Below are positions 1 to 64,000 of a stretch of 64,000 nt of DNA, in pieces. Each line of letters opens with the position of its first letter. The first letter of the stretch is position 1. A model generated the notes under the pieces. It had not been told where the DNA came from. It was given only the letters and a program-made list of their open reading frames with translations, and searched no databases. The translations under genes were made by a program, and so were the position numbers. Origin of the DNA: an uncultured Thermoanaerobaculia bacterium (lineage in GTDB: Bacteria; Acidobacteriota; Thermoanaerobaculia; Multivoradales; Multivoraceae); assembly GCA_951813015.1 (NCBI GenBank), contig CATOTG010000002.1:528101-592100 (forward strand). Direction: 5' to 3'.

Positions 1-429
1 CTGTTCGGCAGGTTCAGCGCGTTCGTCGGCGACTTCATGTCGCCCCAGCGGCTGCTCGCGATCGTCCTGCTGGTCGAGGGGGCAGGCAGCGCCGGGCTCG
101 TGGCAGCGAAGACGCCGCTCCTCGCCTACGTTTCCGTGGTTCTGGTCGGCCTCGGCTTCGGCGCCGCGTACGTCTGCATTCCGGTCGTCTTCTCGGCCTT
201 CTACGGCCGGCGCGCGTTCGGCACGACCGTCGGCATCCGGTTTGCGATCACCGGCATCGTCGCGCCTTCCGCCCCGACCCTGGCGGGAATGCTCGCCGAC
301 TGGTCAGGTTCTCACACCCTGACCTTCTGGATCCTGGCGGCGTGCTGTCTCATCGGCGCCTTCATCGCCTTCGGGCTGCGCGCGCCCGTGCTCGGGGCAC
401 GGCCGATCGCGCCGGTTGGTGCGGGTTAA
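1..429 (+). CDS. MFS transporter, C-terminal part (partial at window start)
   Basis: The reading frame is open from base 1, so the gene begins upstream and only about 142 residues are visible. It has four hydrophobic stretches separated by short loops. A basic loop after VFSAFYGRR and the segment GTTVGIRFAITGIVAPSAP resemble the last transmembrane helices of major facilitator superfamily permeases, where a symporter's C-terminal six-helix half ends. The substrate cannot be told from this portion. The next open gene on this strand is only a short fragment. The family call rests on hydrophobicity and general MFS-like spacing. Confidence 0.7.
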   Translation: MFGRFSAFVGDFMSPQRLLAIVLLVEGAGSAGLVAAKTPLLAYVSVVLVGLGFGAAYVCIPVVFSAFYGRRAFGTTVGIRFAITGIVAPSAPTLAGMLADWSGSHTLTFWILAACCLIGAFIAFGLRAPVLGARPIAPVGAG

Positions 430-443
430 CCGGGCGGCTGGAA

Positions 444-584
444 ATGCCCACCCTGAAGCCAGTCATCGTCGATCATGCGGAACTCGACTGGCACAACCGG
501 GACGATCCCGCCAATGCGGACCCGGGCGCCATTCAATGGACGCTGCTCATCAGCCGCGAGCGAGGCCCGAGCGAGGCGCCCTAG
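444..584 (+). pseudogene. short 46-residue ORF, probable gene fragment
   Basis: A 46-codon ORF starts 14 bases after the MFS stop. Its composition (HAELDWHNRDDPANADPG, then QWTLLISRERGPSEAP) looks like genuine protein, unlike the arginine-rich shadow ORFs around it. It resembles the N-terminal strand region of a cupin-like protein but stops abruptly where the opposite-strand DUF2911 gene ends. It may be a truncated remnant or a very small real gene. I do not recognise a specific family. Confidence 0.35.
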
Positions 585-1243
585 CCGGCGGCGGCGACCG
601 TCGTCTGCCAGCGGTGCTCGCCCCAGGAGAGCTTGAGCGTGCCCGGCGCGCCACCTTCGGGCGGCTCGATGTCGATTGTCAGGCTCGACTTCCCACCCGC
701 CTCGATGGCGTGGTCGAGCGCCGTCTCGCCAAGGTCCCTGGACGGATCGTGCATCGTGCCCCAGATGTCCGGCTCATGGTTGACGACCAGCGTCCACTGG
801 CCATCGTCGTCCAGGCGCAGCCACAGGCTGTAGAGGCCCGCGAAGCCAGGCGAGACGTTGCCCATCGGCACCTTCAAGTCGCCAACCACGATGTCGACTT
901 CCGTGCGGAGCTTGATCGCCGCGAAGGTCTGGAACTCGAGCAGACCCTCTTCGTGCTCCAGGAAGGACTGCCAATCCAGGCTCATCAGGGGGATCCGGCC
1001 CGCGTTGACCTGAACCGTACCGCCGCCGATCTCCGCCCTGTCGATCGAACGGGTCGCGTTGATCAGCACCGCGAAGGTGCTGGTCAGGCCGGAGGCATCG
1101 AGCTTGCGCCCCTCGCCCTCCTTCGAGGGCTTCTCGATCACCTCGACCGTCTCGCCGGACTGAGCCGCAGCCGGGCCGGCGGCCGCTGCAACCAGCAGGA
1201 GAGCAGCGACTTGCCGAAGCCGCCGCGCGCGCGAACCGGCCAT
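581..1243 (-). CDS. secreted DUF2911-family protein
   Basis: This 220-residue protein has an N-terminal signal peptide (basic start, hydrophobic VAALLLVAAAAG, cleavage near AAAQ), so it should act outside the cytoplasm. The C-terminal half carries the DUF2911 hallmark LYSLWLRLDDDGQWTLVVN followed by DIWGTMHDPSRDL. That small beta-rich domain has no established biochemical role. The start is preceded by a good GGGAGG. The gene lies 10 bp downstream of the cytochrome/monooxygenase-like gene and should be co-transcribed with it. Function unknown; family assignment good. Confidence 0.75.
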   Translation of the reverse strand: MAGSRARRLRQVAALLLVAAAAGPAAAQSGETVEVIEKPSKEGEGRKLDASGLTSTFAVLINATRSIDRAEIGGGTVQVNAGRIPLMSLDWQSFLEHEEGLLEFQTFAAIKLRTEVDIVVGDLKVPMGNVSPGFAGLYSLWLRLDDDGQWTLVVNHEPDIWGTMHDPSRDLGETALDHAIEAGGKSSLTIDIEPPEGGAPGTLKLSWGEHRWQTTVAAAG

Positions 1244-1253
1244 CGGCGCCTCC

Positions 1254-2585
1254 CTACTCCCCGCCGCCTGTGCTCTGTATGGAGGCGAGTCCGAGCCGGA
1301 GCGCGATCGGATCGACGGGCTCGACGGGGGCCCAGGCGACGAAGCCGAGCATCATCTCGTCGGTCGTGGCGGTGCCGACGAGCACGTTGTAACCTGGGTC
1401 GAAACCGCGAATCTCGCCGCGCTCGGGCGTGTTCTCGAACCACATCGAGACTTCGACGCGGGTGCCGGCGGGGATCGTCTTCGGCTTCTTGTACCGGTAA
1501 GTCGTCTGCCACTCCTGGTCGTAGTTCGGGACGTCGAGCAGGACCTCGGTCGTGCCGTCGGGGTAGAACGCGTCGTAGCGCACCGCGACCGAGCGCAGAT
1601 GGGCGTGCGGCCACAGGGCCAGAAGGTCCGTCTCCACCGGGAAGACGCGCGCCGCGCCGACCTTCCAGCGGTCGTGGCCGGGCGGTATCTCGAAGGTCAG
1701 GTTGCCGATCGAGTCGAACTCGACCTTGCGCAACTCGCTTTCCGGAGCGTCGGCGAACACGAAGCCGAGCTCGGAGCGATCGTAGAAACCGCTCCCCTCG
1801 CCGGCTTCCTTGTTGTAGTGCATCGAAAAGTCGATCTTCGATCCGGGCTCGAGCTTCATCGCGTAGCCGGGCGCCATCAGGTGGCTCTCGGCGCCCAGGG
1901 CGATACAGCCCAGCGAGTTGCTGCCGAACTTGCCGAATGCCGGCCCGCCGCCTGGAGGCTGGACGCTCGCGCACATGTGATGGACGTCGCTGCCGCCGAC
2001 CTTGAACTCGACGCCACGCACCCAGACAGGCTCCGTCAACATCTCCTCGGTCAGTTCGGTCCGGAAGTTGATGTTGATGTCGGCGATGTCGTCGGCCACC
2101 CAGTGCTCTTCGGGCATCCGGACGACGAGATCCGGACGACCCAGCGACCAACCGCCCGAGCCTTCCTCAACGAACCTCTTCGGCGGCGGCGCGTCGGCCT
2201 CGTCACCGGCAGGCGCACCGCCGCGGGCCCAGGCCAGGACCGTCTCGATCTCGCTGTCGGACATCACGCGCTCGTTGTGGAACTGCCCGCGGGTCGCTTC
2301 GGTGGCGAACCAGGGAGGCATCGAGCGGTTCTCGACCGCGCGCGCGATGGAGCGCGCCCAGGGGCGCGTCTGCTGATACGTCATCAGCGGCATCGGCGCG
2401 ATCATGCCGCCGATGTTCTCGCCCTGGCCGTCGGGCCGGTGACAGGTCTGGCAGTTCTCCTGCAAGACCGGCAGCACGTCGGCGTAGAAGGTGGGCGTGT
2501 CCGCGTCGGCGGCCAGGACGATGCCCGGAAGGGCAAGGGCGGCGGCAAGCATGATGAGGACAGGGCGAAAGGTCGCGGTCTTCAT
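1254..2585 (-). CDS. periplasmic cytochrome c / type II copper monooxygenase-like protein (paralogue 1)
   Basis: This 443-residue exported protein has a cleavable signal (MKTATFRPVLIMLAAALALP) and one heme c motif, CQTCH, near residue 43. A long beta-rich region follows that matches the family annotated as copper type II ascorbate-dependent monooxygenase, C-terminal. Candidate copper-ligand positions are VHHMC, SMHYN and PHAHLRS. The heme could feed electrons to a copper centre, but the reaction is unknown. I chose ATG 2585 because it has GGAGAGAC upstream and yields the signal peptide; the longer ORF start does not. It shares about its whole length and its final STGGGE with the gene at 26189-27508, but here HAH replaces the paralogue's HMH. 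Confidence 0.8.
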   Translation of the reverse strand: MKTATFRPVLIMLAAALALPGIVLAADADTPTFYADVLPVLQENCQTCHRPDGQGENIGGMIAPMPLMTYQQTRPWARSIARAVENRSMPPWFATEATRGQFHNERVMSDSEIETVLAWARGGAPAGDEADAPPPKRFVEEGSGGWSLGRPDLVVRMPEEHWVADDIADININFRTELTEEMLTEPVWVRGVEFKVGGSDVHHMCASVQPPGGGPAFGKFGSNSLGCIALGAESHLMAPGYAMKLEPGSKIDFSMHYNKEAGEGSGFYDRSELGFVFADAPESELRKVEFDSIGNLTFEIPPGHDRWKVGAARVFPVETDLLALWPHAHLRSVAVRYDAFYPDGTTEVLLDVPNYDQEWQTTYRYKKPKTIPAGTRVEVSMWFENTPERGEIRGFDPGYNVLVGTATTDEMMLGFVAWAPVEPVDPIALRLGLASIQSTGGGE

Positions 2586-2902
2586 GTCGTCTCTCCGGTC
2601 GTGCGGCCCGCGACACGCTCCAGCGTCGGCCGCGGAATCGCGTACAGGCTCGGATCCTTGGTCAAGGCTCAGCAAGTGTACCCGACGAAGGTGGCACTAT
2701 GATTGGGCCACGACGCCTCCGTCCCGGCAGGAACTGCAGGCGACGATCCAGGAAAGCGCCTGGTCGTCACCGATCCGGGTCGGCGGCCCACCGACCAGGC
2801 AAGGACGACGCACCGCCGGAACGACCCGTAGGCAAGCGGCCTGTATACTGCCGCCGGTCTTCGGCATCTTCACCTTCTTTTTCCCTGAGTACCCACGCGA
2901 TC
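2586..2902. other. 317-bp divergent intergenic region
   Basis: This gap separates the divergent cytochrome and porin genes. A TATACT hexamer at 2844-2849 lies about 54 bases before the porin ATG and could be its -10 box, but no convincing -35 partner is visible. On the minus strand a TACACT (2675-2680) could serve the cytochrome gene with a roughly 80-base leader. ORFs crossing this gap are arginine-rich shadows. Confidence 0.4.
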
Positions 2903-4153
2903 ATGCGCAAGTGTCTGATTTTGTTAGCGCTGAGCGCGACCGTCGGCATCTCGCCCGGTCTCGCGCAAGGCAACGATGAGAACCTTCCCCAAGAGCCGGC
3001 AACGCTCGGGCAGGCCATCCGCGACGCGGACGTCTCGGTCGGCCTCCGCTACCGGATCGAGCAATCGGACGACGACGCGTTCGACGACGCGGCGCTCGCT
3101 TCAACCCTGCGCACGACGCTCAAGCTGCAGACGAAGGCATACCGCGGCTTCTCCTTCCTGCTCGAGGCGGAGGACGTGACCCCCGTCGGCAACGACAGCT
3201 CCTATCGCAACCTCGGCTACGGCGGACTCGACAACGGCGTCCGTGACCGTCCGGTCATCGCCGATCCGGCGCTGACGGCGATCAACCAGGCCGCGGCGAA
3301 GCTCGAACGCGGGCCGGTCGCGTTCACGCTCGGCCGGACCGAACTCCTGATCGGCGATCAGCGCTTCGTCGGCGCGGTCGGCTGGCGCCAGCACCACCAG
3401 GCCTTCGACGCCGCCGCTCTCGATGCCTCCCTGGCTTCGGACTGGACGCTGCGCTACGCCTTCCTCGACCGCGCCCACCGGATTACCGGCGCCGAGGAGG
3501 CGATGGGCTCCCACGTGATCCACGTCTCGGGCCCGGCGGGTCCGGGCGACCTGGCCCTGTTCGGCTACCTGCTGGACTACGAACGACCGGGCGCCGCCGC
3601 CAACTCGACGTCCAACTGGGGCGCCAGCTACAACGGTTCGCACGACGCCGGCGCGGCCTCCGTTCTGTGGGAGCTCCAGTACGCCGTCCAGTCGGACTGG
3701 GCCGACAACCCCGGCAGCGTCGACGTCGACTACCAGAAGACCGGGATCGGCTTCGCCCGCGGCGACATCAGCGTGCGGGCCGTACGCGAGGCCCTCGACG
3801 GTGACGGCACTCACGCGTTCCGCACACCGCTGGCCACGCTCCACGGCTTCAACGGCTGGACCGACAAGTTCCTGGGCACCCCGGCGAACGGCCTCGTCGA
3901 CTTCTACCTCCGCCTTGACCACAATCTGGACACTTGGAACTGGACCGTCCGCTGGCACCAGTTCCGTTCGGCGGTCGGCAGCATGGACTACGGCTCGGAG
4001 ATCGACGCGATGGCGGTGTGGAACACCCCCTGGAAGCAGGACTTCGGCATCAAGCTGGCGCAGTACAGCGCGGACGAGTGGAGCACGGACACGTTCAAGG
4101 TCTGGGTCTGGACGTCCTGGAGCGTCAACCTGCGATCCGCAGGCAGCCGCTGA
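2903..4153 (+). CDS. outer-membrane beta-barrel porin (alginate-export-like family)
   Basis: The 416-residue protein begins with a clear signal peptide (MRKCLILLALSATVGISPGLAQ). It then shows the alternating aromatic/polar pattern of a beta-barrel, such as VGLRYRIEQSDDDAF, FSFLLEAEDV and VAFTLGRTELLIGDQRFVG. These resemble the alginate-export porins (AlgE-like), which form narrow outer-membrane channels for polar or anionic solutes. Substrate unknown. ATG 2903 is preferred over the long ORF start because only it gives an export signal; no obvious Shine-Dalgarno precedes it. The 3' end overlaps the convergent aconitase X small subunit by 29 bases. Confidence 0.75.
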   Translation: MRKCLILLALSATVGISPGLAQGNDENLPQEPATLGQAIRDADVSVGLRYRIEQSDDDAFDDAALASTLRTTLKLQTKAYRGFSFLLEAEDVTPVGNDSSYRNLGYGGLDNGVRDRPVIADPALTAINQAAAKLERGPVAFTLGRTELLIGDQRFVGAVGWRQHHQAFDAAALDASLASDWTLRYAFLDRAHRITGAEEAMGSHVIHVSGPAGPGDLALFGYLLDYERPGAAANSTSNWGASYNGSHDAGAASVLWELQYAVQSDWADNPGSVDVDYQKTGIGFARGDISVRAVREALDGDGTHAFRTPLATLHGFNGWTDKFLGTPANGLVDFYLRLDHNLDTWNWTVRWHQFRSAVGSMDYGSEIDAMAVWNTPWKQDFGIKLAQYSADEWSTDTFKVWVWTSWSVNLRSAGSR

Positions 4154-4547
4154 CGTCGACCGACGCTTCGTCCCCCTCCCGCACGGCCTCCCAATCGGCC
4201 GGGGCCAACAGAACGACCGGCGGCGACTGCTCGTACAGCTCACGCGCCACCGCCGCGCCGAGGGCGAGGATCCCGTCGAGTTCCCGCAGCACGACGGCGG
4301 CCGGCGCCGTGCCAAGACGCACTCCCTCAAGCAGCACGGAACTTGAGCTGCTCGATCCCCGACCGTAGGGCATGACCAGGACCCGGCCCGAAACGCTCTC
4401 GCCGCAGCGCGGGTGCCGCCGGTCGATGATCCGTCCGGTCGCGGGGTCGACTCCACCCCAGAAGGAGAGCGGCGCCTCCAGCCGCAGCACCGGCCCCGCG
4501 CCGGCGCCGCCGACAAGGACCCGGCCCCGCAGCTCGCCACCGCTCAC
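4125..4547 (-). CDS. aconitase X swivel-domain (small) subunit
   Basis: The frame encodes 140 residues starting at GTG 4547, which overlaps the large-subunit stop as GTGA; the upstream frame is not conserved-looking. The sequence (LRGRVLVGGAGAGPVLRLEAPLSFWGG, then GRVLVMPYGRGSSSSSSVLLE) is the DUF126 swivel domain of aconitase X. That domain closes over the Fe-S active site of the catalytic subunit. It is co-translated with the large subunit directly upstream. The ORF-track versions beginning at 4540 or 5975 are mis-started. Confidence 0.85.
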   Translation of the reverse strand: MSGGELRGRVLVGGAGAGPVLRLEAPLSFWGGVDPATGRIIDRRHPRCGESVSGRVLVMPYGRGSSSSSSVLLEGVRLGTAPAAVVLRELDGILALGAAVARELYEQSPPVVLLAPADWEAVREGDEASVDVSGCLRIAG

Positions 4548-5878
4548 GGCCACAACTCCGGGTCGCGCCGCAGCTCGCCGGCATGGGCCGATCGCACGCA
4601 CTCGGACAGGCTGCCGAAGACGACGTCGAAGCCGACGTTGCCAGGCGCGTAGTGCGCGAACTTGCCCGAATTCGTCATCAGGACGCCGCCTGCGGGCGTG
4701 CGCAGGATCGGCGCCACGACGACGCACGTATCGACGACCACACGGACACCGAGGTCGCGCAGGCGTTCGAGGTCGCCTCCACGTTCCAGGAAGTCGAGCG
4801 AAACACGGTTCGTGCAGACGACGAACTCGACGCTTGCCGCGGGCGGGCGGCAACAGATCATCGGCAGCAGCTCGGCGAACTCCCGCGGCGAGAAGTGGGG
4901 ACTGCCCAGCGCCACGACATCGATCCGGAGGTCGTTGCCGCCGCCATCCGGCGCCGCGGCGCCCGGAACGGTCGACAGCCTCCGGAGGCCGGCCCGCAGA
5001 TCGTCGGCGGTGATCTCGATCCACTCCTCCGCCTCCACGCCACCCCGCTCCGGGTCGCGGAACCCCAGCGCCGCCTCCAGCGTCGGCGCTTCGGGCGTGA
5101 TGCCGACGGCGTGGAAGAGCGCCACCGCGCCCGAGGACGCCGCCGCCGCGCCCAACGCCTTCAGACCGTCCTCGTGGGCGTTCTCCAGGCCGAGCAGCAC
5201 GGGCACCCGGTTGGCGCAACGCTCCCCCACCACGTAGCCGATCGCCGGCAGCAGCCATGACGCCGACGTGAGAGATCGAGGCAGGGAACGAAAATCGAAC
5301 ACGACCTGTCCGCGACGGTTCTCCTCCAGGTGCAGCCCCACCGCCGGCACCCGGCCGGTGATCGCGGCGCAGATGTCGATGAAGTCTCCGTACCGGTGAG
5401 TGCGCGCGCCCAGCACGGAGTTCGCGAACACGATCGCGTTGCTCTCGGCCCAGGCGACCTGCTGCCCGAACGCCGGCCGGGGTGTCGTCTGGTAGGGCGC
5501 GCAGGTCCAGATCGTCCGGCAGCCCATCTCCTCGTAGCACTCCATCAGCCGCAGAGCCTTCGCCCGCCGCTCTGCGGCGCCGGCGAACTCTTCCGGATGC
5601 AGCAGGTCGAGGCCGCCGACGTTCAGCGTCGTCGGGACGCGCACCCGCGCGCCGCCCGCAACCAGGAGTTCGGCGAAATCGACGCCCGAATCGCCGTGGT
5701 AGAGGCAGCCGTCGATGTGGGCGCCTTCGATGTCCAGCAGACGGTCGGCCCCGTAGACCCCGGCCATCGCGACCAGGATGCGCATCGCGACTGCCGCCGC
5801 CTCGCCATGGTCGCCCGAGAGCATGGCACGGTCGAGGTCGGTCAGTTCGACCGTCTCGAACGGATTCACGGCGGCCAT
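4544..5878 (-). CDS. aconitase X catalytic (large) subunit, probable cis-3-hydroxy-L-proline dehydratase
   Basis: This 444-residue protein matches the DUF521/AcnX catalytic domain: LDIEGAHIDGCLYHGDSGVDFAE near residue 50, WTCAPYQTTPRPAFGQ, GLHLEENRR, FVVCTNR and VVVDTC. The cysteines in the TCAPYQ, CTNR and DTC contexts are the expected 4Fe-4S ligands. Bacterial AcnX enzymes dehydrate cis-3-hydroxy-L-proline to a pyrroline carboxylate; archaeal relatives dehydrate phosphomevalonate. The bacterial role is likelier but inferred. It forms a two-gene operon with its swivel subunit. A TACACT box lies 8 bases before the ATG, so the mRNA may be leaderless. Confidence 0.85.
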   Translation of the reverse strand: MAAVNPFETVELTDLDRAMLSGDHGEAAAVAMRILVAMAGVYGADRLLDIEGAHIDGCLYHGDSGVDFAELLVAGGARVRVPTTLNVGGLDLLHPEEFAGAAERRAKALRLMECYEEMGCRTIWTCAPYQTTPRPAFGQQVAWAESNAIVFANSVLGARTHRYGDFIDICAAITGRVPAVGLHLEENRRGQVVFDFRSLPRSLTSASWLLPAIGYVVGERCANRVPVLLGLENAHEDGLKALGAAAASSGAVALFHAVGITPEAPTLEAALGFRDPERGGVEAEEWIEITADDLRAGLRRLSTVPGAAAPDGGGNDLRIDVVALGSPHFSPREFAELLPMICCRPPAASVEFVVCTNRVSLDFLERGGDLERLRDLGVRVVVDTCVVVAPILRTPAGGVLMTNSGKFAHYAPGNVGFDVVFGSLSECVRSAHAGELRRDPELWP

Positions 5879-5886
5879 CGCCGGTC

Positions 5887-5892
5887 AGTGTA
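5887..5892 (-). promoter_or_regulatory. candidate leaderless -10 box (TACACT) for aconitase X
   Basis: TACACT on the minus strand ends 8 bases before the ATG at 5878, which would place the transcript start almost at the start codon. It is one of a recurring TAnnnT set in this window. No -35 element is evident. Confidence 0.4.
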
Positions 5893-6056
5893 ACGAGGCG
5901 CCGGCGCCGCAGAACGCGGCGGAGCGAGTCACGCGGCGCGGGTTCCCGGCGAGGTCGGGGCCGACGGCCAAACATGGCGCCGGCGACAGGTTGGCGGCTC
6001 TATCGGTACACTCGCCGATCCGCAAACTACTCGGCAAGCGACGGAGCACTGCCCGC

Positions 6057-7637
6057 ATGGCGATCGACTTGGCACTGCAGGAACGACTCATGGCCGCCGC
6101 GCCCTACGGCATGGGCGTCGCGGTCCACGCGGAGGAGGCGCCCGAGCGGATGGCCGTCCTGTCGAAGTTCGGCGGCCGCACCCTCGGCGAGCTGAACGCC
6201 AACGCGAACCGTCTGGCCCGCGTGCTGCGGGCGCACGGCGTCGGCCCCGACACAGGCGTCGCCCTGCTTTGCCGGAACCGACCCGAGTTCATCGACACCG
6301 TCGCCGCCTGTTCGCGCAGCGGCGCCCGGATGACCCCGATCAACTGGCACATCTCGCCGCCCGAGGTCGCCTACATCGTCGCGAACTGCGAAGCGCGGGT
6401 GCTGATCGCGGACGTGGCGTTCGCACCGGCCGTTGCCGCGGCGCAAGCCGACTCGAGCCACCTGCGCCTGACTCTCGCCGTCGGCGGGGACATCGAGGGC
6501 GCGGAGTCCTGGGACGAGGCTCTGGCGGCGGAAGACGGCTCGGACATCGACAACCCGATCCTCGGCTCGTTGATGCTCTACACCTCGGGCACGACCGGCC
6601 ATCCCAAGGGCGTCTACCGCAAGGCCGACGCGACACCGACGCCGTTCCTGCTGGCGGTCCGCGAGTCGGGCGACTTCGAGCCGGACACGGACTGCTCCCT
6701 GGTTACCGGACCGCTCTACCACGCCGCCCCCCTGGGCCTGAATCTCTCCATGCCGATGGGCGCCGGCGTCGGCAGCGTCCTGATGGACAGGTGGGACGCA
6801 GAGGAAACCCTCGCCCTGATCCACAGGCACCGCGTGACCCACACCCACATGGTGGCGACCATGTTCCACCGCATGCTGTCGCTGCCGCAGGAGGTCCGCG
6901 ATCGCTACGACGTCTCCTCCATGCGCTGGCTCATCCACGGCGCGGCGCCCACGCCCGTCCACGTCAAGCACAAGATGATCGAGTGGTTCGGCCCCGTGGT
7001 CTGGGAGTACTACGCGGCCACCGAGGGCGGCACGTTCCTCGTCGACTCGTTCGACTGGCTCAAGAAACCCGGCAGCGTCGGCCGGACGGTCGAGGGAACG
7101 AAGTACAAGGTGCTCGACGACGATGGCCAACCCGTGCCGACCGGAACGACCGGAACGGTCTACTTCGCGGCGGCCGAGAACCGCTTCGTCTACTTCAAGG
7201 CGCCCGAGAAGACCGACGCCGCCTACCGGGACGACTTCTTCACGATGGGCGACATGGGCTACGTCGACGAGGACGGCTACCTGTTCCTGACCGGCCGATC
7301 GGCGGAGACGATCATCGCCGGCGGCGTGAACATCTATCCCCAGGAGATCGACGACGTGCTGCAACAGCACCCCGCGGTGTACGAGGTCTGCACCGTCGGC
7401 GTGCCCCACGAGGAATGGGGCGAGAGCGTCAAGTCGGTGGTCGAGGTGGACGAAAGCTACGAAGCCGGCGACGAACTGGCCGAGGAGCTTCTCGCCTGGT
7501 GCCGCGAGAACCTGCCCGACTTCAAGCGCCCGCGCTCCATCGACTTCGCAACCGACCTGCCGCGCATGCCCACGGGCAAGATAAAGCGCGGCCTGGTGCG
7601 CGCGCCCTACTGGAAGGGTCGCGAGCGGGCGATCTGA
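6057..7637 (+). CDS. AMP-dependent acyl-CoA synthetase/ligase
   Basis: A 526-residue adenylate-forming enzyme, expected to activate a carboxylic acid with ATP and CoA. Core motifs are LYTSGTTGHPKG near residue 175, YYAATEGG near 320, DMGYVDEDGYLFLTGR near 398, and a C-terminal PTGKIKR whose lysine is the usual adenylation lysine. ATG 6057 fits the family's N-terminus; the ORF track starts 93 codons too early. It is first in a tight series with an MDR reductase, an LLM oxidoreductase and a quinoprotein, suggesting a catabolic set. Substrate chain length cannot be read from sequence. Confidence 0.88.
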   Translation: MAIDLALQERLMAAAPYGMGVAVHAEEAPERMAVLSKFGGRTLGELNANANRLARVLRAHGVGPDTGVALLCRNRPEFIDTVAACSRSGARMTPINWHISPPEVAYIVANCEARVLIADVAFAPAVAAAQADSSHLRLTLAVGGDIEGAESWDEALAAEDGSDIDNPILGSLMLYTSGTTGHPKGVYRKADATPTPFLLAVRESGDFEPDTDCSLVTGPLYHAAPLGLNLSMPMGAGVGSVLMDRWDAEETLALIHRHRVTHTHMVATMFHRMLSLPQEVRDRYDVSSMRWLIHGAAPTPVHVKHKMIEWFGPVVWEYYAATEGGTFLVDSFDWLKKPGSVGRTVEGTKYKVLDDDGQPVPTGTTGTVYFAAAENRFVYFKAPEKTDAAYRDDFFTMGDMGYVDEDGYLFLTGRSAETIIAGGVNIYPQEIDDVLQQHPAVYEVCTVGVPHEEWGESVKSVVEVDESYEAGDELAEELLAWCRENLPDFKRPRSIDFATDLPRMPTGKIKRGLVRAPYWKGRERAI

Positions 7638-7669
7638 CCGAAGATTGACAACCAACCCCGGAGGCGAGC

Positions 7670-8650
7670 ATGAAAGCAGTCGTATGCAGTGAATTCGGTC
7701 CCCCGGAGAACCTGACGATCGAGGAACTCCCCGATCCGGTTCCCGGGCCGGGCGAGGTCGTCGTCGACATCCGGGCGGCGGCGATCACCTTCCCCGACAC
7801 GTTGATCATCGAGAACCGCTACCAGTTCCGCGGCGAGCCGCCCTTCGTCGTCGGCGGCGAAGTCGGCGGCACGATCGCGGCCGTCGGCCCGGATGTCGAG
7901 AGCCTGGCGGTCGGCGACGATGTCGTGGGCGGGGGTGGAACCGGAGGCTTCGCGGAGCAAGTGTTGCTTGATGCGTCAAGCGTGCGCAAGCTGCCGCCGG
8001 GGCTCGGTCACGCCGAGGCCACGGGATACGGCTACGCCTACGGCACGGGACACTACGGCTTGAAGTACCGGGGCAACCTGAAGCCCGGTGAAACGCTGCT
8101 CGTCCTCGGCGCCGCGGGCGGCGTGGGTCTGGCGGCCCTGGAACTCGGCAAGGTGATGGGCGCCCGGGTGATCGCCGCCGCTTCGACCGAGGAGAAGCTG
8201 GAGCTCTGCCGGAAGCGCGGCGCCGACGAGACGATCAACTACTCCGAAGAGGACCTGAAGGACCGCGCCAAGGAACTCACCGACGGCAAGGGCGTTGACG
8301 TCGTCTACGACGCGGTCGGCGGCGAGTACGCGGAGGCGGCGCTGCGGGCCACGAACTGGCGCGGCCGGTTTCTGGTCATCGGCTTCACCGCCGGCATTCC
8401 CCGGATGCCGCTCAATCTCACCCTGCTCAAGGGTTGCGACATCGTCGGCGTGTTCTGGGGCGCTTCCAGGATGCGCGAGCCGGAGCTGTTCGAGGCGACC
8501 AGGGTCGAGACGGAGGCGCTCGCCGCGGAGGGCAAGATAAAGCCCTGGATCTCGCGGCGCTACCCCCTGGAAGACGTGCCGCAGGCGCTGCGGGACATGA
8601 TGGACCGCAAGATCATCGGAAAGATGGTCATGGCAAGCACGGGCCCTTAG
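7670..8650 (+). CDS. NADPH:quinone oxidoreductase-type MDR reductase
   Basis: A 326-residue zinc-free medium-chain dehydrogenase/reductase. The GroES-like N-terminus is followed by a Rossmann fold with VLGAAGGVGLAALELGK (about 145-160) and VVYDAVGGEYAEAALR. Catalytic zinc cysteines are absent, typical of QOR and enoyl reductases that use NADPH on quinones or enoyl groups. A GGAGG precedes the ATG by the normal distance. It sits 32 bp after the acyl-CoA synthetase and 18 bp before the LLM gene, so an operon is likely. The natural acceptor is unknown. Confidence 0.87.
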   Translation: MKAVVCSEFGPPENLTIEELPDPVPGPGEVVVDIRAAAITFPDTLIIENRYQFRGEPPFVVGGEVGGTIAAVGPDVESLAVGDDVVGGGGTGGFAEQVLLDASSVRKLPPGLGHAEATGYGYAYGTGHYGLKYRGNLKPGETLLVLGAAGGVGLAALELGKVMGARVIAAASTEEKLELCRKRGADETINYSEEDLKDRAKELTDGKGVDVVYDAVGGEYAEAALRATNWRGRFLVIGFTAGIPRMPLNLTLLKGCDIVGVFWGASRMREPELFEATRVETEALAAEGKIKPWISRRYPLEDVPQALRDMMDRKIIGKMVMASTGP

Positions 8651-8668
8651 GCCCGGGAGGATGATTCA

Positions 8669-9595
8669 ATGAAGTTCGGCGCACAGGTCACCGTCTACCG
8701 CAACACCTGGGACACCGTCCGCGAAGTGGCCGAGCTGCTCGACGCCGGTCCCTGGGACAGCATCTGGTACGCCGACCACTACCTGCCGCCGCCCGGAATC
8801 AAGGAAGAGGAACACCTCGCAGCCCAGGAGGCCTTCACCGTCGCCGCCGCGACCGCCAGCATCACGAAGAACCTGAAGATCGGCCATCTTGTTCTCGGCA
8901 ACACGTACCGGAATCCCGCCCTGGCGGCGAAGATGGCCGGGACCCTGGACCACATCTCGCACGGTCGCTTCGTGCTCGGCATCGGCGCCGCCTGGTTCAA
9001 GCGCGAGCATGAGGCCTACGGCTGGACGTTCCCGTCGATGAAGGAGCGCCAGGACCGACTCGAGGAGGCCGTCGAGTTGATCCGGGCCCTGTTCCGGTCG
9101 GGGGAGCCGGTGGATTTCCAGGGCGAGTACTACCGCCTCGATTCGGCGCCCCTGTCGCCGGGCAGCTACGGGGACCCGATCCCGATCCTGATCGGCGGCA
9201 CCGGCGAGAAGCGGACGCTGCGAACCCTGGCGCGCCACGGCGACGTGATGAACCTCGACGGATGGGCCCGAGGGCCGATGACCCGGGAGTACTTCCAACA
9301 CAAGGTTTCCGTGGTCAACCGGCACTGCGAGGACGCGGGCCGCGACCCGGGCGAAATCCGGCACACGGTGCTGATGCCCACCTTCGTGACCAACGACGAG
9401 GCGGCCGCCGAGCGCTTCATCGCCGCGCGCGGCCTCGGCGAAGGCACGGCGGCCGGTCCGAAGAGCTACGTCGTCGACCGAATCGGCGAGATGATCGACG
9501 CCGGCGCTCACGAGATCATGATCGGCGGCATCCCGACCCACCATCTCGATCACTACCAGCTCGTCGCGGAAGAGATCATTCCCGCCTTCGACTGA
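8669..9595 (+). CDS. LLM-class (luciferase-like) flavin-dependent oxidoreductase
   Basis: This 308-residue TIM-barrel protein shows bacterial luciferase-like features: WDSIWYADHYLPP, HLVLGNTYRNPALAAKMAGTLDH, GRFVLGIGAAWFKREHEAYG and IPILIGGTGEKRTL. Members use FMN or coenzyme F420 for two-electron chemistry; sequence alone does not decide which. The start is supported by GGGAGGATGATTC upstream. Six bases separate its stop from the next ATG, so it is translationally linked to the PQQ dehydrogenase. A second LLM protein (24463-25353) is only distantly alike. Confidence 0.86.
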   Translation: MKFGAQVTVYRNTWDTVREVAELLDAGPWDSIWYADHYLPPPGIKEEEHLAAQEAFTVAAATASITKNLKIGHLVLGNTYRNPALAAKMAGTLDHISHGRFVLGIGAAWFKREHEAYGWTFPSMKERQDRLEEAVELIRALFRSGEPVDFQGEYYRLDSAPLSPGSYGDPIPILIGGTGEKRTLRTLARHGDVMNLDGWARGPMTREYFQHKVSVVNRHCEDAGRDPGEIRHTVLMPTFVTNDEAAAERFIAARGLGEGTAAGPKSYVVDRIGEMIDAGAHEIMIGGIPTHHLDHYQLVAEEIIPAFD

Positions 9596-9600
9596 GGCCG

Positions 9601-11649
9601 ATGGGCCTCGGAACCACGGCGGCGCCTGCCGCGGCGCTCGTCGCCGCCGGCCTCGCCGTAGCGACCGCGGCAACCGCCCAGGACCGCGACACGGACTGGA
9701 GGACGATCACCGGCGGCAACGATGCGCGCCGCTACGCCGCGCTCGATCAGATCGACGCCTCGAACTTCGCCGCGCTTGAACCCGCATGGCGCTGGCAACT
9801 GCCGGACAACGACCTGATGGCGCACGATCCTCGCTTCGAGGACGCGTCGATGAAGCAGCGGACCCACGTGACCACGCCGATCAAGGTCGGCCACCGTCTC
9901 CATGTCGTCACCGGCTACGGCATCGCCGCCGCGATCGACCCGGCCGAGGGCACGACGATCTGGCAGCACGACCCGCAGAGCTACGGCCACGGGCGACCGA
10001 CGAACCACGGCTTCACCCACAAGGGCCCGAGCCTCTGGCGCGATCCGGAGCGTCCCGAGGCGCCCGGCCGCCTGATCTACGCCAGCACGGACGCAATCCT
10101 GCGCGCCGTCCACGCGGACGAGGGCACGCCGGTTCGCTCCTTCGGCAACCACGGCGGCGTCGACCTCACTGCCGGCCTGCACCGGCCGGTCGAGCGCCGC
10201 AAGTACACCGTCAGTTCGCCGGCGACCATCTGCCGAGACGTGGCGATCGTCGGATCGTCCATCTCCGACGGTCCGCTCGGTCCCGACGATGGACCGCCCG
10301 GCGACGTCCGCGGCTTCGACGTGCGGACCGGCCGGCAACTCTGGACCTTCCACTCCGTGCCGCAGGAGGGGGAAGTCGGAACCGACACCTGGGAGGACGA
10401 GTCCTGGCGCATCACCGGCGGCGCCAACGTCTGGGGCTTGATGAGCGCCGACGAGGAGCTCGGCCTCGCCTACCTGCCGACCAGCACGCCGACCAACGAC
10501 TGGTACGGCGGCCACCGCCGCGGCGACAACCTGTTCGCCGAGAGCCTGGTCGCCGTCGACTGCGAGACGGGCGAGCGCCGCTGGCACTTCCAGGCCATTC
10601 ACCACGGCCTCTGGGACTACGACTTCGCCGCCCCGGCCGTCCTCGGCGACATCGAAGTCGACGGTCGCCCGGTCAAGGCGGCCATGCTGCCGAGCAAGCA
10701 GGCGTTCCTCTACGTCTTCGACCGGGAGACCGGGGCGCCCGTGTGGCCGATCGAGGAGCGGCAGGCGCCGCAAACCGGCATTCCCGGCGAGCAGACCTCG
10801 CCCACCCAACCCTTCCCCACGAAGCCACCGCCCTTCGACCGCCAGGGCATGCAGCTCGCCGACGTGATCGATTTCACCCCCGAAGTCCGCAGCGAAGCGC
10901 AACGCATCCTGACCTCGCACCAGTACGGCCCGATCTTCACGCCGCCCAGCGAGCGCGGCACCGTCGCCATGCCCGGCTTCGAGGGCGGCGCGAGCTGGCC
11001 CGGCGGCGCCTTCGACCCGGACACGGGCAAGCTCTACGTGCCGTCCTTCACTGCGCCCATCCTGATCACGCTGAGACGTCCCGACCCGAACCGCTCCTCC
11101 TTCGACTTCGTCGCCAGGGTCTCGGGGTTCCACGGCCCCTTCGACCTGCCGATCTCCCAGCCGCCCTGGTCGCGGGTCACCGCCTACGACATGAGCCGCG
11201 GCGACATCGCCTGGCAGGTCCCGCTCGGCGAGGGGCCGCGCCGGCATCCGAAGCTCGCCGGTCTCGACCTGCCGCTCCTGGGCTCAGGCGTCCGCGGGCA
11301 CGCCCTGGTCACGAAGACGCTGCTCATCGTGAGTTCCGGCCACTCACGCTCGTTCCGTGCCCAGGAGGCGAAGGCCGAACGCGAGTGGAACGAGCAGCCC
11401 GAGGAGGTCACCGGCGGCCTTGCCTGGACCAATCCGAGGTCGGCCGCGCGCGAGGACTGGCGCTACACCGTCCCGACGCTCCGCGCCTTCGACAAGGCAA
11501 CCGGCGAACTCGTCGGCGAGGTCGAACTGCCGGCGCACTCGGACGGCAGCCCGGTCACCTACCTGCACCGCGGCGTGCAGTACGTCGTCGTGTCCATCGG
11601 CGGCCGCGGCGAACCGTTCGAGCTGATCGCGTACCGGCTGCCGGGGTAG
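9601..11649 (+). CDS. periplasmic PQQ-dependent dehydrogenase (quinoprotein glucose dehydrogenase-like)
   Basis: A 682-residue secreted protein: signal peptide APAAALVAAGLAVATAATAQ, then an eight-bladed propeller start typical of quinoprotein alcohol/glucose dehydrogenases (DWRTITGGNDARRYAALDQI, then NFAALEPAWRW). Further blades are visible at IHHGLWDYDFAAPAVL and KLYVPSF. Such enzymes oxidise alcohols or sugars in the periplasm and pass electrons to quinone or cytochrome c. ATG 9601 is chosen because it gives the signal peptide; the ORF track extends it back into the LLM gene. No PQQ synthesis genes are present here. Confidence 0.85.
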   Translation: MGLGTTAAPAAALVAAGLAVATAATAQDRDTDWRTITGGNDARRYAALDQIDASNFAALEPAWRWQLPDNDLMAHDPRFEDASMKQRTHVTTPIKVGHRLHVVTGYGIAAAIDPAEGTTIWQHDPQSYGHGRPTNHGFTHKGPSLWRDPERPEAPGRLIYASTDAILRAVHADEGTPVRSFGNHGGVDLTAGLHRPVERRKYTVSSPATICRDVAIVGSSISDGPLGPDDGPPGDVRGFDVRTGRQLWTFHSVPQEGEVGTDTWEDESWRITGGANVWGLMSADEELGLAYLPTSTPTNDWYGGHRRGDNLFAESLVAVDCETGERRWHFQAIHHGLWDYDFAAPAVLGDIEVDGRPVKAAMLPSKQAFLYVFDRETGAPVWPIEERQAPQTGIPGEQTSPTQPFPTKPPPFDRQGMQLADVIDFTPEVRSEAQRILTSHQYGPIFTPPSERGTVAMPGFEGGASWPGGAFDPDTGKLYVPSFTAPILITLRRPDPNRSSFDFVARVSGFHGPFDLPISQPPWSRVTAYDMSRGDIAWQVPLGEGPRRHPKLAGLDLPLLGSGVRGHALVTKTLLIVSSGHSRSFRAQEAKAEREWNEQPEEVTGGLAWTNPRSAAREDWRYTVPTLRAFDKATGELVGEVELPAHSDGSPVTYLHRGVQYVVVSIGGRGEPFELIAYRLPG

Positions 11650-11674
11650 TCCGCCCGTCGGTGTGCCAGCCAAG

Positions 11675-11726
11675 GGCCGGCGCCGAGGGTCGGATGCCGG
11701 CCGGAAGGCCGGGCGCCGAGGGTCGA
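11675..11726 (+). repeat. short direct repeat with small hairpin between convergent genes
   Basis: A sequence close to CGCCGAGGGTCG occurs twice, about 30 bases apart. A GCCGGCC-GGAA-GGCCGGG hairpin lies between the copies. It fills the gap between the PQQ dehydrogenase stop and the convergent NHL gene stop. It may act as a transcription end signal, but no T-run follows. Confidence 0.35.
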
Positions 11727-11742
11727 TACAACGATGGCGAAA

Positions 11743-12984
11743 CTACTCGGTCGGCCAGGGCGTCCCCAGGTCTTCCTCCGGCGTCGGCCGCATGCCGAGG
11801 TTCACGAACTTCTGGAGCCGCTTCCCCTCGTAAGTCTCCGTCGTGTAGATGTTGCCGCTGGAGTCCGTCGCGATGCTGTGGACGGCGAAGAACTGCCCGG
11901 GCTGGCGGCCGCCGTCGCCGAAGGCGTAGAGGACCTCCATGCTCTCGCGCTCGATCACGTAGACCTTCATGTTCTGGCCGTCGGCCAGGTAGAGGAACTT
12001 CTGCCCCTCGTCCGGCGAGAAGGCGACGTCCCACGTCGAGCCCTGGGACAGGGTCTCGGGGGCGATGAACACTTCGTCGACGTAGGCGCCGTCGGCCTGG
12101 AACACCTGGATGCGATCAGCGGCCCGATCGCAGACGTAGAGCAGGCCGTCGGCGGAGATGTCGGCGCAGTGGACCGGACCGCGGAACTGGGTCGCGGGCG
12201 GATCGCCGGGCGCGTACTGGCCGAGGTCCAGTTCGTCGTCCGGGGCCTCGCCGTAGGCGCCCCAGTAGCGCTTGAACTCGCCGGTGTCGGCGTCGATCAC
12301 GACGACGCGGCGGTTGAAGTAGCCGTCCGCGACATAGACCTCGTTCGCCTTCGCGTCGACGGAGAGCTTCGCGACCCGGCCGAAGTTCTCCATGTCGTGG
12401 CTGTCGCGCACGAACCGCGGCTCGTCCTCGCCCGCGCCCTCGTTGACCCGGGCGTTCGCCTTCCCGACCTGCATCAGGAACTCGCCGTCTCGCGTGAACT
12501 TGAGGACGTGCGAATCGCCGCCGCCGTTGCCGCCGATCCACACGTTGTCCATGTGGTCGACGAGGATGCCGTGGTTGGAGCTCGGCCATTCGTACTCGCC
12601 GCTCTCGCTCGGCCCGCCCCAGTGGCCGACCAGGTTGCCGTCCGGATCGAACTCGAGCACCGGCGGCGCCGGGATGCAGCACTCGGAGAGAGGCGGATCC
12701 TGCGCCGCGCCGATCTCGTTGATCGCGCCGAAGGCTTCCGGCGTGTTCCGATGAACGATCCAGACGTGATCGCGGGAATCGACCGCGACGCCGATCGCCG
12801 GGCCGAGGATCCAGTGGTTCGGCAGCGGCTTCGGCCAGAACGGATCGACCTCGAAGCGCGGCGCCATCGGTCCGTCGCCGGCGATGTCGGCGGCCTCGGC
12901 ACCGCCGTAGCCGTCACAAGCGCCGAGAACGAGAGCGAAGGCTGCCGCGCAGCCAAGAGCGCAAGGGAGACGGTTAGATGTCAT
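11743..12984 (-). CDS. NHL-repeat beta-propeller lipoprotein
   Basis: A 413-residue protein with a lipoprotein signal ending in VLGAC, so it is probably membrane-anchored. The body is a six-bladed NHL-type propeller: repeated units such as IGVAVDSRDHVWIVHR, HGILVDHMDNVWIGGNGGG, EVYVADGYFNRRVVVID and LYVCDRAADRIQVFQ. It resembles peptidyl-alpha-hydroxyglycine lyase-like and other secreted NHL proteins, but enzymatic activity is not shown. ATG 12984 gives the tighter lipoprotein signal; an in-frame ATG at 13005 adds seven residues. It faces the quinoprotein gene tail to tail. Confidence 0.75.
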   Translation of the reverse strand: MTSNRLPCALGCAAAFALVLGACDGYGGAEAADIAGDGPMAPRFEVDPFWPKPLPNHWILGPAIGVAVDSRDHVWIVHRNTPEAFGAINEIGAAQDPPLSECCIPAPPVLEFDPDGNLVGHWGGPSESGEYEWPSSNHGILVDHMDNVWIGGNGGGDSHVLKFTRDGEFLMQVGKANARVNEGAGEDEPRFVRDSHDMENFGRVAKLSVDAKANEVYVADGYFNRRVVVIDADTGEFKRYWGAYGEAPDDELDLGQYAPGDPPATQFRGPVHCADISADGLLYVCDRAADRIQVFQADGAYVDEVFIAPETLSQGSTWDVAFSPDEGQKFLYLADGQNMKVYVIERESMEVLYAFGDGGRQPGQFFAVHSIATDSSGNIYTTETYEGKRLQKFVNLGMRPTPEEDLGTPWPTE

Positions 12985-13160
12985 CGTTGCTCGGTCGTGG
13001 GTCATGCAGCTCGGTCCATTGTCAGGTCACTCCGTCCAGTCATCGTGGGGCGATTCCGTGTCACGCGGACCCACCCAGTCGTTGGATCCATCCTCGTCCG
13101 CGACCTTTCGCGGTTCCTGCAGCACACCAAGGAGGTCGCGTCAGTGTACAACGGTGCTCA

Positions 13161-13187
13161 GCGGGAAAACGGCAAGCCGTTTCCCGC
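13161..13187. repeat. near-perfect hairpin next to repeat R1
   Basis: GCGGGAAAACGGC and GCCGTTTCCCGC pair almost perfectly around an AA loop. It directly abuts the first copy of the 118-bp dispersed repeat in the divergent gap before the HupE/UreJ gene. The remaining bases of this roughly 380-bp gap (13006-13160) hold no gene I can support. Confidence 0.5.
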
Positions 13188-13188
13188 C

Positions 13189-13306
13189 GGACCTTGGAAA
13201 CCGGCAGACCGGTTCCCACAGCTACCGCAGCCTTGACGACTGCTCGCCTCTCGGACGGCCTCCGACAGGGACCAGAATCCACCCGGCAAAGGTACAGGTG
13301 GGCCGG
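13189..13306 (+). repeat. dispersed repeat R, copy 1 (about 118 bp)
   Basis: It begins GGACCTTGGAAACCGGCAGA and ends CAAAGGTACAGGTGGGCCGG. Nearly identical blocks occur at 53325-53446 and 61873-62000, all in the same strand orientation and all outside genes. Internal dyads (CCGG-CAGA-CCGG flanked by GGAA/TTCC) are present. This copy lacks the palindromic module P that follows the other two. Confidence 0.85.
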
Positions 13307-13386
13307 TTAGCATTCCCCGCCTGAACCGCATCCGTTCCAACGCTTCTCCCGGATCTCTTCCTGCCGGGGCCCTCCGCGCCATCGCG

Positions 13387-14742
13387 TTGCTGCTCCTCGC
13401 CGCCGGGCCCGCCGCAGCCCACGAGGTTCCGGGCAGCGTCACCGTCCAGGTCCTCGTCCGGCAGCAGGACGACCGGCTCCGGATCCTCGTCCGCACGCCA
13501 CTCGAGGCGATGCAGGAGATGCAGTTTCCCGTCGACGTCCGCGGCATCCTCGACCTTGAGGAGGTCCGAGCGAGCGGCCTTCTGACGGAGGCGGCCAATC
13601 GCTGGATCACCCCCAACCTCGATCTGTTCGCAGGCGACGCCAAACTGCCGGCCGCAACTGTCCGCGCCGTCCGGCTGTCGATCCCCTCCGACCGCTCGTT
13701 CACGGACTCGGCCAGCGCCCTCGAGCACATCCGCGGACCGCCGCTTCCGGCGACCACGCAGCTCGTCTGGAAGCAGGCGCTCCTCGACGTGCTGCTCGAG
13801 ACGCCGCTCGACGCCGGGTCCCCACGGCGATTCTCCATCGACACGCGCTTCGGCCGCCTGGGCCTGCGCGTTCTGGTCGTCATTCGGTACGAATCGCGGG
13901 ACGGCGATTCACGAGTACTCCAGCTCGCCGCCGAGCCCGGCCGGGTCCGGCTCGATCCCAACCGGGCCCAGGCCGGTTTCCACTTCGTCGCGATGGGCTT
14001 CGAGCACATCCTCGGCGGTCTTGACCACCTGCTTTTCCTGATCTGCCTGGTCGCCCCGCTGCGCAAGCTCCGCCAACTGATCCTCGTCGTCACCTCGTTC
14101 ACGGTCGCCCACTCGATCACCCTGATCGCCTCCGCCGCCGGCCTGGCGCCGCGGGCCTTGTGGTTTCCCGCTCTCGTCGAGACCCTGATCGCACTCTCCA
14201 TCGTCTACATGGCGTTCGAGAACATCCTCGGCATCGGCCAGGAACGTCGCTGGACCGCCGCCTTCGGCTTCGGCCTCGTCCACGGCTTCGGCTTCTCCTT
14301 CGCCCTCAGCGAGTCGCTCCAGTTCGCCGGCGCCCATCTCGTGACCTCGCTGCTCGCCTTCAACGTCGGTGTCGAACTCGGCCAGCTCCTGGTCCTGCTG
14401 CTCCTGATTCCCCTGCTCGACTTCGTCTTCCGCCGCCTCCCCAACGAGCGGCTCGGGATCATCCTCATCTCCGCCCTGATCGTCCACACCGCCTGGCACT
14501 GGACCGGTGAGCGGGGCTTGGACCTGCTGCAGTACCGGCCCCTGGCACCGCTCCTGGATCCGATTCCCGACGGCGTCCTGCCATGGGCTCTGGCGATTGC
14601 GGCGGCCGCGTTTCCCACCAGCCAGTGGCTGCGCCGACGCCGACGCGCCGTTACCGCACCGCGTCGGCGAGCGCAGCGACCACCGCCGAGCGGTGTCGAC
14701 TCCACTCGCGGCTGGTCGCGTCGGGCCAGGCGCTGTGAGTGA
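13387..14742 (+). CDS. HupE/UreJ-family membrane protein with large periplasmic N-terminal domain
   Basis: The N-terminal half (to about residue 195) is extracytoplasmic. The C-terminal half has six or seven membrane segments opening with GFEHILGGLDHLLFLICLV, the HupE/UreJ signature whose histidines and aspartate suggest metal (often nickel) handling. TTG 13387 is the first usual start but would cut the signal peptide short. The open frame continues upstream to a CTG at 13321 giving an arginine-containing n-region, so the true start is uncertain. The C-terminal 30 residues are arginine-rich and overlap the convergent serine hydrolase by 92 bases. Substrate unknown. Confidence 0.75.
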   Translation: MLLLAAGPAAAHEVPGSVTVQVLVRQQDDRLRILVRTPLEAMQEMQFPVDVRGILDLEEVRASGLLTEAANRWITPNLDLFAGDAKLPAATVRAVRLSIPSDRSFTDSASALEHIRGPPLPATTQLVWKQALLDVLLETPLDAGSPRRFSIDTRFGRLGLRVLVVIRYESRDGDSRVLQLAAEPGRVRLDPNRAQAGFHFVAMGFEHILGGLDHLLFLICLVAPLRKLRQLILVVTSFTVAHSITLIASAAGLAPRALWFPALVETLIALSIVYMAFENILGIGQERRWTAAFGFGLVHGFGFSFALSESLQFAGAHLVTSLLAFNVGVELGQLLVLLLLIPLLDFVFRRLPNERLGIILISALIVHTAWHWTGERGLDLLQYRPLAPLLDPIPDGVLPWALAIAAAAFPTSQWLRRRRRAVTAPRRRAQRPPPSGVDSTRGWSRRARRCE

Positions 14743-15889
14743 CGATGACGGTGTTCGCGGCCGGGTTGATCCACAGCATCTGGCCGAAGATACCCCTCCC
14801 GGCGTAACCCTCGCCCTGATCCAGCCACCAGAGGTAGCCGTAGCCGTCGTAGCCGGCGCCTGGACTGGTCGAGTCCGCCATCCAGGCCTCGGGCAGCACC
14901 CGGGCGCCGTCGCGCAGGACGCCGCCGTTCATCGCGAAGATGCCGATGCGGGCGTAGTCGCGCAGCGTGGCGCTGATGCAGCAGCCGCCGAGTTCGCCGC
15001 CGCCCGGTTCGTGAGTCACCCAGTTCGCGTCCGCTTCCATCCCGAACGGCCCCCAGATCTTGTGCTCCAGGTAGGTCGAGAGGTTGTTGCCGATCGCTGC
15101 CCGCAGCACCGCGCCCGCCATGTTCGTCTCGCCGGTGTTGTAGTTGAACACCTCACCTGGCCGATGCTCCCGCTCTAGTGCGGCCATGTACCGGGCCTGC
15201 TCGACAAGCGGGGACGGCAGCGTCGCCACATCGGATTCCGGGTCGGCATAGTCCTCGTTCCACTGGACTCCGGAGGCCATCTGCAACACGTTGCGGATCG
15301 ACACGCCGTCGTAACCGCCGCCGGCCAGGAGGGGAAGGTACTTCGTGACCGGCTCGTCGACGCTGCCGATGTAGCCGTCGACGATTGCCGCGCCGTAGAG
15401 CATCGAGACGACGGACTTGGCGATCGAGAATGAAATCCAGCGAGAGTTCTCGTCGTTGCCGAGGCCGTACCGCTCGAAGACGATCTCGTCGTCCTTGACG
15501 ACGAGGAGACCGGCAATCCTGCGGTCCCGGATGTAGTCCTCGACGGTGAAGGTCTCGCCTTCCACCTCGTACGTGACCGACGACAGATCCCGCGGCGCGG
15601 ACGCCAACGGATAGGGCCCGTCGGAGGCTCTGATCCAGCGCGTCTCGCTGATCTGGTCGATGTTCCGGTAGCCCGCGACCTGCTGCTCCGGAGTCCAGAA
15701 GAGGATCTCGCCGCGCTCTCCGAAGTTCTCCGCATCCGGATTGACCGCCTCGGCGGCCTCCGAAGCGGTATCCACCGCAGGCCCGGCGCAGCCGAGCAAC
15801 GCCAGCACGATGGCCGTGACCACGGCGACCGCCGACCATCTGCACCGTGCCGGCGCCGTCAGGATCCAATCCGCCTTCATTCGAGTCAT
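14651..15889 (-). CDS. serine hydrolase lipoprotein (class C beta-lactamase fold)
   Basis: A 412-residue protein with a lipoprotein signal (AIVLALLGCAG). It has the SxxK motif in SFSIAKS near residue 155, a YNT in FNYNTGETN near 249 replacing the usual YxN, and the C-terminal block GRGIFGQMLWINP. This is the beta-lactamase/penicillin-binding/esterase superfamily, closest in style to 6-aminohexanoate-dimer hydrolases and EstB-like esterases. It probably cleaves an ester or amide in the periplasm; substrate unknown. The start is supported by GGGAGGG upstream. It overlaps the HupE/UreJ gene at its 3' end. Confidence 0.83.
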   Translation of the reverse strand: MTRMKADWILTAPARCRWSAVAVVTAIVLALLGCAGPAVDTASEAAEAVNPDAENFGERGEILFWTPEQQVAGYRNIDQISETRWIRASDGPYPLASAPRDLSSVTYEVEGETFTVEDYIRDRRIAGLLVVKDDEIVFERYGLGNDENSRWISFSIAKSVVSMLYGAAIVDGYIGSVDEPVTKYLPLLAGGGYDGVSIRNVLQMASGVQWNEDYADPESDVATLPSPLVEQARYMAALEREHRPGEVFNYNTGETNMAGAVLRAAIGNNLSTYLEHKIWGPFGMEADANWVTHEPGGGELGGCCISATLRDYARIGIFAMNGGVLRDGARVLPEAWMADSTSPGAGYDGYGYLWWLDQGEGYAGRGIFGQMLWINPAANTVIVTHSAWPDATSREWSRHRSAVVAALADAVR

Positions 15890-15960
15890 CCTTCATCGCC
15901 CTCCCGGTTCGCAGTCCACTCATCGTACCGCCGACCCAAGATAGGCTGACGTCGGTTCCG

Positions 15961-17037
15961 ATGAACGACCGACGACGCGCCGCCGAACCAGGTCCCGCCA
16001 CACTCGCCTCGGTCCACTCAGCCAGGGGCGGTGACGCCGTTCACGAACTCTTCGAGGCCCGCGGCTGGACCGACGGCCTGCCGATCACGCCGCCGACACC
16101 GGAGCGGGTGGCGGCCGCCCTCGGTGCGGCCTTGTTCGAGCCCGCGCAGGTGCTTGGAGTCGAGACGGTCCGCGGACGCGCGATCACCGCGCAGAAGGCG
16201 GCAATCAACGCGGTGATGGCTGGCTGCCGCCCGCGCGATTTCGCGGTCGTCGCCGCAGCGGTCGAAGCGATGTGCGACCCGGACTTTCTGCTGCACGGCG
16301 CCACCTCGAGCACCGGCGGCTGCGCGGTGCTCGTCATCGTGAACGGTCCGATCCGCCGGGAGCTCGCCATGACCGGCACGTTCAACGTCCTGGGCGGCGC
16401 CGACCGGGCCTCGCTCGCGATCGGGCGGGCACTGCGCCTCATCCTCCGCAATCTGCTCGGCGTCCGGCCCGGCGAGCTCGACCGCTCCACGCTGGGGCAT
16501 CCCGGCAAGCTCGGCTACTGCCTGGCCGAGGACGAGGAGGGCTCGCCCTGGCCGTCGCTGGCAACGGAGCGCGGAGCGCCGGACGGCAGTTCGACCGTGA
16601 CCGTGTTCGCAGCCGGGGCGCCGCGGCAGATCATGAACGAGTGGACGACGGCGCCGGAAGCGATTCTCGACACGATAGCGGCCGAGCTGCGCGCCAACCT
16701 TCTCCACTACTCGATCTGGGCCGGCAACCACTGCCTCGTCCTGCCGCCACAGTTGCGCGACCGCTTCACCTCTGCCGGCTGGAGCAAGGCGGACATCCAG
16801 GACTACCTGCACCGGAACGCGCGGGTCCGGCGCGGCGATTGGGAACGGGTCGGCAAGGCGGCCGTCGTGACCGACGCGAACCGGGACCAGGAGTACGGAG
16901 CGCTCCAGTCGCCGGAAGACCTGCTGGTCATCGCCGCCGGTGGTCCCGCCGGCGGCTTCGCGGCCGTCATTCCACCATGGTTCGGCAACAAGTCACGGGC
17001 AGTGACCGCGGGCGTCGGCTTCTGTCTGGAGTGCTGA
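15961..17037 (+). CDS. conserved protein of the DGLPxxPPTxERV type, function unknown
   Basis: The 358-residue protein contains GWTDGLPITPPTPERVAAALG near residue 35, KAAINAVMAGCRPRDFAVVAAAVEA, GTFNVLGGADRASLAIGRALRL and STLGHPGKLGYCLAEDEEG. I recognise this pattern from uncharacterised proteins often found near UGSC-type (seleno)proteins, but no such partner is visible here. It looks cytoplasmic, with no signal or membrane segment. ATG 15961 is preferred; the ORF track starts 38 codons too early inside the neighbour's leader. It ends in Cys followed by a TGA stop. No reaction can be assigned. Confidence 0.7.
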   Translation: MNDRRRAAEPGPATLASVHSARGGDAVHELFEARGWTDGLPITPPTPERVAAALGAALFEPAQVLGVETVRGRAITAQKAAINAVMAGCRPRDFAVVAAAVEAMCDPDFLLHGATSSTGGCAVLVIVNGPIRRELAMTGTFNVLGGADRASLAIGRALRLILRNLLGVRPGELDRSTLGHPGKLGYCLAEDEEGSPWPSLATERGAPDGSSTVTVFAAGAPRQIMNEWTTAPEAILDTIAAELRANLLHYSIWAGNHCLVLPPQLRDRFTSAGWSKADIQDYLHRNARVRRGDWERVGKAAVVTDANRDQEYGALQSPEDLLVIAAGGPAGGFAAVIPPWFGNKSRAVTAGVGFCLEC

Positions 17038-17070
17038 AGGAGCGTCTGGCGCTGCAGAACCGGCGCTCCT

Positions 17071-17112
17071 CGCCGGATGCCGGCGGGACGCCGACGCACC
17101 CGGTTTCTGCGG
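17071..17112 (+). repeat. dispersed repeat E, copy 1
   Basis: It contains CCGGATGCCGGCGGGACGCC followed by GCACCCGGTTTCTGC. Similar blocks are at 27726-27771 and 63735-63788. It lies in the 126-bp gap between convergent genes. Confidence 0.7.
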
Positions 17113-17163
17113 TGACGGGGACGCTCCCCGATCTGGGCGCCCTCACCGGACTCACGCAGACGC

Positions 17164-17712
17164 TCAGGGGCCGCAAGGCGCGCTGAACAGCCGGTCCAGC
17201 GCCGCCGCGGACACGAGACCGCGGTAGCGTGCGCAGACCTGTCCGCTCTCCAGGCGCACGACGAAGACCGCGTCTTCCTGGTCCTCGCCGACGCCTTCGG
17301 AACCGGCGAGGGCGCGCCACGCGTCGGCGCCTTCCTCGACGACCAGGAAGCTGCCGTGGCGTTCAGCCGGCGCCTCGCCGCGCAGACCGCGCACGACGAG
17401 CCGGCGGATCATCCGCGGAGCGCCTTCGAGCACCACGACGGAGTAGACGGACCAACCACCCGTCCGGTCGTCTTCGTCGAGGGCGGCGCGCCAGGCCCGT
17501 CCACTGCCGTTCGCCGCGCGGTGAAAGCTCGCGACGAAGAGGCTGCGCGGCGCCAGGCCCACAAGCCCCGCCACTTCACGCCCATCCAGGGTGACCGCGC
17601 GCAGCCGGCCAGCCGCTTCGCCAGAGGGGTCGTCTTCCGAGTACGCGGCCGACACCAACGCGACGGCGAGGGCCGATGCGAGGGCCGCGGCGCCCAGGCG
17701 GCGCCGCCTCAT
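17164..17712 (-). CDS. secreted hypothetical protein
   Basis: This 182-residue protein starts [22 protein letters not shown], a clear export signal. The mature part has the thioredoxin-like or ATP10-like feel of SLFVASFHRAANGSGRAWRAAL and GSFLVVEEGADAWRA, ending near RLFSAPCGP. No redox CxxC is present and I cannot assign it. Its start overlaps the methyltransferase stop as ATGA, so both are translated from one mRNA. The ORF track begins 38 codons too early. Confidence 0.6.
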   Translation of the reverse strand: MRRRRLGAAALASALAVALVSAAYSEDDPSGEAAGRLRAVTLDGREVAGLVGLAPRSLFVASFHRAANGSGRAWRAALDEDDRTGGWSVYSVVVLEGAPRMIRRLVVRGLRGEAPAERHGSFLVVEEGADAWRALAGSEGVGEDQEDAVFVVRLESGQVCARYRGLVSAAALDRLFSAPCGP

Positions 17713-18656
17713 TCCGCTTTCCGGAAGCGCATGACCCTGTACTGCTTGATGCGGGCGAAGTGTTCCGGGTCGACGAGCCGGTCGAGCCGGTCGAGCCGGC
17801 CCGTGAGCGGCCGCGCCAGTCGCCATCCGGCCCCGGCCAACCGCGGGAACCGCCGCGTGGAGGCCTCACGCAGCAGACACACGGCGCCGCGGCCGAAGCG
17901 GTCGAGCATCGCCCGCGCAAGCCGCAACATCGGAAGGACGGATTCGGTCACGTCCTCGTCGATCTCGAGAACGAGCCCGCTGGCCTCGGCCCGAGCCAGG
18001 AACTCGTCCAGCGGGTGGCCGCTCCTTGAGCTCTCGCTGCCGTCCGGGGAGGTAACGAAGTAGTCGCACAGCAGCATGTGCCCACCCGGGGTCAGCGACC
18101 GCAGTACAGCCTCGAACAGCTCCTCCAGCCACACGTACTGCGCCGACTCGCAGAGGAACAGGAGGTCGTAGCGTCGGTCCGGCTCGAACTCCTGAAGGCG
18201 CCCCAGGTGAAAGCGCCGATCCGGAAGCCGCGACGCGAACAACTCACCATGGTAGGGATCGGGAGACAGGCCCTCGACGTCGTAGCCGAGAGCGGCCAGC
18301 CGTTCCGCGATCACGCCGGTTCCGCAGCCAACGTCGAGCACCGAGGAGACACCCGGCGGCATCAGCTCGAACAGACGCGCGACCAGTCGCTCCTGGGCGC
18401 GGCGGAGCCCCGCCAGGTCGAGCGGGTCGCCAGCGCTCCACATTCCGAAGTTCAGGTACTCGAGCCCCACGATCCGGTGCAGGAACTGGAGCGCGATGCT
18501 GGTCTTGACCTGACGCGGGCTACCGCTGTCCGTTGCCTGGCGAAACAACTGGCGCCCTTGAGGCGCGGATGGCCAGCGGCGGCCCCGCGTCGGCGCCGAA
18601 GCGGCGTCAGGAGTAGCGCTCGGACGCGGCGACGGTGGCACGATGCGCAGACTCAC
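17709..18656 (-). CDS. class I SAM-dependent methyltransferase
   Basis: A 315-residue enzyme with the AdoMet-binding glycine loop [26 protein letters not shown] near residue 108, an acidic [20 protein letters not shown] motif, and [13 protein letters not shown] (motif III). The N-terminal region [21 protein letters not shown] is reminiscent of small-molecule or lipid methyltransferases such as those acting on cyclopropane or sterol-like substrates; the acceptor is unknown. It starts with GTG 18656, with a TAGACT box 9 bases upstream. It is co-translated with the small secreted protein downstream. Confidence 0.82.
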
Positions 18657-18665
18657 TGGTCGGTC

Positions 18666-18671
18666 AGTCTA
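18666..18671 (-). promoter_or_regulatory. candidate leaderless -10 box (TAGACT) for the methyltransferase
   Basis: TAGACT on the minus strand ends 9 bases before the GTG at 18656. It fits the TAnnnT pattern seen before several other starts in this window. Confidence 0.35.
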
Positions 18672-18691
18672 CAGCGCCCGCGCGCAACGGT

Positions 18692-18841
18692 AAGGAGTCC
18701 TTCGAGACGACGGTCGACCTCGTGGCCGGCGATCACTTGCCAAGAACCGAGGACTGGCCCGACATGCCGGTCATGCGGCACGGCTTCGAGCTGCGGCCGT
18801 TCGACTTCTTCGACCGCAACCCGGCGCTCGATTTCCCCTGA
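18692..18841 (+). pseudogene. 3' relic of a copper amine oxidase gene
   Basis: About 49 codons survive, reading [20 protein letters not shown] and then [16 protein letters not shown] before a stop. The PRxEDWPxMPV and FFDRNPALD sequence is the recognisable C-terminal end of copper-containing primary amine oxidases. No upstream domain, catalytic tyrosine or copper histidines are present; the frame runs into the divergent methyltransferase promoter. I read it as a deletion remnant rather than a functional gene. Confidence 0.6.
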
Positions 18842-18883
18842 GTCCGGCCCGGCCGGCGTTACACTTCTGTCGCACCCTTGGCC

Positions 18884-18909
18884 GTGGCCGAACAGGAATG
18901 TTCGGCCAC
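18884..18909. repeat. perfect 11-bp hairpin with GGAA loop
   Basis: GTGGCCGAACA and TGTTCGGCCAC are exact reverse complements separated by GGAA, a GNRA-type tetraloop. It lies in the untranslated stretch between the amine-oxidase relic and amtB. No T-run follows, so an ordinary terminator is unlikely. Confidence 0.6.
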
Positions 18910-18981
18910 GAACCCGGGCCAGCATCCTGACCCCGGAACCGCCGGTCACCCGCTACTTCTTCGCCGCACCCTCGATTCGCC

Positions 18982-19009
18982 GCAAACCCGTGCCCGCTCA
19001 CGGGTTTGC
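18982..19009. repeat. perfect 11-bp hairpin upstream of amtB
   Basis: GCAAACCCGTG and CACGGGTTTGC are exact reverse complements around a CCCGCT loop. It is the second strong dyad in the roughly 370-bp leader of amtB. It could be an operator or an RNA structure; the sequence does not decide. Confidence 0.55.
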
Positions 19010-19210
19010 ACGCGTTGCGGCCTGCCTCGCGCCGGCGCCTTCCGGCGATCGTCAGGCGCCCGCCCTCACTTGGCACGGTTCTGGATACGGGGATAGGGGA
19101 GCAGACAAGCCTGGGCGTCAGTTCCGGAAACCTGACCCCGGTTGCTCTCCAAACGTGGAGCGGGCCGGGATGATCAGCCTGGCGGATCAAAACGAAGAGG
19201 AGGGACTCGT

Positions 19211-20551
19211 ATGAGATTCAGAAGTCGCGGTCGAACCATCGGTCTGGGTTCGGCCCTGGGACTCACATTGCTGCTGGCGCTGTTCGGCGCCGCACCCGCG
19301 GCAGCGCAGGAAGGCGTGGACAGCGGCGATACCGCATGGATGCTGACCGCCAGCGCCCTGGTTCTGCTGATGACGCCGGGACTCGCGTTCTTCTATGGCG
19401 GACTCGTCCGGCGCAAGAACGTCCTGTCGATCCTCATGCAGTGCTTCCTGTGCATGGGCTTGATGACCGTACTCTGGGTCGTCATTGGCTTCAGCCTGGC
19501 CTTCGGCTCCGACGCCCTCGGGGGCGTCATCGGCGGCGGCGACTACTTCCTGCTGGCCAACCTGGGCTACGACGCCTGGGACGGCACCGGCATTCCGGCG
19601 CCATTGTTCATGATCTTCCAGGGCATGTTCGCCATCATCACGCCCGCGCTCATGATCGGCGCCTTCGCGGAACGGATGAAGTTCAGCGCCATCTGCCTGT
19701 TCATGAGCGCCTGGCTGCTCGTGGTCTACGCCCCCGTCTGCCACTGGGTGTGGGGCGGCTCGGAAGGTTTCTTCGGCCTCGGCGGCGACGGCGCCCTCGA
19801 CTTTGCCGGCGGCACGGTCGTCCACATCAACGCCGGTGTATCGGCGCTGGTCGCGGCGCTCGTCCTGGGCCGCCGCAAAGGCTACCCGACTCATACGTCG
19901 CCGCCGCACAACCTGCCCTTCGCCGTTCTCGGTACCGGCCTGCTCTGGTTCGGGTGGTTCGGCTTCAACGCCGGCAGCGCCGTGGCAGCCAACGGCTCGG
20001 CCGCCAACGCCTTCGTCGTCACCCAGGTGGCGACCGCGGCAGCGGCTGCCACCTGGGGGCTGATCGACTGGTTCCGCGACTCGAAGCCGACGCTTTTGGG
20101 CGTCATCACCGGCGCTGTGGCCGGACTCGTGGCGATCACTCCGGCCTGTGGCTCCGTCAGCGCAATCGGCGCGCTCGGTGTCGGCGGCGGCGCTTCCCTG
20201 TTCGCCTACCTGGCAGTCACCTGGTTCAAGTCGAAGCTCGGCTACGACGACTCGCTGGACGTCTTCGGCGTTCACGGCGTCGCCGGGATGTGGGGCGCGG
20301 TCGCCGCCGGCCTCTGGGCCACCGACATGGTGCCCGGCAACGACACGAACGGCCTCTTCTACGGCAATGCCGGACAGGTCGCCATTCAGCTCAAGGCCGT
20401 GCTCTTCACCATCGTGTGGGCCGCGGTCGTGTCGTTCGTGTTGCTTAAGATCGTCGACCTGATCGTCGGTCTTCGCGTCAGCGACGACGAGGAGCGGATC
20501 GGCCTCGATCTGACCGACCACCGCGAAAACGCTTACACCCTGGTCGACTAG
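19211..20551 (+). CDS. amtB: ammonium transporter AmtB
   Basis: A 446-residue Amt/Rh channel: cleaved leader ending APAAAQ, then eleven membrane helices. Diagnostic segments are DFAGGTVVHINAGVSALVAA and FGVHGVAGMWGA, carrying the two pore histidines, and the aspartate of DFAGGT. The start follows GAGGAGGGACTCGT. A soluble tail ending ENAYTLVD is expected to meet the PII protein encoded 18 bp downstream. This amtB-glnK pairing is the classic ammonium sensing unit at the inner membrane. The leader holds two strong hairpins and a TGGCAC at 19071 whose -12 partner is poor. Confidence 0.95.
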   Translation: MRFRSRGRTIGLGSALGLTLLLALFGAAPAAAQEGVDSGDTAWMLTASALVLLMTPGLAFFYGGLVRRKNVLSILMQCFLCMGLMTVLWVVIGFSLAFGSDALGGVIGGGDYFLLANLGYDAWDGTGIPAPLFMIFQGMFAIITPALMIGAFAERMKFSAICLFMSAWLLVVYAPVCHWVWGGSEGFFGLGGDGALDFAGGTVVHINAGVSALVAALVLGRRKGYPTHTSPPHNLPFAVLGTGLLWFGWFGFNAGSAVAANGSAANAFVVTQVATAAAAATWGLIDWFRDSKPTLLGVITGAVAGLVAITPACGSVSAIGALGVGGGASLFAYLAVTWFKSKLGYDDSLDVFGVHGVAGMWGAVAAGLWATDMVPGNDTNGLFYGNAGQVAIQLKAVLFTIVWAAVVSFVLLKIVDLIVGLRVSDDEERIGLDLTDHRENAYTLVD

Positions 20552-20569
20552 GGCAGAAGGAGGAATGAC

Positions 20570-20911
20570 ATGAAGTACATCGTGGCCATCGTTCAGCCCG
20601 ACCGAATGCAGGAGGTCCTCGATCTCCTGGAAGAGAAGGAAATCCATCTGCTGACCGTCTCCAACGTGATGGGGCGCGGTCGCCAGCGAGGCGTTGCCGA
20701 GGTCTACCGCGGCAACAAGGAAGCCGGCGCCCTGCTGCGCAAGCTCAAGCTGGAGATCGCGGTCAACGACGACTACGTCGACATCGTGGTCGACGCGATC
20801 ACGCGGGGCGCCCAGACCGGCAACGTCGGCGACGGCAAGATCTTCATCCTGCCGCTCGATGAGACGATCCGCATTCGCACGGGCGAAACCGGCAACGTCG
20901 CGATCGGCTGA
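20570..20911 (+). CDS. glnK: PII nitrogen regulatory protein, variant lacking the Tyr51 position
   Basis: A 113-residue PII protein with MKYIVAIVQPDRMQEVLDLL at the start, the B-loop TGNVGDGKIFILPLD and the C-loop RIRTGETG, all needed for ATP and 2-oxoglutarate binding. In the T-loop the usual EYxVDFLPK is replaced by VYRGNKEAGALLRKLKLEI. The tyrosine at position 46 is kept, but glutamate sits where Tyr51 is normally uridylylated. It probably still plugs AmtB when nitrogen is replete, with no uridylyl switch. GGAGGAATGAC precedes the ATG. Confidence 0.92.
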   Translation: MKYIVAIVQPDRMQEVLDLLEEKEIHLLTVSNVMGRGRQRGVAEVYRGNKEAGALLRKLKLEIAVNDDYVDIVVDAITRGAQTGNVGDGKIFILPLDETIRIRTGETGNVAIG

Positions 20912-20938
20912 ACCAGCCGCATCGGATCTGCGGAGAAC

Positions 20939-20975
20939 GCGCCGCGGGAGCCATCGCTCCCCGGCGCGCTTCTTC
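20939..20975. terminator. candidate bidirectional terminator between glnK and glnE
   Basis: GCGCCGCGGGAGC and GCTCCCCGGCGCGC form a strong GC stem with one imperfection and a CATC loop, followed by TTCTTC. It lies in the 75-bp gap between the convergent glnK and glnE stops, where a shared terminator would be expected. Confidence 0.5.
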
Positions 20976-20986
20976 GTGTGGCGTCC

Positions 20987-23900
20987 TCAGTCGGACAGGC
21001 CGTCGAACAGCCGACGCAGGCCGTCCATCCGCTGGGCGATCAGGTCCCAGGCGCCCTCTTCGTCCGGCAACTGCCCCAGGCTGTGCAGGCGGCGCGCCAG
21101 AAACCGGAACTCGCTGCTCTGCCGATCCGGGACAACGAGGTCCTTGCTGTGACCCCGGACGATGCGCAGGCAGTTGATGACCGCCCGCAACAGACGGTAT
21201 CCGGCCTCGAGCTGTTCGGACTCCTCGGGCGAGATGTGGCCACGTTCGTACAGCGCGCGGGCCGCGTCCTCGGTGTTCGTCTGACGCACTTCCGGGTCGT
21301 GCGCGCCGGCCGCGATCTGACGCACCTGGACGAAGTACTCCGCGTCGACCAGGCCGCCGGCGCTGAACTTCGCGTTCGTCGTGCCCCGAGCGACCAGTTC
21401 GGATCGCTGGCGGTTGCGCAGGTGCCGGATGCGCGCCAAATCGTGCGGCCGCGCATCGAACACGTAGGCAGCCCGGTGGGCTTCGATCCGGGCGCACAGG
21501 TCCGGGTCACCGGCGACCGTGCGCAGCCGAACCAGCGCCTGGCGTTCGTAGGGGTCGGCCTCGCCTGCCGCGCTGTAGTAAGACGAGAACCGCTGAAACG
21601 AGGCCGACAACGGCGAGGACGAACCACCGGGACGAAGGCGCCAGTCCAGCTCGAAGATCCCGTCCCGCTTGGCGCGAATCAGCCGGGCCAGCCGCACCGC
21701 CGCCCGCTCGTGGAACTCGCCCGCCCGCCCCTGCTCCGACCCTTCGGCACTCCACAGGAACATCAGCTCGATGTCCGAGGCGTAGCCGAGATCGCGTCCG
21801 CCCCACTTGCCAAGCGCGCAGAGCGACCAGGCGCCGGGCGCCGGACCGTCCCCCGCGACCTCGGCAACCGCCTCCTCGGCCGCCCGTGTGAGAACGACAT
21901 CGGACAGGACCGAGAGTTCCCGTCCGAAGTCGCTGAAGCGCTCGATCCGACGGGTCAGGTGACGCATGTCGATGCGCCCGATCTCCTCGTTCTTGAACCG
22001 GTTGAGGACGTCGTCCGGCTTGTCCTGGCCTTCGAGTGCCGCGTCCAGCCGGCGCTCCAGTTCGCCCCGGTCGGCGCCGAAGTCCAGGTCGGCCATGTTG
22101 GCGAGAAGCGGCATCAGGTGCTCGTGCTGCCGGCGCAGGAACTCCTCCCAGACGTAGCTGCCGGCCCCCAGCACCCGCGCCAGTTCGTCCAGCGACGACG
22201 CGAGCGCCTGGGTCGGATCGGCCACCTGTTCGCAGACGGCGTCGATCAGCGCCCCGAACTGGCGCAGAGCCAGGTGCGGGTTCGGCGCCACCGCCAACCG
22301 GCGCGCGAACTGCTTCATCAGCGTGACCGTGACGCGCAGGTTGTCCACGCCGACGCGATCCTCGATCTTGCCTCCGCGCCGGGTCGTCACAAAGAGCCGA
22401 TCGCGCACCTCCCCGTCCACGGTGTCGAACTCGACCTTGTCGATCCAGTAGTCCCGGGTCGAGAGGACGTTCGCGAACTCGAACAGGAACATGAAGCTGT
22501 CCGGACTCCGGATCTCCAGAATCGTGCAGTCCTTGTCCGACTCGTTGTCGACGGAGATCGCAATCGGCGGCATGACGTTCTCCGGATCGGCGCCGAGGCC
22601 CATCCGGCGCGCCGCCTCCATCACGCGCAGAGTCAAGTCCTCGTTCGCGCGTCGCTCTTCGCCCTTCTCGAGCAGCGTCAGCAACCGGTTCAGATCCCCC
22701 TCGAACTCGGTCCAGGAGAACACCTGACTCGAGTGTCCGGGCGCCGGCTGAACTTCGGCCGAAAACACGATCCGCCTCGGGCCGTGTTTCTCTTGCGGCC
22801 GGGACGCGACCTTCCGCCGGCGACGCCGGCGATCCGGCCGGAGCTGCGTCGCCCGCCCGGGTCGACGGTAGAACTCGACCTCCCCCACGTCGTGGTACGT
22901 GTAGGAGCGGCCGCTCAGAATCGACTGGCCGTAGGCCGCAAGCAGGCCGCAGATCTTCGCGAACTCTCCCTGGTAGTCGTTGGCGACCACGGTCACCCGC
23001 CGCGTCGAACCCGTGTCGCGGACATCGACCCGGCAAAGCCGTTTCCGATCGAGATCGTGGATCATCTCCACGTGCTGCGCCACTTCGCCCACGGTGCAGG
23101 ACAGGAAGTACGCACTCTCCAACCGCCTGAAGTGCTCTTCGATCAGTTCGGCGGGCAGATCCGGGCAGAGCTCCCGCACGCGGTGCTTCCGCTCGAGGAA
23201 CTCGATCGTCTCGTCGAAGAACTCGCCGAAGATTCGGCGAACCGCGGCCGAGGTCTCCTCGTAGCGGCCCGCGAGGTCGAGCGTGTTCAGCGGCTGCCCC
23301 AGCGCGAAGGCCACCCGCCACTGGAAGGTCGCCCACTGCTTCGGCTCGCGCGGAAGCTGTCGCACCGGGAGATCCCGTTCCAACTGGAGCACATGCTCGA
23401 CCACCCGCAGAAAGATGTACGCCTCACGCAACCGGTCGTGCTCGTCCTGGGTGATCACCCGGTGCGCCCGCAGCCTCGACATGGCCTGCAGCGTGTTGGG
23501 CGAGCGGAGGTTCTGGTTGGAGGCTCCGTGGTAAAGCTGGAGCAACTGGACGATGAACTCGATATCGCGGATGCTGCCCGCGCCGAGCTTCACGTTGCCG
23601 ACCTCCGTGCCCCGGGACCGAAGCGACTTCTCGATCATCTGCTTCATCTCGAAGACCTCGCGCAGCAGAGTCTCCGGCGATCTGTCCGGATCGAAGACGA
23701 AGCGGCGCGTGCCGTCGATCAGCGCCCTGGCGGCCTCCGCGTCGCCGCCGGCGAAGCGCGCCTTGATCAGCGCCTGAAACGTCCAGTTCATGCCGTAGCG
23801 CTCGTAGAAGCGGAGGTACTGCCCCACCGTCCGAACGAGGGGGCCCATCTTCCCTTCCGGACGCAGACGCATGTCGACCCGGAACACGAACCCGTCGGCC

Positions 23901-24466
23901 GTGTTGTCCGAGATGAGGCGGATGAACTGCGGCGCCTGCCGCTGGAGGCGGTGCAGGGACTCCTGGTCCACATCGTCCGAGGCGACGAAGAGGGCGTCGA
24001 TGTCCGAGCTGTAGTTGACCTCCAGGCCGCCCCACTTGCCCATCGCGATGACGGCGAAGGGTTCCCGGTCGAGACCGGTGGCCTCGAGCGCGCGCTGAAC
24101 GCATACGTCGGCGACCCGGGAGATCTTCTCCGTCGTCGTCGCGAAGTCGTCCAGCCCGCTGTAGTCGGCGACCGCGACCCGGATCAGCTCGCGATAGCGC
24201 AGCACCCGAAGCCAGCGGCGAATGTCCCCGTCCGGCTCGGGTCGCAACTCCGCCATCCGATCTCGCTGTTCGTCCGCCGACTCCTGCTCCACCGGGAACA
24301 GGCCCTCCTCGGCTTCCGGATGCGCGTCGAGCCACCGCGTGTAGGCGGGCGCAAACTCGCGCAGGATGTCGCGCTGGGCCAGCGCCAGGGTTTCACGCGG
24401 ATCTTCGGCGTCCTCGATGTCCATGGCCGAGAAGTCCTGGATCGCTTGTTCTAGGCGGGAGTTCAC
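20987..24466 (-). CDS. glnE: glutamine synthetase adenylyltransferase/adenylyl-removing enzyme with two inserted ACT domains
   Basis: At 1159 residues this is about 200 longer than E. coli GlnE. The N-terminal nucleotidyltransferase has GKWGGLEVNYSSDIDALF near 143-160 and the helical part GSIRDIEFIVQLLQLYHG. The C-terminal nucleotidyltransferase has GKWGGRDLGYASDIELMF near 890, with Glu where the second metal Asp is usual. Between them lie two regulatory ACT-like folds: VTVVANDYQGEFAKICGLLA near 495-545 and ILEIRSPDSFMFLFEFANVL near 640-700, of the type found in GlnD. It should modify glutamine synthetase according to nitrogen status. GTG 24466 overlaps the upstream LLM stop. Confidence 0.88.
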   Translation of the reverse strand: MNSRLEQAIQDFSAMDIEDAEDPRETLALAQRDILREFAPAYTRWLDAHPEAEEGLFPVEQESADEQRDRMAELRPEPDGDIRRWLRVLRYRELIRVAVADYSGLDDFATTTEKISRVADVCVQRALEATGLDREPFAVIAMGKWGGLEVNYSSDIDALFVASDDVDQESLHRLQRQAPQFIRLISDNTADGFVFRVDMRLRPEGKMGPLVRTVGQYLRFYERYGMNWTFQALIKARFAGGDAEAARALIDGTRRFVFDPDRSPETLLREVFEMKQMIEKSLRSRGTEVGNVKLGAGSIRDIEFIVQLLQLYHGASNQNLRSPNTLQAMSRLRAHRVITQDEHDRLREAYIFLRVVEHVLQLERDLPVRQLPREPKQWATFQWRVAFALGQPLNTLDLAGRYEETSAAVRRIFGEFFDETIEFLERKHRVRELCPDLPAELIEEHFRRLESAYFLSCTVGEVAQHVEMIHDLDRKRLCRVDVRDTGSTRRVTVVANDYQGEFAKICGLLAAYGQSILSGRSYTYHDVGEVEFYRRPGRATQLRPDRRRRRRKVASRPQEKHGPRRIVFSAEVQPAPGHSSQVFSWTEFEGDLNRLLTLLEKGEERRANEDLTLRVMEAARRMGLGADPENVMPPIAISVDNESDKDCTILEIRSPDSFMFLFEFANVLSTRDYWIDKVEFDTVDGEVRDRLFVTTRRGGKIEDRVGVDNLRVTVTLMKQFARRLAVAPNPHLALRQFGALIDAVCEQVADPTQALASSLDELARVLGAGSYVWEEFLRRQHEHLMPLLANMADLDFGADRGELERRLDAALEGQDKPDDVLNRFKNEEIGRIDMRHLTRRIERFSDFGRELSVLSDVVLTRAAEEAVAEVAGDGPAPGAWSLCALGKWGGRDLGYASDIELMFLWSAEGSEQGRAGEFHERAAVRLARLIRAKRDGIFELDWRLRPGGSSSPLSASFQRFSSYYSAAGEADPYERQALVRLRTVAGDPDLCARIEAHRAAYVFDARPHDLARIRHLRNRQRSELVARGTTNAKFSAGGLVDAEYFVQVRQIAAGAHDPEVRQTNTEDAARALYERGHISPEESEQLEAGYRLLRAVINCLRIVRGHSKDLVVPDRQSSEFRFLARRLHSLGQLPDEEGAWDLIAQRMDGLRRLFDGLSD

Positions 24467-25353
24467 GGCGACGTCTCGCGTTTTCCACAGCGTAGCACTT
24501 CGAGAAGCTGGTCCATCACCGCCTGCGCGTTCTCCGGCCGACCGAGGTGCAGCCCCATGCCCGGCATCGGCGCCACTGGCACCAGCACCCGCCCGACACC
24601 GAGGTCCGCCAGCGAACGCAGGCTCGCGAGATCCTCGCCGATGCCGGTCGTGATCTCGAGCGCCTCCGGATCGCGGCCGTGCTCTGTCGCCACCGCACGT
24701 GCGAGTCCGATCAGTTCAGCCGAAGCTCCGCGGGCAGGAAAGAACCCGTCGCCCAGCCGTCCGGCACGCCGCGCGGCGGGCTTCGAATGGCCGCCAACGA
24801 TGATCGGGACGCTGCCGGCGGCCGGCTGCGGACGGCAGTAGGCGGCCTGGAAACGGACGAACTCGCCGTGGTACGTCGGCTTCTCCGCACCCCACAGCTC
24901 CCGCATCGCCTCGATGTACTCGTCGGTTCGCCGGCCGCGGTCGGCAAAGGAGGCGCCAATCGCGTCGAACTCCTCCCTGAGCCAGCCGACGCCGATGCCG
25001 AGCAGGAGCCGGCCGCCGGTCATGTAGTCCAGGGTGGCGATCTGCTTCGCGGCAACCACCGGGTTGTGCTGGGGCACGATCAGGATCCCGGTCGCGAACC
25101 GGATCCGCCGGGTCTGCGAAGCGACGTACGCCATCCAGATCAATGGGTCCGGCAACGGAAAGTCGTCCCGCCCGCCGGCCATCTTGCCGTCGGGCGAATA
25201 GGGATACGCGGACTCGTACCCACCCGGAACGACCGTATGCTCGACGGTCCAGATCGACTCGAAGCCGGCTTCGTCGGCGGCCTGGGCCAGCTCGACCGCC
25301 AACCCCGGATCGACGTAGCGACCCGTGTTGCAGTAGCGAAGTCCGAATTTCAT
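24463..25353 (-). CDS. LLM-class F420-dependent oxidoreductase (TIGR03619-like)
   Basis: A 296-residue luciferase-like TIM barrel: FGLRYCNTGRYVDPGLAVELAQ, FESIWTVEHTVVP, VVAAKQIATLDYMTGGRLLLGIG and VGWLREEFDAIGASF. These match the TIGR03619 subgroup, usually predicted to bind F420 though FMN use is possible. Substrate unknown. Its stop overlaps the glnE start as GTGA, so glnE is translated downstream of it; a functional link is not obvious. A TACACT box 9 bases before the ATG suggests a leaderless transcript. Confidence 0.84.
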   Translation of the reverse strand: MKFGLRYCNTGRYVDPGLAVELAQAADEAGFESIWTVEHTVVPGGYESAYPYSPDGKMAGGRDDFPLPDPLIWMAYVASQTRRIRFATGILIVPQHNPVVAAKQIATLDYMTGGRLLLGIGVGWLREEFDAIGASFADRGRRTDEYIEAMRELWGAEKPTYHGEFVRFQAAYCRPQPAAGSVPIIVGGHSKPAARRAGRLGDGFFPARGASAELIGLARAVATEHGRDPEALEITTGIGEDLASLRSLADLGVGRVLVPVAPMPGMGLHLGRPENAQAVMDQLLEVLRCGKRETSP

Positions 25354-25362
25354 AGGTGGCGC

Positions 25363-25368
25363 AGTGTA
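25363..25368 (-). promoter_or_regulatory. candidate leaderless -10 box (TACACT) for the LLM-glnE operon
   Basis: TACACT on the minus strand ends 9 bases before ATG 25353. It would drive both the LLM gene and glnE. Confidence 0.4.
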
Positions 25369-25406
25369 GCGGTACGTCGGCAGGCGCGGACCGGCCCTTC
25401 CTTCGC

Positions 25407-25412
25407 TACGAT
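25407..25412 (+). promoter_or_regulatory. candidate leaderless -10 box (TACGAT) for the Nudix gene
   Basis: TACGAT ends 6 bases before GTG 25419. This spacing supports the GTG as the start in place of the ORF-track start at 25356. Confidence 0.4.
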
Positions 25413-25418
25413 GCCGCC

Positions 25419-25955
25419 GTGAAGGAGGCCGCAGGCACGACCAGGCTCAGCGACATCGACTGGTCCTCCTGGCGCGCGGTCGACCGGGCCACCCTGACCT
25501 TCGTCCTCGAAGACGGCCAGGTACTCCTGATCCGCAAGAAACGGGGCCTGGGCGCCGGCAAGGTCAACGGCCCCGGCGGCCGCCTCGAGCCCGGCGAGAA
25601 GCCCATCGACTGCGCCACCCGCGAAGTCGAGGAAGAACTCGGCATCACCCCCCAGGGACTCGAGTACCGGGGAGAGAACCTGTTCCAGTTCGTCGATGGC
25701 TACTCGATCCACGTCTACGCCTTCGTCGCCTCCAGCTACCAGGGCAAGGTCCGCGAGACCGAGGAAGCGACGCCCATGTGGACGGACCTGGACGCCATCC
25801 CGTACGGCGAGATGTGGGAGGACGACCGGCTCTGGCTACCCCACGCCCTGAGCGGCCTGACACCGCAAGGCCGCTACATCTTCGACGGCGACCACATGCT
25901 GGACTGGGAACTCGAGATAGACGGACAACGCTACGGCCCCCAACCGCCCGGGTAA
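25419..25955 (+). CDS. Nudix hydrolase, MTH1-like 8-oxo-dGTP diphosphatase
   Basis: A 178-residue Nudix enzyme with the complete box GGRLEPGEKPIDCATREVEEELG (GX5EX7REUXEEXGU) near residues 52-74. The preceding LLIRKKRGLGAGKVNGPGG and the C-terminal MWEDDRLWLPHALSG resemble MTH1-type enzymes that clear oxidised purine nucleotides. GTG 25419 fits the family N-terminus and the upstream TACGAT box. The extra 21 residues in the ORF track (MAQCSGTSAG) look non-conserved. It is divergent from the LLM-glnE operon. Confidence 0.85.
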   Translation: MKEAAGTTRLSDIDWSSWRAVDRATLTFVLEDGQVLLIRKKRGLGAGKVNGPGGRLEPGEKPIDCATREVEEELGITPQGLEYRGENLFQFVDGYSIHVYAFVASSYQGKVRETEEATPMWTDLDAIPYGEMWEDDRLWLPHALSGLTPQGRYIFDGDHMLDWELEIDGQRYGPQPPG

Positions 25956-26188
25956 GCGCGCCAGCCGTCTCGACCCACCCAGGGCCGGTACGGGCCGGCA
26001 TCCGCCGCATCGGCGAGATCACGGCGCGCGAGGTGCGCGCAACCAGCCTGGCCGGGCCGCAACGGCCGAGCTCCTCGCCGAGTCCGACCCGGCCAAGCGC
26101 AAGACCGCACGCTGTCGATCGTCCTGGTCACCCAGCCCGACGCCGTCCAGGCTGCCGAGGGTGTACTCGTCGCCGCTACTCGTCGCCG
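25956..26188. other. 233-bp gap, no supported gene
   Basis: Patches of plausible protein sequence (such as AELLAESDPAKRKTARC) appear in different frames without a continuous ORF, which could be a decayed gene. The right end carries the 13-bp tandem repeat listed separately. Confidence 0.3.
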
Positions 26189-26202
26189 CTACTCGCCGCC
26201 GC
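26164..26202. repeat. 13-bp tandem repeat at the 3' end of a gene
   Basis: TACTCGTCGCCGC occurs twice in tandem and a third time as TACTCGCCGCCGC, the last copy being inside the cytochrome gene's final codons. Read on the minus strand each unit supplies a TAG, so the coding end has been tandemly duplicated past its stop. Confidence 0.6.
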
Positions 26203-27508
26203 CGGTCGAGCCGGCGCCGCCGGCCGCACGGATCGCCGCCGCCTCTTCGGGCTCGACGTAGGTCCAGGCCAGGAAGGGCGCCATCATCTCGTCCGTGCTT
26301 TGGGCGCCCCAGTCCACCGAGCGCCCGATGTCGAGGAACGGGTACTCGTCGAGCTTCGTCTCGGAGTTGTCGTAGACCGCCTCGATCTCGACCCGGGTGC
26401 CTGCCGGCAGCACCTTGGGATCACGGTAGATGTAGTTCGTCTGCCAACTGTAGTCGTACTCCGGCACGTCGAGGAGCACCTCCGTGCCGCCATCGGGGTA
26501 GTACGCCGTGTACTTCATGCTCTCGCCCCGGAAGTGCATGTGCGGATGGAGCGACAGCAGGACCGCGTCCCTCTCGAACACCCTGGACGACCCGACGCGC
26601 CACCGTCCGTGACCGGGCGGAATCTCGAAGGCGCCGGCGCCGATCGTGTTCCAGGTCACCTTGTGCTTCACCTCGGCGCCGACCGGATGGAACTTGAAGG
26701 CGACCGCCGAACGGTCGAAACCCTCCGTGCCCGGGCCGGGTTCCTTGTGGTAGTGGACGTTCATGCGGACCACCATGCCGGCGCGCAGGAGGTTGCCGAA
26801 GCCCGGCGGGTAGATCGTCGGATCCTCGCCGGCGGCGATGGAACCCAGGGAGAAGGTGTTCTCACTCAGCACGTCGACCTCGCCGTCCTCGTTCGGGATC
26901 AGTGCGCGGCCGGTGATGTGATGGACGAACTCGGCGTCCGGCTGGTACTCGATCGCCTGAATCCAGCGCGGTTCCGGGAGCATCTCCTCGGTCAGCGTGA
27001 TGAAGAAGTTGGGCTGTTCGTCCTCCACGTCGTCACCCACGAAGTAGGGCTCCTCCATGTAGACGATCAGGTCCGGCTGGCCGATCAGGAAACCGCCCGT
27101 GTCCTCCCACTCGCGCGGGGCCGGGCCCCTGGCCGGATCGCCCTTCGGCGCGCCGTGTCCGACCCAGGCCACGACCGTGTCGATCTCGTCCCGGGTCAGG
27201 GTCCGCTCGTTGGCGAAGACCCCGGCCGTGTGGTCGGTCGCGTCCCACGGCGGCATCTCGCGGCTCTGCACCAGGCGCGCGATCGAGCGCGCCCAGGGCC
27301 TCGTTTCCTCGTAGGTCATCAGCGACATCGGCGCCACCATGCCGGCGACGTTGTCCCCGCCCGGCCGATGGCAGGTCTGGCAGCTGTGCTGGAAGATCGG
27401 CAGCACGTGCTCGTGAAAGGTGACTTCCTCGCCCGTGTCGGCGGCGACCGCCACGGAAGCGAGGCCCAGCGTTCCGAGAACGAGAAGTGCAGCGATCGAG
27501 CGGTTCAT
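26189..27508 (-). CDS. periplasmic cytochrome c / type II copper monooxygenase-like protein (paralogue 2)
   Basis: A 439-residue exported protein with signal MNRSIAALLVLGTLGLASVAVAA, heme motif CQTCH near residue 43, and copper-monooxygenase-like beta sandwiches. Candidate metal ligands are FVHHITG, NVHYHKEPG and LHPHMHFRG (near 322). PPWDATDHTAG and TRPWARSIARLV align closely with paralogue 1 at 1254-2585. The reaction is unknown; an oxygen- or peroxide-dependent oxidation of an extracellular substrate is possible. GGAGGCGCGC precedes the ATG. It stands alone in its transcription unit. Confidence 0.8.
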   Translation of the reverse strand: MNRSIAALLVLGTLGLASVAVAADTGEEVTFHEHVLPIFQHSCQTCHRPGGDNVAGMVAPMSLMTYEETRPWARSIARLVQSREMPPWDATDHTAGVFANERTLTRDEIDTVVAWVGHGAPKGDPARGPAPREWEDTGGFLIGQPDLIVYMEEPYFVGDDVEDEQPNFFITLTEEMLPEPRWIQAIEYQPDAEFVHHITGRALIPNEDGEVDVLSENTFSLGSIAAGEDPTIYPPGFGNLLRAGMVVRMNVHYHKEPGPGTEGFDRSAVAFKFHPVGAEVKHKVTWNTIGAGAFEIPPGHGRWRVGSSRVFERDAVLLSLHPHMHFRGESMKYTAYYPDGGTEVLLDVPEYDYSWQTNYIYRDPKVLPAGTRVEIEAVYDNSETKLDEYPFLDIGRSVDWGAQSTDEMMAPFLAWTYVEPEEAAAIRAAGGAGSTGGGE

Positions 27509-27615
27509 GCGCGCCTCCAGCTTCCAACCTGTTGTTCAAGTGGCAGGCGGACTCTAGCAGCCCGCGGCAGAAGTCGCGCTGCATTCGACCGGCCAGGCAT
27601 CCCGCCCGGCATCGT

Positions 27616-27687
27616 GCCATCCGTGCGCCCGATGACGGGCGCACGGACTGGTTCGCGGGTGGCGCGGAGCGCGCCACCCGGGTCGCT
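27616..27687 (+). repeat. palindromic module P, copy A
   Basis: It starts GCCATCCGTGCGCCCGATGA and contains two dyads: GTGCGCCCG/CGGGCGCAC and GGGTGGCGCG/CGCGCCACCC. Translated in one frame it gives RAPDDGRTDWFAGGAERATR, similar to the other copies at 41382, 53450 and 62077. Confidence 0.8.
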
Positions 27688-27725
27688 CTTCGGTCGAACA
27701 TGGATTTCCGAAGACCGGCGCCTGG

Positions 27726-27771
27726 CGCCGGATGCCGGCGGGGACGCCGGCCCACCCGGTTTCTCTCGCGC
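27726..27771 (+). repeat. dispersed repeat E, copy 2
   Basis: CGCCGGATGCCGGCGGGGAC then GCCGGCCCACCCGGTTTC, about 40 bases downstream of palindromic module P copy A. It shares most positions with copies at 17071 and 63735. Confidence 0.7.
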
Positions 27772-27781
27772 AACTCCCGGC

Positions 27782-28771
27782 TCAGTCCCACACGCCTTCG
27801 GGGATCGGCTTCGCCTCCACCACCTCCACCGCAACCTTGTCCGGGCCCATGACGAAGAAGCTCCGCATCTCAAGCTCCGGTCGGTAGGCGATCGGCTCGA
27901 GGATCTCGACTCCCGCCGCCTTCAGCCGTTCGAACACCGGTTCGATGTCGCGGTACGAGAAGGCGAAATGGTCGATCGCCCTCCCCCGCTGAGGCGCCAG
28001 CTCGCGCAGCGGCGCCGCGCCCTCAGGCCACCACGGCGCCACCGGCTCGTAGTCGGGAATGTTGTAGACGATAAAGCTCACGTTGTCGGCCCGAAAGCCG
28101 TTCGACCAGGCGCGGTGGTCGCGGTGGAACTCGTCCCAGGTCGCAAACTCCGCTTCGGGACCGACCGGCCGCGGGTTGCCCTCGGCCGATCGCCTCGCCG
28201 GCAGTCCGAAGTGCCGCTCGTACCACGCCGCCGTCTCGTTCACGTCGACGGCGAACAGATGAACGTGGGCGAAGCGGTGATGCCCCATCGTGTTCACCTC
28301 GATCATCTCCCGGTCGGGGCCGTTCACGTAGATGACATGCCCCCGGCCCAGGCGGTAGATCGGCGTGTGGATGTCGACGCCGCGGGACACGAGCCACTTG
28401 TACTCGTTCGGCAGATCGACGCCGCCCCATCCGAAGTGCCAGATGCCGCTCTCCTGGCTGCCGTCCGGGGCCTCGTCCACCTCGTTGAAGAGGATGAAGG
28501 ATCGTTCCGTGAACACGGCGTCCGCCACACCGCGGAACTCGATCGGCAACGCGCCGAAGGTCCCGCGGTAGAAGTCGATCGAACGCTCGATATCCGTCAC
28601 GTTCAGGTGGACGTGGTGGAACCGGGCCGGTTCGAGCTCCGCCTCCGCTTCCTGGGAAGCGATCGGGCCGGCGAAGACGACGGCCTCGACCACGGCCACG
28701 ACCACGGCAACAACCCCCGGACCTGGCCACCGGCGCCGGCGCCGGTTCACCGAACCCGGCGCCCGCGTCAA
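27782..28771 (-). CDS. secreted double-domain VOC (glyoxalase-fold) protein
   Basis: A 329-residue protein: arginine-rich start and hydrophobic VVAVVVAVVEAVVFAG (signal or anchor), then two vicinal-oxygen-chelate modules. Module one begins HHVHLNVTDIERSIDFYRG, module two HVHLFAVDVNETAAWYERHFG. A candidate metal acid is in DREMIEVN. VOC proteins include dioxygenases, isomerases and resistance proteins; no specific reaction is evident. TTG 28771 overlaps the stop of the upstream VOC gene as TTGA and has GGAGGGAGGAG in front, supporting this unusual start. Confidence 0.75.
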   Translation of the reverse strand: MTRAPGSVNRRRRRWPGPGVVAVVVAVVEAVVFAGPIASQEAEAELEPARFHHVHLNVTDIERSIDFYRGTFGALPIEFRGVADAVFTERSFILFNEVDEAPDGSQESGIWHFGWGGVDLPNEYKWLVSRGVDIHTPIYRLGRGHVIYVNGPDREMIEVNTMGHHRFAHVHLFAVDVNETAAWYERHFGLPARRSAEGNPRPVGPEAEFATWDEFHRDHRAWSNGFRADNVSFIVYNIPDYEPVAPWWPEGAAPLRELAPQRGRAIDHFAFSYRDIEPVFERLKAAGVEILEPIAYRPELEMRSFFVMGPDKVAVEVVEAKPIPEGVWD

Positions 28772-29607
28772 GGAGCTCCTCCCTCCAGGAGTTCGACCAA
28801 CTCGATCTTCGTACCGTTCGGCCCTTCGATGAAGGCGATCCGGTGGCCATCGTCCAGAACCCGCGGCTCTTCGACGAACTTCACGCCGTCCGCACGCAAC
28901 CGCTCGAGCCAGGGATCGTACTCAGTAGTGTGCCAGCCGATGTGATCGACCACCGTGCCGTCGGTGCCAGTGCGCTCGCCCGGTACCTGATTGACGATCA
29001 GCCAGGTCTCGTCGCCGCGGTTGTCGTAGAGGATCGAGTGCAGCGGCGCAAGTCCCTTGAACGCGACGACCTCACCGCCGAACTGCTTCGCGTACCAGGC
29101 CGCGGTCGCCACGGCGTCGCCCGAGAACACGTGGACGTGGTGCAGTCCCGGCGCGCCGCCGTGGTCCATGTCGTCGATCACCTCGATGCGGGCGCCCCAG
29201 GGGTCCTCGCAGAAGCCGAAGGTGAAGCCGGCCGCCTCGACATGCCGCGCGGCGCCGACGACCTTGCCGCCCGCGGCCTCGCACTGCTCCAGCGTCGCCG
29301 CCACGTCGGGCACCGAGAAGCCGATGTGGTCGAGCGACGTGGCGCCGCTGCCGCTGGTCGGTTCGCCATCCCTGACTTTCAGAATGTCGTTGCCGTAGAA
29401 GACGGCGTCGAACGGACCGCTCTTGCCCAGCGTGCCACCGAAGAGATCGTTGTACCAGGTGGCCGCCGCCATCGTGTCGGGCGCGATCAGATGAACGTGA
29501 TCGAAGTCCTCCGCGAGGACGGTCGGGGCGGCCCCCGGCGCCAGACCAAGGGCCAGCACCGAAACGAGGAAACCGAAAACGGGAACTCTTCGTGAGGCGA
29601 AGCGCAT
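28768..29607 (-). CDS. secreted double-domain VOC (glyoxalase-fold) protein
   Basis: A 279-residue exported protein with signal MRFASRRVPVFGFLVSVLALGLAPG. Two VOC modules follow: FDHVHLIAPDTMAAATWYNDLFGG (near 38) and LHHVHVFSGDAVATAAWYAKQFGG (near 155), each with the first metal histidine, plus C-terminal GPNGTKIELVE. ATG 29607 is chosen because GGAGGACG precedes it and it yields the signal; the ORF track starts 28 codons earlier. It is the first gene of a two-gene operon of periplasmic VOC proteins. Function unknown. Confidence 0.76.
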   Translation of the reverse strand: MRFASRRVPVFGFLVSVLALGLAPGAAPTVLAEDFDHVHLIAPDTMAAATWYNDLFGGTLGKSGPFDAVFYGNDILKVRDGEPTSGSGATSLDHIGFSVPDVAATLEQCEAAGGKVVGAARHVEAAGFTFGFCEDPWGARIEVIDDMDHGGAPGLHHVHVFSGDAVATAAWYAKQFGGEVVAFKGLAPLHSILYDNRGDETWLIVNQVPGERTGTDGTVVDHIGWHTTEYDPWLERLRADGVKFVEEPRVLDDGHRIAFIEGPNGTKIELVELLEGGAP

Positions 29608-29826
29608 GCGAACGTCCTCCAGGTCTGAGGGGTCAGAAGAAGGAACCGCAACGGACCCGCGCGAATCCGCCGTCGGCTGTATGATTGGCAACGCGGCAAA
29701 GGGGCAGCGTACCAGCCCGACCGGGTACGGCCGCGAGCGATACGACCAGGAGGAAGGCTAGGGCCGTCGCGCCCATCCCATGCAGGCGGTTCGGCCGACT
29801 CCGCGACATGAGGCAGGAGTCAGAGA

Positions 29827-31014
29827 CTGAAGAGATCGGGGCCAGAGCACACCACGCGAATCGCGGCGCCGGGAGTCTTCGCGGCGCTCGTTCTGTGCGC
29901 CGTGAGCGTCGGTTGCCGCGGCATCGGCGCGGACGGCGCCGCCGGACAGACCGAAGCGTCGGGAACTGCCTCGCCATTCCGCAGCGAAACCGCTCCGACC
30001 ACGCGCGTGCGTCGCGGCGAGGTCGATGCCCTGGTGACCGCCTCCGGCTCCGTCGTCGCGCCACGTCTGACGGAACTCGGACCGGAGGTCTCGGGACGGC
30101 TCTTTGCCGTCTACTTCGACGTCGGGGATCAGGTCGCGGCGGGCGACGTCGTTCTGCAGCTCGATCCGGTCCCGTTCCGGACCAACCTTCAGCGGGCCCG
30201 CGCCGGTCTGGCCCTGGCCCAGGCCGAAGCCGCACAGGCCCTGCAGGAACTCGCAAGGGTGGAACGCCTGGCCGAGCAGGAAGTCGCTCCGCCCCAGCAC
30301 CTCGACCAGCAACGAACCCTGCTGGCGGTGGCCAAGGCCCGCGTCGAGCAGGAACTCGCCGCCATGCACAGCGCCGAGCAGGATCTGTCACGGACTGCCG
30401 TGATCAGCCCCTACGACGCCCACGTGGTCGAACGCCAGCTCCACGAGGGCGCGATCGTCGGCCCCGGTTCCGTCATCGTCACGATCCAGGAGCAGACCGG
30501 TTTCGCGGCCGAACTCGACGTACCGGCCGCGGCGGCCGCGCCGGTCCAGGTTGGCGATCCCGCCCTCCTGATCGTCGAGGGCGCCGCCGCGCCGTTCGAG
30601 TCGACGATCGCCTCGGTCAACGCCAGGATCGACCCCGACACGCGCACTTACCGGGTGCGGTCACCGGTTCCCGGCGAGATACGCGGGGCCAAGGCGGGCG
30701 CCTTCGTCCGCGCCGAGATCAGACCGAAGACCGACGGCGCGACGATCGTCGAACGGGCCGCGGTCCTCAACCGCGACGGCCGTGCTTACGTCTTCAGCGC
30801 CCAGGCCGGCCGCGCGCGTCAGATCGAAGTGACGCTCGGCGCCACCGGCGCCCGCTGGGTCGAGATCAGAAGCGGCGCCAAACCGGGCGACGCGGTGATC
30901 ACAGGCCCCCTGATCGAACGGCTCGCCGACGGCGCGCCGATCGACGCTCCCGAACCACCGCTCGCGGGCAGCGGCCCGAACTCGCCTTCCGCCGTACTCC
31001 CCAACGCGCCTTGA
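29827..31014 (+). CDS. RND efflux periplasmic adaptor (membrane fusion protein), probable lipoprotein
   Basis: The core (TRVRRGEVDALVTASGSVVAP, GRLFAVYFDVGDQVAAGDVVLQLDP, then a coiled-coil hairpin and the lipoyl return SPYDAHVVERQLHEGAIVGPG) is an RND adaptor that bridges permease and outer-membrane channel. The conventional start is GTG 29902, but the frame stays open upstream. A CTG at 29827, 7 bases after AGGAG, gives a basic n-region and a lipobox ending SVGC, so CTG is the better start. It is followed 16 bp later by the permease. No TolC gene is nearby. Confidence 0.82.
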   Translation: MKRSGPEHTTRIAAPGVFAALVLCAVSVGCRGIGADGAAGQTEASGTASPFRSETAPTTRVRRGEVDALVTASGSVVAPRLTELGPEVSGRLFAVYFDVGDQVAAGDVVLQLDPVPFRTNLQRARAGLALAQAEAAQALQELARVERLAEQEVAPPQHLDQQRTLLAVAKARVEQELAAMHSAEQDLSRTAVISPYDAHVVERQLHEGAIVGPGSVIVTIQEQTGFAAELDVPAAAAAPVQVGDPALLIVEGAAAPFESTIASVNARIDPDTRTYRVRSPVPGEIRGAKAGAFVRAEIRPKTDGATIVERAAVLNRDGRAYVFSAQAGRARQIEVTLGATGARWVEIRSGAKPGDAVITGPLIERLADGAPIDAPEPPLAGSGPNSPSAVLPNAP

Positions 31015-31030
31015 GGTCCCGTTCCCGCCG

Positions 31031-34000
31031 ATGCTGAACCTGCCGCTCATCTCGATTCGCAGGCCGGTCTTCGCGTTGATGCTGAACGTGGCGCTGGTCG
31101 CGCTGGGCCTGGTGTCCCTGAACCGGCTCAACGTCGACCTGAACCCGGATGTCGAGGTTCCCTTCCTCACCGTGACGACGGTCCTCGAAGGGGCGTCGCC
31201 CGAAACGGTAGAGACCGAAGTCACCGACATCCTCGAGGAGCAGATCAACACGATCGAGGGCATCCGCGACCTGAGTTCGGTCTCCTCGGAAGGAGTCTCA
31301 CAGGTCTTCGTCGAGTTCGAGACGAGCTACGACGTGGACATCAAGGCGCAGCAGGTGCGCGAGAAGGTCGCGCCCGTGCGCGCGGACCTGCCGCTCGACG
31401 CCGAGGATCCGGTGGTCACCCAGCTCGACCCGGACGCGACGCCCATCCTGTCGGTCATGCTGGGCGGCCCGGTATCTGTCCGCGAACTGTCCGAGATCGC
31501 GGAGAACATGGTCAAGGACCGCCTCGAGCGCCTGCCCGGCGTCGGCAGCATCGAGATCATCGGCTCGCGCCGCCGCGAGGTGCGGATCTGGCTCGACCCC
31601 GTGCGGCTCGCCGGCTACGGACTGTCGATCGACGATGTCCGCTCCGCCCTCCTGCTGGAAAACGCCGAAACCGCCGGCGGGCGCGTCGAGGGTCGCGAAC
31701 GGGAGTGGACCGTGACGACTTCGGGCCGGGTCAAACGGGTCGAGGACTTCGGCGCCCTGATCGCCGCCGAACGCGGAGGCCGGCTGGTCTACCTCCGCGA
31801 CGTGGCCAAGATCGAGGACGGACTGGCGGAGGAGCGGTCCCTCGCCCGCTTCAACGGTCAACGAGGGGTCTCGCTCGAACTGAGGCGGCGAAGCGGCGCG
31901 AACACCGTCTCCGTCGCCGAGGCCGTCCGTGCCGAAGTCGAAGCGCTACGCCCGAACCTGGCGCCCGGCACGCAGGTCCTGATCACCCGCGACATGGCGG
32001 TGTTCATCGAGGACTCGATCTACTCCGTGTTCTCCAACATGTTCTGGGGCGGCCTCCTCGTGGTCGCAGTCGTCCTCCTGTTCCTTCGCAACCCGAGGTC
32101 GACCCTGATCTCCGCGCTCGCGATCCCCTCCTCCGTGATCGCCTCCTTCACCTTCTTCTACCTGGCCGGCTTCACCCTGAACGTGATGACGCTGATGGCT
32201 CTCTCCCTGGCGGTCGGCGTCGTGATCGACGACGCGATCGTCGTCCTGGAGGTGATCTACCGCCGAATCGAGCAAGGCCTGGGGCGTCGCGAGGCGGCAG
32301 AGGAGGGCGCCAGCCAGGTGACGCTGGCCGTCATCTCGACCACCCTCGCCCTGTGCGCGGTGTTCGTGCCGATCGCCTTTCTGACCGGCACGGTCGGACA
32401 GTGGTTCTACGAGTTCGGCATGGTCATGGCGATCGCCGTCTGCGTGTCGAGCGTGTTCGCGCTGACCCTCACCCCGATGCTCGGCAGCCGTGTGCTCACG
32501 GCGAGCCAGGGAAGGGACCCGGTAAGCCGCGGCCTGGGCCGGGCCCTCGACGGCCTGGACCGCTTCTACCAGACGGTTCTCCGTCGTGCCCTCGCCCACC
32601 GCCTGATCACCCTGATCGTCGCGGTGGCGGCGATGTCAGGCGGTGTCCTGGTCGCCCGTACGCTGCCGTTCAACCTGTTCGTGGCCGAGGATCGCAGCGA
32701 GTTCAACGTGGACCTGAAGATGCCGATCGGCACACCCCTGGCCGTCACCTCGGAGGCGGCGCGTCGCGTCGACCAGGTGCTCGAAGCCGACCCGGAGGTC
32801 CGGAACCGCTTCGCGACGATCGGCGGCGGCAGCCGGAAGGAGCCCCACCGCGCTTCGATCTACGTCCAGTTGACGAACAAGCGGGAGCGCGACCTCAGCC
32901 AGGCGGCAATCATGGACCGGGTCCGGGGGCAACTGCTGGTGCGGGTTCCCCAAGCCGAGGAGATCGCCGTATCGCCGATCAACTGGATCGCCGGCAGCGA
33001 CGACCAGTTGGGGGCGCGCGCCGTGACCTACAGCCTGCGGGGGCCGTCGATGGAGGAGCTCGAGTTCTACTCGGAGCGGCTGGTGAGGCTGATGCGATCC
33101 GACCCCGCCTTCGTCGACGTCGGAACGAGTTGGGAGACCGGCAAGCCCGAGATCGAGATTGACGTGGACCGCGACCGCGCCGCCGACCTCGGGGTGCAGG
33201 CGACGGTTATCGGCCGCACGATCCGCACCCTGCTCGCGGGCGAGGAACTGGGCTCCTTCGAAGAGGGCGGGGAACGCTACGACGTCCGGGTCCAGGTCCT
33301 GCCCGAGTACCGGGGACACTCCGGAGAAGCTGGACCTGATCCAGATCCGCACCGCCTCCGGTCAACTGACCCCGATCACCAACGTCGCCGACATCCGGCT
33401 CGGCGAAGGCGCGGTCCAGATCAGCCGGCGGAACCGCGCCCGGGAAATCACGATTGCGGCGAACGCCGCGGAGGGAACAGCGCAGTCCGAACTGGCCGCC
33501 CGGGTCGAGGAGTACGGCCGGCAGATCGGCCTCGCGGCGCCGAACGAGCTCGTGCCCAGCGGCATGACCGTCGTCATGCGGGAGACGGGCTTCTCGCTGC
33601 TCTTCGCTTTCGTGCTGGCCATCGCCGCCATCTACATGGTGCTGGCGTCACTCTTCAACTCCCTCGTCCACCCGGTCACGATCATGATGTCGGCGCCCCT
33701 CTCCTTCATCATCGGCGCCTTCCTGGCCCTGAAGCTCTCGGGCAAGCCGCTCGACATGATGAGCGGCATCGGCCTGCTGGTACTGATGGGGCTGGTGATG
33801 AAGAACGGCATCCTGCTGATCGACTACATCAACCGGCTCCGCCAGGACGGGCGCTCGCGCCAGGAGGCCATTCTCGAGGCCGGGCCGGCGCGCCTGCGGC
33901 CGGTGCTGATGACTGCGCTTTCCCTGATCTGCGGCCTGCTCCCGGTTGCGTTCTCCACCGCTTCCGGCTCGGAGGCCCGAGCGGCGATCGCGGTGCTGAC

Positions 34001-34211
34001 GATGGGCGGCATGGCCACCTCCACCCTGCTCACCCTGCTCGTCGTGCCCGTGATCTACGACCTCGTGGACCGCGCGGTCGAGAAGGCAACCGCTTGGAGC
34101 CACGTCTCGTGGGAGTGGCTCGTGAATCTCGGCCGGCAACCCGCCGCTTTGCCTGCCCGCGTCACCCGGCCGCGGCGACGTCGGCGCCGGCGGAAGCGAC
34201 AGCGCCGCTAG
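31031..34211 (+). CDS. RND efflux permease (AcrB/MdtB family), interrupted by a +1 frameshift
   Basis: Two overlapping frames together encode one roughly 1060-residue permease. Frame one carries ISIRRPVFALMLNVALVALG through LPEYR. Frame two resumes at DTPEKLDLIQIRTASGQLTP and runs through the C-terminal helices (FAFVLAIAAIYMVLASLFNS, LVMKNGILLIDYINRL). The break lies in GGGG at 33312-33315, where three Gs would restore the family sequence. The proton-relay aspartates of AVGVVIDDAIVVLEV are intact. It would pump drugs or metabolites with its adaptor. Either a real mutation or an assembly indel. Its stop shares the palindrome CTAG with the convergent hydrolase stop. Confidence 0.85.
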
Positions 34212-35077
34212 GGCCAGGAGGCCGCAGGCGGCGCCGCATGCACCGGCGCGCCGCGGAGCGCAACGGACCTGCAGGCAGCGAACAGCGCCGGAACGAAGAG
34301 GTCCGGTCGTGCCACGCAGGCGTAGTGATCGGCATCCACCGGGTGGACCGAGGCGCCGGGAATCTGCGCTGCCATCAGCGCCTGGTACTTGGGTGGAATG
34401 TGCCCGTCCTGCTCCGTCAGAACCACGGCGGCGGGCACGTCGACCTGACCGAGCCACGGCATCGAGTCGAACCGGCCGAGCGCCGCGGCGGCCTCGATCA
34501 CGGAGACCGGATCGGTCGGTCCGACCTGCTCCTTCACGGTCTGCTGAAGAACGGGATCCTGAACGTTCGCGAGCATTCGTTCGCCCACGCTGGCCCATAG
34601 CGTCTGAGGCGCCACCCGCGCCGCAAGCGACAGCAGGGGACCCAGCGTGGACGCGGCGCGCTCCGCCCGCGGGCCGCCGAAGCGGGCGCCCGTAGCGCAG
34701 AGCACGAGACCCGTGGTCCGTTCCGGATGGCGGCGCCAGAACAACTGCGCCACCGCGCCGCCCATCGAGTAGCCGACCGGGATCACCCGCTCCACGCCCA
34801 GGCGGTCGGCCAGCGCCGCCGCGTCGTCGGCGCAGTCCTCGAGCTTGAAGGCGCCGATCCGACGGATGCCGCGGCCATGGCCGCGATGGTCGAGGGCGAT
34901 GACCCGGAATCCGCGAGCGAGAGTCGCGAAGCTGGTGGCCCAGTTCAACAGCCCGGTGGCCGCCAGACCGTGCATGAGCAACAGAACCGGCGCCCCGGGC
35001 GGGCCTGCGACCTCATGCACCCAGGTGGCGCCACGGCCGGTCAGATCGACGCGGCGGCCTTTCAGTGCTGTCTCCAC
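34208..35077 (-). CDS. alpha/beta-fold hydrolase
   Basis: A 289-residue hydrolase with the oxyanion-hole HG in LLMHGLAATG, ALDHRGHGRG, the nucleophile elbow GYSMGGAVAQ near residue 103, an acid in TEQDGHIPP and a C-terminal histidine in DADHYACVARPDLF. Such enzymes cleave esters, lactones or C-C bonds; the substrate is unknown. It starts with GTG 35077, only 12 bp after the SIS isomerase stop, so they form an operon. Convergent with the RND permease, sharing CTAG. Confidence 0.83.
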   Translation of the reverse strand: METALKGRRVDLTGRGATWVHEVAGPPGAPVLLLMHGLAATGLLNWATSFATLARGFRVIALDHRGHGRGIRRIGAFKLEDCADDAAALADRLGVERVIPVGYSMGGAVAQLFWRRHPERTTGLVLCATGARFGGPRAERAASTLGPLLSLAARVAPQTLWASVGERMLANVQDPVLQQTVKEQVGPTDPVSVIEAAAALGRFDSMPWLGQVDVPAAVVLTEQDGHIPPKYQALMAAQIPGASVHPVDADHYACVARPDLFVPALFAACRSVALRGAPVHAAPPAASWP

Positions 35078-35089
35078 GCCGCGCCGCCC

Positions 35090-35695
35090 TCAGGCGTACC
35101 GCCCGGTCTGCCGGATGCGCGCGTACACGTCGTCGACGACCCAATGGAAGAGGCTCACATGGACGCTCTCGACCATCGCCATGTCGTCCAGGTCGACGTG
35201 GACGCCGTCCTGCTGGAGCTCCTTCAGCCGGCCGCCGTTGAACCCGGTCACACCGAAGGTGCGGAGTCCATGGCGGTTCGCCCAGTCCACCGCCGCCAGA
35301 ACGTTCGGGCTGTTGCCCGAACCGCTGAAGGCGATCAACGCGTCGCCGCCCATCGCCGCGCTCATCAACTGCTGGACGAAGACCTGCTCGTAGTCCAGGT
35401 CGTTCGCGACCGCGGTGATCCACGGCACGTTGTCGGTCAGGCTGACCACCCGCAGCCGCTTGTGCGATTCGTCCCGCAAGCTGTCCGCCGCGACCGTGCC
35501 CTTGCCCAGATCAACGCTGAGGTGGCTCGCAGCCGCTGCCGAACCGCCATTCCCGATCAGGTAGAGCGTGCTCCCCCGGGTCCGGACGTCGAACACGAAG
35601 TCCGCCCATCGCTCAACCGCCGCCGCGTCCACCCGGGCCAGTTCGACGCGAAGACAGTCGAGGTACGCCTTGGCGTCAAGCGTCGTGCCGAGCAT
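35090..35695 (-). CDS. SIS-domain phosphosugar isomerase (GmhA-like)
   Basis: A 201-residue single SIS domain: LYLIGNGGSAAAASHLSVDLGKG, ALIAFSGSGNSPNVLAAVDWAN and TFGVTGFNGGRLKEL. This is the layout of sedoheptulose-7-phosphate isomerases, which start ADP-heptose synthesis, although other phosphosugar substrates are possible. No other heptose genes are nearby. A TACGAT box lies 6 bases before the ATG, suggesting leaderless transcription of this isomerase-hydrolase pair. Confidence 0.83.
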   Translation of the reverse strand: MLGTTLDAKAYLDCLRVELARVDAAAVERWADFVFDVRTRGSTLYLIGNGGSAAAASHLSVDLGKGTVAADSLRDESHKRLRVVSLTDNVPWITAVANDLDYEQVFVQQLMSAAMGGDALIAFSGSGNSPNVLAAVDWANRHGLRTFGVTGFNGGRLKELQQDGVHVDLDDMAMVESVHVSLFHWVVDDVYARIRQTGRYA

Positions 35696-35701
35696 GGAGG
35701 C

Positions 35702-35707
35702 ATCGTA
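35702..35707 (-). promoter_or_regulatory. candidate leaderless -10 box (TACGAT) for the SIS-hydrolase operon
   Basis: TACGAT on the minus strand ends 6 bases before ATG 35695. The spacer GCCTCC is not a Shine-Dalgarno. Confidence 0.4.
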
Positions 35708-35732
35708 ACCGAGAGGATGGGAGGCGGCTCGG

Positions 35733-35879
35733 TCAGTACGGCTCGCGCGTCACGCGGTCTGCCGGCACCTGGCAAATGCGGCCCATCCGGTGGACGCCGG
35801 CCTGGGGATGGGTCCAGTGCAGTTCGTCGCCCTCCATCCAGCGCTTGACGCGGATCCAGGGAATCCCGTAGCCGTCCAT
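35733..35879 (-). CDS. small protein of 48 residues, function unknown
   Basis: The minus-strand frame ends with MDGYGIPWIRVKRWMEGDEL followed by HWTHPQAGVHRMGRICQVPA and TREPY. It is rich in tryptophan, histidine and charged residues in a protein-like order, unlike the shadow ORF it continues. It sits between the SIS gene and the divergent carboxylase. No clear ribosome site precedes the ATG. It may be a real small protein or a coding remnant. Confidence 0.4.
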   Translation of the reverse strand: MDGYGIPWIRVKRWMEGDELHWTHPQAGVHRMGRICQVPADRVTREPY

Positions 35880-35993
35880 CTCGAGCGCCCCGTCCCGGTG
35901 CGGCTTGAGACGGGGAGCGGCGACCGCGCGAGCGCGTAGGATAGCGGCCCTTCCGAGCAGAGGGGCCCTTCCGGCCCGGAGGAACAAAGGCCG

Positions 35994-38900
35994 ATGAAGT
36001 TGCTGATCGCCAACCGCGGCGAGATCGCGGTCCGCATCGCCCGCGCCGCGGCGGAACTCGACATCCCGTCCGTGGCGGTGTACTCCGAGGACGACGCCGC
36101 GTCGCTCCACGTCCGCAGGGCGGATGAAGCGGCGGCGCTCAAGGGCTCTGGCCCCGCCGCCTACCTCGACGGCGAGCAACTGCTGCGGGCCGCCGTCGAG
36201 CACGGATGCGACGCGGTTCATCCGGGCTACGGCTTCCTGAGCGAGAACGCCGGTTTCGCCCGCGCCTGCATCGACCTGGGCCTTCGGTTCGTCGGGCCGA
36301 CCCCGGAAGCCCTGGCGTTGTTCGGCGACAAGGCGCGGGCGCGGGCCCTCGCGCAGCAGCAGGGCGTTCCGGTCGTCCCCGGGGTGTCCGAACCGGTCAC
36401 GCTGGACCAGGCGCACGCGTTCATGGACGACTTGCCCCCGGGCTCCTCGATGCTGATCAAGGCGGTCGGGGGCGGCGGTGGCCGCGGCATGCGGATCGTG
36501 ACCCGCGAAGACGAACTCGAGGATGCGTACAGCCGGGCGGTTTCCGAAGCCGGCGCCGCATTCGACAACGATCGCGTCTTCGTCGAGGAGCTGCTCACGG
36601 CGGTGCGCCACGTGGAGGTCCAGATCGCCGGCGACGAGAGTGGAACCGTCGTCCACTTCGGCGACCGCGACTGCAGCTTCCAGCGGCGCCACCAGAAGCT
36701 GATCGAGATCGCGCCCGCGCCCTGCCTGGCGCCTGCGCTGCGCGACGCGATCCGTGAGGCGGCGCTCGCCCTGGCCTCCGCCGCGGCCTACCGCAACCTC
36801 GGCACCTTCGAGTTCCTGGTCGAGACCCGCGACGGACAGGGTTCGGCGCCGCGGTTCTTCTTCATCGAGGCGAACGCGCGCCTGCAGGTCGAGCACACGG
36901 TGACCGAGGAGGTCTTCGGCGTCGACCTCGTCCACCTCCAGCTCGAACTCGCCCGGGGCCGCCTGCTGGCCGACCTCGGCTTCACGCCGAACAACGGCAC
37001 AAAACCGCGCGGCACTGCCGTGCAAGCCCGGGTCAACATGGAGAAGATGGCTGCCGACGGCGCCGTCTTGCCGACGGGCGGCCTTCTCACCGTCTTCGAG
37101 CCCCCCGGCGGACCCGGACTGCGCACGGACACCTTCGGCTACACGGGCTACCGGACGAATCCCCGTTTCGACTCCCTGCTGGCCAAGGTCGTGGGCCGCG
37201 TGCCGCAGGCGGACCACGGCGCCGCCCTGGACCGGACCGCCCGCGCACTGGGCGACTTCCGGATCGAGGGCATCGAAACGAACGCTTCCTTCCTGCGCGC
37301 GCTGCTCGCGCGTGCCGAGGCCGGGACCTGGAACGTCCACACCCGCTTCGTCGACGAGCGGCTGGCCGAACTCGTCGAGGCCGCGGCCGCATTCGGGGAC
37401 CCCGCCTCCCGGCAAGGCGCCGCGGGTGCGGAGCCCGGCCTGGCCGGCGTGAAGGTCGACGCCCTCGACCCGCTCGCCGTGCTGGATCACGGCAAGTCGG
37501 GCGCACCCGCGGTCAGCCTGCCGGCCGCGGCGCCGCCTCCGGTCGAACAGGCGCCGGTCCCGGACGGACTCACCGCCGTGCGCGCCCCGATGCAGGGGAC
37601 CGTCCTCGGTCACCAGGCCGAAGTCGGCCAGGAGGTCGCCGCCGGCCAGATCCTCTTCATCATGGAGGCGATGAAGATGGAGCACGAGATCCACACGGAG
37701 GTTGGCGGCGTGCTCCGCGACCTCCGAGCCGCCGTCGGCGACGCGGTCTGGGAGGGCCACGTCCTGGCGTTGATCGAGGAGCGGGACATCGAGGTCTCGG
37801 GCGACAAGCAGGAAGCCGAGATCGACCTCGACGCGGTACGACCCGACCTCGCCGAAGTGCTCGAGCGTCACCGCGTAACGCTCGACGAGGCCCGGCCCGA
37901 CGCGATCCGGAAGCGGCGCAAGACGAAGCAGCGCACGGCGCGCGAGAACATCGACCAGTTGTGCGACGAGGGCAGCTTCGTCGAGCACGGTCAGTTGGTG
38001 CTCACCCCCGGCACCGGCCTCCCGAAGGAAGAGATCATCCGCAAGTTCCCGACCGACGGGATGGTCACCGGCGTCGGTTCGATCAACGGCGATCTCTTCC
38101 CTGACGATCGCAACCGCTGCGTTGTGATGGCCTACGACTACACCGTGCTCGCCGGCACCCAGGGGGCCCTCAACCATCCGAAGACGGACCGCATGGTCGA
38201 GCTGGCCCACCGCTGGAAGCGGCCGGTCGTCCTGTTCGCCGAAGGCGGAGGCGGCCGCGCCGGCACCGGCGGCAAGCGCAAGGGCGGCGCCTCGACCACC
38301 AAGGCGGGCCAGGGCCGCAGCGACGAGACGTACCGGCCCCTCGACACGCCGACCTTCACCTCCTTCGCGCGGCTCTCCGGCCTGGCGCCGATCGTCGGCA
38401 TCACTTCACGCTTCTGCTTCGCCGGCAACGCGGCGCTGCTCGGCTGTTGCGACGTGATCATCGCCACCGCCGACTCGAGCATCGGGATGGGCGGCCCGGC
38501 GCTGATCGAGGGCGGCGGCCTGGGCGTGTTCCGGCCGGAGGAAGTCGGTCCGATGGATGTGCAGACGCCGAACGGAGTCGTCGATATCGCGGTCGAGGAC
38601 GAGATCGAGGCGGTCTCCACAGCACAGCAGTACCTGTCGTACTTTCAGGGCCGGGTCGACGACTGGGACTGCCCCGACCAACGACTCCTGCGCCGGATCG
38701 TGCCCGAGAACCGCCTGCGCGTGTACGCCATCCGCGACGTGATCCACACGTTGGCCGACACCGGCAGCGTGCTGGAGCTGCGGCCCGAATTCGGCCTCGG
38801 CATGGTCACCGCTCTGGTCCGGATCGAAGGGCGGCCGGTGGGCGTGCTCGCCAACAACCCGGAGTTCCTCTCCGGCGCCATCGACAGCGACGGCTCCGAC

Positions 38901-39437
38901 AAGGGCGCCCGCTTCCTCCAGCTCTGCGACGCCTTCGACATTCCAGTCCTCGTGCTCTGCGACACGCCCGGCATGATGGTCGGCCCCGAGATCGAGCGCA
39001 CCGCCCTTGTCCGCCACTGCTGCCGCCTGTTCGTCGTCGGCGCCAACATCTCCGTGCCCAGCCTGACGATCGTGCTGCGCAAGGCCTACGGGCTCGGCGC
39101 CCAGGCGATGGCCGGCGGCGACCTGAAGGAGCCCTTCTTCACCGTCGCCTGGCCGACCGCCGAGTTCGGCGGCATGGGCCTCGAAGGCCAGGTCAAGCTC
39201 GGCTTCCGCAACGAACTCGCAGCAATCGAGGACCCCGAAGAGCGGCGCGCCCGCTACGAGGAGCTCGTCGCCGCCGCCTACGAGCGCGGCAGCGCCCTGA
39301 CCGCCGGCGCGTCCTTCGCCGTCGACGACGTGATCGATCCCGCCGACTCCCGCCGCTGGATCGCCCGCACCCTGGACTCCGTGCCGCCGCCTCCGGCCCG
39401 CAACGGCAAGAAGCGCCGCAACATCGACACCTGGTAG
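35994..39437 (+). CDS. single-chain biotin-dependent acyl-CoA carboxylase (BC-BCCP-CT fusion)
   Basis: A 1147-residue fusion. Residues 1-450 are biotin carboxylase (KLLIANRGEIAVRIARAA, VHPGYGFLSENAGFA, GGGGGRGMRIV, EANARLQVEHTVTE). Residues 525-600 are a biotinyl domain with EAMKMEHEIH, biotinyl-lysine about 561. Residues 615-1147 are the carboxyltransferase (CDTPGMMVGPEIERTALVRH, GANISVPSLTIVLRKAYG). All three steps that carboxylate an acyl-CoA with bicarbonate and ATP are on one chain, as in long-chain acyl-CoA carboxylases. Acetyl-, propionyl- or longer acyl-CoA cannot be distinguished. A GGAGGAAC site precedes the ATG. Confidence 0.92.
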   Translation: MKLLIANRGEIAVRIARAAAELDIPSVAVYSEDDAASLHVRRADEAAALKGSGPAAYLDGEQLLRAAVEHGCDAVHPGYGFLSENAGFARACIDLGLRFVGPTPEALALFGDKARARALAQQQGVPVVPGVSEPVTLDQAHAFMDDLPPGSSMLIKAVGGGGGRGMRIVTREDELEDAYSRAVSEAGAAFDNDRVFVEELLTAVRHVEVQIAGDESGTVVHFGDRDCSFQRRHQKLIEIAPAPCLAPALRDAIREAALALASAAAYRNLGTFEFLVETRDGQGSAPRFFFIEANARLQVEHTVTEEVFGVDLVHLQLELARGRLLADLGFTPNNGTKPRGTAVQARVNMEKMAADGAVLPTGGLLTVFEPPGGPGLRTDTFGYTGYRTNPRFDSLLAKVVGRVPQADHGAALDRTARALGDFRIEGIETNASFLRALLARAEAGTWNVHTRFVDERLAELVEAAAAFGDPASRQGAAGAEPGLAGVKVDALDPLAVLDHGKSGAPAVSLPAAAPPPVEQAPVPDGLTAVRAPMQGTVLGHQAEVGQEVAAGQILFIMEAMKMEHEIHTEVGGVLRDLRAAVGDAVWEGHVLALIEERDIEVSGDKQEAEIDLDAVRPDLAEVLERHRVTLDEARPDAIRKRRKTKQRTARENIDQLCDEGSFVEHGQLVLTPGTGLPKEEIIRKFPTDGMVTGVGSINGDLFPDDRNRCVVMAYDYTVLAGTQGALNHPKTDRMVELAHRWKRPVVLFAEGGGGRAGTGGKRKGGASTTKAGQGRSDETYRPLDTPTFTSFARLSGLAPIVGITSRFCFAGNAALLGCCDVIIATADSSIGMGGPALIEGGGLGVFRPEEVGPMDVQTPNGVVDIAVEDEIEAVSTAQQYLSYFQGRVDDWDCPDQRLLRRIVPENRLRVYAIRDVIHTLADTGSVLELRPEFGLGMVTALVRIEGRPVGVLANNPEFLSGAIDSDGSDKGARFLQLCDAFDIPVLVLCDTPGMMVGPEIERTALVRHCCRLFVVGANISVPSLTIVLRKAYGLGAQAMAGGDLKEPFFTVAWPTAEFGGMGLEGQVKLGFRNELAAIEDPEERRARYEELVAAAYERGSALTAGASFAVDDVIDPADSRRWIARTLDSVPPPPARNGKKRRNIDTW

Positions 39438-39455
39438 AGAACCACTGGGTGGCCC

Positions 39456-39624
39456 TTGGCGCCGAGGAAGAAACTGACCGATGCCTTCGTCCGGTGTGTC
39501 GGTCCGGCGGCGACAGCGAGGGCGACTGGCGCCGGACGCTGGCGAAATTGTCCTCCGCCGCCGGGTGCGGCTCTCGTTCGAGTTCCTCGTGTTGACGGCT
39601 GCCCGGCCGGGAGAGGTCCGCGGC
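39456..39624 (+). pseudogene. relic of a P4-type tyrosine recombinase (integrase)
   Basis: Two fragments in different frames survive: APRKKLTDAFVRCV, matching the N-terminal start of P4-family integrases, and SFEFLVLTAARPGEVRG, matching the catalytic domain strand and helix that hold the first active-site arginine. Everything between and after has been deleted. It fills the gap between the carboxylase and the convergent DUF gene. Confidence 0.55.
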
Positions 39625-39625
39625 T

Positions 39626-40165
39626 CTACTCGTCGCCGCCCGCCGGCTCGATCACGCCGTACATCAATCCCCCGTACGGTCCGTGATTCCACGTTCCGGC
39701 GTACCGGTCGTCGTGGAAGAGCACCCGGGCCCCGAACTGTTCGCCCAGCCCGGGGATCGCGAAGTCCGTGATGCTCACCATCGGCGTATCGCCGGCCCAG
39801 ACGATCGGCACGACGACCGGCAGGGTCACGTCGACCGTCATGTAGACGACCCGGACGTCGAAACGCCAACGGTCGCCCTCCCCCTCGAGCTTCGCCACGC
39901 TCGCGATCTCGTAGCGCTCGGGGTTCTTGTCGCGGCTGACGCCCTCGACCTCTTCGAGCCCTTCGATGTTCCCGATCGTGAAATGCCCCACCAGGTCCAC
40001 GCTCTGCATCCGTTCCGCGAACGCCCGCTCGCGCTCCGAGAGTTCTTCGAGCGGCGCCGTCCGGCCAACGCCGGTCACGCCGGCGATCCAGCCGACGCCG
40101 TAACCGAGACCCAGCAGAACGAGACCAGCGACACCAGCGACGATCCAGAGAGTTGTCTTCTTCAT
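39626..40165 (-). CDS. membrane-anchored conserved hypothetical protein
   Basis: A 179-residue protein with one N-terminal membrane segment (TTLWIVAGVAGLVLLGLGYG) and a soluble domain. The end, FHDDRYAGTWNHGPYGGLMYGVI, is a recurring motif (YAGTWxHGxxGGxxxGxI) that I have seen in uncharacterised planctomycete-like proteins. Central RYEIASVAKLEGEGDRWRFDVRV suggests a beta-rich fold. ATG 40165 is the natural start; the ORF track begins 106 codons too early. A TACGTT box lies 10 bases upstream. Function unknown. Confidence 0.65.
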   Translation of the reverse strand: MKKTTLWIVAGVAGLVLLGLGYGVGWIAGVTGVGRTAPLEELSERERAFAERMQSVDLVGHFTIGNIEGLEEVEGVSRDKNPERYEIASVAKLEGEGDRWRFDVRVVYMTVDVTLPVVVPIVWAGDTPMVSITDFAIPGLGEQFGARVLFHDDRYAGTWNHGPYGGLMYGVIEPAGGDE

Positions 40166-40175
40166 GATGCGCGTG

Positions 40176-40181
40176 AACGTA
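40176..40181 (-). promoter_or_regulatory. candidate -10 box (TACGTT) for the membrane-anchored hypothetical
   Basis: TACGTT on the minus strand ends 10 bases before ATG 40165, compatible with a very short leader. Confidence 0.3.
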
Positions 40182-40251
40182 GCCTCCACCGGCGTTTCCG
40201 TCAACCGGCGGCCTGACGCTCGCGGCGACGCGGCATGCCGCAACCGCCGGA

Positions 40252-40257
40252 TAGGAT
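40252..40257 (+). promoter_or_regulatory. candidate leaderless -10 box (TAGGAT) for the Uma2 gene
   Basis: TAGGAT ends 6 bases before ATG 40264, with spacer CGCCCC and no Shine-Dalgarno. Confidence 0.4.
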
Positions 40258-40263
40258 CGCCCC

Positions 40264-41259
40264 ATGACCAAGGCCGCCCACGCCGCCGTCCGGTCTCCGG
40301 GCAACGAGCGCCACGACCCGGAGCACGCGCCGCTCGATGCGTCCGATTTCCCCGGATGCCGGCCGCTCCGCATTCCGCGCGAAGCGATCGAAGACTACGA
40401 GGGCCGGGTCGAATACTGGGAGGCGCGCACCGAAACCGCGATGGTCGTTCGCAAGCCGACGACGAGCTACCACGAGCGGCCATCTCATCGACTCTCGCGG
40501 CTCGCCGGGTTCATCGCCGCCGCCAGAGGGTCCGCGATGGAAGCCTACGGCACGACGGACCTGGTGCGTTTCGACGCCCGCGGCAAGCCGCGCGTGCTGG
40601 CGCAGGCCGACCAGATTCTCTATCTCCACCCGCCGCCCCCCGAAGAGCTCCAGCCGAGGGTGGATATCGATGGCGGCAGCCTCCCCGACGTCGTCCTGGA
40701 GGTGGACTACTCCACGGATGTCCGGGTGCGCAAACTGCCGCTCTACGAGGCGTGGGGCTTCCCCGAGGTCTGGGTCGACGTGCCGGATGCCCGCTCGCGG
40801 CGCCGCCCCAGGTCCAGAGTGTCGGCGCTGACCATCCATGTGCTGGAAGGCGGGAGCTTCCAAGCGGCAAGGACCAGCCGCGCCTTCCCCGGCTGGACCG
40901 CGGAGGAGATTCACACAGCGTTGAACGAACACACGATGTCCGCAGCGACGGAGGCCGCGCTTCACCGCGTCGGAACTGCCCTGGGAGCGGCGGAAGGAAC
41001 GGGCCCGGACGACGATCCCTGGTTGCGGCGCCATCGTGACGAGGGCCGTGCGGAGGGCCGTGCCGAGGGCCGCTCCGCCGCACGGTGCAAGACCGTTGCC
41101 GCGCTGCTCGAGGCGCGCGGCATCCGGACCACGCCGGCATTCGTCGACCGGTTCGCGGACCTGGGGGAGCTACCCGAGAGCGACCTCGTCGGCGCCGCTC
41201 TCCGCTGTCAGAGCGAGGCGGAGTTCCTCGAGCTGTGCGGAGAGAAGCGGCAAGGCTAG
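40264..41259 (+). CDS. Uma2-family PD-(D/E)XK nuclease-like protein
   Basis: A 331-residue protein. The N-terminal 190 residues carry the Uma2/DUF820 restriction-endonuclease-like core, with PDVVLEVDYSTDVRVRKLPLY near 140 (acidic D..ExD and the downstream lysine) and WGFPEVWVDVP. The C-terminal part has EGRAEGRAEGRSAAR, a charged repeat also common in Rpn/transposon-linked nucleases, then a helical tail. Uma2 proteins are abundant in cyanobacteria and some environmental lineages, and their biological role is unsettled. A likely leaderless start box is upstream; it is divergent from the DUF gene. Confidence 0.82.
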   Translation: MTKAAHAAVRSPGNERHDPEHAPLDASDFPGCRPLRIPREAIEDYEGRVEYWEARTETAMVVRKPTTSYHERPSHRLSRLAGFIAAARGSAMEAYGTTDLVRFDARGKPRVLAQADQILYLHPPPPEELQPRVDIDGGSLPDVVLEVDYSTDVRVRKLPLYEAWGFPEVWVDVPDARSRRRPRSRVSALTIHVLEGGSFQAARTSRAFPGWTAEEIHTALNEHTMSAATEAALHRVGTALGAAEGTGPDDDPWLRRHRDEGRAEGRAEGRSAARCKTVAALLEARGIRTTPAFVDRFADLGELPESDLVGAALRCQSEAEFLELCGEKRQG

Positions 41260-41313
41260 GCGCCGAGGCGCCGCCCTGACCGACCGCAGCCCCCGTCCAC
41301 GATCCCCCGCCCG

Positions 41314-43764
41314 ATGCCGCATCCCCCTCCCTCCGGCCTGACGGTCGCCGCCGCCCTGCTGCTCGCCGCCGGCGCCAGCGCCCAGGAACCCGGCGGGCGC
41401 GATTCCAGGCCAACCGCGAACCAGTCTGTGCGCCCGTCAGCGGGCGCAAGGATGGCACTCACCGGCAGACCCTGGTCCGACATGGACTACGGACCGTACA
41501 AGGTCCATTCCTACATCGTCGAACCGGGCAACAACGCGAACAAGGGCATCGGCATCCGCGTTGACGACGGCCCCGGCGGCGTCGCCAGGGGAACCGAATT
41601 CCTGCTCTTCGACACGGACACCCTGCGCTGGGCCGCGGGCTGGACCGGGCCCGGCTTCATCGACTGGAACTCGATCAACTACAACGGCAGGCACGTCGTC
41701 GAGCCGGCGATCGTGGGCGACTTCGTGTTCACGAATCCGGACTCGCCGGGCTGGTCCCGGGCCGGCGACGACTTCCGGGACACGCGCATCGTGGGCCGCG
41801 GCGGGCGGCGCTTCGGGCCGCAGGATCGCGCCCTCGCGCGCTGGCTCGGGCACTACCTGCACGGGCGCCAGGTCGTGCTGCACTACCAGGTGGGCGACAC
41901 GGAGGTCCTGGAACTCGGCGGCTCGGAAGGCGGCGGGCTGTTCAGCCGCACCCTGAACCTCGGGCCGAGAAACACGGATCTTGTGGTCCAGGTCGCGCAC
42001 CAGAAGGACGGACGAGCCTGGATCGACAACGAAGCGGCCGGCTTCCGCGAGCCGCGCCCGGACGACCCGGCCAGAGGCGAACAGAGCGGCCCCGCCGTCG
42101 CCGCCCTGGTCGCAGCGCCGGCAGACGTCCAGTGGGTCGAGGGCGACGGCGACGACCTCCGCCTGCGCGTTCCGGCCGGCAACGAACCCGTCCGTTTCAA
42201 GATCGTGATCGGCCGCCGCGGCAGATCGAACGCCGGCTTCTTGGCCCGCGCGGCAGGAGTTGCCCCGGCGATCGATCTCGAACCACTGACCCGCGGCGGC
42301 CCGGCACGGTGGACCGAGACGGTCACGACCGAAAGCCGGGTCCTCGGCCGCCGCGGCGGCCCCTTCGAGCTCGAGGCGATCACCGCGCCTCTCGACAACC
42401 CCTACCGGTCGTGGATGCGCCTGGGCGGCTTCGACTTCCTCGACGGCGGCCGCCGCGCGGCGGTCGCCACCTGGATGGGCGACGTCTGGATCGTCGACGG
42501 GCTGGGCGGCGACGAGATCGGCGAGATCACCTGGAAGCGCTTCGCCACCGGGCTCTATGAGCCGCTCGGCGTCAACACGCGAGGCGGCGAGATCTTCGTC
42601 ACCTCCCGCGACCAGATCACCCGCCTCCACGACCTGAACGGCGATGGCGAGGCGGACCGCTACGAGGCCTTCAACCACGACGCCCAGGCCTCGGCCCACT
42701 TCCACGAGTTCGCAGTGGGGCTGGAAGCGGACGCGGAGGGAAACTTCTACTACGCCAAGGGCGCGGGACACGACTTCGACGCTCGCGTACCCCAGCACGG
42801 CACGATCCTCAAGGTCTCCGCCGACGGCGCCTCGACCCGGATCGTCGCCAACGGTTTCCGCGCGCCGAATGGCCTCGTCGTCAATCCGGACGGGAGCGTG
42901 ATCGTGACCGACCAGGAAGGACACTGGACTCCGGAGAACCGGATCAACTGGGTCGAGCCGGGAACCTTCCACGGCTACATGCGGGCCTGGCGCGAGCCCG
43001 ACCGGGATCCGGAGGACTTCGTCCAGCCGATGACCTGGATCCACCACGACGTGGACCGCTCTCCCTCGGCGCCGGTGTGGGTACGCAGCGTTCGCTGGGG
43101 CGAACTGGACGGGTCGCTGATCTACCTGTCCTACGGCAACGGCAAGATCTTCTCCGTGCTCTTCGACCAGGCCTTCGTGCGGGGCTCCCCGGCAGGCGAC
43201 GGTCCGCCGCGTCAGGCCGCCGTGGTCGAACTGCCCATAGCAGCCGCGCCCACCGGCCTGGTCCGGGGGCGCTTCAATTCCGCCGACGATCACCTCTACG
43301 TCTGCGGACTGTTCGCCTGGGCGGGCGACCGGACTCAGGCCGGCGGCTTCTACCGCGTCCGGCGCATGGACCAGCCGCTGCGCATTCCGGTGGCCTGGGA
43401 AACCGCCTCCGACGGCATCGTCGTCCGCTTCAGCACCGTTCTCGATCCCGAGGCCGCCGCCGATCCGGGCAACTACTCCATGCGGATCTGGCAGTACCTG
43501 CGCCAGGCCAGCTACGGCTCCGAGGACTACCGGGTGCTCGGCGAGGGCATCGGCGACGACGACCTGCCGATCCCCTCGGTGACCCTCTCCGCCGACGGCC
43601 GCTCGGTGTTCGTCGAGATCCCGGACATCCTCCCGGTGCAGCAGGTCCACCTCGAGATGAACCTCCGAAGCGCGGACGGCGCCAGAATGCGCGAGTTCAT
43701 CCACGGCACGATCCACGAGCTGGGATCCCGCACCGGCGCCGAGGTCCTCGCAGGCGCCAACTGA
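41314..43764 (+). CDS. secreted DUF6797-type sorbosone/glucose dehydrogenase-like propeller with an in-frame palindromic repeat
   Basis: An 816-residue exported protein. After signal TVAAALLLAAGASAQ comes a 25-codon stretch encoded by palindromic repeat module P (QEPGGRDSRPTANQSVRPSA). A DUF6797-like domain follows (SDMDYGPYKVHSYIVEP). Residues from about 360 form a sorbosone-dehydrogenase-type propeller (EPLGVNTRGGEIFVTSRDQI, FRAPNGLVVNPDGSVIVTDQ). It is probably a periplasmic oxidoreductase or sensor. It lies 19 bp upstream of a pentaheme cytochrome, its likely electron partner. The repeat insertion may be tolerated because it sits in a flexible linker. Confidence 0.75.
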   Translation: MPHPPPSGLTVAAALLLAAGASAQEPGGRDSRPTANQSVRPSAGARMALTGRPWSDMDYGPYKVHSYIVEPGNNANKGIGIRVDDGPGGVARGTEFLLFDTDTLRWAAGWTGPGFIDWNSINYNGRHVVEPAIVGDFVFTNPDSPGWSRAGDDFRDTRIVGRGGRRFGPQDRALARWLGHYLHGRQVVLHYQVGDTEVLELGGSEGGGLFSRTLNLGPRNTDLVVQVAHQKDGRAWIDNEAAGFREPRPDDPARGEQSGPAVAALVAAPADVQWVEGDGDDLRLRVPAGNEPVRFKIVIGRRGRSNAGFLARAAGVAPAIDLEPLTRGGPARWTETVTTESRVLGRRGGPFELEAITAPLDNPYRSWMRLGGFDFLDGGRRAAVATWMGDVWIVDGLGGDEIGEITWKRFATGLYEPLGVNTRGGEIFVTSRDQITRLHDLNGDGEADRYEAFNHDAQASAHFHEFAVGLEADAEGNFYYAKGAGHDFDARVPQHGTILKVSADGASTRIVANGFRAPNGLVVNPDGSVIVTDQEGHWTPENRINWVEPGTFHGYMRAWREPDRDPEDFVQPMTWIHHDVDRSPSAPVWVRSVRWGELDGSLIYLSYGNGKIFSVLFDQAFVRGSPAGDGPPRQAAVVELPIAAAPTGLVRGRFNSADDHLYVCGLFAWAGDRTQAGGFYRVRRMDQPLRIPVAWETASDGIVVRFSTVLDPEAAADPGNYSMRIWQYLRQASYGSEDYRVLGEGIGDDDLPIPSVTLSADGRSVFVEIPDILPVQQVHLEMNLRSADGARMREFIHGTIHELGSRTGAEVLAGAN
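41382..41456 (-). repeat. palindromic module P, copy D, inside a coding region
   Basis: Exactly 75 bp long, so the frame is kept. On the minus strand it starts GCCATCCTTGCGCCCGCTGA and matches copies A, B and C, including the GCGCCCG/CGGGCGC dyad. The second dyad has decayed. It lies right after the signal peptide of the dehydrogenase. Confidence 0.8.
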
Positions 43765-43783
43765 ACGCGGCGGCGAGGTCGTC

Positions 43784-46154
43784 TTGCGCATTCGCTGGCA
43801 GGCACTCCGCGCCACGGCAACCCTGGTCTCACTGGCCTCGGCAAGCGCGGCGACAGGACAAACCGAGTCACCGGACGCGGCAGCGGTCTTCGACCAACCC
43901 GGCCTGACGCTCGCTTTCAGTTCGTCCGACAGCGCGACCGACGCCCGGGTCGCACGCCTGGCCGCCCTCTACGTTCCCGAGGGCCGGACCGCAAGCCCCT
44001 TCCTCGATGCCGGTCCCTTCGAGGCCGCCTTTCGAGGCGCAATCGAACTCGACCTGAACGACTCGTACCGGTTCAGCGTGCGCGGCTCGGGGACCGTGCA
44101 GCTGAGCATCGGCGGCGAAGTCGTCATCGCGCGGCAAGAGCTTCCCGCTGGAGACGCTCCCCTGTCGTCCAACGGCGAGGTGCGCCTGAACAAGGGCCTC
44201 AATCCGATCGAACTCGTCTACCACAGCCCGACGGCCGGGGACGCCTTTCTCCGCCTGACCTGGCACAACGACTACCTGCCGGAGGAACCCCTGCCGCCGG
44301 AACGGCTTCGGCGCGCCGACTCGCCGGCGCTCCACCGGGGCCGGGCACGGCGAACTGCCCGAGACCTCGTGGCCAACGCGATGTGCGTCCGTTGCCACGC
44401 CGCCGCGAGCGGACCGTCGGACGGCATGCCGGAACTCCAGGCGACAGGACCCGCACTCGACGACATCGGCGCCCGTCTCCGACCGCGATGGATCGAACAG
44501 TGGCTGCTCGACCCGAAGGCGCTGCGACCACAGGCCCGGATGCCGCGACTGCTTTCGACCGAGGTCGCCGAGGCGCGTCGGCAGGCCGCGGACATCGCCG
44601 CGTACCTGGCTGGTGGCCGCGCAACGGAGGCGAAAGGACGATTACCGCTTGGTCGGTTCGGCGACGATCCCGCGCCGGATCCGGCAACCGCGACGCCGGC
44701 TGCCGAGGTCGCGGACGGCCGCCGCCTCTACGCCGAAATCGGCTGCGCGGCCTGCCACGGCGACGCGACCGCCCGGCCGGGAATGGACGCGGCGCCGCGG
44801 CTCGCAGCGTCGCCGGCGTTCGATGCCGCCAACGCGGCTGCCGGCCCGCCGGGTGCGCCCGCGTCCCCGCCGGCAAGCGGGGGTGAGCCGCCCGGCGGCG
44901 GTCAGGTTCCGGCCGCCTCGGTCCCGCCGAGACCGAAGTTCTCCGTGCTTGGGCGCCTGCGCGAAGAGCTTGGCGCTTACGAGAAAGACGCCGCGGGGAA
45001 CAGGGACCAGGCCCTTCGACTCGGGGACAAGTGGCAGCCGCCCGCTCTGGCGGCCTACTTGCTCAACCCGAACAGATTCGATCCCTGGAGCCGGATGCCG
45101 CGAACGGAACTCGAAGCCGGCGAAGCCGCCTCCCTGGCCGCCTACCTGTTGGCCCCCACTCCCGAGAACGGCGAAGCACCCCCGGTCCGACGCGATCCCC
45201 CGGGCGACCCCGAGCGCGGTCGACGTCTGGCCGAAGAACTCCGCTGCCGCAGTTGCCACTCCCTGCCCGGAGGCGACCCGCCGCCGGCAGCGGCGCCGCT
45301 TGAGCGGCTGGCGGACGCGAACCGGATCCGGGCAGCGAACGCGGACGGCGTTGCTCGGCATCCCCGCTACGACTTCGAACCGACGGAGTTCGACGCAATC
45401 GAGCGGCTTCTGGCCGAAGACGCGGCGGCCTTCTCCCGCGCCGTCCCGGTCGAGTACGCGGAGCGCAGGCTCAAGGCTGGCGGTTGCCTCGCCTGCCACA
45501 CCCGGGACGGCGTTCCAGCCTCCTGGTCGCCGCCGCCCGTTGCCGCCACCGTCCCCGCCGGGGAAAGCGCGGCGGACGACTTCTTCGCGCCTTCTGCCGA
45601 CGCGGAGGACGGCGCCGGGCCGGACCACCTGCCTCCGGACCTGACCTGGGCCGGCGCGAAGCTCCGCAGCGACTGGCTCGAAGCGTACGTCGCCGGTCGT
45701 GGCCAGGACCGCCCTCGCCCGCACCTGCGGGTGCGGATGCCGGCGTTCCCAGGTCATGCCGATCTTCTCGCCGCCGGGCTGCACCACCAGCACGGGCTAT
45801 CGCCTTCGCCGCCGGAACCGGAACCGGAACCGGTCGACCCCGAGCTCGCGGCAGTCGGCGGCAACCTGGTCCGCGGCGACCGCCTCGGCTGCCACTCCTG
45901 CCACGCCCTCGGCCGGGATCCCGCCCTGGGCGGCGAGGGCTCCGAAGAGACGATCAACTTCGACCTCGTGCGCCGGCGACTGAGGCGCGCCTACTTCGAC
46001 CGCTTCCTGCGCGATCCCCAGCGCATCCTGCCGGGCAGCAAGATGCCCCGGTTTCGTCGACGAGGACGGCTACACCGCGCTCTACGACGTCCTGGATGGC
46101 GAGGCCTCGCGTCAGTTCGAGGCCATCTGGCACTACCTGGGCGCCCTCGAGTGA
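43784..46154 (+). CDS. pentaheme cytochrome c with PA14-like domain, interrupted by a +1 frameshift
   Basis: A roughly 790-residue exported protein. The N-terminal signal is followed by a PA14-like sugar-binding module (FRGAIELDLNDSYRFSVRGS). Five heme motifs follow: CVRCH (~200), CAACH (~320), CRSCH (~487), CLACH (~567) and CHSCH (~702). The frame breaks at TTT 46052-46054: removing one T gives MPRFVDEDGYTALYDVLDGE and a natural end QFEAIWHYLGALE at 46154. The annotated long ORF instead runs on into arginine-rich noise. TTG 43784 start with GAGGT upstream. It probably accepts electrons from the dehydrogenase encoded immediately before it. Confidence 0.78.
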
Positions 46155-46272
46155 GGTCCCTGGCAGCGGCATCCCCGGCTCAAGCCTGTTTCCTCCGCGT
46201 CAGCGCGGCGCGCCGACGACGGCAGTTCCGCCGTTTCCCTGCCCGAGGTTCCGCTTGTGCTGCCTCAACGGG

Positions 46273-46278
46273 TACTCT
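46273..46278 (+). promoter_or_regulatory. candidate leaderless -10 box (TACTCT) for boxB
   Basis: TACTCT ends 6 bases before ATG 46285; the spacer GAACCG has no Shine-Dalgarno. Confidence 0.35.
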
Positions 46279-46284
46279 GAACCG

Positions 46285-47749
46285 ATGGCCACCCTTGACG
46301 CCATCGTCGACTACGATGTCCTGATTCCGAACAACGTCGCGCTGGCGTCGGACGCCCGCGTCCGCCGCGGCCTGGAGCGCTGGCACCCCGGCTACATCGA
46401 CTGGTGGATGGACATGGGGCCGGACGGCTTCCAGACTTCCGATGTCTATCTCCGCACCGCCGTGCGCGTCGAGTCGCAGGGCGCGGACAAGTGGGCGGTC
46501 TTCAACTACGTGAAGATGCCCGACTACCGCTGGGGCATCCTGCTCGCACCCGCGGACCCCAACCGGGAGATCCCCTTCGGCCGCCACCGCGGCGAGCCTG
46601 CCTGGCAGGAAATCCCCGGTGAGTACCGCGCCATGCTGCGCCGGCTGATCGTCATCCAGGGCGACACGGAACCGGCATCCGTTGAACAGCAGCGCTTCCT
46701 GGGCAAGACGGCGCCCCTCGCTCTACGACATGCGGAACCTCTTCCAGGTCAACGTCGAGGAGGGGCGCCATCTCTGGGCGATGGTCTACCTGCTCCAGAA
46801 GTACTTCGGCCGCGACGGCCGGGAGGAAGCCGGCGAGCTGCTGCGCCGCCGCTCCGGCTCCGAGGACGCGCCGCGCATGCTCGGCGCGTTCAACGAGGAG
46901 ACTCCGGACTGGCTCTCCTTCTTCCTGTTCACCTTCTTCACCGACCGCGACGGCAAGATGCAGCTCGAATCTCTGGCCCAGTCCGGCTTCGATCCGCTGT
47001 CCCGCACCTGCCGGTTCATGCTCACGGAAGAGGCGTTCCACATGTTCGTCGGCGAGAGCGGCGTCACCCGGATCGTCCAGCGCACCTGCGAGGCGATGAC
47101 CGCCGCCGACATGGACGACCCCACCGAGGTCGAAGCCGTGCGGGCACTCGGCGTGATCGACCTGCCGACGATCCAGAAGAAGGTGAACCTCCACTACTCC
47201 CTGACTCTCGACCTGTTCGGCTCCGAACTGTCTACGAACTCCGCCAACTTCTTCAACGCCGGGCTCAAGGGCCGCTTCCGCGAGCACCGGCTGGAGGACG
47301 ACCATCGCCTGCACGAAGCGACCTACGGCATCCCCGAACCGTCGAACGGCGGCTGGAGCGTCGCCCTGCACCCGGCCCTGAACGCCCTGAACGCGCGGCT
47401 GCGCGACGACTTCACGGACGACTGCAATCTCGGCGTCGGCCGCTGGAACAAGACGATCCGCCAGTCCGGGGTCGACTACGAGATCACGCTGCCCCACGTC
47501 GCCTTTCACCGCCAGACCGGCGTCTACCGTGACCTGCACGCGACCCCGGAGGGCGATCTCGTGTCCGAGGACGAATGGAACCGCCGTCGCCGCGAGTGGC
47601 TCCCGGACGATGCCGACCGCGCCTTCATCGAATCCCTGATGAAGGCCGAGTTGCGGCCCGGCCACTACGCCTCGTGGATCGCCGAACCGAGGATCCGGAT
47701 CAACCACAAGCCCGGCGACTTCGAGTGGGTCAAGCTGGCCGAGGCGTAG
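46285..47749 (+). CDS. boxB: benzoyl-CoA 2,3-epoxidase subunit BoxB, interrupted by a +1 frameshift
   Basis: The N-terminal part (DYDVLIPNNVALASDARVRR, VYLRTAVRVESQGADKWAVF, MPDYRWGILLAP) and the C-terminal part (SLYDMRNLFQVNVEEGRHLW, MLTEEAFHMFVGESGVTRIV) are consecutive pieces of BoxB, the diiron oxygenase that epoxidises benzoyl-CoA. The frames join after one C is removed from CCCC at 46714-46717, giving about 487 residues, near the family length. EEAFHMFVGE supplies iron ligands. No BoxA reductase or BoxC hydrolase is present here, so the partners lie elsewhere or the role differs. The break may be a sequencing error. Confidence 0.82.
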
Positions 47750-47820
47750 AAGTTGAAGCTCTACATCGTAGACCTGACCCGACTTCCTGGCTTCCTGACG
47801 CCCTGTACTGAGGACCGGCG

Positions 47821-48222
47821 CTAGGCCCGTACCAGCCGATTCCCCCTGCTCCTGGCCCTTCCCCGCCGGCCGACACCGGATGTCCGGCTCATCGGCTTCC
47901 GCCGGCGGCGCATATGGGCCTGACGCTTGACCCGTCGCCGGGCCGTGGCGAATGACTGGTTGATGGCGATCGGGAGGGCGCCCACGGTCGACCTGTGGAC
48001 GACCACGTCCGGTCCCGGCAGCGCGACCTTCACGACGACGTCGAACGACAGTCCGTTGCGCCGGTTCCGGGCCGGGCCGGTGACGGCCACCTCACAGTCC
48101 ACGATCCGCGAGTTGAACCGCTCCAGGCCCTGAGCCTCGAACTCGATCGTGCGTTTCAGGTCCTCATTCAGTTGGATGCCCTGAGTGCGGATCCTGACGG
48201 GAAAACTCGGATTCGATCTCAC
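47821..48222 (-). CDS. HPF/RaiA-like ribosome-associated protein with basic tail
   Basis: The 133-residue product resembles ribosome hibernation factors: FPVRIRTQGIQLNEDLKRTI, NSRIVDCEVAVTGPARNRRN and SFDVVVKVALPGPDVVVHRS, followed by an arginine-rich tail (RRRVKRQAHMRRRRKPMSRT). It lacks the dimerisation domain of long HPF. GTG 48222 is chosen because GGAGGAGG sits 8-10 bases upstream; the ORF-track ATG at 48264 would put that site inside the gene. It likely binds ribosomes in stationary phase. Confidence 0.7.
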   Translation of the reverse strand: MRSNPSFPVRIRTQGIQLNEDLKRTIEFEAQGLERFNSRIVDCEVAVTGPARNRRNGLSFDVVVKVALPGPDVVVHRSTVGALPIAINQSFATARRRVKRQAHMRRRRKPMSRTSGVGRRGRARSRGNRLVRA

Positions 48223-48375
48223 CTCGTTTGCCTCCTCCTGGTTGTTCCCCGGGTGGTCCGGCAACGAGGTCCGGCCGCTCTTCGCGGCTTCCCGCCCGAT
48301 GCGGGGCTCGTCCAGCCACCCTCATCGATGCCTCACCATCGTACAACGCGCCGGCCGCGGCGCTATTCCGGCCCC

Positions 48376-48409
48376 GTACTCCGCTGCTACTCGTACTCCG
48401 CTGCTACCC
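48376..48409. repeat. 17-bp tandem repeat at the 3' end of the deacetylase gene
   Basis: GTACTCCGCTGCTACTC is followed directly by GTACTCCGCTGCTACCC; the second copy ends inside the deacetylase stop region. It resembles the 13-bp duplication at another gene end in this window. Confidence 0.55.
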
Positions 48410-49405
48410 GCTCCGGTCCATCCCGACCGTGCCCCGCAGATAAACGTCGATCAACCGCGGCAGGGCGTCCACGTCGTACCCGCCTTCCAGAACGGAGACC
48501 AGCCGACCCTCGCAGACGTCTTCGGCAAGGTCGGCCAGATCGACGCCGAACCGATGGAAGGCTTCCTCCGTCAACTCCATGCCGGCAAGCGGGTCGTTCC
48601 GCCAGGCATCGAAGCCGGCCGAGACAAGCAGGACGTCGGGGTTGAAGGACCGCACCGCGGGCAGCAGCATGTCGTCCATCACCTCGCGGTACGCATCGTC
48701 GCCACTGCCCGCCGGCAGCGGAGCGTTGACCGTTGTCCCCTCGCCGTCGCCCATGCCCCGCTCGCTGGCGGCGCCCGTCCCGGGGTAGAAGGGGTACTGG
48801 TGGACGCTCAGGTAGGCCACGTCGGCCCGGTGGTCAAACAGGTGCTGGGTGCCGTTGCCGTGGTGGACGTCGAAGTCGAGAATCGCCACGCGCTCCAAGC
48901 CGTGCACGTCGATCAGGCCCTGGGCCAGGATCGCGATCTGGTTCAGATAGCAGAATCCCATCGCCCGGTCCCGTTCGCAGTGGTGGCCGGGCGGCCGCGT
49001 GACGCTCATCGCCCGGTGACCGGCGCCGAGCATCGCGTGGTCGCCGGCGGCCAACGCGGCATCCACCGCGGCCCAGGCGGCGTCGGCCGTCCCCGGCGAC
49101 AACGGGTTGTCGTTCGTGTCGAGCATCGGGGTCGGTCGCAGCGGAAACTCGCCCTTCGCCGCCGACGCCGCGACTTCGGCCACCGCCGCCTCCATCCGCT
49201 CGATGTACTCCGGATCGTGAACCAGGGCCGCCAGCCGGCGGGCGTGGCCCGCCATCCCGCCCGGCGGCCCGTCGGCGCCGGCCTCCACCAGGTTCCAGTC
49301 CCGCTCACGCAGGGTTGGCAATACCGACTGCAGCCGCTCCGGCCGCTCCGGAAACCCCCTCGGCACCGTGTGAACCTGGCAACGCGGGTCCCAGAAGACA
49401 CTCAT
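48404..49405 (-). CDS. histone deacetylase-family amidohydrolase
   Basis: A 333-residue zinc amidohydrolase with all class II HDAC-type motifs: SVTRPPGHHCERDRAMGFCY, AILDFDVHHGNGTQHLFDHR, SVHQYPFYPGTG, LLVSAGFDAWRNDPLAGMEL and LEGGYDVDALP. These supply the HH dyad and the zinc aspartates and histidine. Bacterial members deacetylate polyamines, acetoin-related substrates or acetylated proteins. ATG 49405 (MSVFWDPRC) fits family length; in-frame ATGs at 49417 and 49432 are alternatives and none has a good ribosome site. Divergent from the PQQ propeller gene. Confidence 0.87.
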   Translation of the reverse strand: MSVFWDPRCQVHTVPRGFPERPERLQSVLPTLRERDWNLVEAGADGPPGGMAGHARRLAALVHDPEYIERMEAAVAEVAASAAKGEFPLRPTPMLDTNDNPLSPGTADAAWAAVDAALAAGDHAMLGAGHRAMSVTRPPGHHCERDRAMGFCYLNQIAILAQGLIDVHGLERVAILDFDVHHGNGTQHLFDHRADVAYLSVHQYPFYPGTGAASERGMGDGEGTTVNAPLPAGSGDDAYREVMDDMLLPAVRSFNPDVLLVSAGFDAWRNDPLAGMELTEEAFHRFGVDLADLAEDVCEGRLVSVLEGGYDVDALPRLIDVYLRGTVGMDRSG

Positions 49406-49436
49406 CGGCGAGTTCATTGGGATAGCGTACATCTTG

Positions 49437-50786
49437 ATGAAAACTTCGCCGGTTCGCCGTCTCCTGGTCCTGGCAACACTGTGCACGGCGGTCGCCTCGG
49501 CCGTCGCCGCCTCGGACAATTGGCCATCGTTCCGCGGCAACGCCGCGGACGGAAGGGGCACCGGCTCGCCGCCGGCCACCTGGAACGTGGAAACCGGCGA
49601 GAACGTCCTCTTCCGGGTCGCGGTCCCCGGCCTCGGCCATTCAAGCCCGGTGATCTGGGGCGACCGCCTGTTTCTGACCTCGGCCGTGCCCGACCGCGGC
49701 GAGGCGTCCCTCAAGGTCGGTCTCTACGGCGACGGCACGCCGGTCGCCGGCGAGCCGCCCCAGCGCTTCCAGGTGTTGGCGTTCGACAAGCGGACCGGCG
49801 AACTCCTCTGGCAGCACACCGCGTTCCACGGGGTCCCCTCGATCAAGCGCCACACGAAGGCGTCACACACGAACTCGACTCCCGCGACGGACGGCGCCGT
49901 CCTCGTCGCCTTCTTCGGCTCCGAGGGGCTGCACGCCTACGACCTGGACGGCAACCCTCTGTGGAACCGTCAGTTCGGCGTGCTCGACTCGGGGCCCTAC
50001 GACTTCCCTGACTACGAGTGGGGATTCGCCAGCTCGCCGGTCGTCCACGACGGCCGGGTGATCATCCAGGTCGACATCCTGAGCGACTCCTTCGTCTCCG
50101 TCCTGGACGCTGCGACCGGCGAGGACGTCTGGCGCACACCCCGCGAAGAGGTCGCCACCTGGAGCACGCCTGCCGTCTTTCCGCGCGACGGCGGCGGCCG
50201 TCAGGTCGTCCTGAACGGCTACCGCCACATCGGCGGCTACGACTTCGACACGGGCGAGGAACTCTGGCGGATCGAGGGAGGCGGCGACATTCCCGTGCCG
50301 ACTCCGATCCGGGCAGGCAACGACGGCCCGATCCTGATCACGAACGCCCATGGCCGGCTGAAGCCGATCTACGCGATCGATCCGGACGCCGAGGGCAAGC
50401 TCGACCCAGGCCACAGCGCCATGGCCTGGTTCCACGAGCGGCTCGGCAACTACATGCAAACGCCGATTGTCGTCGGCGACCTCGCCTACTTCTGCTACGA
50501 CAACGGCGTGGTCACCGTCGTCGACTGGACGACCGGCGAACGGCTGGCCCAGAAGCGACTGGGCCGCGGCGCCTCCGGCTTCAGCGCCTCGGCGGTCGCC
50601 GCCGGCGGCCGCATCTACTTCAACAGCGAGGACGGCGACGTCTACGTGATCGAGCCGGGTACGGACCTGAACGAGATTGCCGTCAACGAACTGGGCGAGA
50701 CCCTGATGGCGACGCCGGCCATCTCGGACAGCGTCATCTACTTCCGGGCACGGCGCCACCTGATCGCAGCTGGCAACGGCCCCTGA
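49437..50786 (+). CDS. secreted PQQ-binding-like beta-propeller protein
   Basis: A 449-residue exported protein: signal VRRLLVLATLCTAVASAVAA, then WPSFRGNAADGRGTGSPPATW and repeated propeller blades such as FQVLAFDKRTGELLWQHTAF, FVSVLDAATGEDVWRTP, GYDFDTGEELWRIEG and VTVVDWTTGERLAQKRLG. These PQQ-like (PQQ_2) repeat proteins often lack a true quinone site, so catalysis is uncertain. ATG 49437 is preferred to the TTG three bases upstream. Its 5' end lies close to the divergent deacetylase start. Confidence 0.82.
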   Translation: MKTSPVRRLLVLATLCTAVASAVAASDNWPSFRGNAADGRGTGSPPATWNVETGENVLFRVAVPGLGHSSPVIWGDRLFLTSAVPDRGEASLKVGLYGDGTPVAGEPPQRFQVLAFDKRTGELLWQHTAFHGVPSIKRHTKASHTNSTPATDGAVLVAFFGSEGLHAYDLDGNPLWNRQFGVLDSGPYDFPDYEWGFASSPVVHDGRVIIQVDILSDSFVSVLDAATGEDVWRTPREEVATWSTPAVFPRDGGGRQVVLNGYRHIGGYDFDTGEELWRIEGGGDIPVPTPIRAGNDGPILITNAHGRLKPIYAIDPDAEGKLDPGHSAMAWFHERLGNYMQTPIVVGDLAYFCYDNGVVTVVDWTTGERLAQKRLGRGASGFSASAVAAGGRIYFNSEDGDVYVIEPGTDLNEIAVNELGETLMATPAISDSVIYFRARRHLIAAGNGP

Positions 50787-50813
50787 CGCCCACCGGGCGT
50801 TCGATCAGTTCGT

Positions 50814-51194
50814 TCAGGCCTTGCGCTGCAGAACGGCGCTGAAGCTGTCCCGATGCCGGTGGGCGACGTAGAGGCCCAGAACCACCGCCGCGATGCCGAT
50901 GGCCACGCCCTCGGGCGCAAGGAAGATGTGGAAGAGCAGGATGTTCAGGACCACCGGCGCCAGCCCGACGAGCGCGAGCGGCACGAAGATTCCGAGGATC
51001 AGCAGCACGCCGCAGACGATCTCCGTCACCTTGATCACCGGCCAAAGGTAGCCGGTGTCCATCATCGCGCCGATGAAGGCGCCCGCCTCTTCACCCATCT
51101 CCGGTTGCGGGCCCAGCTCGAACAGACCCACGACGCCGAAGACTGCAAAGATGAGTCCCAGCAGCACGCGAGCGAGCATTGGAAGATGCTTCAT
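50814..51194 (-). CDS. DoxX-family integral membrane protein
   Basis: A 126-residue protein with four membrane helices: MLARVLLGLIFAVFGVVGLF, GYLWPVIKVTEIVCGVLLIL, VPLALVGLAPVVLNILLFHI and GVAIGIAAVVLGLYVA. The FELG..PEM loop and PVIKVTEI fit the DoxX/DUF4870-like group of small quinone-associated or redox-protective proteins. A clear GGGAGGTAGACG precedes the ATG. Its job is not defined. Confidence 0.75.
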   Translation of the reverse strand: MKHLPMLARVLLGLIFAVFGVVGLFELGPQPEMGEEAGAFIGAMMDTGYLWPVIKVTEIVCGVLLILGIFVPLALVGLAPVVLNILLFHIFLAPEGVAIGIAAVVLGLYVAHRHRDSFSAVLQRKA

Positions 51195-51374
51195 CGTCTA
51201 CCTCCCCTGTCTTGTGTGGTCCTCCTCCGGCGACCCGGTCGGCACGTCGGTCGAGGGGCCGCCGGGAGATCCGCATCGTTCGCGGCTGCGAACTCCTCCT
51301 CCGGCGCCGGCTCCCCGGCGGCGTTGCGCGTCACGCCAGCGTAGCGTTCGGACTCAAGCGGCGAGGAAAACAAC

Positions 51375-53315
51375 TTGACCAGGAGCGAGATTCTCTGGCG
51401 GCCATCGGCAGCTCAGGTCGGCGCCTGCAACCTGACTCGCTACCTGCGTTGGCTCGAGTCGGAACGCGGCCTGCGGTTCTTTGACTACGGCGATCTCTGG
51501 CAGTGGTCGGTAACCGACCTGGAAGCCTTCTGGAGTTCGATCGCCGACTACTTCGACGTCCGGTTCCATGCACCGCCGGAGCGAGTGCTGGCCGACCGCG
51601 CGATGCCCGGCGCCTGTTGGTTCCCCGGCGCCGAACTGAACTACGCGGAGCACGCGCTCGCCCGGGGCGGCCCCGAACCGGCGCTCATCTGCCGCGGCGA
51701 GACGGGAGTGCGGCGCGAGTTCAGCCGCGACGACCTGAAGCGCGAAGTCGGCGCCGCAAGGGCCGGTCTGCGTCGGCTCGGCGTCGGCCGGGGCGACCGC
51801 GTGGTCGCCTACGTCCCGAACGACGCCGAGGCCGTGATTGCCTTCCTCGCCACCGCGAGTCTGGGCGCGATCTGGTCGAGTTGTCCGCCCGAGTTCGGGG
51901 TGGACAGCGTGCTGGACCGCTTCCGTCAGATCGAGCCGAAGGTCCTGATCGGCACAGGCAGCTACCGCTACAACGGCCGGCGGTACGACCGAAGCGATGA
52001 CCTGCAACGGATCGTCGGCGCCCTGCCCACTCTCGAGGCGGCGGTTCTGGTTCAAGGCGCCCACGCGGTCGGCCAGGCGACCGCCTGCCTGCCCTGGCAG
52101 GAACTGACCGCCGGACCGGGCGAACTCGCCTTCGAGCCGGCGCCCTTCGACCACCCTCTCTGGATCCTCTACTCGTCGGGCACGACGGGGCTGCCGAAGG
52201 CAATCGTCCAGGGCCACGGCGGCATCCTGGTCGAGCACCTGAAGCAGTTGGCGTTCCACACCGATCTCGGCGCGGGTGACCGCTTCTTCTGGTACACGAC
52301 GACCGGTTGGATGATGTGGAACTACCTGGTCTCGGGACTCCTCGTGGGCGCCGCGGTCGTCCTCTACGACGGCTCGCCCGGGTGGCCCGACTTGAGCGCC
52401 CTGTACCGCCTGGCCGACGAGGAGGCGGTGACCTGCTTCGGCGTCAGCGCTCCCTTCCTGATGGCCTGCCGAGCCGCCGGTCTTGAGCCCGGCAGGCAGT
52501 TCGACTTCAAGGCCCTGCGCGCGATCGGTTCGACCGGCGCGCCATTGCCGGCCGAAGGGTTCGACTGGGTCCATGAGCACGTGAAGTCCGACGTCTGGCT
52601 CGGCTCGCTCTCCGGCGGTACCGACGTGTGCACCGGCTTCGTCGGCCCGAACCCCTTGCAACCGGTCCGCCGCGGCCGCATCCAGTGCCGCTCGCTCGGC
52701 GCCAAGGTCGAGGCCTTTGACGAGAGCGGCCGCGCAGTGACCGGGCAGGTCGGCGAGCTGGTGATCACCGAGCCCCTGCCCTCCATGCCGCTCTTCTTCT
52801 GGAACGACGATTCCGGCGAGCGCTACCGGGAGAGCTACTTCGACCACTATTCCTCTGTGTGGCGCCACGGCGACTGGGTCGAGTTCGACGAAGACGGCAG
52901 CTCGGTGATCGTTGGCCGCTCCGACTCGACGCTCAACCGGGGCGGCGTGCGAATGGGCACTTCGGAGTTCTACCGGGCTGCGGCGGAGTTGCCTGAGGTC
53001 GAGGACTGCGTGATCGTCGACACCGGGAGCATGGACCGCGAGGGCAAGCTGTGGCTGTTCGTCGTGCTGGCGGAGGACGCGACTCTCGACATCGAACTCG
53101 CCGACCGCATCCGGCGCCACCTGCGCACGCGGCTCTCGCCGCGGCACGGTCCGGACGAGATCCGGGCGATCCCCGAGGTGCCGACCACGCTGTCCGGCAA
53201 GAAGCTCGAGGTGCCGATCAAGCGGATCCTCGCCGGCGAGGCGGTGGAGACGGCGGTCAACGCAGGGACCCTGAAGAACCCGGACTCGGTCGCCGCCCTC
53301 GTGGCGACCCTGTAG
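51375..53315 (+). CDS. acetoacetyl-CoA synthetase (acetoacetate-CoA ligase)
   Basis: A 646-residue adenylate-forming ligase with the acetoacetate-CoA ligase architecture: FDYGDLWQWSVTDLEAFWSS at the N-terminus, ACWFPGAELNYAEHALARGG, ILYSSGTTGLPKAIVQGHGG near 265, TTTGWMMWNYLVSGL, LGSLSGGTDVCTGFVG and C-terminal LSGKKLEVPIKRILAG. It activates acetoacetate (ketone body) for fatty acid or polyhydroxyalkanoate metabolism. It starts with TTG 51375 following GAGGAAAACAAC. It sits alone, divergent from DoxX. Confidence 0.92.
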   Translation: MTRSEILWRPSAAQVGACNLTRYLRWLESERGLRFFDYGDLWQWSVTDLEAFWSSIADYFDVRFHAPPERVLADRAMPGACWFPGAELNYAEHALARGGPEPALICRGETGVRREFSRDDLKREVGAARAGLRRLGVGRGDRVVAYVPNDAEAVIAFLATASLGAIWSSCPPEFGVDSVLDRFRQIEPKVLIGTGSYRYNGRRYDRSDDLQRIVGALPTLEAAVLVQGAHAVGQATACLPWQELTAGPGELAFEPAPFDHPLWILYSSGTTGLPKAIVQGHGGILVEHLKQLAFHTDLGAGDRFFWYTTTGWMMWNYLVSGLLVGAAVVLYDGSPGWPDLSALYRLADEEAVTCFGVSAPFLMACRAAGLEPGRQFDFKALRAIGSTGAPLPAEGFDWVHEHVKSDVWLGSLSGGTDVCTGFVGPNPLQPVRRGRIQCRSLGAKVEAFDESGRAVTGQVGELVITEPLPSMPLFFWNDDSGERYRESYFDHYSSVWRHGDWVEFDEDGSSVIVGRSDSTLNRGGVRMGTSEFYRAAAELPEVEDCVIVDTGSMDREGKLWLFVVLAEDATLDIELADRIRRHLRTRLSPRHGPDEIRAIPEVPTTLSGKKLEVPIKRILAGEAVETAVNAGTLKNPDSVAALVATL

Positions 53316-53324
53316 CCGCCCGCC

Positions 53325-53446
53325 GGACCTTGGAAGACCGGCAGACCGGTTTCCCACAGCTACCGCAGCCTCGTCGACTACTCGCCTCTCGGACGGCCTG
53401 GGACAGGGACCAGAATTCACACCCAGCAAAGGTACAGGTGCGCCGG
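53325..53446 (+). repeat. dispersed repeat R, copy 2
   Basis: It begins GGACCTTGGAAGACCGGCAG and ends CAAAGGTACAGGTGCGCCGG, nearly identical to copies at 13189 and 61873. It is followed directly by palindromic module P. It lies between the convergent stops of the acetoacetyl-CoA synthetase and M16 peptidase genes. Confidence 0.85.
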
Positions 53447-53449
53447 ACC

Positions 53450-53526
53450 GCCATTCGTGCGCCCGATGGCGGGCGCACGGTCTGGTTCACGGGTGGCGCG
53501 AGTCGCGCCACCCGGGTTCTGGCCGG
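53450..53526 (+). repeat. palindromic module P, copy B
   Basis: Starts GCCATTCGTGCGCCCGATGG and has two intact dyads (GTGCGCCCG/CGGGCGCAC and GGGTGGCGCGA/TCGCGCCACCC). One frame reads RAPDGGRTVWFTGGASRATR. Adjacent to repeat R copy 2. Confidence 0.85.
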
Positions 53527-53542
53527 CTCTGCTCTGCAGGCT

Positions 53543-56302
53543 CTACCGATTCAGCTTGTTTGCGAAGTCCCCGCCGCGGAAGATCGAGATGTCGTCGAGC
53601 GAGATGACCTTGCGCAGCGCCTCGTTGACTTCGTCGAGCGTCAGTTCGGCGATCGCCTGCTCCTGGGCGGCCGTGAACGCCATCGTCCGGCCGGCAAACA
53701 GGTTGTTGTTCAGCATCGCCGCGAGCGTCCGGTCCTGGGATCGGCCGTTCTGCTGCGCGTCGATGAAGCCACGTCTGGCGGCCTCGAGTTCCTCCTCCGT
53801 GAAGCCGTCCAAAAGCGCCTTGCTCATCTCGTCGCGGAAAGCGGCGACCACCTTGTCGGCGTTCTCGGGCGCGAAGATCGCGTAGGTCAAAAAGAGAGCG
53901 CTGTCATCGATCGGCGGCGCGGCGATCTGCGAACCGACGCCATACGACAACCCCTCCTCCTGACGAATCCTGGTCGCCAGCCGCGAACTCAGGAAGCCGC
54001 CGCCGAGCATGTAGTTCGCCATGACCAGAGCCGGGTAGTCCTCGTCGTCGTCGCGCATCGAGAAGGTCGTCACCGCCATCATCATCGCGTTCGTCTTGTC
54101 CGGCGTCTCGATGTCGACGCTCACGGTTTCGACCGCGCGATAGGGGTCGGCGACGCGCTCGTAGGGCTCGGCCGCCTCCCAGTCCCCGAACAAGGCCTCG
54201 AGCTCACCGGCGACGAGTTCCGGGTCGAAGTCCCCTACCACCGCGATCGTGCCGCCTCGCGCTCCGTAGAAGGACGACCAGAACGCCCTGGCGTCCTCTA
54301 CCGTGACCGCGTTCAGGCGCTCGATCTGTTCGTCGAATGTCGGCGAGTAGCGGGGGTGATCGACCGGCCACTGGTTGAAGTGCCTGTTCATCGCCTGCGG
54401 CACCTGAGCCATCGGCTCCGAGCGCTGGGACTCGATGGCAGCCAGACGCTCCTCGCGCAGCAGGTCGAACTCCTTCGCGTCAAAGGCGGGCTCGCGCAGG
54501 ATCTCGGCGGCCAGGCGCAGAACCGGCACGAGGTTCTCCCGCACAGTGGTCAGGGAACCGTTCGAGGCGAGCACGCCGCCGCTGACGCGACCCTGGGCCT
54601 TGAGGCGGTCCAGTTCGTCGCTGATCTCCTGGCGCGAGCGGTTCTTCGTACCGCGCATCAGCATCGACCCGGCCAGATCGCCGGCGACGGAGCGGCCCAT
54701 CAGCGCCTGCTGCGTTCCGTGACGAAAGGCGAACTGCACGTGGACCGATTCGCCGCGATTCTGCTTCGGCAGCAACCCGACCCTTGCGCCGGAACTCAGG
54801 GTCAGAACTCGCGTCCGGCGATCGATGTTTGCGGGCGTCGGGTCGAAGGCCTCGCCCTCGGCCACGGCTTCGCGCCCGGTGTAGTCGGCGACCAGCGTCG
54901 CGATGTCCGGCGGCTCGGGAATCTCGGCCCGCTCCGGCGTCGTGTCCGTCGGATGGAAGTAGCCCACCGTCCGATTCGAGTCGCGCAGGTAGGTCTGGGC
55001 CACTTCGTGGACCCCTTCGGCAGTGACCTGCTCCAGCCGGTCACGGTGGAGGAAGAAGAGCCGCCAGTCGCCCATCGAGGCCCACTCGCTCAGATCGAGC
55101 GCGATCCGCTGCGGGTTGTTGAAGGCGAGTTCGATCCGCGAGAGGTAGTCCCGCTTGGCGCGCTCGACCTCCTCCTCCGTCGGCGGCTCGGCGGCAATCT
55201 CGTCGAAGGTGGCGAAGAGCGCCTCGGCAGCGGCCTGGAGCGAATCTCCCTGACGGACCTCGACGGACGCGGTCAGCACGCCCGGCTCGTTCAACTGGAA
55301 GCTGGACGCGAACACGGAGGCCGCAAGCCCCGGCGCCACCAGGTTCTTGTACAGACGCCCCGCCGGCTCGACCCCCAGGATGTGGGTAAGCACCTCCACC
55401 GCGGCGTATTGCTCGTGGGCGCCCGGCGGCACATGGTAAACGGACATCACGTACTGGGTGTCCCCCACACGCCGCAGCGTCACCGTCCGCTCACCGTCCT
55501 GTGCCGGCTCCGCGGTGTACGTCTCGAACAGCCTGTTCGCGCCCGTGCGGTCGGGACGCGGGATCGCGCCGAACTTCTCCGCCACGAGTTCGAGCGCCCG
55601 GTCGACTTCGAACCGGCCGGCGACGACGAGGATCGCGTTGTCCGGCTGGTAGTACTTGCGGTAGAAGGCCTGCAGGCGCTCGATCGGGACGTTCTCCAGG
55701 TCGGAGCGCGCGCCGATCGTCGAGTTGCCGTAGTTGTGCCAGTCGAAGGCGGCCGACATGACCCGCTTGCGAAGCACGCCAATCGGCTGGTTCTCGCCGC
55801 TTTCCCACTCGTTGCGCACCACGGTCATTTCCGACTCGAGGTCCTCGGCCGAGATGAACGAGTTGACCATCCGGTCGGCCTCCAGGTCGAGCGCCCACTC
55901 GAGGTTCTCGTCGGTAGCCGGGAACGTCTCGAAGTAGTTCGTCCGGTCGAACCAGGTCGTGCCGTTCGGGAACGCGCCGTGCTCGGTCAGCTCGGCCGGG
56001 ATGTCGGGGTGGTTCGGCGTGCCCTTGAACACGAGGTGCTCGAGCAGGTGCGCCATCCCCGTCTCGCCGTAACCCTCGTGCCGTGACCCGACGAGGTAGG
56101 TGATGTTCACCGTGACCTGCTGCTTGCTCTGGTCAGGGAACAGCAGGAACCTGAGCCCGTTCTCCAGTTGGTACTCCGTGATTCCTTCGACCGATGCCAC
56201 CCTGGTCACGCCGTCCGGCAGATCCTGGGCGGCAAGGGGCAGCGCCGCCAACCAGACGACCAGCACGGTCAGGGCAAGGGCGTTCTTCGTCTTTCGCTTC
56301 AT
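53543..56302 (-). CDS. M16-family (insulinase-like) zinc metallopeptidase, two-module
   Basis: A 919-residue exported peptidase: signal ALALTVLVVWLAALPLAAQD, then the inverted zinc motif GYGETGMAHLLEHLVFKGTP near 82-86 (HxxEH), and the partner glutamate about 75 residues on, in ADRMVNSFISAEDLESEMTV. The second half (SSGARVGLLPKQNRGESVHV onward) is a second M16 module without a zinc motif, as usual. It degrades small peptides in the periplasm or outside the cell. GGGAGGAAACACG precedes the ATG. Confidence 0.9.
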   Translation of the reverse strand: MKRKTKNALALTVLVVWLAALPLAAQDLPDGVTRVASVEGITEYQLENGLRFLLFPDQSKQQVTVNITYLVGSRHEGYGETGMAHLLEHLVFKGTPNHPDIPAELTEHGAFPNGTTWFDRTNYFETFPATDENLEWALDLEADRMVNSFISAEDLESEMTVVRNEWESGENQPIGVLRKRVMSAAFDWHNYGNSTIGARSDLENVPIERLQAFYRKYYQPDNAILVVAGRFEVDRALELVAEKFGAIPRPDRTGANRLFETYTAEPAQDGERTVTLRRVGDTQYVMSVYHVPPGAHEQYAAVEVLTHILGVEPAGRLYKNLVAPGLAASVFASSFQLNEPGVLTASVEVRQGDSLQAAAEALFATFDEIAAEPPTEEEVERAKRDYLSRIELAFNNPQRIALDLSEWASMGDWRLFFLHRDRLEQVTAEGVHEVAQTYLRDSNRTVGYFHPTDTTPERAEIPEPPDIATLVADYTGREAVAEGEAFDPTPANIDRRTRVLTLSSGARVGLLPKQNRGESVHVQFAFRHGTQQALMGRSVAGDLAGSMLMRGTKNRSRQEISDELDRLKAQGRVSGGVLASNGSLTTVRENLVPVLRLAAEILREPAFDAKEFDLLREERLAAIESQRSEPMAQVPQAMNRHFNQWPVDHPRYSPTFDEQIERLNAVTVEDARAFWSSFYGARGGTIAVVGDFDPELVAGELEALFGDWEAAEPYERVADPYRAVETVSVDIETPDKTNAMMMAVTTFSMRDDDEDYPALVMANYMLGGGFLSSRLATRIRQEEGLSYGVGSQIAAPPIDDSALFLTYAIFAPENADKVVAAFRDEMSKALLDGFTEEELEAARRGFIDAQQNGRSQDRTLAAMLNNNLFAGRTMAFTAAQEQAIAELTLDEVNEALRKVISLDDISIFRGGDFANKLNR

Positions 56303-56475
56303 CGTGTTTCCTCCCGGAAGCCGGCTTGACCGGACTCCCCGTGTCCAATGTGCGGCAGTCAGGTTCTACAGTAGAAACGCGATCGCGTCCCGTTTGTTGC
56401 CATCCGGCGTCGAGTCAGGCCGCGGGCGCGCCCAGCCGGTGCTTCGCCTTCAGGTCCTGGACACATGTTTCGGCT
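56303..56475. other. 173-bp gap, no supported gene
   Basis: Only weak fragments are seen, such as a minus-strand DLKAKHRLGAPAA that could be a coding remnant. No promoter, RNA or strong repeat is evident. Confidence 0.25.
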
Positions 56476-57657
56476 CTACCGTCCGGCCCGGGTGTCCAGG
56501 CTGACGCTCTTGAGCAACGCGAACACCGGCAATCCGACCGCGAGGCCGAGCTCCACCGCCGACGCCCGCGTGATCCGCGCCCGGAGCCGGTGCGAACCCA
56601 GATCGACCGTCGCCTCCGCGAACGCCGTCGACTCGTCCTGGTCAAGCGCCACGAGGACGCCGGACAGCACGTTGCGGATGCTGGTCGGCGACGGGCGCTC
56701 CGTGGCAAGCGAAACGTCGCGGGAGCGCACCAGCAGTCGCGCCGACTCGCCGACTGCGAGGTGCTCGATCCGCGGCACGCTGAGGCGTTGGCCGTCCAGG
56801 TCGAGCCAGGTCAGGCGGTACTCGCCGTCGTGGGCTTCCACCCCGGCCTCCAGCACGGCCGCGGCCTGGAAACGCTCGGTGAGCGACGTCAGATCGAGGT
56901 GCTCGAGCACCTCGACCGTGCCGCCGAACGTCTGCACCCTGCCCTCGGCCAACACCAGGATGCGGTCGGCGAGCAGCGCGACTTCGTCGACCGCGTGACT
57001 GACGTAGAGGGTCGGGATGCCGAAACGCGGGTGAAGCGCGAGGAGATAGGGAAGAATCTCCTCCTTGCGCTGCCGGTCGAGGGCCGACAGGGGCTCGTCG
57101 AGCAGCAGCAGGCGCGGCCGGCTGAGCAGCGCCCGGCCCAGGGCAGCCCGCTGGCGCTCTCCACCGGACAGGGTCTGCGGCCGCCGGTCCAGCAGCGGTC
57201 CCAGGTCCAGCGCGTCGACGACATCTTCTTGGGCGATCGACGCCGCGACCTTCGTGCCGCTGCGCCTTTCCGCGTAGCGGAGGTTGCCGGCGACGTCGAG
57301 ATGAGGGAACAGCCGTCCATCCTGGAACGTGCAGCCGACGGGACGACGGTGCGGCGGCGCCGCGACTCCGCCCTCGGTGTCGAGCCACACATCTCCATCC
57401 AGGGCAATGCGACCCCGGCTCAGCGCCTCGAACCCGAGCAGGGTCCTCAGCAGGGTCGTCTTCCCGCTTCCCGAAGGGCCGAACACCGCGGTCACGCCGG
57501 ACGCCGGGATCGACTGTTCGACCTGGAGATCGAACCCGTCGTACTCGACGCGAACGTCGATTTCCAGCAGGGCTTCGGTCTCGGGCGGGGCGCCGGGACC
57601 CGCGCCCGCGGCCGAGCCGGCCACCCCGATTCCGTTGGCGACGCGGTCAGGCGACAT
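56476..57657 (-). CDS. modC: molybdate ABC transporter ATP-binding protein
   Basis: A 393-residue ATPase: Walker A GPSGSGKTTLLRTLLGFEAL near 60, Q-loop CTFQDGRLFPHLDVAGNLRY, signature LSGGERQRAALGRALLSRPR near 165, Walker B LLLLDEPLSALDRQRKEEIL, H-loop TLYVSHAVDEVALLADRILV. The C-terminal third (RNVLSGVLVALDQDESTAFA) is a Mop/TOBE-type domain that binds molybdate in ModC. It energises molybdate uptake and overlaps modB by 11 bases, so it is last in the ggt-modABC operon. Confidence 0.9.
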   Translation of the reverse strand: MSPDRVANGIGVAGSAAGAGPGAPPETEALLEIDVRVEYDGFDLQVEQSIPASGVTAVFGPSGSGKTTLLRTLLGFEALSRGRIALDGDVWLDTEGGVAAPPHRRPVGCTFQDGRLFPHLDVAGNLRYAERRSGTKVAASIAQEDVVDALDLGPLLDRRPQTLSGGERQRAALGRALLSRPRLLLLDEPLSALDRQRKEEILPYLLALHPRFGIPTLYVSHAVDEVALLADRILVLAEGRVQTFGGTVEVLEHLDLTSLTERFQAAAVLEAGVEAHDGEYRLTWLDLDGQRLSVPRIEHLAVGESARLLVRSRDVSLATERPSPTSIRNVLSGVLVALDQDESTAFAEATVDLGSHRLRARITRASAVELGLAVGLPVFALLKSVSLDTRAGR

Positions 57658-58324
57658 GGACCGGCAGCCTCCGGTTGAAGACGTACACGAACACCAGCAC
57701 GGCGAACGCGAACAGCATGAGCACCGCCGCCAAGGTGTGGGCTTCGGCGTAGCGCAGGGTCTCCACGTGTTCGTAGATAGCGATCGAGATCACCCGGGTC
57801 TTGCCCGGGATGTTGCCCCCCACCATCAGCACGACCCCGAACTCGCCGATCGTGTGCGCGAACGTGAGCACCGCGGCGGTCAGGAAACCGCGCAACGAGA
57901 GAGGCGCCGCCACGGTGAGGAAGGCGTCGATCGGCGAGGCCCGAAGCGCCGCGGCCGCTTCGAGCGGCCCCCGGCCGAGCGACTCGAAAGCCGCCTGGAG
58001 CGGCTGCACCATGAAGGGCAACGAGTAGACGACCGAGGCGACCAAAAGACCCATGAAGGAGAAGGTCAGTGTCGTATCCGTGATCTCGACCCACAGCCCG
58101 CCAAGCCAGGACCGCGGACTCATCAGCAGCAGCAGGTAGAAGCCGAGCACGGTTGGCGGCAGGACCAGAGGCAGGGCGGTCACCGCCTCGATCACCGGCT
58201 TGATCCGCGAACGGGTGCGGGCCAGCCACCACGCGAGTGGCGTGCCCAGCACGATCAGCACCGCGGTCGCCGCCGCCGCAAGCTGCAGACTGAGCCACAG
58301 GGGCCCAAGTTCGGGCAGTTCCAT
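57647..58324 (-). CDS. modB: molybdate ABC transporter permease
   Basis: A 225-residue inner-membrane permease with the binding-protein-dependent transport signature EAAAALRASPIDAFLTVAAP and VLTFAHTIGEFGVVLMVGGN, typical of ModB/CysT permeases. About five or six helices are visible from PLWLSLQLAAAATAVLIVLG onward. ATG 58324 follows the modA stop by 11 bases; the ORF-track start is 165 codons too early. Partner of modA and modC. Confidence 0.9.
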   Translation of the reverse strand: MELPELGPLWLSLQLAAAATAVLIVLGTPLAWWLARTRSRIKPVIEAVTALPLVLPPTVLGFYLLLLMSPRSWLGGLWVEITDTTLTFSFMGLLVASVVYSLPFMVQPLQAAFESLGRGPLEAAAALRASPIDAFLTVAAPLSLRGFLTAAVLTFAHTIGEFGVVLMVGGNIPGKTRVISIAIYEHVETLRYAEAHTLAAVLMLFAFAVLVFVYVFNRRLPVHVA

Positions 58325-58335
58325 CGTCACCGTTT

Positions 58336-59133
58336 TCAGCGAGCGCCGGAGCGGCCGCGCCGACCGTCGTCGCCCGGCCCGACGTCCCGGTCGACGACGA
58401 AGCCGAAGGACTCGATCGTCTTGAGCGCGCCCGGACTGCCCAGGAAGCGATGGAACGCTCGGGCAGCCGGATTCTTCCGGGCGCGGTTCAGCAGCACCGC
58501 GTCCTGACGGATCGGTCGATGGAAGTGTCCCGGGACTTCCCAGAAGTTCCCCTCGCTCTCGTTGGGCCAACTGAACACGGAGGACAGGGCAACGAAGCCC
58601 AGTTCCGCGTTGCCCGAGGCGGCCAACGTGAAGCTCTGACCCACGTTCTCTCCAAGGACGACCTTCGACCGGAGACGCTCCCACAAGCCGAGCTTGAGCA
58701 GAGTCTCGCGGGCTGCGGCGCCGTAGGGCGCCAGATCCGGGTTTGCGATCGCCAGTCGGCGAAACGAGCCCGCGCGCAGCGTCTCGGCGGAGGCCTCGAC
58801 TTCGGCGTCCGGGCTCCACAGGACGAGTCGCCCGACCGCATAGGTCATGCGGGCGCCCTCGACTGCGAGCCCCTGTTCCACCAGCAGCCGGGGCCGTTCC
58901 TGGTCGGCGGCGAGGAACACGTCGAAGGGCGCGCCGTGGAGGATCTGGGCGTACAGCTTGCCGGTCGAGCCGACGCTGACCGTGACCCGATGGCCACTCT
59001 GCTGCTCGAACTCGGCGGCAAGCGCCTCGACCGCTTCCGCGGCGTTCGCCGCCACTGCCACGGTGACCTCTCCCGCAAAGGCCCCGGCAGCTGCCAGGAG
59101 GAGCGCCGCGGCGAGCCGAAAGGTTGCCCTCAA
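58336..59133 (-). CDS. modA: molybdate ABC transporter substrate-binding protein
   Basis: A 265-residue periplasmic protein: signal RATFRLAAALLLAAAGAFAG, then the ModA fold EVTVAVAANAAEAVEALAAE, GHRVTVSVGSTGKLYAQILH, GAPFDVFLAADQERPRLLVE and GENVGQSFTLAASGNAELGF. The GST and AxG contexts are typical of oxyanion contacts. TTG 59133 overlaps the upstream GGT stop as TTGA, with AGGCGG in front. The ORF track extends it 29 codons too far. Confidence 0.88.
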   Translation of the reverse strand: MRATFRLAAALLLAAAGAFAGEVTVAVAANAAEAVEALAAEFEQQSGHRVTVSVGSTGKLYAQILHGAPFDVFLAADQERPRLLVEQGLAVEGARMTYAVGRLVLWSPDAEVEASAETLRAGSFRRLAIANPDLAPYGAAARETLLKLGLWERLRSKVVLGENVGQSFTLAASGNAELGFVALSSVFSWPNESEGNFWEVPGHFHRPIRQDAVLLNRARKNPAARAFHRFLGSPGALKTIESFGFVVDRDVGPGDDGRRGRSGAR

Positions 59134-60911
59134 ACTGCGACCGCCTGCGCCGTGCGACGCGGGTCGCCGCAGGCGACGGCGCCGTCCTCCTCGATCACAA
59201 CGCCCTCGAACGAGCCGCAAAGCCAGTTCCAGGGATTGACCACCTCGACCGTCGCGCCGGCTTCACGGAGCAGATCCGCGGGCGCCCCGGCCAGGTCTGC
59301 TTCCAGCATCAGTGCGCCGGGCACGCTCATCGACGAGCCGCCGAACCGCGGCTTGTGCACCGAGGTCTCGAGATCGAGACCGAAATCCAGCAGGTTGACC
59401 GAGTTCTGGACGATGTTCTCGGTCAGCGAAACGCTCGGCGAACCCGAGGCGAGCACCGGTTTGCCGTCGCGCGTGAACATGTTCGGGCAGATGCGGGCAT
59501 GGGCTCTGCCGCCCGGCTCGACCGGACCGGACCCGAGGTGAACGCCCGACGCGCAGGCGTACACGCCGTCGACGTAGATTCCGGTTCGAAACGGCATCGA
59601 CATGACCGAGTGCAGCACGGTGGCGACGTTGCCTTCGCCGTCGACCACCGTGACGTGGTTCGAGCCGGGCGGAGGCGGCATCGCGCCCGCTGCCGCGTAG
59701 CGGTCGTTGGGGCTGGCCGGCTTGCCCTCGAGCGCGGCGAACCGCTCCGCCGCGTACTCCTTCGAGATCGCCCGTTCGACCTCCGGCAGGCTGCCGTCGA
59801 AGCGGCCGCCGACCGCGTCGGCGTACACCCGACCGATGATCTGCATCATCCTCAGGGTCGTCTCCCCGGACTCGAACGCCGGCCCCGTCTGCTGGAGGTC
59901 GAGCAGTTCGACCATGTTCATGATCTCCACGAGAGCCTGGCCGCCGAAGTCCGGCGCCGGCGAACCCACGACGCCGTAGTCGCGGTAGGTTCCATGGACC
60001 GGCTCGTCCCAGAACGCCTCGTAGGCCGCCATGTCCTCGGCGGTGATCAGGCCGCCTCTGGCTTGGACCGTTTCGGCGTACCGGAGGCCGAACTCGCCCC
60101 GGTAGAAGTGGTCGCTGCCCTCTTCGGCGAGCTGCTCGAGGGTGTCGGCGTGAGCGCTCTGCACCAGCAGGTCGCCGATGTCGCGGAGCGTGCTGCCGTT
60201 GAAGTAGATCTCGCGGCTGAAGGGCTCCCGGCCCAGCACCGACGATTCGACGAACATCTCGCCCCACAGGAAGGGATGGATCTCGAAGCCGTGGCGCGCG
60301 TAGTGAATCGCGGGCGCCATCACGGTGGAGCGCGGCAGCCTTCCGTGACGGTCGTGCCCGGCCTCGAATCCGCCCCAGAAGCCCGGCACGAAGCAAAGGG
60401 CGCCGTCGGTCTTCGCCATCAGCGCCCCGAACTCGGCCAGTTCCATGTTCTTCACGTCCGGCACCGCCCGCGGCGCCGCCATCATCCCGTTGACGTAGCT
60501 GTACTCGCCCGAAGCGGCATCGTAGTAGAGCATCGAGAGGCAGCCCGACAACGTCGTCATGTGCGGTTCGACGACGGCCTGGGCGATGCTCGCGGCCATC
60601 ACGCCGTCGCAGGCGTTGCCGCCGAGGGCGAGCATGTCGGCGGCAGCGGCGGAGGCGAGCGGGTGGGTGCAGATGGCGATCCCGTTCGCACCCCGAACCG
60701 CCTGCTTGGGGCCGAAGCGCGCCGCCGCCACCAGAGCCCGTCTCTCCTCGTCGTTCGGCGGCGTCCAGCCGTTGACCGCCGCCGCCGCGGAATCCGCGGG
60801 CGCCGATCCCGGCCCGCAACCCATCGCCATCGCCGCGCCGCCGGCTGCCGCGGCCAGCAGGGTCCGGCGATTCAGTGTCAGGTCTGCCGTCTCAACGAGT
60901 CGTCTTCCCAT
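59130..60911 (-). CDS. gamma-glutamyltransferase-family protein, Tat lipoprotein, catalytic threonine replaced
   Basis: A 593-residue Ntn-hydrolase of the GGT family. The N-terminus has a twin-arginine motif (NRRTLLAAAAGGAAMAMGC) with a lipobox cysteine, so it is folded before export and lipidated. GGT features include GANGIAICTHPLASAAAADM, GGNACDGVMAASIAQAVVEP, PAPDFGGQALVEIMNM and NMFTRDGKPVLASGSPSVS. At the autoprocessing site, where family members have TTHxS, this one reads GSNHVTVVDGEGN, with Ser at the nucleophile position near 417. It is encoded upstream of modABC and translationally coupled to modA. Confidence 0.82.
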   Translation of the reverse strand: MGRRLVETADLTLNRRTLLAAAAGGAAMAMGCGPGSAPADSAAAAVNGWTPPNDEERRALVAAARFGPKQAVRGANGIAICTHPLASAAAADMLALGGNACDGVMAASIAQAVVEPHMTTLSGCLSMLYYDAASGEYSYVNGMMAAPRAVPDVKNMELAEFGALMAKTDGALCFVPGFWGGFEAGHDRHGRLPRSTVMAPAIHYARHGFEIHPFLWGEMFVESSVLGREPFSREIYFNGSTLRDIGDLLVQSAHADTLEQLAEEGSDHFYRGEFGLRYAETVQARGGLITAEDMAAYEAFWDEPVHGTYRDYGVVGSPAPDFGGQALVEIMNMVELLDLQQTGPAFESGETTLRMMQIIGRVYADAVGGRFDGSLPEVERAISKEYAAERFAALEGKPASPNDRYAAAGAMPPPPGSNHVTVVDGEGNVATVLHSVMSMPFRTGIYVDGVYACASGVHLGSGPVEPGGRAHARICPNMFTRDGKPVLASGSPSVSLTENIVQNSVNLLDFGLDLETSVHKPRFGGSSMSVPGALMLEADLAGAPADLLREAGATVEVVNPWNWLCGSFEGVVIEEDGAVACGDPRRTAQAVAV

Positions 60912-61090
60912 CGCTTTCTCCCCTGATCCGCCCGGAGCATATCGGGCCGGAATTCGACCGAAGAGCAGCGACGCCGGGCGAGATCGGGGCCACCCCGCAG
61001 TCCGGCGCCGCCGCTCACCGGGCGCAGGCGTGCGGAGACGCTACCGCGTAAGATGGCGGCCCGTTTCACGAAACAAGGAGAGTTCGAGCC

Positions 61091-61864
61091 ATGTCCGAGC
61101 CGGTTCTGCTGGTTGAAAAGTCCGAGGGCATCGCCACCCTCACGTTGAACCGCCCGGGCGTGCTGAACGCCCTTTCCGAGGAGCTGCGCGACCTTCTCGC
61201 CCGGACGATCGAAGACCTCCACCACGACGAGGAAGTTGGCGTGGTCATCCTCACCGGCGCCGGTCGCGCCTTCTGCGCCGGCCTCGATCTGAAGGAGATG
61301 AGCGATCCCGACCGCAAGCGCAAGGCGATCGCCGACCCGCCGAAGCTGCTCCGCTCGCTCAGACAACCAGTGATCGGCGCGATCAACGGCATCGCGGTGA
61401 CCGGTGGCTTCGAGATCGCGCTCTCGTGCGACCTGCTGATCGCGACCCCGGAGGCGCGCTTCGCCGACACCCACGCCCGCGTCGGCCTGCTCTCCGGCTG
61501 GGGTCTTTCCGCACGCCTGTCGCGGGCCATCGGCCCCGGGCGCGCCAAGGAGCTCTCGCTGACCGGCAACTACCTCTCGGCCGAACGGGCCTGCGAGTGG
61601 GGCCTCGTCAACCGCATCGTAGCGCAAGAGGAACTGCTCCCCACCTGTCGCACCCTGGCAACGGACATGCTGACCTGCCAGCGTGACGTGATGTTCCAGT
61701 ACAAGCGGATGATCGACCGCGGCTTCGACCTGACCCTCGGCGACGCGATGGACTACGAAGTCGAGGTCAACCGGATGTACCAGTCACCCAGGCCCGAAGA
61801 GGTCGGCGAACGACTGGCCGGGATCCGCGCCCGCGGCCGGGCCCAGGCCGAGTCGGCCCGCTGA
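61091..61864 (+). CDS. enoyl-CoA hydratase/isomerase-family protein lacking the second catalytic glutamate
   Basis: A 257-residue crotonase-fold protein: GIATLTLNRPGVLNALSEEL, LTGAGRAFCAGLDLKEM, INGIAVTGGFEIALSCDLLI and LLSGWGLSARLSRAIGPGRA. The oxyanion region is normal and the first glutamate is present in GGFE (about 107). The second catalytic glutamate, normally in xxPE, is replaced in FADTHARVG. It may therefore act as an isomerase, hydrolase or other crotonase-fold enzyme, not a hydratase. AAGGAGAGTTCGAGCC precedes the ATG. Confidence 0.82.
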   Translation: MSEPVLLVEKSEGIATLTLNRPGVLNALSEELRDLLARTIEDLHHDEEVGVVILTGAGRAFCAGLDLKEMSDPDRKRKAIADPPKLLRSLRQPVIGAINGIAVTGGFEIALSCDLLIATPEARFADTHARVGLLSGWGLSARLSRAIGPGRAKELSLTGNYLSAERACEWGLVNRIVAQEELLPTCRTLATDMLTCQRDVMFQYKRMIDRGFDLTLGDAMDYEVEVNRMYQSPRPEEVGERLAGIRARGRAQAESAR

Positions 61865-61872
61865 GAACACGG

Positions 61873-62000
61873 GGACCTTGGAAACCGGCAGACCGGTTCC
61901 CACAGCTGCCCCGGCCTCGACGACGACTCGCCTCTCGGACAGCCTCGGACAGGGACCAGAATCCGCCCGGCAAAGGTGCCCGGCAAAGGTACAGCGCGCC
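61873..62000 (+). repeat. dispersed repeat R, copy 3, with partial re-duplication
   Basis: It begins GGACCTTGGAAACCGGCAGA and ends CGGCAAAGGTACAGCGCGCC, with an internal short re-duplication of GCCCGGCAAAGGT. The tail of the unit (GGGACCAGAGTCCGCCCAGC) is repeated again at 62035-62072 before module P. Confidence 0.85.
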
Positions 62001-62076
62001 GCGCCCGAGGCGTCGAGGATGTTCTGCGTCGAGCGGGGACCAGAGTCCGCCCAGCAAAGGTACAGCGCGCCGGCCC

Positions 62077-62151
62077 GCCATCCGCGCCCGCTGACGGGCG
62101 CACGGACCGGTTCGCCCGTGGAGCGTCCCGGGCAACGCGGGTCCTGGCCGG
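62077..62151 (+). repeat. palindromic module P, copy C
   Basis: Starts GCCATCCGCGCCCGCTGACG; one frame reads APADGRTDRFARGASRATRV. 75 bp, like copy D. The second dyad is partly decayed. It ends 3 bases before the sulfatase stop. Confidence 0.8.
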
Positions 62152-62153
62152 CA

Positions 62154-63797
62154 TCAAGGCGCGCTGCCGGGAAGCGGCGCGCGCGAACCGCCGTCGCCAG
62201 GATCGAAGTACTTCTCGACGATCCAGTCCGGCTGCCAGCGGTCCGGTTCGCGTCTTGTGCCGGTGAGATCGCGGTGCAGCGGCGCCGGGTCGGGGACCGA
62301 GAGCGGCACAGTGTCGCCCATCGCCGCCTGCCAGCCTTCCAGGAGGGCTTCGAGGCGGACCGCGGTTTCCCTGTGCTCGGGATCAAGGATGAGGTTCTCC
62401 AGTTCGTCCGGGTCGTCCGCAAGGTCGAACAACTGGCGGTAGTTCACGTTCGGATAGACGATCAGCTTGTAGCGGTCGTCCCGCACCGCGCGCATCACGT
62501 CCCGGTAGGGCAGGAACACGCTCTTGCGCCAGGCCGGATCGCCGCCGGACCAGAGCGGGGCGAGATCCCGGCCGTCGATGCCCGGCGGCGCCTCGACGGC
62601 GCCCCGTGCGAGCAGGGTCGGGAAGAGGTCGAACAGGTAGGTCAAGGCGTCGGTCGAGCCGTGCGGGATGCCCGGGCCGCGGATGATCAGCGGGCAGCGC
62701 ATCGAGTGCTCGTAGAGGTTCTGCTTGCCCAGGAGGCCGTGGCTGCCGACCGACAGGCCGTGGTCCGCGGCGTAGACGACGATCGTGTTCTCCGCCTGGC
62801 CGTTCTCGTCCAGGGCTTTCAGGATGCGGCCCACCTGTTCGTCGAGGTGGGTGATCAGGCCGTAGTACTCGGCGACCTGGTCGCGGATGACATCCTCGGT
62901 CCGTGGCCAGGCGGCCAGGTTCTCGTCACGCAGGATGAGCGCGCCGTTGTCGAACGGGTGCTGCGGCATGTAGTTGGGCGGCAGCGGAAGGTTGCGCTCG
63001 TAGTAGCGCTCCCGGTACTCGGGGGGCGGCTGGCGCGGATCGTGGGGCGCGGTGAAGGGCACGTAGGCGAAGAACGGCCGGTCCGACTCTCCGCGTTCCC
63101 CGGCCGAGGCCCGCTCGTCCAGGAACTCGATCACCGCGTCCGCGAACAGCTCGCTGGAGAACGTCTCCCCCACGCGTCGCCTGACCATCCCGCCGTTCTC
63201 GATGTCCTGCACCTCCGTTCGGGTGTGATCGGCCATGCCGCCCAGGTAGACCGCCGTGCCCCGGTCGAAGCTCCGCAGCAGAGCCTCCTCGCCGTTGTGC
63301 CACTTGCCGGTGATGAAGGTGCGGTAGCCGCCCGCCTCCAGCAGCCGCGGCAAGGTCGGCGCCCCCTCCATGCGGTTCGGCGAGCGCATCCAGCTACGGC
63401 CAGTCAGCACCATCGCCCGGCTGGGCACGCAAACGGCGCCGCTGTTCGAGCCGAAGACGTAGTTGCGCCGGAAGCTCCACCCCTCGGCCACGATTCGATC
63501 CAGGTTGGGGGTGTCGATCAGGTCGTTGCCCCAGGCGCCGATCGTGTCGGCCCGCTGGTCGTCCGCGAAGAGGAACAGGATGTTCGGTTGAAACAGCGGC
63601 GGCTGCGACTCGAGGCTGCCGGCTGGCTCGTCGGCCGCGCGGGGCGCGCAGGAAAGCACTGCCAGGGCCGCCGCGGCCACCAGGACCGCTGGCCGGGCGA
63701 ACCGACCCGGCCCCTGGCCGGCACGTTCAGTGGCCGCCTCCGGCGGCAGCCGGCGGGGACGCCGGCGCACCCGGTTTCTGCCGCGCAAGGTCCCCAT
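62154..63797 (-). CDS. sulfatase (type I, formylglycine-dependent)
   Basis: A 547-residue alkaline-phosphatase-superfamily sulfatase. Motifs: NILFLFADDQRADTIGAWGN (metal aspartates), CVPSRAMVLTGR near 123 (the cysteine converted to formylglycine), TFITGKWHNGEEA, FTAPHDPRQPPPEYRERYYE and VVYAADHGLSVGSHGLLGKQ. It would hydrolyse sulfate esters of a glycan or other substrate. The first 25 residues (GTLRGRNRVRRRPRRLPPEA) are encoded by dispersed repeat E; a hydrophobic segment with lipobox-like VLSCAP follows. GTG 63800 (overlapping the upstream stop) is an alternative start. Confidence 0.87.
   Translation of the reverse strand: MGTLRGRNRVRRRPRRLPPEAATERAGQGPGRFARPAVLVAAAALAVLSCAPRAADEPAGSLESQPPLFQPNILFLFADDQRADTIGAWGNDLIDTPNLDRIVAEGWSFRRNYVFGSNSGAVCVPSRAMVLTGRSWMRSPNRMEGAPTLPRLLEAGGYRTFITGKWHNGEEALLRSFDRGTAVYLGGMADHTRTEVQDIENGGMVRRRVGETFSSELFADAVIEFLDERASAGERGESDRPFFAYVPFTAPHDPRQPPPEYRERYYERNLPLPPNYMPQHPFDNGALILRDENLAAWPRTEDVIRDQVAEYYGLITHLDEQVGRILKALDENGQAENTIVVYAADHGLSVGSHGLLGKQNLYEHSMRCPLIIRGPGIPHGSTDALTYLFDLFPTLLARGAVEAPPGIDGRDLAPLWSGGDPAWRKSVFLPYRDVMRAVRDDRYKLIVYPNVNYRQLFDLADDPDELENLILDPEHRETAVRLEALLEGWQAAMGDTVPLSVPDPAPLHRDLTGTRREPDRWQPDWIVEKYFDPGDGGSRAPLPGSAP
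63735..63788 (+). repeat. dispersed repeat E, copy 3, overlapping the sulfatase start
   Basis: GCCGGCGGGGACGCCGGCGC then ACCCGGTTTCTGCCGCGCAA, matching copies at 17071 and 27726. On the minus strand it encodes the arginine-rich leader of the sulfatase. Confidence 0.7.
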
Positions 63798-64000
63798 CAC
63801 GACTCTTTGTCGGCGGCCTCGGCGGCCGTCGCCACGCGGGCGATCGCGTCGAGCTTCTCCACTACCTCGGGATCGATCTCGTCTTGCGGCACGAACTCGG
63901 CCAGCCGGTGGAAGTTCGCCTTCGCCATCAGGTTCGGCGCGCCCAGGTTGGCGGCAAAGGTCTCGAACAGCGGCGCCAGGAACTCGGAGCTTGCTTTCGT
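63797..64000 (-). CDS. unidentified protein, C-terminal part (partial at window end)
   Basis: The minus-strand frame is open from the window edge to a TGA at 63797-63799. The 67 visible residues read EFLAPLFETFAANLGAPNLM, KANFHRLAEFVPQDEIDPEV and DAIARVATAAEAADKES. It is helical and acidic, clearly protein-like, and its stop overlaps a GTG start of the sulfatase. I do not recognise the family from this end alone. Confidence 0.6.
   Translation of the reverse strand, partial: TKASSEFLAPLFETFAANLGAPNLMAKANFHRLAEFVPQDEIDPEVVEKLDAIARVATAAEAADKES

What the first reader, a model, noticed from the sequence alone, without database searches (positions are those of the whole stretch)
53325..53526. Composite repeat (R plus palindromic module P) recurring in intergenic gaps
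A roughly 118-bp unit R is found at 13189, 53325 and 61873; two of the three are followed directly by palindromic module P. Module P also occurs alone (27616) and in a gene (41382). All intergenic copies share orientation. Module P has one conserved reading frame (RAPdGRTdWFagGasRATR) despite lying outside genes. No transposase for it is in the window. It may be a non-autonomous mobile element or a conserved regulatory RNA.
Basis: seen in the sequence. Interest (0 to 1): 0.6.

Follow-up and report, generated by a model that had tools for sequence, protein, structure and literature searches.

The report
Truncated IS110 ends inside REP-like repeats
The repeat is the cut-off left end of a jumping gene of the RNA-guided IS110 family, sitting at one exact spot inside older hairpin repeats; dozens of gene-less copies with a few standard lengths are scattered through this Acidobacteriota genome and a close relative.

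Summary
R is the left-end tip of an IS110-family element: in a complete genome of the same genus (OX638294.1, uncultured Thermoanaerobaculia) the whole 1,754-bp element occurs six times at 99.8% identity, with a DEDD transposase and a predicted bridge RNA whose four guides match target or donor DNA over 7 nt each. The target is the left shoulder of palindromic REP-like repeats (P and relatives): AC(C/T)G-GG-TGCGCC, core GG. R copies keep the same right end, but their left ends fall at a few internal GG dinucleotides (lengths 46, 89, 112, 137, 155, 202), joined to the target's ACYG. They carry neither transposase nor guides. How the truncated forms arise, and whether they still move in trans, is inferred, not shown.

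The parts
53325..53438 (+). R: IS110 left-end tip, 112-class (GGACCTTGG ... GTACAGG); + is antisense to the lost transposase
   Evidence: Matches the last 112-118 nt of the full element in G019, about 95% identical
53437..53527 (+). P: REP-like repeat with two hairpins; its first bases GG-TGCGCCGG are the core and right half of the insertion target
   Evidence: at this site congeners have a REP-like repeat without R or no repeat at all
13164..13298 (+). R: IS110 left-end tip, 137-class (GGAAAACGG ... GTACAGG), right target half TGGGCCGG, no P behind it
   Evidence: L059
61873..61995 (+). R: 112-class tip with a small duplication near its right end (GGCAAAGGTGCCCGGCAAAGGTACAG); the same insertion is in G019
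   Evidence: L074 / L202
62031..62066 (+). Second, partial R tip (GGGGACCAGAGTCCGCCCAGCAAAGGTACAG)
   Evidence: repeat D18; weak match C2:590136
62064..62154 (+). Diverged P (REP-like repeat) behind the second tip
27614..27683 (+). P without the left target shoulder
63741..63788 (-). Vacant REP-like repeat with an intact target (TTGCGCGGCAGAAACCGGGTGCGCCGGCGTCCCCGCCGGC on the - strand)
   Evidence: Target pattern at C2:591862-591875 (-); repeats D5, D7, I9
41416..41447 (-). One P hairpin in reverse orientation near the start of ORF 41314-43764 (DUF6797)
   Evidence: Repeat I3, 94% complementary; Pfam

Best explanation
R is the left-end tip of a bridge-RNA-guided IS110-family insertion sequence, placed at the core GG of a REP-like repeat (P and related modules). 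The full element (G019, 1,754 bp core to core) carries a DEDD transposase and, between R and the transposase start, a predicted bridge RNA whose target loop matches AAACCG-GG-TGCGCC and whose donor loop matches the element's own ends. R copies are a nested set of derivatives: the right end is fixed at the true tip, the left end lies at one of a few internal GG dinucleotides and is joined to the target's AC(C/T)G. The recurring GG-to-GG junctions suggest that the IS110 recombinase made them by using an internal GG (mostly GGA, as in the true end GGACTTCCC) as a substitute right end. Shown by sequence: parent, ends, target, core, precise insertion, discrete breakpoints, absence of gene and guides in R. 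Inferred: bridge RNA function, recombinase-made truncation.
For: Parent: six 1.76-kb copies at 99.8% identity in G019 with R at one end; ORF hits DEDD_Tnp_IS110 (9e-38) and Transposase_20 (5e-13). Target and core: all six copies read ACCG|GG ACTTCCC...GTACA GG|TGCGCC. Nested forms: 54 gene-less copies in two genomes; about 47 fall into length classes 112 (21), 155 (15), 202 (6), 137 (2), 89 and 46, with left flank mostly ACCG or ACTG; seven fit no class. Five of six breakpoints used are GGA although only 9 of 36 GG sites are (p 0.0018). Insertion: filled/empty pairs L181/L055, L198/L239 and L128/L057; window site in 17 congeners. Guides: four 7-nt exact runs in the two predicted loops, 0 of 3,000 shuffles of the left end with all four.
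Against: No full-length element was found in G000 itself, only a right-end remnant, so the parent is known from a congener. The window's 53325 copy has GCCGCCCGCC rather than ACYG before its GG, and seven of 54 copies have other left ends. In IS621 left-donor mismatches are poorly tolerated (PMC11208160), whereas the substitute ends match the true left donor at only 2-4 of 7 positions, so the truncation step is not explained by the known rules. Some 'empty' sites could be sites of later scarless excision. Bridge RNA is predicted, not observed. Shared insertions are counted in both genomes.
Confidence: 0.85

Rival explanations
1. Trans-mobilised satellites (MITE model): the 112-, 155- and 202-nt forms are themselves elements that excise as mini-circles and insert at new REP targets, with recombinase and bridge RNA supplied by a full-length copy. 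Same parent and target as the best explanation, but the minis themselves multiply.
For: L181, which entered its site after the two genomes parted (or was lost from G000), is only 94.6-95.5% like all six full copies, which are 99.8% alike, so it is not a freshly shortened current copy. LE tips are common and right-end remnants nearly absent in the held sequence: only L166 in G000.
Against: No tight clusters of near-identical minis except shared insertions, and length classes are interleaved on the tip tree (19 changes, least possible 5), which points to repeated formation. Poor left-donor match, 2-4 of 7.
Confidence: 0.35
2. Ordinary decay: full IS110 copies inserted in REPs and then lost everything but the left tip by deletions not made by the recombinase (for example at short microhomologies).
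For: GG is shared between the target core and the internal sites, so a 2-bp microhomology exists; the tip tree has classes in both lineages. G000 holds one plainly random remnant (L166).
Against: About 47 of 54 copies use the same few GG sites, 5 of 6 used sites are GGA (p 0.0018), and the left junction sits exactly at the target core; random deletions would also remove flanking target or left tip.
Confidence: 0.12
3. R+P as one composite element moved by a RAYT (REP/BIME model, the first reader's lead).
For: P behaves like a REP: two conserved hairpins with compensatory changes, copies at gene 3' ends; RAYT-type genes flanked by inverted REP-like repeats in relatives.
Against: R has its own parent element and its own ends; P occurs without R and R without P; at the window's site the REP-like repeat is present without R in six congeners. 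No Y1_Tnp in G000 or G019.
Confidence: 0.02
4. A conserved regulatory RNA or regulatory site near gene ends.
For: Strong 3'-end bias and shared orientation; hairpin pairing in P.
Against: Presence differs between close relatives; no Rfam match; P's frame is not kept. The position is explained by REP-like repeats being tolerated behind stop codons.
Confidence: 0.03

Closest known systems
IS621 and other REP-targeting IS110-family elements (ISPa11, ISPpu9, ISPpu10, ISRm19; PMC1525189, PMC11208160)
   Same: DEDD transposase with Transposase_20 domain, no terminal inverted repeats, insertion into REP sequences at a dinucleotide core, left-end non-coding RNA with target and donor loops
   Different: Core is GG and target ACYG-GG-TGCGCC; host is Acidobacteriota; most copies are gene-less left tips with fixed internal breakpoints
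Coxiella QMITE2 with IS1111 inserted in its REP (PMC5896051)
   Same: A REP-bearing small repeat at gene 3' ends acts as landing site for an IS110-superfamily element
   Different: There the intact IS1111 is inserted; here the landing site mostly holds truncated tips
MITEs
   Same: Short, gene-less derivatives of an insertion sequence, many per genome
   Different: No terminal inverted repeats; only one true end kept; I found no described mini-elements of an IS110 in the papers searched
REP/RAYT (BIME) systems (PMC2817692)
   Same: P: short hairpins, many copies outside genes, RAYT-type genes between inverted REP-like repeats in congeners
   Different: RAYT not found in this genome; no classical GTAG head seen; explains P, not R

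Membership tests
IS110 family (parent element of R) | DEDD RuvC-like transposase with C-terminal Transposase_20 domain | tested here: met
   PF01548 E 9.1e-38, PF02371 E 5e-13
IS110 family (parent element of R) | Site-specific insertion with a short core repeated at both junctions, no terminal inverted repeats | tested here: met
   Six copies: ACCG|GG...GG|TGCGCC; filled/empty pairs with one GG in the empty site
IS110 family (parent element of R) | Bridge RNA in the non-coding end with loops complementary to target and donor | tested here: met
   By prediction only: two stem-loops with four 7-nt matches; RNA and function not observed
MITE / non-autonomous IS110 derivative (R) | Derived from an identifiable parent, lacking its gene | tested here: met
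MITE / non-autonomous IS110 derivative (R) | Both ends usable by the parent recombinase, so that the mini-element moves itself | tested here: inconclusive
   Right end intact; substitute left end matches the true left donor at 2-4 of 7 positions; site pairs show arrival, not the route
MITE (classical) | Terminal inverted repeats | tested here: not met
   Ends GGACCTTGG / GTACAGG are not inverted repeats
REP/RAYT (for P) | Short hairpin repeats in many copies outside genes | tested here: met
REP/RAYT (for P) | Cognate Y1_Tnp gene flanked by inverted REPs | tested here: inconclusive
   Met in congeners L220, L223, L224; absent in G000 and G019; cognacy to P itself not tested
REP/RAYT (for P) | GTAG/GTGG-type head next to the hairpin | tested here: inconclusive
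   Constant shoulder is GGGTGCGCCGGC; no classical head seen

The most novel reading that the evidence does not exclude
IS110 elements spawn guide-less, transposase-less satellites: the bridge recombinase repeatedly takes internal GGA sites as substitute ends, and the resulting 112-202-nt tips are inserted at REP cores in trans, outnumbering and outliving the parent.
Probability: 0.35. Interest if true: 0.65.

Novelty: new variant of a known kind. Interest (0 to 1): 0.5.

Why it matters
IS110 bridge recombinases are new genome-editing tools, and how strictly they read their own ends matters. A natural record of dozens of junctions at the core dinucleotide, but with poorly matching left donors, would show that one donor half can be replaced in nature. 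It also resolves a composite intergenic repeat into layers (gene 3' end, REP-like repeat, IS110 tip) and gives short markers of past IS110 activity in genomes where the transposase is gone.

Tried and rejected
(1) Rfam scan of the window: nothing. (2) RAYT as the mover of R: no Y1_Tnp in G000; kept for P only. (3) R as coding: its frame and the stretch upstream in G001 looked protein-like, but in the parent element R lies outside and antisense to the transposase gene. (4) R itself as the bridge RNA: the guide matches lie outside R, between R and the transposase start. (5) P as a peptide-coding unit: frame broken. (6) A TIR-type MITE with 'TGCGCGGCAGAA' ends for the REP-like repeats: noticed, not pursued. 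(7) Tree of R tips: two lineages at 99/99 but only 112 columns and most forks weak, so class counts are a hint; a one-base indel marker in the tip hairpin does not sort cleanly with the two lineages. (8) Literature on IS110 mini-elements: none found in the open library, which lacks most subscription papers and bioRxiv.

Full report
Observation. The three R copies, the P copies and their order are in the sequence as described. The window lies at C2:528101-592100 of a 4.32-Mb, 14-contig genome (G000). Searches of that genome give about 30 R copies and at least 40 P copies, so this is a dispersed repeat and not a segmental duplication. P's proposed reading frame is not kept: anchor spacing is 84, 86 or 87 nt, and indels and stops break the frame in many copies.

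What R is. In same-genus genomes R behaved like the end of a larger repeat: in G001 near-identical R copies lie 127 bp from contig ends, as expected of a collapsed multi-copy element. In the complete genome G019 (OX638294.1, uncultured Thermoanaerobaculia bacterium) R is the end of a 1.76-kb repeat present six times at about 99.8% identity. Its long ORF (423 aa) is an IS110-family transposase: DEDD_Tnp_IS110 E 9e-38 and Transposase_20 E 5e-13. R is the outer part of the non-coding end upstream of the transposase, and its + strand is antisense to that gene. G000 keeps a right-end remnant of this element and three partial matches to other IS110 transposases.

Target and core. Read in the R orientation, the six full copies are ACCG|GG ACTTCCC ... 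GTACA GG|TGCGCC. The target is thus ACYG-GG-TGCGCCGG, the constant left shoulder of a family of REP-like palindromic repeats, of which P is one member. Intact, vacant targets number 73 in G000 and 44 in G019, against 0 for a reversed control pattern.

Nested truncated forms. Of 54 gene-less R copies examined in G000 and G019, most end at the same right tip (AAAGGTACAGG|TGCGCC) but begin at a small set of internal GG dinucleotides: 112 nt (21 copies), 155 (15), 202 (6), and a few at 137, 89 and 46, mostly joined to the target's ACCG or ACTG; about seven copies fit no class. Insertions shared by both genomes are counted twice here. Of 36 GG sites in the terminal 420 nt, nine are GGA as in the true end GGACTTCCC; five of the six used are GGA (p 0.0018). 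On a tree of the 112-nt tips the length classes are interleaved (19 changes, least possible 5), so the same breakpoints probably arose more than once; the tree is short and mostly weakly supported.

Insertion is shown by site pairs. G019 L181 (112-class) against G000 L055: flanks 99.6% identical, empty site ...ctcggctg|GGTGCGCCGG, filled ...ctcgaatg|GG-R-GG|TGCGCC. L198 against L239 is alike at 98.4%. A third, 89-class, is L128 against L057. Several copies are shared by both genomes at the same place, among them the window's 61873 copy, so activity was spread over time. At the window's 53325 site, between an acetyl-CoA-synthetase-like gene and an M16 peptidase gene, eight congeners have only a 10-14-bp gap, six have a REP-like repeat with the target and no R, G000 has R plus P, and G019 has a rearranged R tip. 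The simplest order is REP-like repeat first, IS110 tip second.

Bridge RNA. Between R and the transposase start (sense positions about 215-358 of the 398-nt left end) the sequence folds into two stems with internal loops. The first holds CGCGCACC and TAACCGGG, which match the left and right target guides expected for this site over 7 contiguous nt; the second holds GGGAAGTT and AGTACAGG, which match the left and right donor guides over 7 nt. No one of 3,000 shuffles had all four. The pairing rules are those of IS621 (PMC11208160). R has none of these loops, so R copies cannot guide themselves.

How it most likely works. Shown: parent, target, core, precise insertion, discrete core-to-core breakpoints, absence of gene and guides in R. 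Inferred: the recombinase accepts internal GGA sites in place of the true right end, either on excision (small circles that insert elsewhere) or in place after insertion. For movement of the minis speak a recently placed copy that is about 5% different from every full copy and the near absence of right-end remnants in the held sequence; against it speak the interleaved classes and the poor left-donor match (2-4 of 7), since such mismatches are poorly tolerated in IS621 (PMC11208160). Both stay open.

Module P. P has two hairpins (about 95% of cells paired; four pairs changed on both sides; covariation score above all 500 shuffles), as REP sequences do. Y1_Tnp genes of RAYT type occur in 12 of 20 congeners, in three inspected cases with inverted GGTGCGCCGGC repeats on both sides, but not in G000 or G019. 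P is best taken as a REP-like repeat whose mover is no longer present here. Truncated R copies lie behind gene ends in 42 of 54 cases against 67 of 400 random points.

Comparison. IS110-family insertion into REPs is known (IS621, ISPa11, ISPpu9, ISPpu10; PMC1525189, PMC11208160), and so is IS1111 in the REP-bearing QMITE2 of Coxiella (PMC5896051). Left-tip mini-elements of an IS110 with breakpoints at the core dinucleotide were not found in the papers searched. The finding is a new variant of a known kind.

Noticed in passing
L220, L223, L224 (congeners G007, G010, G014): RAYT-type Y1_Tnp genes (224 aa in L224, with the motif MPNHVHVLVEP) sit between inverted pairs of REP-like repeats; the gene is not found in G000 and G019 although their REP-like repeats persist.
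   Followed up: partly
window 61873-62154: Two R tips in tandem before P, one with a short internal duplication; the same arrangement is in G019 (L202).
   Followed up: partly
window 41416-41447: Half of a P palindrome lies in reverse orientation near the start of the DUF6797 ORF 41314-43764, possibly a REP-like insertion inside or just before a gene.
   Followed up: no
window 17059-17110, 27714-27773, 63741-63788: A further REP-like module (CCGGATGCCGGCGGGGACGCCGGCGCACCCGGTTTCTGCCGCGC) shares the IS110 target with P but has another hairpin.
   Followed up: partly
window 2269-2423 and 27204-27358: A 155-nt direct repeat, 75% identical, 25 kb apart (D2), not related to R or P.
   Followed up: no
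G001 contigs C10, C24, C30, C45, C66, C189, C194, C206: Contigs end about 126 bp outside R, so this congener probably holds many full copies of a related IS110 that its assembly lost; no transposase was found there.
   Followed up: partly
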